This document shows, piece by piece, positions 1 to 31,594 of a stretch of DNA of 31,594 nt (position 1 is its first letter; each line of letters opens with the position of its first letter). A model generated the notes under the pieces. The model did not search any database and was not told the DNA's origin. It saw nothing but the letters and a program-made list of their open reading frames with translations. Position numbers and translations under genes: made by a program. The stretch comes from a virus, in the IMG/VR virus record IMGVR_UViG_3300005529_000077, positions 1-31,594 of that record; one strand, given 5' to 3'.

Positions 1-1
1 G

Positions 2-1207
2 GCGGCCGACACGCCCAGCGCCGCCAATGTCCGCGCCTACGCCGAGATCGTGCGCGAGCGCTCGGTGCTGCGCAGCCTGATCGCCGCCGGCCAGGACATC
101 GCCGAGCTGGGCTACCAGCCCGGCGGCCGCGCCAGCGCGGAGCTGCAAGAGGAAGCCGAGAAGGCGCTGTTCAGGCAGCGCAGCCGTGGATCCCGCGAGG
201 CCAACCAGGCCGAGGGCTACGAGACCCTGATCCCGCGGGTGGAAAACCGCGTCGAGGCGGTCAGCCGGGGCGGCGAGCAGCCAGGCCTGCCGACCGGGTT
301 CACCGAGCTGGACCGCCGCACGATGGGACTCCATCCCGGCGACCTGGTGATCATCGGTGGCCGGCCCGGCATGGGCAAGTCGTCGCTCTCGCAGAATATC
401 GCCGAGAACGTGGCCATCGACCAGAACCGGCCGGTGCTGGTGTTCAGCATGGAAATGCCCCGGGAACAGCTGGCCATGCGCTCGATCGCCGCGCGCGCCG
501 GCGTGCCGCTGGAACGCCTTAAGGGCGGCGACCTGGACGAACTGCATTGGGCCGAGATCGCAGCATGGGGCGGCCGGCTGCGCCGCGCGCCGCTGTTCAT
601 CGACGACACCGGCGCCCTCTCCCCCATCGAGCTGCGCTCCCGGGCCCGGCGCTACCAGGCCAAGCACCCCGGCCTGGCGCTGGTGATCGTCGACTACATC
701 CAGCTCATGCAGGTCCGCGGCGAGCGCAACCGCGACAACGAGATCGGCGTCATCAGCCGCGCGCTGAAGGCCCTGGCTAAGGAGCTCGGCGTGCCGCTGA
801 TCGCGCTGTCGCAGTTGTCCCGCAAGTGCGAGGAGCGCGCCGACAAGCGCCCCCAGATCTCCGACCTGCGCGAATCCGGAAGCATCGAGCAGGACGCCGA
901 CATGGTGCTGCTGCTGTACCGCGACGAGTACTACGACCAGGACTCTCCCGACCTCGGCATTGCCGAGGTCGACCTGGCGAAGCAGCGCAACGGTCCCCGG
1001 GCCACGTTCGATCTGAACTACCGCGGCGAGTTCTGCCGCTTCGAGAACTACATCGGCGAGCCGCGGCCACCGCTCGCCCAGCGGCGCAAGCAACAGCAGC
1101 AAGCCGCGGCGCCCGCCAAGACGGCGCCGAAGAGCGGCTGGAGCAGCAAGCGCAAGGGCGGCGCCGCGCCGGCGCCGCATCCCAGCGAACGAGCGGACTT
1201 CGACTGA
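2..1207 (+). CDS. dnaB: Replicative DNA helicase, DnaB family (5' end missing)
   Basis: Ring-shaped ATP-dependent helicase that unwinds phage DNA at the fork. The reading frame is open from base 2, and the first residues (ADTPSAANVRAYAEIVRERS) match the end of the DnaB N-terminal domain, so the start lies upstream and the GTG at 50 is not the real start. About 401 residues are visible. The RecA-like ATPase carries Walker A GRPGMGKSS (Lys near visible residue 126), Walker B LVIVDY (Asp near 231) and the C-terminal DLRESGSIEQDADMV block typical of DnaB. The tail is Ala/Lys/Gln-rich and low in complexity. It heads a rightward replication/recombination operon; the next start is 2 bp downstream. 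Confidence 0.97.
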   Translation, partial: AADTPSAANVRAYAEIVRERSVLRSLIAAGQDIAELGYQPGGRASAELQEEAEKALFRQRSRGSREANQAEGYETLIPRVENRVEAVSRGGEQPGLPTGFTELDRRTMGLHPGDLVIIGGRPGMGKSSLSQNIAENVAIDQNRPVLVFSMEMPREQLAMRSIAARAGVPLERLKGGDLDELHWAEIAAWGGRLRRAPLFIDDTGALSPIELRSRARRYQAKHPGLALVIVDYIQLMQVRGERNRDNEIGVISRALKALAKELGVPLIALSQLSRKCEERADKRPQISDLRESGSIEQDADMVLLLYRDEYYDQDSPDLGIAEVDLAKQRNGPRATFDLNYRGEFCRFENYIGEPRPPLAQRRKQQQQAAAPAKTAPKSGWSSKRKGGAAPAPHPSERADFD

Positions 1208-1209
1208 CC

Positions 1210-1683
1210 ATGGCCCTCGTCCACTCCGTCACCCTCTCCAACGACATCGCCCGGGCCCGGCTGCTGCGCGACCTGCAGCGGGCCCCGCTGAAGGACGACC
1301 GCGGCCGCGAACTATACGTCGTCGTGCACCGGATCGGCCAGCAGAAGAAGCCGCTGAAGCAGAAGGGCCTGTTCTACGCCTGGTGCCAGATCCTGGCCGA
1401 CCACGCCGGTTGCTCGCTGGCCGACATGAAGTACGACCTGAAGGAGGAGTTCCTTCCGATGGTCGAGCACGTCAGCTCCGCCACCGGCGAGATCCGCCTC
1501 ATGCGCCAGAGCACCGAGGACCCGGAGCTGAACTGGCAGCAGTTCCTCACCCAGATCGAGGTGCTCGCCAGCGATCACTTCGGCATCACCCTCCCCGCCG
1601 GCAAAGACGATATCGCCGCGTGGGAAGCCTTTAAACGCGCCAAGCACTCCGCCCAGCGCGCCAAGCACGCAGCAGCCGCATAA
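1210..1683 (+). CDS. NinB-like recombination protein
   Basis: Protein of 157 aa. The ATG at 1210 is 2 bp after the helicase stop; the frame is open further upstream, but that part is out of frame with the helicase and reads as shadow sequence. The pattern KQKGLFYAWCQILAD, a Lys/Glu-rich helix, then RQSTEDPELNWQQFL and FGITLP near residue 130 resembles the layout of the NinB/Orf family, which binds single-stranded DNA and helps phage recombination. Position between a helicase and a RusA resolvase fits. No catalytic motif is visible, so the name rests on pattern and context. It could be another small phage recombination accessory. Confidence 0.5.
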   Translation: MALVHSVTLSNDIARARLLRDLQRAPLKDDRGRELYVVVHRIGQQKKPLKQKGLFYAWCQILADHAGCSLADMKYDLKEEFLPMVEHVSSATGEIRLMRQSTEDPELNWQQFLTQIEVLASDHFGITLPAGKDDIAAWEAFKRAKHSAQRAKHAAAA

Positions 1684-1696
1684 GGAGTCGTCCCCC

Positions 1697-2389
1697 ATGA
1701 AGATGTTGGCCCCGTTCCTCGTTTCCCACGTCCACACGAAGAAGGACAAGGCCGGCGACAAGCCGGGCCCGATGCGCTCCCACCTGAAGCTGGAGTCCAC
1801 CATCCAGCACAAGGACCTCGCCTCCGCGTTCGGCAGCGCCGCCGGCTTCGAACACTTCGGCGGCTTCTGGAACGACGATGGCGAGCTGATCTCGCGCGAG
1901 ATCCTGTCCTTCCCGCTCAACGCCGAGGTCGTCGGCGGCGCCGCCTTCCTCAAGCCGGAGTTCAGCGAGGGCAAGCAGTTCACCGGCGTCGACTTCAAGG
2001 ACCTGGAGGTCGAGCTGAAGCCCGGCCGCACCGTGGTGCTGACCGCGAAGCTGCAGCTGCCGAAGCTGGAGCCGGCCGACGTCGGTCTCGTCCAGTCCTG
2101 GGAGGGCTACGAGATCACGGTCTCGGTGTCGCCGGCGCAGCAGGAGCTGGACCTGCCGCTGCAGCAGGAAGCGGCCGAGGCCGAGGAAGACGAGGACGAA
2201 GCGCCGCACGCCGGGCTGCTCGACGGCGGCATCGATCGCACGCTGGGCGCGGACCAAGCCGCGGTGCAGCAGTCTGTCCAGCAGCTGGCCGACGCCGGCG
2301 TGCTGAAGGTGAACACGCCGCCGGCGGACGGCGTGGTGGTGCCGGGCCAGCGCGCGCCGCAGCGGCCGCGCGGCACCACCAAGCACTGA
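1697..2389 (+). CDS. Conserved-looking phage protein, unknown function
   Basis: Protein of 230 aa with a good ribosome site (AAGGAG, 1682-1687) ahead of the ATG. I do not recognise the family. Residues 1-155 look globular and beta-rich, with alternating hydrophobic strands such as EVELKPGRTVVLTAKLQLP. Residues about 156-175 are a run of Glu/Asp/Ala. The C-terminal part is Pro/Gly/Arg-rich with VVVPGQRAPQRPRG at the end. An acidic linker after a beta domain recalls single-strand DNA-binding proteins, but there is no OB-fold signature I can point to. It lies between NinB-like and RusA genes, so a role in DNA metabolism is likely by context only. Confidence 0.75.
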   Translation: MKMLAPFLVSHVHTKKDKAGDKPGPMRSHLKLESTIQHKDLASAFGSAAGFEHFGGFWNDDGELISREILSFPLNAEVVGGAAFLKPEFSEGKQFTGVDFKDLEVELKPGRTVVLTAKLQLPKLEPADVGLVQSWEGYEITVSVSPAQQELDLPLQQEAAEAEEDEDEAPHAGLLDGGIDRTLGADQAAVQQSVQQLADAGVLKVNTPPADGVVVPGQRAPQRPRGTTKH

Positions 2390-2390
2390 C

Positions 2391-2921
2391 ATGAACGCCG
2401 GCGTCGACCCGGTCATCGTGGTGATCCCCGGCACGCCGCAGGGCAAGGGCCGCGCGCGCTCCTTCGTCCACAAGCAGGGGCCGATGGCCGGCAGGATCGG
2501 CCACCACACCCCGGAGAAGACGCGCAGCTACGAGGGCGTCATCAAGTCGCTGGGCATCGACGCGATGGGCCGCGCGGGCCCCTTCACCTGCCCGATCCGC
2601 CTGGAGGTCTGCTCCGAGATGCCGGTGCCGGTGTCCTGGTCGCGCTGGAAGCAGGAAATGGCGCTGGCGGCCCAGATCGTGCCTACCGGTAAACCGGACC
2701 CCGACAACATCCTCAAGGCGGTCATGGACGGGCTCAACGGCGTCGCCTGGATCGACGATGTCCAGGTCGTGGAGTTCGTCCTGGTGAAGCGCTACGTGGC
2801 CGCGCCGCGCGTCGTGGCCGTGATCATTCCCCTGCGCAAGGTCTACGGCTCCCAGGTGGCGCGCGGCGACGTGCGCCCCGCCGCGCCGAAGCCTGCGCCC
2901 AGAGAACTGGAGCTGCTATGA
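2391..2921 (+). CDS. rusA: RusA-family Holliday junction resolvase
   Basis: Homodimeric, metal-dependent endonuclease that cuts four-way DNA junctions made during phage recombination and replication. Length is 176 aa. The family core is plain: an N-terminal strand VIVVIPGTPQGKGRAR, then KPDPDNILKAVMDGLNG at 101-117 and a nearby DDVQ at 122-125, which supply the acidic metal-binding residues. The usual RusA length is about 120 aa; the excess is mainly a basic insert near residues 25-45 and a Pro/Ala tail. The ATG lies 1 bp after the previous stop, and the gene ends in an ATGA overlap with the next. Confidence 0.93.
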   Translation: MNAGVDPVIVVIPGTPQGKGRARSFVHKQGPMAGRIGHHTPEKTRSYEGVIKSLGIDAMGRAGPFTCPIRLEVCSEMPVPVSWSRWKQEMALAAQIVPTGKPDPDNILKAVMDGLNGVAWIDDVQVVEFVLVKRYVAAPRVVAVIIPLRKVYGSQVARGDVRPAAPKPAPRELELL

Positions 2922-3835
2922 GCGCCGCCGCTGATATTCTCCGCCGCGAGATCGAGGGTGGCACCATCTGCGCCAGGGTCCGCTACCGGCTCAAAAGCAC
3001 CGGCGCCGCGATGACCTCAACCGGCCTGGCCGAAGGCCTCGGCATCTCCCCGCGCGAGTCCATCAACGCGCTCGAGGCGCACATCGCCAATGGCCTGGTC
3101 GACAAGCGCAGCGACGCCGGCCCGCGGCCGCTGTACCGCTGGATCGGCGCCGCGGACGTGTCGAAAGGCGCGCTGGAGCGCGTCGAGGCGTCGTACCAGC
3201 AGCGTGCCGAGGCCCAGGCGCAGCCGCCGCCGGCGCCGAAGCCGCCCGAGGCCACGGAGCCGGACCCCATCAAGGTGGCGGCCGACGCCGCGCTGGCACG
3301 CGCCAATGCCACGGCCCGCGCCGCGCCGGTGCGCAAGCCGGAGCCAGACGCCGGTCCGGCGGCCCCCACGCTGCGCTCCAGGATCCGCGCCGTGTTCGGC
3401 GCCAACGAGGTGCTCAGCAACCAGGAAATCGCCGCGCGCCTGACCGGCAACACGGCGAGCGTCGGCAACATGCTGTGGTTGATGCGCCATGCCGGAGAAC
3501 TGGTGCAGGTCAGTCGCGGGCGCTACCGCCTGCGTGCGCCGGCGGCGTCTACAGTTGAGCCGGAAAAAAACAACATCCCACCGGCTGCGGCGCCGTCGCC
3601 GGAACCTGAGCAGGCGCCCGCCGCCGCGCCGGCCCCTGAGCCGGTGCCCGAAGCGGCGGTAGTCGACCAGGCGGCCGGCCCCGCACCTGGCGCGTCGCTG
3701 ATGATTGTCCTGGACCTGGACAACCCGGGCCTGTTCGCCGGCGCCGCCTGGACAGCGCTGAAGCTGGGGCACCGCATGGAGCTGCGGTTAGGCCCCGGCG
3801 GGCAGCTGCTGGCCGCTACGGCTGATCTGGCATGA
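2918..3835 (+). CDS. Protein with two winged-helix-like domains
   Basis: Protein of 305 aa starting in an ATGA overlap with rusA. Two helix-turn-helix-like segments are visible. The first is at about 25-75, with TSTGLAEGLGISPRESINAL followed by a GLVDKR...PLYRW wing. The second is at about 148-205, with LSNQEIAARLTGNTASVGNM and a wing VQVSRGRYRL. They are joined and followed by Pro/Ala/Glu-rich linkers (about 90-145 and 208-255). A short C-terminal segment, MIVLDLDNPGLFAGAAW, could be a beta-hairpin. Known families suggest DNA binding, as a regulator or replication accessory, but I do not recognise the protein. The linkers make it look modular and extended. Confidence 0.75.
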   Translation: MSAAADILRREIEGGTICARVRYRLKSTGAAMTSTGLAEGLGISPRESINALEAHIANGLVDKRSDAGPRPLYRWIGAADVSKGALERVEASYQQRAEAQAQPPPAPKPPEATEPDPIKVAADAALARANATARAAPVRKPEPDAGPAAPTLRSRIRAVFGANEVLSNQEIAARLTGNTASVGNMLWLMRHAGELVQVSRGRYRLRAPAASTVEPEKNNIPPAAAPSPEPEQAPAAAPAPEPVPEAAVVDQAAGPAPGASLMIVLDLDNPGLFAGAAWTALKLGHRMELRLGPGGQLLAATADLA

Positions 3836-4068
3836 GCGGCCCCTTCGTCGCCGGCGACAGGGTCTACGTGCCGAAGCGCGGCTGGGGCGAGGTCACCGCC
3901 CCGGCCGGCTGCTACGGCTACTACGTGAAGTTCAGCGTAGCCGGGGACGCCGACTACGTCTGCGCCGAGGAATGCTTCGACCACGAGCACCACGCCCCGG
4001 TGGGCGCCCCTGACCCCCGCCGCCCGATCGACGTCGCGGCGCGGGAGCGCGCGAAGCTGCCGTGGTGA
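3832..4068 (+). CDS. Small SH3/KOW-like protein, unknown
   Basis: Protein of 78 aa starting in an ATGA overlap. The sequence GDRVYVPKRGWGEVTAPAGCYGYYVKF near residues 8-34 is the kind of short beta-barrel start seen in KOW/SH3-like or Tudor-like modules, which often bind nucleic acid or RNA polymerase. Three cysteines (about 27, 44 and 48) are present but not in a zinc-finger spacing I recognise. Its 3' end overlaps the GTG start of the next gene by 7 bp, so translation is coupled. Function is not known. Confidence 0.7.
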   Translation: MSGPFVAGDRVYVPKRGWGEVTAPAGCYGYYVKFSVAGDADYVCAEECFDHEHHAPVGAPDPRRPIDVAARERAKLPW

Positions 4069-4859
4069 AGAAAGCCACCCCGCTGTTCATGACGGAGGCG
4101 CAGCTCTGCGCCGCCTTCATCTCCTGGGCGAAGCACTTCGGCTGGACCGCCTACGCCGAGACCGCGGGCTGGGACCTGCTGATGGTCAATGCCGCCGGGG
4201 TGCAGCTCGGCGTCCAGGCGAAGCTGACACTGAACCCGAAGGTGATGGACCAGGCGCTGGAGCGGTACTGGCATTGGAACTGCGAAGGGCCGGACTACCG
4301 CGCCGTGCTGGTGCCCACTGCAGGCTGCGGCTCACTCTTGGCCGCCCTCGGGCTCGGCTGCTTCGTCCCTGTCGATGAGACCCGCTATCGGTATCGGTGG
4401 TCGGATGATGGGCGCCAGGAACAGGAACCGATTTCTTTCGTCCCGCAGCTGCCAGACTTCCGGGGCGACCTGGTCCAAACCCTATCAGGCCGCGTCGGCT
4501 GCTCCTGCTCGAACTGGCACGACTGGAACCCGGAGAAGCGGCATAAGCTGCCGCAGTATGTGCCGGATGTCGTCGCCGGGGCCTCCGGGCCGGTTCAGCT
4601 CACGGAGTGGAAGATCAAGGCCCTGCGGCTCTGCGCGGTGCTGGAGATGCGCGGCTTCGTAACCCGCTACGATTTCAACAGCATCGGCCTCGATTACCGG
4701 CGCTGGATCGGCCCGCCCAACGATTGGCTCCGCGCCGACGGCGCCGGCCGCTACGTCCGCGGCGACGGACTCCGATTCCCGGGTCAGCACCCCACCGTGT
4801 ATGCCCAGATCATGGCGGAAACCGCGGAAGCCCTGCGCACCCCCGGGGTTGCAGCGTGA
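4062..4859 (+). CDS. Unknown protein, possible PD-(D/E)XK nuclease fold
   Basis: Protein of 265 aa. Two GTG codons (4062 and 4065) compete as start; both overlap the previous stop. The N-terminal part has a helix with Glu (AYAET), then WDLLMV, then LGVQAKLTLNP. This helix / Asp / (Q)xK order is the core order of PD-(D/E)XK nucleases such as VRR-NUC, with Gln in place of the usual Glu before the Lys. The middle has a CSCSNWHDWNP stretch, and the C-terminus is Trp/Tyr/Arg-rich. Being next to recombination genes supports a DNA-processing role. The nuclease assignment is inference and the active site is imperfect. Confidence 0.75.
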   Translation: MVKKATPLFMTEAQLCAAFISWAKHFGWTAYAETAGWDLLMVNAAGVQLGVQAKLTLNPKVMDQALERYWHWNCEGPDYRAVLVPTAGCGSLLAALGLGCFVPVDETRYRYRWSDDGRQEQEPISFVPQLPDFRGDLVQTLSGRVGCSCSNWHDWNPEKRHKLPQYVPDVVAGASGPVQLTEWKIKALRLCAVLEMRGFVTRYDFNSIGLDYRRWIGPPNDWLRADGAGRYVRGDGLRFPGQHPTVYAQIMAETAEALRTPGVAA

Positions 4860-5050
4860 GGCCAGGCGACTGCATCCGTTACAACGCCGACGGCCGGCCC
4901 GATGCTGTCGTGGAGTGGACAAAGCCCGGCGCCGCGTCGATCCAGTACCTGAGGGCCTGGACCCACCTAGGCCTGAACCGGACCGTCGTCGCCCAGGTTC
5001 TCTTCGGCGCCGAGCTGGAGGAGTGGCACGTACTTGAGAGGGCGTCATGA
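4856..5050 (+). CDS. Small unknown protein (64 aa)
   Basis: Starts at a GTG that overlaps the previous stop (GTGA) and ends in an ATGA overlap with the next gene, so both ends fit the tight operon style here. The protein begins MRPGDCIRYNADGRPDAVVEW and has a beta-strand-rich first half and a helical second half (LGLNRTVVAQVLFGAELEEW). The frame is open well upstream, but that part is antisense-like shadow within the previous gene. No family recognised. Confidence 0.65.
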   Translation: MRPGDCIRYNADGRPDAVVEWTKPGAASIQYLRAWTHLGLNRTVVAQVLFGAELEEWHVLERAS

Positions 5051-5577
5051 CCACGCGCAGGCCCAAGCAGGAGCGGTATTCGCGCATCGAGCAGCGGCTG
5101 ATCGAGTACGGGGAGTGGCTGAACCAGCCGCGCTTCGACGCGCCGATGGGCCAGAGCGTCTTCGGCCGCATCCGCGACGAGCAGGAGAACGCAGGGGCCC
5201 ACGGCGAGGGCCTGAAGCCCGACATCATCGACGGCGTCCCCTGCCGCCCTGATGGCGGCCTCGGCAACCTGGCCGACCGCCTCGGCCGCGAGATCGCGCG
5301 CGACAACCGCTGCCGCGACATCGCCGACCTGCTGGCCTACCTGCCCGCCCATCACCGCACCGTGTTCGACGCGACCTATCTCGCCCCCCCAAGGGACATC
5401 CCCCGGAGCGAGCGCTCCGCCGCGCGCCTGCTCGGCATCACCCGCGATCTGTATGGCGAGCGGCACGCCGCGCTGATCGGCTGGTTCGAGGGAGCGATGT
5501 TTCGGGCCATGTTCTACGAGGAACATGCCTCATCCAGTAACGCCACAGCAACCGAAGTGCCGAAAAACGCGGCCTGA
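5047..5577 (+). CDS. Q-like late transcription regulator (sigma-70 region 4-type HTH)
   Basis: Protein of 176 aa in an ATGA overlap with the preceding gene. The second half reads IADLLAYLPAHHRTVFDATYL, then RSERSAARLLGITRDLYGERHAALIGWFEG. This is a sigma-70 region 4-like fold: a helix, a short loop, and a helix-turn-helix of the kind seen in phage Q/ArpU/RinA-type late regulators. The position is the key support. It closes the early operon and sits just before a promoter-terminator unit (5771-5852) and the terminase genes. The likely job is to let RNA polymerase read through into the late operon. Direct homology to a named Q family could not be shown by eye. Confidence 0.7.
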   Translation: MTTRRPKQERYSRIEQRLIEYGEWLNQPRFDAPMGQSVFGRIRDEQENAGAHGEGLKPDIIDGVPCRPDGGLGNLADRLGREIARDNRCRDIADLLAYLPAHHRTVFDATYLAPPRDIPRSERSAARLLGITRDLYGERHAALIGWFEGAMFRAMFYEEHASSSNATATEVPKNAA

Positions 5578-5595
5578 TATGCACTGGATAGTAAC

Positions 5596-5796
5596 GTGAC
5601 CCATTTAAACAAGACCCGTGTCAACCTCACGCCTCCGGCCCGCGTGGTCGAATACCTCGATGAGCTCGTGCGCCTCGGCCTGTACGGCAACACGCGCGCC
5701 GAGGTCGCATTGCGGCTGATGTGTGAAGGCATCGAGCGCAGGCTCGTCGATGGAGTACTCGCGGCATCCGTTGACAAATGGCGGCCACCACCTTAG
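5596..5796 (+). CDS. Small ribbon-helix-helix-type protein
   Basis: Protein of 66 aa with a GTG start at 5596 and only a weak ribosome site. The order TRVNLTPP (strand), VVEYLDELVRLG (helix), YGNTRAEVALRLMCEGIERRL (turn and helix) matches the ribbon-helix-helix DNA-binding fold of Arc/CopG-type repressors. The 3' end of the gene contains the -35 and -10 elements of the putative late promoter, so the protein could act on that site. This is inference from position. The alternative is a chance frame, but residue pattern and spacing make a real gene more likely. Confidence 0.65.
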   Translation: MTHLNKTRVNLTPPARVVEYLDELVRLGLYGNTRAEVALRLMCEGIERRLVDGVLAASVDKWRPPP

Positions 5797-5799
5797 ATT
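5771..5799 (+). promoter_or_regulatory. Putative late promoter (pR'-like)
   Basis: A perfect TTGACA (5771-5776), a 17-bp spacer and TAGATT (5794-5799, 4 of 6 to consensus) lie at the end of the RHH gene. It is one of the few clear sigma-70-like promoters in a very GC-rich stretch. Transcription would start near 5806 and meet the terminator at 5831-5852 after about 50 nt. With a Q-like gene just upstream and terminase downstream, the layout copies lambda pR'/tR'. Confidence 0.6.
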
Positions 5800-5830
5800 C
5801 CCTGGCAACGTGCAAGAGTCATCACTGGAG

Positions 5831-5863
5831 AGCCCCGCCATCGAGCGGGGCTTTCGCGTTTCT
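5831..5863 (+). terminator. Intrinsic terminator downstream of the late promoter
   Basis: AGCCCCGC (5831-5838) pairs perfectly with GCGGGGCT (5845-5852) across a 6-nt loop, and is followed by TTTCGCGTTTC. The T tract is broken, so it may be leaky. It ends the early operon and would also stop the short transcript from the promoter at 5771. The remaining 170 bp to the terminase gene show no clear gene; a packaging site (cos/pac) could lie there, but nothing in the sequence proves it. Confidence 0.7.
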
Positions 5864-6031
5864 GGCCCCTGATCTTCAGCGTCGCCTCAAGGCGCGAGCC
5901 CGGCCCGGCGGTGGCCTTGTAACCCCGAGCAGCCCCTGATGCGCATAGCCCACCCTTGGGCTGAATGGTCGCGCATGCGGAGCCGTAGCGCCCACGAGAC
6001 GGGCGTCAATTCCCGAATGGAGTCCAGGCCA

Positions 6032-6649
6032 GTGTCCGCAAAGGCAAAGAGCCGGCGCGATGCCGATGCGCTGGCGCCACGGCAGCAGCGATTCGTCGCT
6101 GAATACTTGATCGACCTCAACGCTACCCAGGCAGCCATCCGCGCCGGTTACAGCGCGAAGACGGCCGAGGTTCAGGGGCCGAGGCTGTTAGGGAATGTTC
6201 GGATCCAGGCCGCTGTTCAGTCCGCCATGAGCCGGCGCGAGAAGCGCACCGAAATCACCCAGGACAGGGTGCTCCAGGAGCTGGCGAAGATCGGCTTCGC
6301 CGACATCCGCAAGGCGGTGCGTTGGAGCAACCAGCAGCGCGAGGTCCAATCCGAAGAAGGCGTGCCCACGCTGGAGAGCGAGGTCCTCCTGGTGCCGAGC
6401 GCGGAAATGGATGACGCCACAGCGGCCGCCATCTCCGAGGTTTCCCAGGGGCAGCATGGTCTCCGGATCAAGATGCACGACAAGCGCGCCGCCCTGGTCG
6501 ACATGGGCCGCCACCTCGGCATGTTCGTCGAGAAGTCCGAGGTCACGGTCAAAGACGGCGGCGTGTTGCGTGCCCCGCCTGAGGTCTCCGCTCAGAAGTG
6601 GGAAGAGCAGGCGGCGAGCCAGCAGGCAGCGAAGCCGGGTCAGGGGTGA
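6032..6649 (+). CDS. terS: Terminase small subunit
   Basis: Binds the packaging site and presents DNA to the large terminase. I chose the GTG at 6032 (205 aa) because GGAG at 6019-6022 gives a 9-nt spacing; the ATG at 6017 and one at 5939 are in frame but lack a ribosome site. The N-terminus ALAPRQQRFVAEYL, then NATQAAIRAGYSAKTAEVQGPRLL, is the classic HTH of the Terminase_2 family. Central helices follow (RVLQELAKIGFADIRK), then a C-terminal tail (MHDKRAALVDMGRHLGMF). The last bases overlap the start of the large subunit (GTGA). Confidence 0.93.
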   Translation: MSAKAKSRRDADALAPRQQRFVAEYLIDLNATQAAIRAGYSAKTAEVQGPRLLGNVRIQAAVQSAMSRREKRTEITQDRVLQELAKIGFADIRKAVRWSNQQREVQSEEGVPTLESEVLLVPSAEMDDATAAAISEVSQGQHGLRIKMHDKRAALVDMGRHLGMFVEKSEVTVKDGGVLRAPPEVSAQKWEEQAASQQAAKPGQG

Positions 6650-8082
6650 GCCGGGTCATCTGGGAGCCCCAGCCGGGCAGCCAGACGCTTTTCCTCTCCT
6701 GCCCGATCTTCGAATGCCTCTACGAAGGCACGCGCGGCCCCGGCAAGACCGACGCGCTGCTGATGGATTTCGCCCAGCACGTCGGGCAAGGCTTCGGCTC
6801 GGCGTGGCGCGGCATCTTGTTCAGGCGCGAGTACAAGGAACTGGCGGACGTCGTCGCCAAGTCGAAGAAGTGGTTTTACCGGATCTTCCCCGGTATCAAG
6901 TTCCTGGAGTCGGCATCCGACTACAAGTGGCGCTGGCCCGACGGTGAAGAACTGCTGTTCCGCCAGGCGAAAAAGCCTGACGACTACTGGAACTACCACG
7001 GCCACGAGTATCCCTGGATCGGCTGGGAAGAGCTCACGAACTGGGCAAACTCCAAGCTCTACGAGGACATGATGTCAGTGTGCCGGGCATCAGTGCCGGG
7101 CATGCCACGCAAGTATCGCTCGACCTGCAACCCCTACGGGGTCGGCCATAACTGGGTGAAGGCTCGATTCATCGAGCCCGCGCCTCGTGGCGTCGTGATC
7201 CGCGATGCCGAAGGCCGCGGCCGAGTCGCGCTGCACGGCAGCATCTATGAAAACAAGATCCTGCTGCAGAACGACCCGGACTATCTGAAAAACCTTCAGG
7301 CGATCACCGACGAGAACAAGCGCAAGGCCTGGCTTCACGGCTCCTGGGACATCGTCGCTGGCGGCGCGCTGGATGATGTCTGGTCGCCCCGCGTGGTCAT
7401 CCCGCGGTTCCGGGTCCCCTCGACCTGGCGCGTCGATCGCTCCTTCGACTGGGGTTCCACCCACCCGTTCGCGGTGTGCTGGTGGGCGGAAGCGGATGGC
7501 ACCGAGGCCAAGTTGGCAGACAGGTCCTGGGCGCCGCCGCGCGGCAGTCTAGTGCTGCTGAATGAGTGGTATGGCGCCTCGAAGCCGAATGAAGGCCTGA
7601 AAATGGCGCCACGCAGGATCGCGGCGGGCATCCTGGAGCGTGAGGACAGGCTGCTGAAAGATGGCTGGGTCGCGGGTCGAATCAACCCGGGCCCGGCCGA
7701 CAACCAGATTTCCGCGGTGGCCCAGCCAGATACCCCCACCATCGCCGACGAGATGAAAGGCGCCGGCGTGGTCTGGACCGAAAGCGACAAGGCCCCGGGA
7801 ACCCGAAAGATCGGCCTCGACCTCCTGCGAGCCAGGCTTGCGGAGTCCGGCAAGGATCACCCGGAAGATCCCGCGTTCTACGTGATGGAGAACTGCCGGT
7901 CCGCCATCGCGCAGCTGCCGGTGCTGCCGCGCGACCCCGACGATTCCGACGACGTCGACACCGACGCCGAGGATCACCTCTATGACGCTGTCCGTTACCG
8001 CGTGCTGGCCGCAAAGAAGCGCGGCCCCATCCGGGTCGCCGACTCCGTGATATCCAGCTCCATGGCCGTGAGGCGCAGATGA
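6646..8082 (+). CDS. terL: Terminase large subunit
   Basis: ATP-driven packaging motor and nuclease. The GTG at 6646 overlaps the small-subunit stop; length is 478 aa, normal for the family. Walker A is GTRGPGKT (28-35, Lys34). Walker B is likely YPWIGWEEL (122-130) with catalytic Glu128/129. STCNPYG around residue 160 fits motif III. The nuclease domain shows DRSFDWGS (Asp268), the middle acidic region around NPGPADNQ, and DHLYDAVRY (Asp443/Asp447) near the end, the usual three-acid RNase H-like set. It ends in an ATGA overlap with the portal gene. Confidence 0.96.
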   Translation: MSRVIWEPQPGSQTLFLSCPIFECLYEGTRGPGKTDALLMDFAQHVGQGFGSAWRGILFRREYKELADVVAKSKKWFYRIFPGIKFLESASDYKWRWPDGEELLFRQAKKPDDYWNYHGHEYPWIGWEELTNWANSKLYEDMMSVCRASVPGMPRKYRSTCNPYGVGHNWVKARFIEPAPRGVVIRDAEGRGRVALHGSIYENKILLQNDPDYLKNLQAITDENKRKAWLHGSWDIVAGGALDDVWSPRVVIPRFRVPSTWRVDRSFDWGSTHPFAVCWWAEADGTEAKLADRSWAPPRGSLVLLNEWYGASKPNEGLKMAPRRIAAGILEREDRLLKDGWVAGRINPGPADNQISAVAQPDTPTIADEMKGAGVVWTESDKAPGTRKIGLDLLRARLAESGKDHPEDPAFYVMENCRSAIAQLPVLPRDPDDSDDVDTDAEDHLYDAVRYRVLAAKKRGPIRVADSVISSSMAVRRR

Positions 8083-9581
8083 AAAAGGCCGAAAGCCCAA
8101 CACGGAAGCCGCCGCGCGTCAGCCTGGAAGGCGTGTTGTCGGCAAAGGGCAGCAAGTCGAGGCCTGCACCGCAGTACTTCGATCTGCCGAAGCACCCGCC
8201 CAACGTGGTGCCGAAAGTCAGCGGCCTGGCGCACGACGAAGCCATCAGCAGCTCCGTCGCCTGGGCCGCCGGTGCCGTGAACTCTTCCATTTTCGGGGCT
8301 TTCGCCGAGGGCCAGACGTTCCTCGGCTACCCCGAGCTGGCAATCCTGGCCCAGCGGCCGGAATACCGCCGCATCAGCGAGACCATCGCCACGCAGATGA
8401 CGCGGCGCTGGATCAAGCTGCAAGCCAGCGGCGACCAGGACAAGACCGACAAGATCAAGGAGCTCGAGGCCGAGCTGAAGCGCCTCAACGTGCGCGAGGT
8501 GTTCCGCGAGGCGGCCGAGCAGGACGGCTTCTTCGGCCGCTCCCACCTTTATCTTGACCTCGGCACCACCGAGGACCGCGATGAGCTGAAAACCGCCATC
8601 GGGGATGGCAGCAACGATCTCAGCAAACAGAAGGTCGCCAAGGGGGCCCTGAAGCGGATCCGCAGCGTCGAGGCGGTGTGGACGTATCCGACGAACTACA
8701 ACAGCAACGACCCGCTGAGGCCGGACTGGTATAAGCCGCAGCACTGGTTCGTGATGGGCAAGGAGATCCACGCCTCCCGGCTCCTGACCTTCGTCGGCCG
8801 CGAGGTGCCGGACCTGCTGAAGCCGGCATACAGCTTCGGCGGCCTATCGCTGTCGCAGATGGCGAAGCCTTACGTCGACAACTGGCTGCGGACCCGGCAG
8901 TCGGTGTCCGACCTGATCGAGGCGTTCTCGGTCATGGTGTTCAAGACCAAGCTGCCGGAGCAGATCAACAACCTGGAGGCCAACAACCTCAGCAACCGGC
9001 TCGACCTCTTCAACGCGTACCGCAACAACAAAGGCCTGTTCGCGCTCGACAAAGACACCGAGGACTTCGCCAACGTGTCCGTGCCGCTCGGCACCCTCGA
9101 TGTCCTCCAGGCCCAGGCCCAGGAGCATATGGCTGCGGTCAGTGGCATCCCGCTCATTTTCCTGCTCGGCATTCAGCCCGCCGGCCTGAACGCCTCATCG
9201 GAAGGAGAGATCAGGGCGTTCTACGACTGGGTTCACGCCTATCAGGAGCTGTTCTTCCGCCCGAATCTGCAGAAGGTCCTGGCCTTCGCCCAGCTCTCGC
9301 TGTGGGGCGAAGTTGACCCCGAGATCGGCTTCGTGTTCGAGCCGCTGTGGGCGCTCGACGAGAAGGGCAAAGCGGAGGTCCGCAAGACCGAGGCCGAAAC
9401 CGACCAGGCGCTGTTTGACGTCGGCGCCGTCACCGCGGAGGAGATCCGCAAGCGCGTCGCGTCCGCCGCCGACACGCCGTACCACGGCCTCAAAGAGCAG
9501 GACCTGCCACAGCCTCCGGATGAGAAGGAGCTGCGCAAAGAACTGGCGCGGAGCCGGCCGGAGCTGGCCCAGGCGGCCTGA
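8079..9581 (+). CDS. Portal protein, DUF1073 family
   Basis: Forms the dodecameric DNA entry channel at one capsid vertex. Length is 500 aa. Family marks include FLGYPELAILAQRPEYRRIS near 85-105, IATQMTRRWIKL, then HASRLLTFVGREVPDLLKP and YSFGGLSLSQMAKPYV near 250-270, and a C-terminal helix with GEIRAFYDWVHAYQELFF. This is the DUF1073 portal family, whose Pfam entry is linked by name to Acb1-like proteins because some members carry an Acb1 phosphodiesterase domain. Here the protein ends after the portal core with a charged helix, and no Acb1 HxT-type motif is seen. It follows terL directly. Confidence 0.92.
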   Translation: MKKAESPTRKPPRVSLEGVLSAKGSKSRPAPQYFDLPKHPPNVVPKVSGLAHDEAISSSVAWAAGAVNSSIFGAFAEGQTFLGYPELAILAQRPEYRRISETIATQMTRRWIKLQASGDQDKTDKIKELEAELKRLNVREVFREAAEQDGFFGRSHLYLDLGTTEDRDELKTAIGDGSNDLSKQKVAKGALKRIRSVEAVWTYPTNYNSNDPLRPDWYKPQHWFVMGKEIHASRLLTFVGREVPDLLKPAYSFGGLSLSQMAKPYVDNWLRTRQSVSDLIEAFSVMVFKTKLPEQINNLEANNLSNRLDLFNAYRNNKGLFALDKDTEDFANVSVPLGTLDVLQAQAQEHMAAVSGIPLIFLLGIQPAGLNASSEGEIRAFYDWVHAYQELFFRPNLQKVLAFAQLSLWGEVDPEIGFVFEPLWALDEKGKAEVRKTEAETDQALFDVGAVTAEEIRKRVASAADTPYHGLKEQDLPQPPDEKELRKELARSRPELAQAA

Positions 9582-10327
9582 TGGCTGCCGACGACACCCG
9601 CGGCAATCCCTTTGCCAGGGTCCGCAACGCAGAGGCGCAGTACCGGCGCCAGCTGGGCCCGATCAGCAAGACCATCGGCCGCATTATCGGCAGCTATGGG
9701 CCGGATGTGCTGATCGCCAACCCGGGGTCCGTGACCAGGCTGCTGCACGAGCTCTCGGTCTACGCCCAGCTTCTGGAGCCCTGGGGACTCCGCATCGCCG
9801 AGCGGATGACAGCCGACGTTGAGCGCAGGAACCTGCGGGCCTGGAAGGCGCACTCGGCGGACATGAGCCGCCTGCTGCGCCGCGAGATTCTGGAGACCCC
9901 CACGGGCGGGGTGTTCCAGAACCTCGTCGAGGCCCAGGCCGCGAAGATCAAGGAACTGCCGCTCGAGGCCGGCGAGCGGATCCAGAAGCTGACCATCGAG
10001 GCCATGCTCGACGGCTCCCGCGCCGCCGAGATCGCCAAGGAGATCATGCGCAGCGGCGAAGTGTCGGCCAGTTCGGCCGCCACGCTGGCGCGCACTACTG
10101 TGGGCACCGCGTCGACCGCGCTGGTCGAGGCCCGCGCTGTGGCGGTCGGCTCCATCGGCTACATCTGGCGCACCTCGCGTGACGCCAGCGTCCGCAAAAG
10201 CCACAAGGACATGGAAGGCCGGTTCGTGCCCTGGAGCCTGCGGCCGGAACTCGACGGGCGACGCGTGCACGCCGGCGAGGACTACAACTGCCGGTGCCAC
10301 CCGGAGCCGGTGCTGCCGACGCTGTAA
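9581..10327 (+). CDS. Mu F-like head morphogenesis protein
   Basis: Minor head protein of 248 aa in a TGATG overlap with the portal stop. The C-terminus has the Mu gpF-like signature: WRTSRDASVRKSHKDMEGRF near 205-222 and the closing YNCRCHPEPVLP near 235-246. The N-terminal two thirds are helical. Members of the family sit next to the portal and are thought to be injected or to help head assembly; some carry toxin domains at the C-terminus, but this one is the short form without any. Confidence 0.92.
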   Translation: MAADDTRGNPFARVRNAEAQYRRQLGPISKTIGRIIGSYGPDVLIANPGSVTRLLHELSVYAQLLEPWGLRIAERMTADVERRNLRAWKAHSADMSRLLRREILETPTGGVFQNLVEAQAAKIKELPLEAGERIQKLTIEAMLDGSRAAEIAKEIMRSGEVSASSAATLARTTVGTASTALVEARAVAVGSIGYIWRTSRDASVRKSHKDMEGRFVPWSLRPELDGRRVHAGEDYNCRCHPEPVLPTL

Positions 10328-10341
10328 GGAGCAGGTCACCG

Positions 10342-10437
10342 ATGCATTCGTTTATCCCACGCCCCACCGGTGGCCATCGGGCGCCTGCGCGCGGTACCGG
10401 CATACCTAATCCTCCGCCACGGAAGAAAATGAAATGA
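10342..10437 (+). CDS. Possible very small protein (31 aa)
   Basis: ATG at 10342 to TGA at 10435-10437, giving a basic Pro/Gly/Arg-rich peptide that ends NPPPRKKMK. An AGGAG-like site is present at 10327-10331, and the stop overlaps the ATG of the next gene (ATGA), the coupling used across this genome. It fills an otherwise empty 106-bp gap. Too short to assign; it may only be a coupling leader. Confidence 0.35.
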   Translation: MHSFIPRPTGGHRAPARGTGIPNPPPRKKMK

Positions 10438-10796
10438 ATCAGAAAATCCGCGACCTGATCGAAGCGGTCACGTCCTACAGCAGCGTCCCGGCCGCGGGTG
10501 TGCAGGCTCTGGTGAACGAGATCGCCGACTACCTCCGCAGCGTCAGCGGCGAGCCTGACCTGGTGCTGGCGCTGAGCCGCCGGCTGAAGGACAGCTTCGC
10601 GGACATCAGCGGGGCAGCGGAACAGCCGCAGCCGTCCGATACCGCCGACCTGCAGGCGCAGATCGAGACGCTCACGGCCCTGGAGAGCGAACTCGCCGCG
10701 GTGAAGGCAGCCGTCGCGCCGCCGCCCGCCGCTCCGGAGCAGCCTCTCGCTGCAGCCGAGCCGGTGCAGGCCGCCGAGGCCCCGAAGCCGGCCTAA
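10434..10796 (+). CDS. Small helical protein, unknown
   Basis: Protein of 120 aa. Residues 1-60 are helical (NQKIRDLIEAVTSYSSVPAAGVQALVNEIADYLRS), residues about 68-88 look like a short coiled coil (LQAQIETLTALESELAAVKAAV), and the rest is Ala/Pro/Glu-rich and probably disordered. It sits between two head genes, so it may be a minor head or assembly factor. No family recognised. Confidence 0.7.
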   Translation: MNQKIRDLIEAVTSYSSVPAAGVQALVNEIADYLRSVSGEPDLVLALSRRLKDSFADISGAAEQPQPSDTADLQAQIETLTALESELAAVKAAVAPPPAAPEQPLAAAEPVQAAEAPKPA

Positions 10797-10799
10797 GCC

Positions 10800-12263
10800 A
10801 TGCCAGCCACGTCACAGGCTCAGCAGCGCGCGATGTACGCCGCCGCTGAGGGCAAGTCGCGCCTCGGCATCCCCAAGAAGGTCGGGGAGGAGTTCGTCGC
10901 CAAGGACGCCACCAACGGCCACGCCGCCGGCATCCTGTTCGTGGACCCCAGCGGCCATGTGCTGCTGCTCCTGCGCTCTTCCGCGGAAAAGAACTTCGCC
11001 AACCACTGGGCGCTGCCCGGCGGCAAGGGCGAGGACGGCGAGAGCCCGCTGCAGACCGCGGAGCGCGAGGCCAAGGAAGAAATGGGCGAGGTGCCGCCCG
11101 GCGCCGCCAAGCTGCTGGACAGTGTCGTCACGCCCACCGGCATGGCGTTCCACACCTTCGCGCGGCCGACGGAGAAGCAGTTCGCCCCGAAGCTCAACGA
11201 CGAGCACTGCGGCTATGCCTGGTGCCCGCTGGACCGCCTTCCGGCGCCGCTGCATCCGGCCGTCCAGATGACGCTGGAGGGGCGCCTCGGCATGGCCGCC
11301 GACATGGACCACGAGGAGTGGGAGGCCCTGCGCAGCGGCTTCGCCAAGTGGACCCGCGAGGAAGAGGCGGAGTCCGAACACGCCGAAGACGACGAGCACG
11401 GCAAGCTGAATGAGAAGGAACGCGCCGAGGCCGACCGCAGCGCCAAGGAGCGCGCGGACATGCCGGCATCCGCCTTCCTGGTGCCGGCGACCCGGAAATA
11501 TCCGATCAAAGAGATGAAGGACGGCGCCTGGGTCTACAGCCGCAACCTGCTGCTCGCCGCGGCGCGCGAAGCCAGGATGCACGGCCACGAGGACCTGGCC
11601 GCGCACGCCGACTCGATCCGGGAGCGCAAGTTCGGCGGCGCACAGGACAGCGCGTTGATCGCCTTCGACCGCGAGTCGCTGCGCAGCAAGGACGCCGACG
11701 GACGGCTCCACGTCAAGCTGGCCAACATCAGCAAGGCCACGGTGAATCCCTACCGCGGCGACGAGATCCCGGAGTGGCAGGCGCTGGGGCTCGACCCCGG
11801 CCGGGTCTACTACCTGCTGCGCGAGCCCGAGGAGCTCGCCAAGGCCGCGCCGACGTTCAACAACCTGCCGATCCTTTCGAAGCACCAGAAGGTTTCCGCA
11901 GATGATCACCAGCCCGACCTGGTGGTGGGAACCACCGGCAGTTCCTCCGAGTTCGTCGCTCCCTACCTGCAGAACAGCCTGGCCTTCTGGGCGGGCCCGG
12001 CAATCGACGCGATCGAGGCCGACGACGACAGCAAGCGCGTCAAGGAACTGTCCTGCGGCTACCGCTACCGCGCCGACATGACCCCCGGCACCTACCAGGG
12101 CCAATCCTACGACGGCGTCATGCGCGACATCGTCGGCAACCACGTCGCGCTGGTGCGCGAGGGCCGCGCCGGCCCGGATGTCGTTGTCGCCGACGAGGCC
12201 ATGAGGCCCGGCTGGCGCTTCGCGGCGTTCCGCAGCCGCTACGACTTCAGCCGCTTCAGCTGA
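10800..12263 (+). CDS. Nudix hydrolase fused to DUF2213 prohead-protease-like protein
   Basis: Protein of 487 aa with several parts. Residues 1-33 ([24 protein letters not shown]) form a short motif known from small phage proteins. Residues about 40-165 are a Nudix domain with a Nudix box at 75-96 (G75, E81, R89, E90, E93, E94, G96 all in place), so nucleotide-diphosphate hydrolysis is likely. Residues about 195-225 are highly charged. A DUF6582-like segment follows ([20 protein letters not shown]). Residues about 285-465 are DUF2213 ([54 protein letters not shown]), a family placed at the prohead protease position. Start: ATG 4 bp after the previous stop. Confidence 0.88.
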
Positions 12264-12341
12264 TCCCAGTTTTCCAACCGAGGCACAGGGCTGGCGCCCT
12301 CACCCTCACAACCACCCGGTATCACTACGGAGATTCATGCA

Positions 12342-13133
12342 ATGAAAGTGCTGTCCCGCAAAGCGGTGCAGGCCCAGGGCGCCCTCATGGCCTACCTGGC
12401 CCCGAAGCTGGCCCAGGATGCGAAGGTCAACCTGGCCCCCCTGTTCGAAGGCCTCAGCGCCAAGAACTTCAAGGACAAGAAGGCCGGCCTCGTCTCCGGT
12501 CTGAAGTCCGCCACCAAGGACAAGCTGGCGAAGGACGCCAGCATCGACGACGTCACCCAGCTGCTCGACGCTCTGCAGGAAGCGGAGGTCCAGGAAGGTG
12601 CCGACACCGACCCGAACACCGGTCTGCCGATGGAGATGGAGGCCATGGACACCGACGGCAACGGCGCCAAGCTACTGGCCTTCCTGAAGGGCAAGCTCAG
12701 CCCGGCCGACATGGCCGAGGCCGAGAAGCTGTGCAAAGGCGAAGGTGCCGCCGACCAGCCGCTGCCGACTCCCGGCGCCGCGAAGAAGCCGGAGGAGGAG
12801 CCCGTCACCAAGGGCGCCATGGATGCCGCGCTGGCGAAGGCGCGCGATGAATCCGCCAAGAACGCCCGCGAGATCCGCGAAGCAGAGCGTGCCGTGCGTC
12901 CCTGGGTCGGTGACCTCGCCATCGCGCAGGACACCGCCGCCGACGTCTACAAGACCGCGCTGAACGCCCTGGGCGTGAAGCTGGACGGCATCCACCCGTC
13001 GGCCTATCGCGCCGTCCTGGAAGCGCAGCCGCTTCCGTCCCGCAAGCCGAAGGAGCCCATCGCTGCCGACGCAGCGAGCGTCAAGGGCTTCTTCGACCGT
13101 TTCCCCGACGCCAAGCGCATCGGCCTGCAGTAA
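12342..13133 (+). CDS. Scaffold-like protein downstream of DUF2213
   Basis: Protein of 263 aa with a GGAG site before the ATG. It is charged, helical and rich in Ala/Lys/Glu/Asp. FLKGKLSPADMAEAEKL (about 110-126) and AREIREAERAVRPWVGD (about 175-191) resemble the C-terminal, scaffold-like part that many DUF2213 proteins carry in the same chain. Here it appears as a separate gene 78 bp downstream, without the protease part. The likely role is internal scaffold for the capsid. This is inference from residue pattern and position between the DUF2213 and cement genes. Confidence 0.65.
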   Translation: MKVLSRKAVQAQGALMAYLAPKLAQDAKVNLAPLFEGLSAKNFKDKKAGLVSGLKSATKDKLAKDASIDDVTQLLDALQEAEVQEGADTDPNTGLPMEMEAMDTDGNGAKLLAFLKGKLSPADMAEAEKLCKGEGAADQPLPTPGAAKKPEEEPVTKGAMDAALAKARDESAKNAREIREAERAVRPWVGDLAIAQDTAADVYKTALNALGVKLDGIHPSAYRAVLEAQPLPSRKPKEPIAADAASVKGFFDRFPDAKRIGLQ

Positions 13134-13159
13134 CCCACCCCAGTCCCTAGGAGAATCTT

Positions 13160-14107
13160 ATGAGCGGTGGCTTCCAAACTCAGGTGGGTGTGCAGCCGGC
13201 ACCCGCCGTCGCCGGCGACTTCGCCGATTGCAACCCGCGCGTTGCGACCCTTGCCGGCCCCGGTGGTCTCGTGGCCGGCTCGGCCGGCGTCACCGTCGGC
13301 CGCTTCGCCTGGCTGTCGTCCAGCCAGATCGACCCCGACAACGCCGCGGCGATCGTCAACAACTTCGGCTCCGGTTCCGTCGCCGGCCTCGTGCCGCGGC
13401 GCCAGCAGGCGCTGATCACGACCTACCTGGCCGACGCCTCGATGGTGATCCCGCAGGGCTACGAGCTGAGCCTGTTCAGCCGCGGCAGCTTCTGGGTCAA
13501 GAACGACGGCTCCTCGCAGGCACTGCCGGGCCAGAAGGCCTATGCCGACCTGCAGACCGGCAAGGTCAGCTTCGCAGCGTCGGGCTCGCCGTCCACCGCG
13601 TCCTTCACCGGCGTGCTGGCGGCAAGCACCTTCAGCGTCACCGGCTCGATCGCCGGCAACGTGCTGAACGTCACCGCGGTCGGCTCGGGCACCGTGGTCC
13701 CCGGCGGTGCGATCACCGGCACCGGCATCGCTTCCGGCACCAGCATCGTCTCGCAGCTCTCCGGCACCCCCGGCGGCATCGGCACCTACGCGGTGAGCGT
13801 CCCGGAGCAGACCGTCGCCAGCACCACCGTGTCCGGCACCTACGGCACCCTGACGGCCTCGGCCGTGACGGGGACCATCGAGGTCGGCGGCGTCGTTGCG
13901 GGCTCCGGCGTGGCCGCGGGCACGGTCATCACCGCGCTCGGCACCGGCACCGGCGGCGCCGGCACCTACATCGTCAACCTCACCCAGGCGGTCGCCTCGG
14001 AGGCGATGACGTCCACCACCAACGTCGAGACCGCGTTCTACGCGATGTCGGCTGGTGCGGCGGGCGAGCTGGTCAAAATCTCCACTCACTTCAGCTCGCT
14101 CGGCTAA
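13160..14107 (+). CDS. Structural cement-like (capsid decoration) protein with repeats
   Basis: Protein of 315 aa with an AGGAG ribosome site. The N-terminal 150 residues ([21 protein letters not shown]-type start, [37 protein letters not shown]) match the structural cement protein family found just before DUF2184 capsid genes. Residues about 150-285 are an insert of two Gly/Thr/Ser/Val-rich repeats of about 60 aa, after which the family's last strand resumes ([16 protein letters not shown]). The repeats are predicted to be beta-rich and to project from the capsid surface; that is inference. Confidence 0.82.
13688..13980 (+). repeat. Two diverged Gly/Thr-rich repeats inside the cement protein
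   Basis: Unit 1 spans about 13688-13801 and unit 2 about 13871-13980. Both read as G-T-(x)-V-x-G-G, then G-(T/S)-G-(I/V)-A-(S/A)-G-T-x-I, then a Gly/Thr stretch and G-x-G-T-Y-x-V. The match is clear in protein and looser in DNA. Repeats of this form are known from other phage virion proteins. Confidence 0.7.
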
Positions 14108-14134
14108 GCGCGCGCACCTACAGGAGCAAAACAG

Positions 14135-15226
14135 ATGAACCTTCAAGAAGCGATTGCCGCCTGGCGCAGCGATGCGGCCCAGATGGCGGCGCGCGGCGTC
14201 GTACTCCCCGGCGTCGCCGCCTATGTCCCCGACGGCTGGCGCCAGGACCTCGGCATGGCGATGGACGCCCTGCCGACCCTGACCACCGATCCGAACTCCG
14301 GCGTGCCGGCGTTCCTCACCACCCTCATCGACCCCGAGGTGCTGACGATCCTGTTCGCCCCGAACAAGGGCGCCATGATCCTGGGCGAGGAGAAGAAAGG
14401 CACCTGGCTGGATGAGACCGCCATGTTCCCGGTGGTCGAGCACACCGGTGAGGTGTCCAGCTACGGCGACTTCGCCGAGAACGGCCGCGCCGGCGCCAAC
14501 ACCAACTGGCCCCAGCGCCAGTCCTACCTGTTCCAGACGATGAAGGAGTACGGCGAGCGCGAGCTGGAGCGCGCCGGCCTGGCCCGCATCAACTGGGTGT
14601 CGGAGATCGACCAGGCGGCGGCGACGATGCTGAATAAGTTCGCCAACCTGACCTACTTCCTCGGCGTCGGCGGCCTCCAGAACTACGGCCTGCTGAACGA
14701 CCCGAACCTGTCGGCCGCCCTCACCCCGGCGACGAAGGCCGCCGGCGGCGTGAAGTGGATCAGCAGCGGCGGCGCCATCGTGGCCACCGCCAACGAGGTC
14801 TACGCGGACATCCAGGCGCTGTTCATCCAGCTGGTGGCGCAGACCTCCGGTCTGGTCGAGCAGAACGACAAGCTGGTGCTGGCGATGTCGCCGACCTCCG
14901 CCGTGGCGTTGACCGCGACGAACAGCTTCAACGTCAACGTCTACGACCTGCTGAAGAAGAACTTCCCCAACATCCGGTTCGAAACCGCGGTGCAGTACGG
15001 GGCGGTGTCTTCGTCCAACCCGCAGGGCGTCGCCGCGGGCAACATGGTGCAGATGATCGCCGAGAAGCTGGAAGGCAAAAAGACCGGCTTCTGCGCCTTC
15101 AACGAGAAGATGCGGGCGCACAAGATCATCCCGGCGGCCTCGAGCTACAAGCAGAAGGTCACCGGCGGCACCTGGGGTGCCGTGATCCGCCAGCCGATCG
15201 GCTTCGCCCAGATGGTGGGCGTCTAA
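14135..15226 (+). CDS. Major capsid protein, DUF2184 family
   Basis: HK97-fold shell protein of 363 aa, preceded by an AGGAG site. The pattern FLTTLIDPEVLTILFAPNKG near 54-75, TAMFPVVEHTGEVSSYGDF, and a later LVLAMSPTSAVALTATN...VYDLLKKNFPNIRF, then the closing RQPIGFAQMVGV, are typical of DUF2184 capsid proteins. No N-terminal propeptide of the HK97 type is obvious. It is followed by a compound terminator, consistent with very high expression and a transcript end after the capsid gene. Confidence 0.93.
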   Translation: MNLQEAIAAWRSDAAQMAARGVVLPGVAAYVPDGWRQDLGMAMDALPTLTTDPNSGVPAFLTTLIDPEVLTILFAPNKGAMILGEEKKGTWLDETAMFPVVEHTGEVSSYGDFAENGRAGANTNWPQRQSYLFQTMKEYGERELERAGLARINWVSEIDQAAATMLNKFANLTYFLGVGGLQNYGLLNDPNLSAALTPATKAAGGVKWISSGGAIVATANEVYADIQALFIQLVAQTSGLVEQNDKLVLAMSPTSAVALTATNSFNVNVYDLLKKNFPNIRFETAVQYGAVSSSNPQGVAAGNMVQMIAEKLEGKKTGFCAFNEKMRAHKIIPAASSYKQKVTGGTWGAVIRQPIGFAQMVGV

Positions 15227-15240
15227 AAGCCAGCCGCAAC

Positions 15241-15300
15241 AAAACCCCCGCTGCAAAACGGAACCCGCGAGAGCGGGTTTTTTCGTTTCCGGGGGTTTTT
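15241..15300 (+). terminator. Compound (nested) terminator after the capsid gene
   Basis: An inner hairpin AACCCGC (15262-15268) / GCGGGTT (15273-15279) with a GAGA loop is followed by a T run. It is enclosed by AAACG (15256-15260) / CGTTT (15284-15288) and by an outer pair AAAACCCCCG (15241-15250) / CGGGGGTTTT (15290-15299), itself followed by T-rich sequence. One long stem with two T tracts results. Confidence 0.85.
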
Positions 15301-15327
15301 TCTTTCCCCTACACAGGAGATTTCCAC

Positions 15328-15753
15328 ATGGCTGGAACCGTAACCGTCGCCTGCAAGATCGCCAACGGCCTCATGCTGCGCGTGTTCAAGATGATCGACG
15401 ACGTCGAGCCCGTGCTCGGCGGCGGCACCCGCAAGGTCAAGCGCGCCGAGCAGGTCGGCGATGCCGTGCGCATCCAGGGCCCCGGCGCTGCCCTGTTCGG
15501 CAAGAACCCCGCCTATCCGGTCGTCGCCGGTTTCGCGCTGACCCCGAACGTCGACGCCGACTTCTTCAAGGAGTGGGAGAAGCAGAACCAGGACCACGAG
15601 GCCGTCAAGGCCGGCCTGATCTTCGCCTACGACAAGCCGGCCGACGTCGAGGCCTGCGCCAAGGACCACGAGAAGCAGCGCAGCGGCCTGGAGCCGATCG
15701 ATCCCGACAAGCCCATGAAGGGCATCGAGCGCGGCACCAAGGAAGCGGCCTAA
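15328..15753 (+). CDS. Small head-region structural protein, unknown
   Basis: Protein of 141 aa. The ATG at 15328 is the first after the terminator and has an AGGAGA site at 15316-15321; the longer open frame upstream is a shadow of the capsid gene. The start GTVTVACKIANGLMLRVF is beta-rich and hydrophobic, the middle has GAALFGKNPAYPVVAGFALTPNV, and the C-terminus is charged with EPIDPDKPMKGIERG. Placed between capsid and connector genes, it is probably a minor virion or decoration protein. I do not know its family. Confidence 0.8.
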   Translation: MAGTVTVACKIANGLMLRVFKMIDDVEPVLGGGTRKVKRAEQVGDAVRIQGPGAALFGKNPAYPVVAGFALTPNVDADFFKEWEKQNQDHEAVKAGLIFAYDKPADVEACAKDHEKQRSGLEPIDPDKPMKGIERGTKEAA

Positions 15754-15772
15754 GGAAAAGCGGGCGACGAAG

Positions 15773-16189
15773 ATGATCACCCCGTCAAGCTTCGTCGCCA
15801 CCTTCCCGGAATTCGGCGACGCCACCACGTTCACGCCGGCGCGGATCCAGTTCGAGATCACCAACGCCTACGGCCAGCTCAGCGCCTCGCGCTTCGGCTC
15901 GCAGCTGGACCTGGCGGCGTCCCTGTTTGTCGCGCACTACCTCGCGCTGGCGGCTCTCCAGGCCAAGACGGCGGCGGGCGGCGGCATTCCGGGCCAAGCG
16001 GAAGCTCCGCTCTCCTCCAAGACCGTAGGGCCTGCCTCCGCCTCCTACGACACCCAGGCTACCGCCATTCCCGGCGCCGGCCTCTGGAACGCGACGGTCT
16101 ACGGTCAGCGCCTCTACAAGATGATGCAGCAGTACTGCCTGGGCCCGGTGTATCGGCCCTCCACTTACCGCGGACGGTTCCGGCTGTGA
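15773..16189 (+). CDS. Head-tail connector, DUF4054 family
   Basis: Protein of 138 aa. The N-terminus (FVATFPEFGDATTFTPARIQFEITNAYGQLS) and the helix LAASLFVAHYLALAALQAKTA, followed by VGPASASYDTQA and a C-terminal LYKMMQQYCLGPVY, fit the DUF4054 family, a gp6-like adaptor that sits under the portal. It is 20 bp after the previous gene and ends in a GTGA overlap with the next connector gene. Confidence 0.85.
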   Translation: MITPSSFVATFPEFGDATTFTPARIQFEITNAYGQLSASRFGSQLDLAASLFVAHYLALAALQAKTAAGGGIPGQAEAPLSSKTVGPASASYDTQATAIPGAGLWNATVYGQRLYKMMQQYCLGPVYRPSTYRGRFRL

Positions 16190-16686
16190 GCCGCATCGCC
16201 GGCATGACGATGACCGTGGATCGCCTCGGCGATCTGGCCAAGAACCTGAAGGCGCTCGTCGCCAAGGATGTGCTGGTCGGCGTGCCGGAGGCGGAGACCG
16301 AGCGGGATCCGGAGCCCGGCGAGCCCACCGGCATCACGAACGCCGCCATCGGCTACCTCAACGAGTTCGGCTCTCCCGCGGCCAACATCCCGGCACGTCC
16401 GCACCTCTACCCCGGGATCGACGATGCCAAGGACCGGATCGTGGCGGAGCAGCGGGGCGCTATCACGGCGGCGCTGGATGGCGACCTTGCAGGAGCGGAC
16501 ATGCGCCTGGAGCGCATGGGCCTGATCGGCCAGGCCTCGGTGCGGAACCGGATCATCACCGGTCCCTTCGTGCCCCTGGCGCCGTCGACCATTGCTGCCC
16601 GCAAGCGTCTCGGCCACGAGGGCGAGGCGCCGCTGAATATGTCGGGCCAGTACCGGCAGGCCATTACTTACGTCGTCCGGAAGTAG
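16186..16686 (+). CDS. Neck/tail-completion protein (HK97 gp10 / Mu gpG-like)
   Basis: Protein of 166 aa with a GTG start overlapping the previous stop; an ATG at 16204 is an alternative. The core AAIGYLNEFGSPAANIPARPHLYPGI near 49-75 is the hallmark seen in HK97 gp10-like and Mu gpG-like virion morphogenesis proteins (a Gly-rich turn followed by (I)PxRPF/HL). A later PLAPSTIAARKRLG and LNMSGQYRQAITYVV complete the pattern. The likely role is at the head-tail interface. Confidence 0.85.
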   Translation: MSRIAGMTMTVDRLGDLAKNLKALVAKDVLVGVPEAETERDPEPGEPTGITNAAIGYLNEFGSPAANIPARPHLYPGIDDAKDRIVAEQRGAITAALDGDLAGADMRLERMGLIGQASVRNRIITGPFVPLAPSTIAARKRLGHEGEAPLNMSGQYRQAITYVVRK

Positions 16687-16688
16687 CG

Positions 16689-17150
16689 ATGCCCTTCCTC
16701 GACGTCACCGGACTGCTGTCCGACCCCGACCTGGCGGACACCTTCGACGTCATCCGCCGGCAGGAGCAGGTCGGCCAGGATGGCGTCAGCAGGATCCTGC
16801 TGACGGTGTTCAAGGGCGTGGTCGGGGTGGTGAGTCCGGCCTCCCCGAACCAGCTGCAGCAGACCCCGGATGGCCGGCGCATGCAGAACGCGGTGACGGT
16901 GGTGACTACCTTCCGCCTGCAGGGGGTCGCCAAGGACGAGGTGCAGCGGACCTACCAGCCCGACCTGGTGCGGTGGTCCAGCGACCTCTACCAGGTGCGC
17001 GCCATCAACGAGTACACCCGCTTCGGCGCCGGCTTCGTCGAGGCCGTCAGCGAGGCCGTGGACACCCAGGACCTGCCGCCGGAAGTGCTGAAGCAGGTCA
17101 TCGGTTCGAAGATTTTCTCCGACCCCTCCAACTCCAACATGGTGGACTGA
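16689..17150 (+). CDS. Head-tail stopper-like protein
   Basis: Protein of 153 aa, 2 bp after the previous gene. The content suits a head-tail joining stopper: an extended N-terminal strand with DTFDVIRRQEQVGQDG, a PDGRRMQNAVTVVTTF segment, and near the end SSDLYQVRAINEYTRFGAGFVEAV, which resembles the closing WxxYGxGYxxA part of stopper proteins. Position between the gp10-like gene and the neck terminator supports the call. Confidence 0.65.
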   Translation: MPFLDVTGLLSDPDLADTFDVIRRQEQVGQDGVSRILLTVFKGVVGVVSPASPNQLQQTPDGRRMQNAVTVVTTFRLQGVAKDEVQRTYQPDLVRWSSDLYQVRAINEYTRFGAGFVEAVSEAVDTQDLPPEVLKQVIGSKIFSDPSNSNMVD

Positions 17151-17152
17151 CG

Positions 17153-17521
17153 ATGCTGCTCTACGTGAAGGATGGCAGCGGCATCGGCCGCTACGAGGTG
17201 GTCGAGGGCCAGGAGGATGCGACGATCCAGGACCGCTCCGGCACGGTCGCCGCTGGTGGCACCGCACAGGCCTTCCTGGCCGCGAACCCCAGCAGCGATT
17301 CAGCGGTCGGCCGCAGCGGCTGGTTCCTCCAGAACAACTCCAGCGCCGCCCTGGTCGTCAACATACTCGGCACGGCCGGACCCGGCGCCGGCGTGGTGGT
17401 CGCCGCCGGGCAGACCGCGGGCACCCTCGAAGGAGCCGCTGTTCGGCTGCCTCTCACTACTGGAGCCGTCAGCATCTACGGCGGCACCAACGGCCAGGCC
17501 TTCGCCGGCTTGGAGTGGTAG
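17153..17521 (+). CDS. Small Gly/Ala-rich neck-region protein, unknown
   Basis: Protein of 122 aa from the ATG at 17153, 2 bp after the previous stop; upstream frame is shadow. It is beta-rich and Gly/Ala/Thr-rich (GRSGWFLQNNSSAALVVNILG, GVVVAAGQTAGTLEGAAV, TTGAVSIYGGTNG) and looks like a small all-beta decoration or surface protein. A similar composition is seen in virion attachment or decoration proteins, but no family is recognised. Being just before the neck terminator, it may sit at the collar. Confidence 0.7.
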   Translation: MLLYVKDGSGIGRYEVVEGQEDATIQDRSGTVAAGGTAQAFLAANPSSDSAVGRSGWFLQNNSSAALVVNILGTAGPGAGVVVAAGQTAGTLEGAAVRLPLTTGAVSIYGGTNGQAFAGLEW

Positions 17522-18175
17522 GTGGGCAACCCGAACACCAGCGCCACCGGCGGACCGCTGGCGGCGAAGCCACAGTTCGTCCTGGGGCCGCCCAGCGGCG
17601 GCACGGCCGGGCTCGGCTGCGGCGTCCTCGGCGGCAGCAACATCGAGGACGGGGCCCAGATCGGCGGCCTCATGGGTTTCTTCCAGGCCCTGATCGTGTC
17701 CCTTACCGGCCTGCCCGGGAACTACGTGCGGCCGCGGTGGCAACAGAACGCCCCGGTCCAGCCGGACATTTCAACGAACTGGTGCGCCTTCGGGCAGGTG
17801 CGGAGCTCGGCGGATTTCAATGCCAACGAGGCGCACATCAACAAAATGAATGTCACCTTGCGCAACGAGGTGATCGAGCTGCAATGCAGCTTCTACGGCC
17901 CCCAGGCTGACAACTACGCACGGGATCTCCGCGACGGCCTGCAGGTCGCGCAGAACCGGGAAGTCCTCACCCTCAATGGCATGGGCCTCGTCGACACCGG
18001 AGATCTCACGCCGGTGCCAGAAGAGACCAAGGGCCGTTGGTATTACCGGATCGACCTGCCGCTGCGCATCCGCCGGGTGCTGCTGCGGGAATACCCGGTG
18101 CTCGACATCGAGTCGGCCTCGATCCAGCTGCAAACCGACGCCGGCATCAACGAAACCATCAACGTCCAGGAGTAA
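17522..18175 (+). CDS. Neck terminator protein, LIC_12616 / gp12-like
   Basis: Protein of 217 aa with a GTG start directly after the previous TAG. The core LMGFFQALIVSLTGLPGNYVRPRWQ near 51-75 with following VQPDISTNWCAFGQV, then IELQCSFYGPQADNYARDLRDGLQVAQNRE and YRIDLPLRIRR, is typical of the LIC_12616/phage neck terminator family. It caps the tail tube and joins it to the neck. The order neck terminator, sheath, tube is standard for this kind of myovirus. Confidence 0.87.
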   Translation: MGNPNTSATGGPLAAKPQFVLGPPSGGTAGLGCGVLGGSNIEDGAQIGGLMGFFQALIVSLTGLPGNYVRPRWQQNAPVQPDISTNWCAFGQVRSSADFNANEAHINKMNVTLRNEVIELQCSFYGPQADNYARDLRDGLQVAQNREVLTLNGMGLVDTGDLTPVPEETKGRWYYRIDLPLRIRRVLLREYPVLDIESASIQLQTDAGINETINVQE

Positions 18176-18178
18176 TCC

Positions 18179-19669
18179 ATGGGAACCCCCCTCCCCGTTT
18201 CCCTGCTGGTGAGCGTATCGGTCACGCTGACGCCCCAGCCGGCGCAGGCGCAGTCGGTCAATACCGCGCTGTTCCTGGGCTCGTCCACGGTCATCGACAC
18301 CGTTCAGCGCCTCCGCAGCTATGCCACGCTCGCGGCCGTCGGCCAGGACTTCGCCAGCAACACGCCGGAGTACCTGGCGGCAGCGCTGTGGTTCGGCCAG
18401 TCGCCGCAGCCGCAGAGCTTGTATATCGGGCGTTGGGTGCAGTCGGCGTCCCACGGCCAGCTGATCTGCGGCGCCCTCGGCAACAGCACCCTGGCGGCCC
18501 TGGAAGCGGTCACCAGCGGCGGCTTCACCGTCACCGTCGACGGCGGCTCCGCGCAGCACCTATCGGGCCTGAACTTCAGCGGCATCACCAACTTCAATGG
18601 CGCGGCCGCCATCATCAGCGCGGCCCTCACCGGCGCGACCTGCGCCTACAGCGCAACGCAGAACCAGTTCGTCATCACCTCGAGCACGACCGGCACCAGC
18701 TCGACGGTGAGCTTCCTGAGCGCCCCGCTCTCCGGCACCGACATCAGCGCCCTGATCAACGGCACCAACGCCAGTGGCAATGGCGCCTACCAGGCCCCCG
18801 GCCTGGCTGCGGAGACGGCGCTGGCGGCGGTGGAGCTGTTCGATACCGAATTCGGCAGCAAGTGGTACGGGCTGGTCGTGCTCGGCGCCGCCGACAGCGA
18901 CCATGAGGCCATCGCCGCCTATATCGAGGGCGACAGCTCGCCGATCCACATCTATGGCGCCACCTCGTCGGAGGCCGGCATCCTGTCGGGCACTAGTACG
19001 ACCGATATTGCATTCATCCTCAACTCGCTCGGCTACGAGCGCACGCTGCTCCAGTATTCCAGCAGCAATCCCTACGCGGTGTGCTCCCTGCTGGGGCGCG
19101 CGTTGACCGTCGACTACACGGCGAGCAATTCGGCGATTGATCTGATGTTCAAATCCGAGCCAGGGATCGTCTCCGAGAATATCTCGGACTCCCAGCTGCA
19201 GGCTTTGCTGGCCAAATCGTGCAATGCATTTTTGGCCTACCAGAGCGGAACGATCACTTCGATCATCCAGCCCGGCAACATGATCGGCGGCATCCCGATC
19301 GACGAGCGCACCGGCGTGGATTGGCTGGCGCTGGGCCTGCAGATCGACGTGTTCAATGCCCTATACACAACCCCGACAAAGGTTCCACAAACCGACAGCG
19401 GCAACCACATCCTCACGACGGTAATGGAAGCCAGGTGCCAGCAGTCCGTGAACAACGGCACCCTGGCGCCGGGTGTGTGGAATGCCGGGGGCTTCGGCGC
19501 GCTGCAGCAAGGGCAATGGCTGTCCGCGGGCTACTACGTCTACGCGCCGCCCATCGCCACCCAGAACCAGGCCGACCGCGCCGCCCGCAAGTCGGTTCCC
19601 TTCCAGATCGCCGCCAAGCTGGCCGGCTCCGTCCGCAACGTCAGCATCGGCCTCATCGTTAACCAGTAG
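18179..19669 (+). CDS. Tail sheath-like protein, DUF3383
   Basis: Protein of 496 aa with an AGGAG site before the ATG. A DUF3383 N-terminus (LVSVSVTLTPQPAQAQSVNTALFLGSS) is followed by FGQSPQPQSLYIGRW, an inserted beta domain near 115-190 (GGFTVTVDGG, FVITSSTTGTSSTVSF), then ETALAAVELFDTEFGSKWYGLVV and a C-terminal part with GTITSIIQPGNMIGGIPIDERTGVDWLALGLQIDVFNALYT. These are the contractile sheath proteins of many proteobacterial myoviruses, and they show that the tail contracts. Confidence 0.93.
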   Translation: MGTPLPVSLLVSVSVTLTPQPAQAQSVNTALFLGSSTVIDTVQRLRSYATLAAVGQDFASNTPEYLAAALWFGQSPQPQSLYIGRWVQSASHGQLICGALGNSTLAALEAVTSGGFTVTVDGGSAQHLSGLNFSGITNFNGAAAIISAALTGATCAYSATQNQFVITSSTTGTSSTVSFLSAPLSGTDISALINGTNASGNGAYQAPGLAAETALAAVELFDTEFGSKWYGLVVLGAADSDHEAIAAYIEGDSSPIHIYGATSSEAGILSGTSTTDIAFILNSLGYERTLLQYSSSNPYAVCSLLGRALTVDYTASNSAIDLMFKSEPGIVSENISDSQLQALLAKSCNAFLAYQSGTITSIIQPGNMIGGIPIDERTGVDWLALGLQIDVFNALYTTPTKVPQTDSGNHILTTVMEARCQQSVNNGTLAPGVWNAGGFGALQQGQWLSAGYYVYAPPIATQNQADRAARKSVPFQIAAKLAGSVRNVSIGLIVNQ

Positions 19670-19680
19670 GAGCATTCGCA

Positions 19681-20199
19681 ATGGCCGCCCCTGGATACAC
19701 CTACAGCTTCCTCGATGTCGTCTGCAGCCTCAATGGCCCCAGCGGCATCATCAGCCTTGGCGCTGGCGCCGCAATCGCGGAGGAAGGCATCGACATCGAG
19801 CCATCCGTCGATGCCAACCACATGGATGTCGGCGCCGACGGTAGTTCGATGCACAGCCTTAGCGCCAACAAGAGCGCCACTGCTACGGTGCGCTTGCTGC
19901 GCGCGTCTGTTGTGAACTACCAGCTCCAGCAGATGTACAACATCCAGCGCGGCAGCGGCCTACTGTGGGGCCAGAACAACCTTTCGGTTGGAAACCCCGT
20001 CTCGGGGGACAAGATCACCGGGGCCCAAGTCGCCTTCCGCCGGCAGCCAAGCATTCCCTACAAGGTCCAGGGCGGCTTCCTGATCTGGACCTTCGACATT
20101 GGCCTGCTCGACACCACCCTGGGCGGCAGTCTCCTCAGCCAGCTGCTCGGCGCCGTCTCGGCTGCCGGCAATCTGGTGTCAGCCATTCCGCAGGGGTAA
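19681..20199 (+). CDS. Tail tube-like protein, DUF3277
   Basis: Protein of 172 aa preceded by TAGGAG. The start YTYSFLDVVCSLNGPSGIISLG, then GADGSSMHSLSANKSATATVRLLRASVVNYQLQQMYN near 58-94, and the closing strand FDIGLLDTTLGG are marks of DUF3277 proteins, found after DUF3383 in the same gene order. It forms the inner tube. The last 20 residues are hydrophobic and Ala-rich (LLGAVSAAGNLVSAIPQG), a mild oddity. Confidence 0.9.
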   Translation: MAAPGYTYSFLDVVCSLNGPSGIISLGAGAAIAEEGIDIEPSVDANHMDVGADGSSMHSLSANKSATATVRLLRASVVNYQLQQMYNIQRGSGLLWGQNNLSVGNPVSGDKITGAQVAFRRQPSIPYKVQGGFLIWTFDIGLLDTTLGGSLLSQLLGAVSAAGNLVSAIPQG

Positions 20200-20202
20200 G
20201 AC

Positions 20203-20637
20203 ATGGAAATCGGCGGCAAGACCTACCAGATCGGCAAAATGCCGGTCAAAACCCAGTACCACGTCATGCGGCGCATTCTGCCCGCGGCGATGGCCCTGCC
20301 GGAACTGCTGGGAGCGCTGGACCGATTTAAGGACAAGGCCGATGCAACCGGTTTCGTCGCTTCGGTCGTACCGTTCGCCAAGGCGCTGTCCTCGATGAGT
20401 GACCAGGACTCCGAGTTCGTCATCGACGCCTGCCTGCGGGTCTGCAAGCGCGAGGAGAACGGCCGGCCGTTCCCGCTTACCGCGGCCAATGGCTCTCTGA
20501 TGTACCAGGACCTCACCCTGGCCGGCATCATTGCCCTGACCGTGGAGGTGCTGCGGGAGAACCTGTCGAGTTTTTTTCCCGAAGTCATGGCCCTCGTTAC
20601 GGGGGCGACTCCGGAAACGTCCAGTACGTCACCCTGA
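20203..20637 (+). CDS. Tail assembly chaperone (G-type, zero-frame product)
   Basis: Protein of 144 aa, 3 bp after the tube gene. It is mainly helical: the N-terminus has EIGGKTYQIGKMPVKTQYHVMRRILPAAMALPE, and the middle has FAKALSSMSDQDSEFVIDACLRVCKRE. It sits where the lambda G gene equivalent lies, just before the tape measure. Its codons SSFF at 20566-20577 contain the slippery heptamer T TTT TTT; most ribosomes would continue in frame to 20637, and a fraction would shift to make the longer product. Confidence 0.85.
   Translation: MEIGGKTYQIGKMPVKTQYHVMRRILPAAMALPELLGALDRFKDKADATGFVASVVPFAKALSSMSDQDSEFVIDACLRVCKREENGRPFPLTAANGSLMYQDLTLAGIIALTVEVLRENLSSFFPEVMALVTGATPETSSTSP
20571..20606 (+). 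promoter_or_regulatory. Programmed -1 frameshift signal
   Basis: Slippery heptamer T TTT TTT at 20571-20577, in the correct phase (agT TTT TTT). Twelve nt downstream a hairpin GCCCTCG (20590-20596) / CGGGGGC (20600-20606) forms 7 pairs, one a G-U, with a UUA loop. The new frame leads into the T-like extension. Confidence 0.85.
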
Positions 20638-20807
20638 GCAGCGGCGACGACTTCCTGATGCGACCGGTGCTCGCCAAGCTGATCCGCTACGAGAGCCTGC
20701 TGGACGGCACCCTCGACCTGGCCGACATCTGCGAGTTGAACGAGGCCCTCGACGTGCAGAGCGAAAATGAACGGCGCCACTTCGAGTCGATCAAGGCGGG
20801 TCGCTGA
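20577..20807 (+). CDS. Tail assembly chaperone extension (T-type) made by -1 frameshift
   Basis: The -1 frame after 20577 stays open to TGA at 20805-20807 and codes for 76 residues. The second half (GDDFLMRPVLAKLIRYESLL, DLADICELNEALDVQSENE) resembles small tail chaperones of the DUF6889 kind. No start codon with a ribosome site lies before the conserved part; the first ATG falls inside it. The full product is join 20203-20577 and 20577-20807, 201 aa. The stop overlaps the ATG of the tape measure (TGATG). Independent initiation at an unusual codon is the alternative. Confidence 0.85.
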   Translation, partial: SRSHGPRYGGDSGNVQYVTLSSGDDFLMRPVLAKLIRYESLLDGTLDLADICELNEALDVQSENERRHFESIKAGR

Positions 20808-22399
20808 TGGCCGGTGAAAATGTGCTGCGCGAGTTCCTGGTCAGGCTCGGCTTCAAGGTCGACGATGCGACCTACAAGCGCTTCACCGATTCCATCACGA
20901 CCGTCACCAAGAGCGTTGCCCAGCTCGGACTGACCGTCGAGGGTGCCGCGCTGGGGATCGAGGCGCTGGCGCTGCGGTTTGCGAGCGCTGGGGACAAGAT
21001 GTATTGGAATAGCCGCCGAATTGGCGACTCGGTCCAGCACATTGAACGGTTCAAGTTTGCCATCTCTCAGGTTGGCGGCTCTGCCGAAGGTGCTGAAAGT
21101 TCAGTCCGGACGTTTGCGGACAAGGTGGCCATGTACGGCCCGAGATTTGCCTCGGGCCTTGGCCTAGACCCCACCAAGTACCACGGGACGGTCGAACTAT
21201 TCGATGCGATCCTACATCGACTCAGCACGATGCCAGAAGCGGTGCGCCGGGTACGCGGACAGTTTCTCGGCGCCGATCTAGATACGCTCCTCGCTGGTGG
21301 CCGAGACACCGGGCGGTGGGAACACTTTTACGATCGCGTCCAGAAAAGTGCGGGCCTAAATCAGGACAAGGTCGCGGCCCTTTCGATGAGGCTTCAGCAA
21401 AATGTTCGTTCGCTCCAATTGGTCGGAAAGACGTTGGCGTGGAAGGTATTTTCGGATATTGCTGAAAAGCACGGCCCCGACTTCGAACGCTTCGTCACAC
21501 AACTGGTCGACAACCTCCCCAACCTGGCACGTCAAATCGAACATGTGCTGGACCAGGTGCTGAAGCTCAGCAAGGCCATCAATGATCTCGTCCAGCAATA
21601 CGGCGGCTGGAAGACCGTCGCTGAGGGCATCATCGCCCTGAAGTTCGCAGGCTGGGCCGCCGACTTCGTGGCGGCGCTCGCGACGATTGCTGCCTCGCCG
21701 GCCTTCGCATCGCTGATGCTGCTGTTCACTACAGGACTGGCTTTTTATAACCTGACACGACAGGTCATCGAGCAACCGGACAACCAGCCGGAGACCGCTC
21801 CCGGCAAACTGCCTGCCGGCCGCAAGGACAGGATCGGGATCGTCAACGATTACCTGTCCGGCAAGGGCTTTTCGGACGCACAGGTTGCGGGAATCCTCTC
21901 CAACCTGATCAGCGAAAGCCAGCTGAATCCGGCGGCCGAGAATGAAAAGGGCATGTACGGAATCGCCCAGTGGGACAAGTCCCGCCAGGCCCTATTCAAG
22001 CAGGTAATGGGTCACGACATCCACGGCAGCAGTCTGTCGGATCAACTCGATTTCATCGTCTGGGAGCTTGGCCACTCCGAGCTTGCCGCCGGTAGTCAGC
22101 TGAAGGGTGCGAAGAATGCGCGCATGGCGGCGATACGCTTCGGTCATGACTATGAGCGCTTCACCGATGCCGAACTGAGCGGCGCCCTGCTCGGCCGCGG
22201 TGCCCTTGCCGAGAGCATCTACAACGGCACGTTCCTGGGAGCCGGTGGCGCAAAGCATGGCGAAACGAATGTGACCAACACCGTCACCAATAACGTGACC
22301 AGCAGCGATCCGCAGGCGGCCGGCAAGGCCACCGGAACAGCTACGGAGGCGGCCCTGAACCGCTTCACGGCCCGCATGTTGAGCCCGAGGGTGCGCTGA
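20807..22399 (+). CDS. Tape measure protein with C-terminal lysozyme domain
   Basis: Sets tail length and may help DNA or enzyme entry. Length is 530 aa, short for a tape measure, so a short tail is expected. Residues 1-270 are helical (FLVRLGFKVDDATYKRFTDSI at the start, then GDKMYWNSRRIGDSVQHIE). A hydrophobic stretch at about 275-315 (FVAALATIAASPAFASLMLL) could cross a membrane. Residues about 341-460 are a phage tail lysozyme: ILSNLISESQLNP with the likely catalytic Glu, then GMYGIAQWDKSRQ and LDFIVWEL. Base composition is a little more AT-rich around 21.0-21.5 kb than in the neighbours. Confidence 0.88.
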   Translation: MAGENVLREFLVRLGFKVDDATYKRFTDSITTVTKSVAQLGLTVEGAALGIEALALRFASAGDKMYWNSRRIGDSVQHIERFKFAISQVGGSAEGAESSVRTFADKVAMYGPRFASGLGLDPTKYHGTVELFDAILHRLSTMPEAVRRVRGQFLGADLDTLLAGGRDTGRWEHFYDRVQKSAGLNQDKVAALSMRLQQNVRSLQLVGKTLAWKVFSDIAEKHGPDFERFVTQLVDNLPNLARQIEHVLDQVLKLSKAINDLVQQYGGWKTVAEGIIALKFAGWAADFVAALATIAASPAFASLMLLFTTGLAFYNLTRQVIEQPDNQPETAPGKLPAGRKDRIGIVNDYLSGKGFSDAQVAGILSNLISESQLNPAAENEKGMYGIAQWDKSRQALFKQVMGHDIHGSSLSDQLDFIVWELGHSELAAGSQLKGAKNARMAAIRFGHDYERFTDAELSGALLGRGALAESIYNGTFLGAGGAKHGETNVTNTVTNNVTSSDPQAAGKATGTATEAALNRFTARMLSPRVR

Positions 22400-23001
22400 T
22401 GGGATTCTCGCCAGCCGGGCCCCCGGCACAGTTCCTGATCCAGCAGTTGCTTGGCTCGTCGGATTCGCAGGTGACAGTTACGCCGTCCAAGCGCGGCTTC
22501 GCCACCAGCAGCGGCGAGATCGTGCTGCGGGCGAACGTGACCATCGAGGAAACGGCGATCGATGACCAAGTGATCACCGAGCACCCGGTCGAGCAGGGAG
22601 CGGCGATCACCGACCACACATATAGCAGGCCGGCGCGGGTGATCCTTCGACTGGGCTGGAGCCTGAGCGATCCTGAGGCGACGGGAGACGAGTATCTGAC
22701 GAAGGTGTACCAGCTCCTGTTGGAAATGCAGAAATCAGGCACCCTTTTGCAGCTTTTCACCGGAAAGCGCTCCTATCCGGCCGTACTGATCGAGTCGATC
22801 GCACAAACTACCGACGCCGCTTCAGAAAACACGCTGTATGTCACGGTCGTGTGCCGCGAGATCATACTTGTGCAGGTGCAGGCAGGGACGGTCAGCAACG
22901 ACCATAGTGTCCTGGCCAACCCGGAGTCGAACGCCCCGGTCGTCAATACGGGGGTCAAGCAGCCTATTCTCGCCCCCGGCGTCACCCCGCCGCCGAAGTG
23001 A
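22399..23001 (+). CDS. Dit-like baseplate protein
   Basis: Protein of 200 aa in a TGATG overlap with the tape measure stop. Pattern: EIVLRANVTIEETAIDDQVITEHPVEQGAAITDHTYSRPARVILRLGWS, then YLTKVYQLLLEMQKSGTLLQLFTGKRSYPAVLIESI. Extended strands, the conserved EHPVEQGAxITDH stretch and the closing strand YVTVVCREIILVQ are characteristic of the Dit-like family in phages with this gene order. It forms the ring where tube meets baseplate hub. The tail is Pro-rich. Confidence 0.85.
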   Translation: MGFSPAGPPAQFLIQQLLGSSDSQVTVTPSKRGFATSSGEIVLRANVTIEETAIDDQVITEHPVEQGAAITDHTYSRPARVILRLGWSLSDPEATGDEYLTKVYQLLLEMQKSGTLLQLFTGKRSYPAVLIESIAQTTDAASENTLYVTVVCREIILVQVQAGTVSNDHSVLANPESNAPVVNTGVKQPILAPGVTPPPK

Positions 23002-23006
23002 GAGCC

Positions 23007-23315
23007 ATGGCCACTTACGAGATCCCGACGAGCCCGCAGCCGCAGACTTTTACGGTGGCGCTGAACGGCGTCACCTATACGCTGCTTCTAAAGTGGAACG
23101 TCAGCGCGCAGGCATGGATGCTTGACATCAGCGATGCACAGGGCACGCCGATCGCAACCGGCATACCGCTAGTACCAGGACTCAACCTGGCCGGGCAGCT
23201 GGGGTATCTGGACTTCGCGTTCGACAGCCTGTTCGCATCGTCGGACAACGACCCGGCAGCCGTGCCAACTTTCAGCAGCCTCGGCTCGACCGGCCATCTG
23301 TACGCGGAGTTTTGA
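23007..23315 (+). CDS. Baseplate plug-like protein
   Basis: Protein of 102 aa. I chose the ATG at 23007 (MATYEIPTSPQPQTF), since the family starts this way; a GTG at 22998 is also in frame. The strand pattern QTFTVALNGVTYTLLLKWNVSAQAWMLDISDAQG and GIPLVPGLNLAGQLGYLDF matches small plug proteins (such as Pam3 gp18-like) that seal the tube in the baseplate hub. It overlaps the next start (TGATG). Confidence 0.82.
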   Translation: MATYEIPTSPQPQTFTVALNGVTYTLLLKWNVSAQAWMLDISDAQGTPIATGIPLVPGLNLAGQLGYLDFAFDSLFASSDNDPAAVPTFSSLGSTGHLYAEF

Positions 23316-24271
23316 TGGCCGGCAATACAGGAGTGCAGTATCCCCGCCAAGCCGGGGTTTATGTGGCGAACGCGAAGGGCGATGTTCTCGACCTGTCGCG
23401 GATGGAGTTTCACTTCGACATACGGCAGCACGACCTCACCACGCCGAACAATTGCGTGGTGCGTGTGTACAACCTTTCGGACGGCACCAAGGCCCAGCTG
23501 CAGCAGGACTTCGGGCAGGAGAATCGCGGCCAGCTTGTTGTGCAGGCCGGCTACCCCAGCAATTACGGCGCAGTGTTCAAGGGGGACGTGACCTTCTATC
23601 GCAGCGGAAAGGCCAACCCGACCGACTCGTTCTTGGACATTCAGGCGATCGATGGCGACCTGGCATACAGCTTTGCGGTGGTGAATCAGACCCTCGAAGC
23701 CAATGCCAACGGCTCGAAGGAGCAGTTGGATCAAATTCAGCAGGTTTACCAGGCAAATGGCGTCGACGAGGGATACTTGGCGCTGATCAGCCAGAATCGT
23801 CTGTCGCGGGCCAAAACCCTGTTCGGCCTGGCCCGGGACTACCTGGACGAGATCGCCGCGACGAACAATCTGCGCTGGTCAATCCAGCAGGGAAAGCTGC
23901 AGATGACGCCTGTGGGCGGCTTCCTGCCGCAGGCCGCTATGCCTCTGAACAGCGCCAGCGGCCTCATCGGCATCCCGGAGGTGCAGCCGGACGGACTGCA
24001 TGTGCGAGCGCTGATCAACCCGGCGTTTCTGCCGGGTCAGCTTTTGTACATCAACAACCGGGATATCGTGAATTATTTGCTGAGCCCGGGTCTGGAGTCA
24101 TTGGTGGAAGCGCCCTTTCTTCCGACCGCCGCGCAACTCAGCGACGGCACCTGGACGATCATGGTCGCCAATCACACCGGCGGCACGAGAGAGAACTCTT
24201 TCTACACGGAGATGATCTGCCTTGCCCCGAATCAGCCGGTACCGCCTCAGCTCTGGCCGAGGCTTCTGTAG
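23315..24271 (+). CDS. Baseplate hub protein (gp44/gp27-like)
   Basis: Protein of 318 aa from the ATG at 23315, which overlaps the previous stop; a TTG one codon upstream is possible. The order LDLSRMEFHFDIRQHD, then NNCVVRVYNLS near 45-55, GQLVVQAGYPSNYGAVFKGDV, a helical NGSKEQLDQIQQVYQ and later LRWSIQQGKLQMTPVGGF, is typical of baseplate hub proteins of Mu gp44-like build in this phage group. It would normally be followed closely by the spike gene; here the spike is 3.3 kb away because of the inserted cassette. Confidence 0.85.
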   Translation: MAGNTGVQYPRQAGVYVANAKGDVLDLSRMEFHFDIRQHDLTTPNNCVVRVYNLSDGTKAQLQQDFGQENRGQLVVQAGYPSNYGAVFKGDVTFYRSGKANPTDSFLDIQAIDGDLAYSFAVVNQTLEANANGSKEQLDQIQQVYQANGVDEGYLALISQNRLSRAKTLFGLARDYLDEIAATNNLRWSIQQGKLQMTPVGGFLPQAAMPLNSASGLIGIPEVQPDGLHVRALINPAFLPGQLLYINNRDIVNYLLSPGLESLVEAPFLPTAAQLSDGTWTIMVANHTGGTRENSFYTEMICLAPNQPVPPQLWPRLL

Positions 24272-24280
24272 GAGACGTCC

Positions 24281-24460
24281 ATGATCATCGTGAAATGCAC
24301 CAACATCGGCGGCCGCTGGCGCCCGAACCGGCTTGACGAGCTGCGCCAGGCCGAGCGAGCCGCGGGCCAGCGATATGCCCAGCGCGAGGCTGCCAACCAG
24401 TACGCGGAGGACGTCGCCCAGTTTCGCCGTCCGCCGGGCGTGCCGGGGCGCCGGGGATGA
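24281..24460 (+). CDS. Small basic protein (59 aa)
   Basis: ATG at 24281 with a good site (TAGGAG, 7-nt spacing) and TGA at 24458-24460, overlapping the next ATG. The peptide starts MIIVKCTNIGGRWRPNRLDE, is rich in Arg/Gln/Ala through an amphipathic helix (RQAERAAGQRYAQREAANQY), and ends in a Pro/Gly/Arg tail. No family recognised. The ribosome site and both couplings support a real gene. Confidence 0.65.
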   Translation: MIIVKCTNIGGRWRPNRLDELRQAERAAGQRYAQREAANQYAEDVAQFRRPPGVPGRRG

Positions 24461-24876
24461 ACGTCACGCTGAGCTTTGACGTCTCCAGGCTGAAGGCCGA
24501 TCTGGCCGCCTTGCCGTCAGGGCTTTCCGAAGGAAAGCTTTACCAGATCGTCCACGATGCGCTGCGCGTGGGCCCGGATATCCGCGTCGCTACTGACGCG
24601 GCCGCAGATGGCGCCCTTCAACTCATCGTCCCGCTTTGGCTCGATGTTGGGAAACAGTTCCGTCAGAGCGAATCGATGAGCAAACAACTCCGGGACTTTA
24701 TCAACAAGGTAACGATCCCCGCCGAGCCTAATTCGCCCGACCCGGCGGAGAGCCAGCCGGAAGCAGCGCAAGCTGCGCCTGCAAAACTCGTATCAGTTCA
24801 ACTGCTACGGACGGGGGGACCAGCAGAGGGTGAAGCTTCGGCGGCGGACTGTCCGATTTTTGTGCTTCCGGAATGA
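24457..24876 (+). CDS. Unknown protein (139 aa), 3' end overlaps a leftward gene
   Basis: Starts in an ATGA overlap with the 59-aa gene. Residues 1-90 look folded (VTLSFDVSRLKADLAALPSG, LYQIVHDALRVGPDIR, LQLIVPLWLDVGKQF). After residue 90 the chain is Pro/Ala/Glu-rich and runs antisense to the leftward gene at 24728-24982 for 149 bp. That part may be a random extension created when the leftward cassette was inserted. No family recognised. Confidence 0.55.
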   Translation: MNVTLSFDVSRLKADLAALPSGLSEGKLYQIVHDALRVGPDIRVATDAAADGALQLIVPLWLDVGKQFRQSESMSKQLRDFINKVTIPAEPNSPDPAESQPEAAQAAPAKLVSVQLLRTGGPAEGEASAADCPIFVLPE

Positions 24877-24982
24877 GCAGGATGAACATTTCTCCGGTCT
24901 GGTCGCGCTTGGTGATGGCAGTGCCAAACGCCTGGACTTCGACGAAGTCGCGAGTGTCGACTTCAGTTGTTACGGATTCCAT
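24728..24982 (-). CDS. Small leftward unknown protein (84 aa)
   Basis: Reads leftward from an ATG at 24982, with GGGGGA about 7 nt upstream. The protein has VEVQAFGTAITKRDQTGEMFILLIPE, then a Pro-rich turn, then LLVPPSVAVELIRVLQAQLALL. A beta sheet followed by an amphipathic helix of this kind occurs in small unknown proteobacterial proteins. It is third in a leftward set after the RHH and secreted-protein genes (39 bp gap). The antisense overlap with the rightward gene at its 3' end lowers confidence. Confidence 0.6.
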   Translation of the reverse strand: MESVTTEVDTRDFVEVQAFGTAITKRDQTGEMFILLIPEAQKSDSPPPKLHPLLVPPSVAVELIRVLQAQLALLPAGSPPGRAN

Positions 24983-25021
24983 TTTCTGATCCCCCGATCA
25001 GGCCGGCGACGGCGCCCCGGA

Positions 25022-25342
25022 TTATTGCTTAGGTACATCCATGTTGAAGATCCAAACATCGTCGGGGGCGCCCGCGAGTCGGATCCTGGTTGTGCGCAAC
25101 AGCGTCTCTTCGACATAGACCTTTGTGCCTTTTTTGAGATCGTGGCAGTTGCCTCGCTCATAGCCGCGCTGTAAGGCAGCAACGAAACCGGCTTTGTCTC
25201 GTTCGATGCCAATGTGCTCAATCTGTTCAATGGTTGCTTTGTCGCAACTAAACGTGTCCCGCTCAATAGTCACAGGATCGGCGTAGGCACTTCGGGGCAC
25301 GGATAAAGAAAATATGACGGCCACAATCGCTGTCTTTTGCAT
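25022..25342 (-). CDS. Small secreted (periplasmic) protein
   Basis: Reads leftward, 106 aa. The N-terminus MQKTAIVAVIFSLSVPRSAYA is a standard Sec signal peptide with an AYA cleavage site at residue 21. The mature part of about 85 aa has two cysteines (residue 33 and a second in ERGNCHDLKKG) that could form a disulfide in the periplasm, and beta-rich sequence (TKVYVEETLLRTTRIRL, DVWIFNMDV). Gene GC is visibly lower than in the phage structural genes, as for a moron gene. The function is not known; phage-borne periplasmic proteins often block superinfection, but nothing here proves that. Confidence 0.8.
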   Translation of the reverse strand: MQKTAIVAVIFSLSVPRSAYADPVTIERDTFSCDKATIEQIEHIGIERDKAGFVAALQRGYERGNCHDLKKGTKVYVEETLLRTTRIRLAGAPDDVWIFNMDVPKQ

Positions 25343-25355
25343 TTCGTCGGCTCAT

Positions 25356-25664
25356 TTATGGTTTGCGCCGCCGTTTCGGCGGCTCCGGTGATTCGCTATC
25401 GTCGGAGGGCTGCCACCTGACGGCTTTGGCATTTTCGATAGCCTTAATTAATCCCTCCAAGGCCTGAGCAATCAGCTTCTTCTCGGGTGTGTCGGCTTCG
25501 GCCTCAACGGCATCGAGGATGGGAAAGCTGTTCTCAAGGCGTTGAATAATTTCAGCATGCAGGCTGCGCCCGGCCTTCTTGGCTGCCGTTTCAAGGCGAG
25601 TCCGCAGATCGGACTGCATCCGCAAACCGTATGGTGGGATGTGGGAAACCGGCTTTTCGCTCAT
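25356..25664 (-). CDS. Arc-like ribbon-helix-helix repressor
   Basis: Reads leftward, 102 aa from an ATG at 25664 (MSEKPVSHIPPYGLRMQSDLR). The frame is open further, but PPYGLRM is the usual start of Arc-family RHH proteins. Core: PPYGLRMQSDLRTRLETAAK (strand and first helix), then KAGRSLHAEIIQRLE (turn and second helix). A C-terminal helix (KKLIAQALEGLIKAIENA) and a basic PPKRRRKP tail follow. It is first in the leftward set, with 13 bp to the secreted-protein gene, and faces a rightward RHH gene across an operator-like region. It probably represses its own promoter and perhaps the divergent one. Confidence 0.88.
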   Translation of the reverse strand: MSEKPVSHIPPYGLRMQSDLRTRLETAAKKAGRSLHAEIIQRLENSFPILDAVEAEADTPEKKLIAQALEGLIKAIENAKAVRWQPSDDSESPEPPKRRRKP

Positions 25665-25690
25665 AAGGCCAAGTATCAGATAACTGCATG

Positions 25691-25751
25691 TTGACTTCAT
25701 GGCCTCACATTGGCATGATGTCAATGTGTAGTTATTTCTAATGACATAGTG
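25691..25751. promoter_or_regulatory. Divergent operator/promoter region
   Basis: The 106-bp gap between two RHH genes holds overlapping dyads. The best is at 25706-25728: CACATTG / CAATGTG arms with inner CAT / ATG, 10 of 11 pairs matching. TTGACTTCATG (25691-25701) is also mirrored by CATGATGTCAA (25714-25724), and a third related copy ATGACATAGTG lies at 25741-25751. A rightward promoter candidate is TTGACT (25691-25696), 17 bp, CATGAT (25714-25719); leftward, TTGACA (25724-25719) is a perfect -35 with a weak -10. The dyads cover these elements. Confidence 0.7.
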
Positions 25752-25770
25752 ATAGTAAGGAGGTTGCAAG

Positions 25771-25941
25771 ATGGAATCCGATAAGGCGGAGGAGCGGACC
25801 GCCGTATTGAATGTCCGCACCAGCGAAGCAGTGCGCCAGGCCGCAAAGAAGGCGGCCGCGGAGCAGGAGCGGTCGGTCAATTGGGTACTGGACAAGGCCC
25901 TGCGCGCTGCCTTCGGCCTGGAAAAGCAGGTGGAGGCTTGA
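25771..25941 (+). CDS. Small ribbon-helix-helix protein (56 aa)
   Basis: ATG at 25771 has a perfect AAGGAGG ribosome site (25757-25763, 7-nt spacing), the strongest in the region. The protein ERTAVLNVRTSEAVRQAAKK (strand and helix), then AEQERSVNWVLDKALRAAFG (turn and helix) is an RHH fold like Arc/CopG antitoxins or repressors. It faces the Arc-like gene across the dyads at 25691-25751 and heads the rightward arm of the cassette. No toxin gene of a known type is adjacent, so regulator is the better guess. Confidence 0.85.
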   Translation: MESDKAEERTAVLNVRTSEAVRQAAKKAAAEQERSVNWVLDKALRAAFGLEKQVEA

Positions 25942-25951
25942 CCAATAAAAA

Positions 25952-25991
25952 CCCCTCAATCGCGAAACCTTGGCGGGAAGCGAGAGAGGGG
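25952..25991. other. Imperfect 40-bp hairpin between cassette genes
   Basis: CCCCTC (25952-25957) pairs with GAGGGG (25986-25991), and TCGC (25960-25963) with GCGA (25980-25983), separated by an AA/GA mismatch, with a 16-nt loop. Read leftward, the stem is followed by TTTTTATT (complement of 25944-25951), so it has the form of a leftward intrinsic terminator. No leftward gene lies to its right. It could instead be an RNA element upstream of 26022. Confidence 0.6.
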
Positions 25992-26021
25992 CGGTGTTGA
26001 ACCCTTTGGAGGTAACAACGA

Positions 26022-26225
26022 GTGAAATCTAGCAAAAAGCAGGCTGAAAAGCCAGTCGTTCCCGAGGCAGCCATCATCATGGACATCGTTGTTTACGATG
26101 GTGATCTGGTGCATTTCATTCCCTTCGAGCATGCGCTGAAGGCGCAGACGAAGCAGCCGCCGAAGGTGCGCAACGCGGTGGATTTCCAGGCCTATCTGGG
26201 CGCCTTGAAGCTGGGACTAGCATGA
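26022..26225 (+). CDS. Small unknown protein (67 aa)
   Basis: GTG start at 26022 with GGAGG at 26008-26012 (9-nt spacing) and an ATGA overlap with the next gene. The N-terminus is Lys/Glu-rich (KSSKKQAEKPVVPEA), followed by AIIMDIVVYDGDLVHFIPFEHALK and a C-terminal helix AVDFQAYLGALKLGLA. No family recognised. It is joined to the RAMP-like gene by translational coupling, so the two proteins probably work together. Confidence 0.7.
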   Translation: MKSSKKQAEKPVVPEAAIIMDIVVYDGDLVHFIPFEHALKAQTKQPPKVRNAVDFQAYLGALKLGLA

Positions 26226-26851
26226 GCGCCGGCAAGACCGTCAGCATCCCGGCGCCGAACATGCAGGTTGCGGCCTTCCGCATCCGCGGTGTCAGCCCCT
26301 ACGTGGCCTGCAAGTTCTCGGAGAAGGCAAAGAACCAGATCCGCGAGACCCAGGCCGCGGGCAGCACCGCCAAGAGCAAGCGCAAGCGGGAACCCAAGGA
26401 CTTCAGCCAGCTGTTCGAGCAGGCCATCCATCGGAGCCGCGATGGCTGGGCCGGGATGCCGGCCTCCTGCTTCCGCAACGCCGCGATCTCGGCCTGCCGC
26501 ATCGTCAACTTCAAAATGACGCTGGGGCGCCTGGGTCTGTTCGTGGAGCCCGACGGCTTCGACCGTGACAGCGGAGAGCCGCTGGTCCGCATCGAGGGCG
26601 AGCCGCGGCAGCACGAGAGCATGGTCCGGCTCGCCACCGGCGTCGCCGATCTGCGGGTTCGCGCGATGTGGGAGCAGTGGAGCGCCGATGTCCGCATCCG
26701 CTTCGATGCCGACATGTTCACCCTTCAGGATGTGGCGAACCTGCTATCCCGAGTCGGCGCCCAAGTGGGAGTCGGCGAAGGGCGCCCGGACTCGAAGAAC
26801 AGCGCCGGCATGGGCTGGGGCCTGTTCGAGTTGGAGGGGGCTCCGCAATGA
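26222..26851 (+). CDS. Conserved phage protein with RAMP-like glycine loop
   Basis: Protein of 209 aa. I recall this type as a common hypothetical protein of proteobacterial phages, with the blocks MPASCFRNAAISACRIVNFK, then ATGVADLRVRAMWEQWSADV and VRIRFDADMFTLQDVANLLS. The C-terminus (183-202) is GVGEGRPDSKNSAGMGWGLF, a Gly-rich loop after a strand-helix unit. That arrangement resembles the loop of RAMP-fold proteins (Cas5/Cas6/Cas7 type), which bind RNA. A basic segment at about 52-62 (KSKRKREPK) could bind nucleic acid. The RAMP link is inference from motif layout. It overlaps both neighbours (ATGA). Confidence 0.82.
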   Translation: MSAGKTVSIPAPNMQVAAFRIRGVSPYVACKFSEKAKNQIRETQAAGSTAKSKRKREPKDFSQLFEQAIHRSRDGWAGMPASCFRNAAISACRIVNFKMTLGRLGLFVEPDGFDRDSGEPLVRIEGEPRQHESMVRLATGVADLRVRAMWEQWSADVRIRFDADMFTLQDVANLLSRVGAQVGVGEGRPDSKNSAGMGWGLFELEGAPQ

Positions 26852-27297
26852 AGACCAGCGACGAGGCAGTGCGCGCGGAACTGGAGCGGCTGACCCGCGA
26901 CGGCATCCTGAAGCCGGAGGATGTCGTCAAGGCCGCGAAGAGCCCGAAGAACCCGCTGCACCCGCACTTCGAATGGGATGACGGCGCCGCAGCGGCAGAG
27001 TACCGCCTGGAGCAGGCCCGCAGGCTGATCCGCGTGTTCGTGGTGATGCCGGATGCGCAGCCCAACTCCAAGCCGGTGCGGGCCTTCGTGAGCCTGCACG
27101 CTGACCGCAAGACCGGCGGGGGTTACCGCACCCTGAAGTCGGTGCTGTCGGATCGGGAGCTATACCAGCAGATGGTCCACGATTCGATGGTCGAGCTGGC
27201 GCAGCTGCGGAAGAAATACGAGCGGATCACGGAACTGAAGCCGATCTGGAAGGCAGTGGAACAGGTCGAGCGGAAGGTGGAGAAGAAGGCGGCATAG
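26848..27297 (+). CDS. Conserved phage protein with FEWDD motif
   Basis: Protein of 149 aa from the ATG at 26848 (ATGA overlap); the frame upstream is shadow. I know this as a recurrent phage hypothetical protein: DGILKPEDVVKAAKSPKNPLHPHFEWDD (19-45), then AEYRLEQARRLIRVFVV, FVSLHADRKTGGGYRTLKSVL and a C-terminal coiled-coil-like helix with a Lys-rich end. The invariant-looking H-FEWDD followed by an Arg-rich helix suggests nucleic-acid or nucleotide interaction; no known catalytic site is identified. It pairs with the RAMP-like gene and is followed by the 5-nt-periodic array. Confidence 0.85.
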   Translation: MKTSDEAVRAELERLTRDGILKPEDVVKAAKSPKNPLHPHFEWDDGAAAAEYRLEQARRLIRVFVVMPDAQPNSKPVRAFVSLHADRKTGGGYRTLKSVLSDRELYQQMVHDSMVELAQLRKKYERITELKPIWKAVEQVERKVEKKAA

Positions 27298-27337
27298 CGG
27301 CAACCCGATGCACGGAAGCGATTGTTGAAGAGGGATT

Positions 27338-27490
27338 GGCACGGCAGGCACGGCTAGGCTGGGCGTGGAACGGCACGGCCAGGAGAGGCGCCGCAGGCTT
27401 GGCTAGGCGCGTCAGAGCGTGACATGACGCGGCGAGGCTTCGCAGGCAACGCAATGCATGGCCAGGCCGCGATTGGCCAGGCTGCGCAAC
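27338..27490 (+). repeat. GC-rich array with 5-nt periodicity
   Basis: The non-coding gap after the FEWDD gene holds degenerate pentamers of type GGCNN. GGC or a close variant (GGA, GAC, AGC, CGC, GTC) begins at 27338, 27343, 27347, 27352, 27357, 27362, 27367, 27372, 27377, 27382, 27387, 27392 and, after a 1-nt slip, at 27401 and every 5 nt to 27441. A 13-nt unit TGGCCAGGCYGCG is present twice, 15 nt apart (27459 and 27474). No protein-coding frame of the usual kind fits. The array ends in the terminator at 27499. Confidence 0.75.
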
Positions 27491-27498
27491 GCAGCAGA

Positions 27499-27528
27499 GG
27501 GCTCACTGGAAACAGTGGGCCCTTTTTT
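27499..27528 (+). terminator. Strong intrinsic terminator ending the cassette
   Basis: GGGCTCACTG (27499-27508) pairs with CAGTGGGCCC (27513-27522) over a GAAA tetraloop, with one G-U pair, followed by TTTTTT (27523-27528). It ends a rightward transcript coming from the array and cassette, just ahead of the spike gene. Confidence 0.92.
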
Positions 27529-27537
27529 ATTGGAGCA

Positions 27538-28236
27538 ATGCATTTGTCGAAACTTTTCGTCAGTGGCATCGAGCGCTCCGACATTTACCAGGAAGCGCTG
27601 AAGGCTGCTCTTGATGGGTTGCAGTCACGGATCTGGACTGCCATGCCCGCCATCATCCAAAGCGTGTCCCTTGGGCCGGACGGCCGGCAGACCGCCACGG
27701 TTCAGCCGGCAATTCAGGCCAAGGTGACACAGCCGGATGGGAAGATGGTCGATGTATCCCTGCCGCCTATCGCCGACGTGCTGCTCATTTTCCCCGGCGG
27801 CGGTGGTTTCACCCTGACGTTCCCCGTCGGCCCCGGAGACGAGGCGCTGGTGATCTTCGCTCGCAACTGCATCGACGGCTGGTTTGAGTCCGGCCAGGTG
27901 TCTCCGCAAGCGGAGCTGCGGATGCACAGCCTGTCGGATGGCTTCGCCCTGGTTGGGACGCGCTCGATCCCGCGCCTGCTTGGAAACATCAGCACCAGCA
28001 GCGTCCAGCTCCGCAGCGACGACGGGTCGACCTACGTGGAGCTGGCCGGTGGACAGATGGTCAATGTGGTAGCGCCCGGCGGCATCAACCTCAACGGCGT
28101 GCGGATCGACGGCAGCGGGAATACCGATTTCGGCTCCGGCACCGTGAAGCAGGGCGGCAAGCACATCGACAGCACCCACTTCCACGGCGGCGTCGCGTCC
28201 GGCGGCAGCAACACCAATCCGGTGACCGGCCCATGA
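27538..28236 (+). CDS. Baseplate spike protein (gp138/gpV-like, HxH tip)
   Basis: Protein of 232 aa from the ATG at 27538; GGAG is only 2 nt away, and a TTG at 27544 is better spaced, so the exact start is open. The longer frame upstream runs through the terminator and is not coding. The core MPAIIQSVSLGPDGRQTATVQPAIQ with VDVSLPPIADVLLIFPGGGGF is the N-terminal OB-fold of phage spikes; FTLTFPVGPGDEALVIFA and LSDGFALVGT follow. The C-terminal beta-helix ends in HIDSTHFHGG (209-218), giving the HxH iron-binding tip. The spike pierces the outer membrane. Confidence 0.93.
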   Translation: MHLSKLFVSGIERSDIYQEALKAALDGLQSRIWTAMPAIIQSVSLGPDGRQTATVQPAIQAKVTQPDGKMVDVSLPPIADVLLIFPGGGGFTLTFPVGPGDEALVIFARNCIDGWFESGQVSPQAELRMHSLSDGFALVGTRSIPRLLGNISTSSVQLRSDDGSTYVELAGGQMVNVVAPGGINLNGVRIDGSGNTDFGSGTVKQGGKHIDSTHFHGGVASGGSNTNPVTGP

Positions 28237-28598
28237 GGGTTCGCGCGCTATCCCCCACCGGGGACTTCACCTTCGGCCAGGGCCAGGCGAACTTCCTCGC
28301 CAACAGTCCCGCCGCGGTGCAGCAGTGCATCGCCACGGCGCTGCAGCTGTGGGCCGGGGAGTGGTACCTCGATACCTCCGCCGGCACCCGCTACCGGACC
28401 CAGATCCTCGGCAACAACACCTCCGGGCTCTACGACGCCGAGTTCCGGCGCGTGATCCTGGGCGTGCAAGGCGTCACCCAGCTCCTGAGCTACAGCAGCA
28501 ACCTGGACCGCAGCGCGCGGCGCCTGACGGTTTCCGGGACGGTGCAGACGCAGTACAGCAAGACCCCCATCGGCTTCAACATCGGGATATCCGTATGA
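28233..28598 (+). CDS. Baseplate wedge protein, gp25/Mu gp46-like
   Basis: Protein of 121 aa, coupled to the spike gene by an ATGA overlap. AVQQCIATALQLWAGEWYLDTSAG near 30-53 and TRYRTQILGNNTS, then FRRVILGVQGVTQLLSYSSNLD, match the pattern of small wedge proteins that sit before a J-like protein. It joins the hub to the J ring. Confidence 0.87.
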   Translation: MRVRALSPTGDFTFGQGQANFLANSPAAVQQCIATALQLWAGEWYLDTSAGTRYRTQILGNNTSGLYDAEFRRVILGVQGVTQLLSYSSNLDRSARRLTVSGTVQTQYSKTPIGFNIGISV

Positions 28599-29830
28599 CC
28601 CTCGGCGTGACGATCAGCAGCTCCGGAGCGTCGGCGCCGAGCTTTGCAGCGATCCTGGCCAGCCTCATCACGTCCTACCAGGGCATCTACGGCAGCGACG
28701 CCGTGCTGACCCCGGACAGCCCCGATGGGCAGTGGCTGGCGATCCAGGCGCAGGCCATCAACGACAGCAACGACGCGACGATCGCGGTCTACAACGGCTT
28801 CGCGCCGCAGTACGCGCAGGGCGTCGGCCTGTCGAACATGGTCAAGATCAACGGCATCCGCCGCCAGGGCGGCAGCAACAGCAACGCCGTGGTCACCATC
28901 GTCGGCCAGGCCTTCTCCACCATCACCAACGGCCTCATCGGCGACAACGCCAACCTGGGGACGCAGTGGGCGCTCCCGCCGAGCGTGACGATTCCGATCA
29001 GTGGCACCATCAACGTCACCGCGGTGTGCACCTCCTCGGGGGCGGTGACCGCGGCGCCGGGCACGCTCACCAAGATCCTGACCCCTGCCTTCGGCTGGCA
29101 GAGCGTGACGAATGCCGCCGCCGCGGCGCCGGGCCGAGCCTCGGAAGCGGATCCGGCGCTCCGGCAGCGCCAGTCGGTCTCCACCGCCCTCCCCGGCCAG
29201 GCCATCACCGCCGCGATCTATGCCAACGTCGCCAACGTGGCCGGCGTCCAGGCCCTGGCCCTGTACGAAAATGCCGACGAAGGCACCGACTCCAACGGCC
29301 TGCCGCCGAGCTCGATCTCGCTGGTGGTCGAAGGTGGCTCCGTGCAGGACATCGTCAACGCCATCGGGAACACGAAGGTTCCCGGCGGCAAGACCTACGG
29401 CAGCACCAGCGGCACGTATACGGACGAGGTCGGCAATACCAGCACCATTCGCTATTTCGTGCTGGCGCAGGACCGCATCTACGTCGCGCTGACCCTGAAC
29501 CCGCTTGCCGGCTTCTCGACGGCCACCGTGGCCCTGATCCAGGCAGCGCTGGCGCAGTACGTCAGCACCCTCGGCATCGGGGTGTCGATCCAGTACAACA
29601 AGCTCTGGGCCCCGGCAAACCTGTCCGGCTCCGCGGCCGTGGCGGCTTCCATCATCGTCCTCGGCGGCACCGGGCTCACCGCGGCGCAGCTCGAGGCGCT
29701 GGCCGCAACCTACGAGATCACCGCACTGACGGTGGGGACGACGCCGGGCCCGACCGGCACCACGGATGTCGCCATCGCCTTCAACGCCGCGGCGACTCTC
29801 GCAGCGGCGGACGTCGCCGTCACGACGTAA
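28595..29830 (+). CDS. Baseplate J-like protein
   Basis: Protein of 411 aa from ATG 28595 (ATGA overlap). The N-terminus (SFAAILASLITSYQGIYGSDAVLTPDSPDGQWLAIQA) and GLSNMVKINGIRR are typical of the J family, followed by the beta domain GSNSNAVVTIVGQAF. The central ASEADPALRQRQSVSTALPG near 181-200 and the inter-domain VANVAGVQALALYENADEGTD complete the pattern. It forms the ring from which tail fibres extend. Starts and stops join directly to neighbours. Confidence 0.93.
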   Translation: MTLGVTISSSGASAPSFAAILASLITSYQGIYGSDAVLTPDSPDGQWLAIQAQAINDSNDATIAVYNGFAPQYAQGVGLSNMVKINGIRRQGGSNSNAVVTIVGQAFSTITNGLIGDNANLGTQWALPPSVTIPISGTINVTAVCTSSGAVTAAPGTLTKILTPAFGWQSVTNAAAAAPGRASEADPALRQRQSVSTALPGQAITAAIYANVANVAGVQALALYENADEGTDSNGLPPSSISLVVEGGSVQDIVNAIGNTKVPGGKTYGSTSGTYTDEVGNTSTIRYFVLAQDRIYVALTLNPLAGFSTATVALIQAALAQYVSTLGIGVSIQYNKLWAPANLSGSAAVAASIIVLGGTGLTAAQLEALAATYEITALTVGTTPGPTGTTDVAIAFNAAATLAAADVAVTT

Positions 29831-30702
29831 TGGCCACCATCGGGCAGTACCAGGGCCTGCTGACCAGCCTCTATCGGCCGCAGCCCAACTTCAACGCGGT
29901 GATCGCGCTGTTCGTTGAGCCCTTCGTCAACAACCAGAACGTGCTCGCCGGCCTGCCGGCGCTGATGGACATCGATACCGCCGTCGGGGACCAGCTCGAC
30001 AAGATCGGCCAGTGGGTTGGCCTGTCCCGCTATATCACCCTGCCCCCGCAGGGCCAGTATTTCAGCTTCGACATCCCTGGCGCCGGATTCGATGAGGTGC
30101 CGTGGTTTGCCCCCGGCGATTCGCCGGGCACCGCGCTGACGCTGGACGACCTGCACTACCGCCTCGCGCTGAAAGCGAAGGTGCTGCGCAACCAGTGGGA
30201 TGGCAGCCTGCCGGCCGCCTATGCGATCTGGGACACGTTGTTTTCCGGAACCGGCTACCAGATCAGCATCCAGGACAACGGCGACCTGACGATTTCGCTG
30301 GGGCTGCTGTATCAGATCGCCCCCGACGCAGACACGAAGGCCCTGTTCTACGGTGACTACCTCAGCGTGCGGCCGTCGACCATCGGCATCCGGTCCTATC
30401 AGATCACCGACGTCGGTTTCACCCTGGGGGCGTCTGCAGAGCCCAGCGCGGTGCAGCTGAGCTTCAACACCATGAACGGGGTCAGCTATGCCGTCTACCA
30501 GGGCACCAGCCCCGGAGGCGAAGGGGCAAGCCCGGTGCTGACCATCACGGGCCCGGCCCCCACATCGACGAACCCGAACAGTACGGTGACGCCCACCATC
30601 TCCGGGCTCACTACCGGCACGCCGTATTACTTCAAGGTCGTGGCGACGAACATTTTCGGCCAGACCATCACTTCGAACGAAGCATCCGCCACGCCCACCT
30701 GA
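29830..30702 (+). CDS. Baseplate protein DUF2612 with C-terminal fibronectin III domain
   Basis: Protein of 290 aa from ATG 29830 (overlaps the J stop). Residues 1-195 are DUF2612: NVLAGLPALMDIDTAVGDQLDKIGQWVGLSR and LDDLHYRLALKAKVLRNQWDGS. Residues about 200-290 read AEPSAVQLSFNTMNGVSYAVYQG, then ISGLTTGTPYYFKVVATNIFG, a fibronectin type III domain with the usual Tyr/Val pattern. DUF2612 proteins normally stop before this part. The added domain probably sits at the fibre joint. Confidence 0.88.
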   Translation: MATIGQYQGLLTSLYRPQPNFNAVIALFVEPFVNNQNVLAGLPALMDIDTAVGDQLDKIGQWVGLSRYITLPPQGQYFSFDIPGAGFDEVPWFAPGDSPGTALTLDDLHYRLALKAKVLRNQWDGSLPAAYAIWDTLFSGTGYQISIQDNGDLTISLGLLYQIAPDADTKALFYGDYLSVRPSTIGIRSYQITDVGFTLGASAEPSAVQLSFNTMNGVSYAVYQGTSPGGEGASPVLTITGPAPTSTNPNSTVTPTISGLTTGTPYYFKVVATNIFGQTITSNEASATPT

Positions 30703-30710
30703 GGCCCACG

Positions 30711-31594
30711 ATGGCAACCAATGACTTTCTGAAATTCGCCTACGGTGTCTCGGCGAACAAGGTTTCGCAGGCCGCTTACGCAGTCGCCTCCTGGCTGGGC
30801 CTTGGCTTCCCCACCACCGGCATCGACAAGACGGCCTATTCCAACCAGCTGAACAAGGTCTGGTCGCAGTCCTCGTTCTGGGCGCAGGTGATGGGCGATG
30901 CCATCGTCTCGAAGCTCAACAAGAACGTCGTCGACGATGGCGACTCCACCGGGAAGCTCGTGGACTTCCTGCAGACCATGCAGCTCGCAGGGGTGACCAC
31001 GCCGGTATTCTCGATCGCCGCCGCCGCCGCCGTGGATCTGGGAGCGGCCGAGGCAGTTGCCGGCGGCGGGGTGGCGTCCCACTTCGTGCGGGTCACCGGC
31101 TCAACCGGGCCGATTACCTCCTTCGGCAGCACCGCCGACGTCAGTCGTCCCGTCTACATGGCGCAATTCGCCTCCACTCCCACGATCACGGCCGGCGCGA
31201 ATCTGGTCATCCCCGGGGTGAACAGCGGCGCCAGCATCACGGCGGCGGCGAACGATCTCTGGCTTGTCGAGTACCTCGGCAGCGGCGCCTGGCGCGTGCT
31301 GGCGATCTTCCCGGGCGCGAGCGTCTGGCAATCCGGAAGCAACGCAAATGGGTTCTGGGAAAAGCGTCCCAGCGGCATCATCGAGCAATGGGGCACCTTC
31401 GTGGGGGCTGTGACGGAGGGCCATTACACCTTCACGTTCCCCATCCAGTTTCCCAACTCCTGCGACAACGTCCAAGCGCTGGTGGTCAACAATTCCTCGG
31501 CCTCAAATCAGGACATCTGGGCCCAGTGGGACCAGGCAGGAACCAACACCTCCGCGGGGGCCATATACCTGCAGTGGGATGGCCAGCCGAACAA
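30711..31594 (+). CDS. Tail fibre protein (3' end cut by the window)
   Basis: ATG 30711 opens a frame that stays open to the window end; 294 residues are visible. The first 90 residues are helical (DFLKFAYGVSANKVSQAAYAV, NKVWSQSSFWAQVMGDAI) and likely attach to the baseplate. A middle beta-rich region follows (TAGANLVIPGVNSGASITAAAND). From about residue 210, NGFWEKRPSGIIEQWGTFVG and YTFTFPIQFPNSCDNVQALVV match the gp53-like C-terminal fibre domain, which is nearly complete here. It recognises the host surface. Confidence 0.87.
   Translation, partial: MATNDFLKFAYGVSANKVSQAAYAVASWLGLGFPTTGIDKTAYSNQLNKVWSQSSFWAQVMGDAIVSKLNKNVVDDGDSTGKLVDFLQTMQLAGVTTPVFSIAAAAAVDLGAAEAVAGGGVASHFVRVTGSTGPITSFGSTADVSRPVYMAQFASTPTITAGANLVIPGVNSGASITAAANDLWLVEYLGSGAWRVLAIFPGASVWQSGSNANGFWEKRPSGIIEQWGTFVGAVTEGHYTFTFPIQFPNSCDNVQALVVNNSSASNQDIWAQWDQAGTNTSAGAIYLQWDGQPN

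What the first reader, a model, noticed from the sequence alone, without database searches (positions are those of the whole stretch)
27338..27490. Non-coding array with strict 5-nt periodicity of GGC
GGC or a one-base variant recurs every 5 nt for about 100 bp with only two 1-nt phase slips, and a 13-nt unit repeats at 15 nt (3 x 5). The array lies in a 240-bp gap with no gene, directly after the FEWDD gene and before a strong terminator. I recall similar GGC-rich stretches after this gene in other proteobacterial phages, which I could not check here. If so, the array is a conserved element and not low-complexity drift: a structured RNA, a protein-binding repeat or a recombination site.
Basis: partly seen in the sequence, partly recalled or inferred. 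Interest (0 to 1): 0.72.

Follow-up and report, generated by a model that had tools for sequence, protein, structure and literature searches.

The report
Phage-encoded guide-RNA array of VIPR system
The odd five-letter repeat is the guide-RNA array of a VIPR system, a recently described phage-borne relative of CRISPR, and two of its three guides spell out sites in the tail-sheath gene of other phages while the phage's own copy of that gene differs.

Summary
Lag-5 autocorrelation at 27335-27490 is 0.51 against 0.29 +/- 0.04 in shuffles (0 of 2000 reach it), the strongest such signal in the window.

It belongs to a two-gene cassette: a Cas7-like RAMP protein (26222-26851) and the FEWDD gene (26848-27297). 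A 5-nt array lies beside, or between, these genes in 95 of 96 cassette loci from proteobacterial, actinobacterial and cyanobacterial phages.

This is a VIPR system (Doudna-lab preprint PMC13142463, April 2026): a Vipr RAMP plus vrRNA of alternating GGY/NN, whose NN pairs read DNA with one skipped base. Decoding the window's guides by that rule gave exact 18/18 matches for two of three guides. Three distinct sites lie in DUF3383 tail-sheath genes of other phages, skip at the codon wobble base. The window's own sheath gene mismatches both guides (12/18, 13/18). No target was found for the third guide.

A new member of a known kind, with contiguous units joined at a GCAGGC junction and a FEWDD partner gene not found in SUSP1.

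The parts
26222..26851 (+). vipr: Cas7-like RAMP protein, 209 aa
   Evidence: Profile matches PDB 36pp 'SUSP1 Vipr protein' E=5e-10. AF2 model pLDDT 91.4. The 49 Foldseek hits with E<=0.001 are all Csm, Cmr or type VII CRISPR complexes. PHROG 4652, unknown function.
26848..27297 (+). FEWDD gene, candidate vipr-accessory protein (vap), 149 aa, mostly helical
   Evidence: PHROG 15946, unknown function. Found next to vipr in most loci. AF2 pLDDT 94.4. Only weak Foldseek hits, several to winged-helix DNA-binding proteins, best E=0.24. No homologue found in phage SUSP1.
27311..27346 (+). conserved leader of the array, ending GGCACGGCA
   Evidence: 27311-27347 is 36/37 identical to L014, whose guides differ.
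27347..27395 (+). vrRNA unit U1, NN = AC TA TG GT AC AC CA GA GC, then tetramer CGCA
   Evidence: HMM segmentation. Exact 18/18 match in two unrelated DUF3383 tail-sheath genes.
27396..27444 (+). vrRNA unit U2, NN = TT TA GC AG GT AT GC GA TT, then tetramer CGCA
   Evidence: Exact 18/18 antisense match in a third DUF3383 tail-sheath gene.
27445..27493 (+). vrRNA unit U3, NN = AA AA AT CA CG TT CA TG AA, then tetramer CGCA; scaffold more degenerate
   Evidence: No convincing target.
27496..27525 (+). intrinsic terminator closing the array, directly before the baseplate-type gene (ATG at 27538)
   Evidence: 13-bp stem, 4-nt loop, T run. Core identical in L014.
18179..19669 (+). the phage's own DUF3383 tail-sheath gene, homologue of the targeted genes
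   Evidence: PF11863 E=5e-119. At the homologous sites it matches U1 in 12/18 and U2 in 13/18 only.

Best explanation
The array is the vrRNA array of a VIPR (Viral Interference Programmable Repeat) system carried by this phage. Vipr (26222-26851) oligomerises on the RNA, one subunit per GGY-NN pentamer. The GGY triplets are held by the protein and the NN dinucleotides pair with DNA, leaving one target base unread between dinucleotides. Each 49-nt unit is one guide of nine dinucleotides. U1 and U2 direct the complex to the tail-sheath gene of competing contractile-tailed phages and most likely repress its transcription. The phage's own sheath gene differs at those bases and is spared. Shown here: the array, its units, the gene family, the conserved linkage, and the decoded matches. 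Taken from the preprint for other VIPRs: RNP formation, the 1-nt skip rule and repression. Inferred: one subunit per pentamer, that this array is transcribed, that each unit is a separate guide, that the FEWDD protein is a Vap, and that the sheath targeting is functional.
For: 1. Gene A is a RAMP: profile match to the solved SUSP1 Vipr; Foldseek hits to Cas7-type subunits. 2. The array's grammar fits YNNGG: over 5990 pentamers, position 1 is G in 89%, position 2 G in 86%, position 3 C/T in 83%, positions 4-5 near even (these were segmented by an HMM that favours GGC). An array adjoins the cassette in 95/96 loci, against 0/96 shuffled loci and 0/79 sheath loci not selected for the cassette. 3. 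The array in known VIPR phage SUSP1 shows the same GGY-NN pattern. 4. Decoded by the 1-nt skip rule, U1 and U2 match 18/18 in DUF3383 sheath genes: L099 and L100 for U1, L101 for U2, skip on the wobble base in all three. A U1 skip-2 control scan gave one hit, not in a sheath gene. In 77 sheath loci only skip 1 gives scores of 15/18 or more for U1 and U2. 5. The matches run from junction to junction and do not extend past them. 6. The closest relative, L014, has the same leader and terminator but different NN: scaffold 21/27 identical, NN 7/18.
Against: No transcript or RNP data for this phage. No target found for U3. The exact targets sit in environmental contigs whose hosts are unknown, so a shared host is not shown. 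Five cultivated phages with related sheath genes match U1 and U2 only partly, 11-14 of 18. A wider test of 344 guides against the loci held showed no excess of 2-mismatch hits over shuffles; that database is small and biased. No repeated 3' tail like that of SUSP1 vrRNAs was seen between units.
Confidence: 0.93

Rival explanations
1. TRAP-like regulation: a ring or filament protein from the cassette binds the 5-nt periodic transcript to control its own operon; NN are mere spacers.
For: TRAP sites are triplets spaced about 5 nt apart (own knowledge). The array lies before a terminator.
Against: Two units spell exact sites in the same gene family at the wobble phase. NN differ between near-identical systems while flanks stay fixed. 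Gene A has a Cas7 fold.
Confidence: 0.03
2. A DNA-level element: packaging, recombination or replication site, or binding array for the FEWDD protein.
For: The FEWDD model has weak resemblance to winged-helix DNA-binding proteins. The position relative to the genes varies.
Against: In the loci read the GGC strand is the strand of the genes. The RAMP gene is constant. Decoded targets exist.
Confidence: 0.02
3. Low-complexity drift or replication-slippage product without function.
For: GC-rich phage (66%); pentamer repeats can expand by slippage (own knowledge).
Against: Copies are not identical (NN near random), yet the scaffold persists across very distant phages in 95/96 loci. Six-nt steps are almost absent while 4-nt steps recur at 44, 49, 54 and 59 nt.
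Confidence: 0.01

Closest known systems
VIPR systems (preprint PMC13142463, doi 10.64898/2026.04.26.720920), including the type II SUSP1 system
   Same: Phage-borne RAMP (Vipr) gene, one accessory gene, intergenic GGY/NN repeat RNA with variable NN, targets by the 1-nt skip rule with the skip at codon wobble, targets in other phages.
   Different: FEWDD accessory gene not found in SUSP1. Units run on without tails and are joined by a 4-nt GGCA|GGC step. The guides found point to a structural gene (tail sheath), not to lysogeny regulators or a satellite. Type I-VII could not be assigned because the supplement was not readable here.
Class 1 CRISPR-Cas (type III Csm3/Cmr4, type VII Cas7)
   Same: Cas7-like RAMP fold; RNA-guided, filament-forming logic.
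   Different: No CRISPR repeat-spacer array found. Here the guide is non-contiguous with 5-nt units.
TRAP, trp RNA-binding attenuation protein (own knowledge)
   Same: Protein-bound triplets repeated about every 5 nt in RNA.
   Different: Unrelated fold; spacers carry no target information.

Membership tests
VIPR | RAMP homologue (Vipr) with RRM core, G-loop and thumb | tested here: met
   SUSP1 Vipr match E=5e-10; Foldseek Csm/Cas7; conserved glycine-rich GIGEGRPDSKNSAGMGWG. The thumb was not examined residue by residue.
VIPR | Minimal locus: vipr plus an accessory gene (vap) | tested here: met
   Two-gene cassette conserved across loci.
VIPR | Accessory gene is one of vap1-6 | tested here: inconclusive
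   FEWDD has no homologue found in SUSP1. Mostly helical model, only weak similarity to DNA-binding proteins.
VIPR | vrRNA with 9-16 repeats of alternating GGY/NN, NN hypervariable | tested here: met
   Nine pentamers plus a tetramer per unit; grammar over 5990 pentamers; L014 comparison.
VIPR | Constant 3' tail after each repeat tract (SUSP1 clade) | tested here: inconclusive
   No tail between units; one terminator after the whole array. The paper states that architectures differ by type, including overlapping vrRNAs.
VIPR | Targets follow the 1-nt skip rule, skip at wobble base | tested here: met
   U1 and U2: three 18/18 sheath sites, all wobble; other skips fail. U3: none found.
VIPR | Encoded mainly by viruses or proviruses | tested here: met
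   The window is a virus record; homologues are in phages.
VIPR | vrRNA expressed and bound by Vipr; represses target | not testable with these tools
   Needs RNA-seq, pull-down and reporter assays.
CRISPR-Cas | CRISPR repeat-spacer array | tested here: not met
   No such repeats among the tandem repeats of the window or in the gap.
CRISPR-Cas | cas1/cas2 or other cas genes nearby | not tested
   No dedicated search was made; neighbouring genes examined are tail and baseplate genes.

The most novel reading that the evidence does not exclude
A VIPR variant in which many guides are concatenated without tails, each unit (8-11 pentamers plus a tetramer) bounded by a fixed GCAGGC junction that may mark processing or assembly ends, used with a FEWDD partner to shut off tail-sheath synthesis of rival myophages while the carrier's own sheath has diverged at the guide sites.
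Probability: 0.35. Interest if true: 0.65.

Novelty: new member of a known kind. Interest (0 to 1): 0.55.

Why it matters
It independently supports the VIPR decoding rule, reported only in a 2026 preprint found here, in a system with a different accessory gene and array layout. It names a concrete natural target, the tail-sheath gene of other contractile-tailed phages, with a visible self/non-self difference at the guide sites. It also gives an annotation to two PHROG families of unknown function (4652 and 15946) and a rule (units bounded by GCAGGC) that lets guides be read from many such arrays.

Tried and rejected
Pfam, NCBIfam and PADLOC gave no usable family for the cassette genes (PADLOC was run on the RAMP only). 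Rfam gave nothing at gathering score; a 0.2 E-value SAM/SAH riboswitch match lies on the terminator hairpin and is chance. No hammerhead ribozymes in 15 cassette loci. The RNA fold z-score of -3.55 includes the terminator, so it is not evidence of array structure. Coding in the array was set aside: the only long + frame through it (27424-28236) is an upstream extension of the baseplate-type gene that starts at 27538. The genome-contig scan gave one MAG contig (L104), so the host could not be named; megablast to known phages gave only short matches, the best in a Stenotrophomonas-phage terminase. U1 hits L097/L098 and U3 hits L102/L103 look like chance: no wobble phase in a long gene. A guide of L014 matches the window at 17639-17664 in 16/18, but such 2-mismatch hits occur at shuffle rate. 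The first HMM pass missed the SUSP1 array because that array is GGT-rich and lies on the other strand of the fetched stretch; a GGY pattern finds it.

Full report
OBSERVATION. The 5-nt periodicity is real and unique in the window: lag-5 identity 0.51 versus 0.29 +/- 0.04 in shuffles, 0 of 2000, and the window-wide peak is at 27338. A simple HMM for G-G-C-N-N segments the array into nine pentamers plus a tetramer, three times over: 27347-27395, 27396-27444 and 27445-27493. The 1-nt slips recur exactly every 49 nt.

LINKAGE. Homologues of the FEWDD gene (26848-27297) were collected from IMG/VR and from INPHARED phages. All the IMG/VR loci inspected had a 5-nt array nearby. The gene upstream (26222-26851) is part of the same unit. 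A search with it gave 79 more loci, most with both genes on one strand. The array lies after FEWDD, between the genes, or before both. With a run of ten or more pentamers as the criterion, 95 of 96 loci carry one. None of the 96 shuffled loci and none of 79 tail-sheath loci do. Phages of Mycobacterium (Gorge), Gordonia (Ecliptus, UmaThurman) and a cyanophage are included.

WHAT THE GENES ARE. The upstream protein's profile matches the solved 'SUSP1 Vipr protein' (PDB 36pp, E=5e-10) and finds a match in the SUSP1 genome. Its AlphaFold model (pLDDT 91.4) is closest to Cas7-type RAMP subunits of Csm, Cmr and type VII CRISPR complexes, although TM-scores are modest at 0.34-0.49. The FEWDD protein is a mostly helical protein with only weak similarity to winged-helix DNA-binding proteins.

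KNOWN SYSTEM. The preprint PMC13142463 describes VIPR: Vipr plus vrRNAs of 9-16 YNNGG repeats. The NN dinucleotides specify double-stranded DNA targets with a one-base skip that usually falls on the codon wobble base, and the effect is repression of rival mobile elements. The core features tested here fit; two (the 3' tail and the identity of the accessory gene) are inconclusive, as set out in the membership table.

DECODING. Read by that rule, the guides are U1 AC-TA-TG-GT-AC-AC-CA-GA-GC, U2 TT-TA-GC-AG-GT-AT-GC-GA-TT and U3 AA-AA-AT-CA-CG-TT-CA-TG-AA. Exact scans of IMG/VR returned four contigs for U1, one for U2 and two for U3. Two of the U1 hits (L099, 71% GC; L100, 38% GC) and the U2 hit (L101) lie in long ORFs that are all DUF3383 tail-sheath genes, at the motifs TYWVTTQDA and NSAITLAYK, with the skipped base at codon position 3. 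The other U1 hits (L097/L098, one sequence) and the U3 hits are not at the wobble position of a long gene. If sheath genes made up as much as 0.5% of the collection (an assumption), three of six distinct sites by chance would have a probability of about 1e-6 to 1e-5 before the wobble phase is counted. A U1 control with a 2-nt skip gave one unrelated hit. In 77 sheath loci, scores of 15/18 or more for U1 and U2 arise only with skip 1, mostly at the homologous codons. L099, L100 and the L101 contig had been fetched by exact match or are the same record, so their 18/18 scores in that test are not independent. The matches stop at the unit junctions, which supports one guide per unit.

SELF VERSUS NON-SELF. 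The window has its own DUF3383 sheath gene (18179-19669). At the homologous sites it matches U1 in 12/18 and U2 in 13/18. The closest relative, L014 (Vipr 89% identical), keeps the leader (36/37) and the terminator but has different guides: 21/27 scaffold bases but only 7/18 NN bases agree in unit 1. This is the expected picture for a guide cassette that changes target.

ARCHITECTURE. Over 572 junctions the strongest constant element is GCAGGC, made by a 4-nt step, with unit lengths of 39, 44, 49, 54 and 59 nt commonest. Six-nt steps are nearly absent. SUSP1 vrRNAs, by contrast, are separate and followed by tails (and the preprint). The preprint mentions staggered, overlapping arrays for some types. 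Whether that is this layout could not be checked.

LIMITS. Nothing here shows transcription, RNP formation or repression by this phage's system. The host is unknown. U3 has no target. The VIPR type is unassigned.

Noticed in passing
L004:1746-2233: The array of this cassette uses GGA-NN rather than GGC-NN as its scaffold, with the same 4-nt steps at 49-69 nt spacing; a possible change of Vipr triplet specificity.
   Followed up: partly
L006:3505-5091: An array of about 1.6 kb (328 pentamers by HMM) with irregular unit boundaries, far longer than the others.
   Followed up: no
window 17639-17664: A guide of the nearest relative L014 matches here in 16/18 at wobble phase, in the gene just upstream of the sheath; could mean the two phages target each other's kind, but such hits occur at chance rate.
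   Followed up: partly
L093:3167-4417: In Mycobacterium phage Gorge the vipr homologue is split over two reading frames and annotated with the FEWDD homologue as one gene (gp54); related phages annotate them as two genes.
   Followed up: no
window 25356-25895: Minus-strand ORF upstream of the cassette whose sequence resembles Arc-type repressors by eye; NCBIfam gave no match.
   Followed up: partly
window 10800-12263: A single ORF matches both a NUDIX hydrolase domain and a DUF2213 head-protease domain.
   Followed up: no
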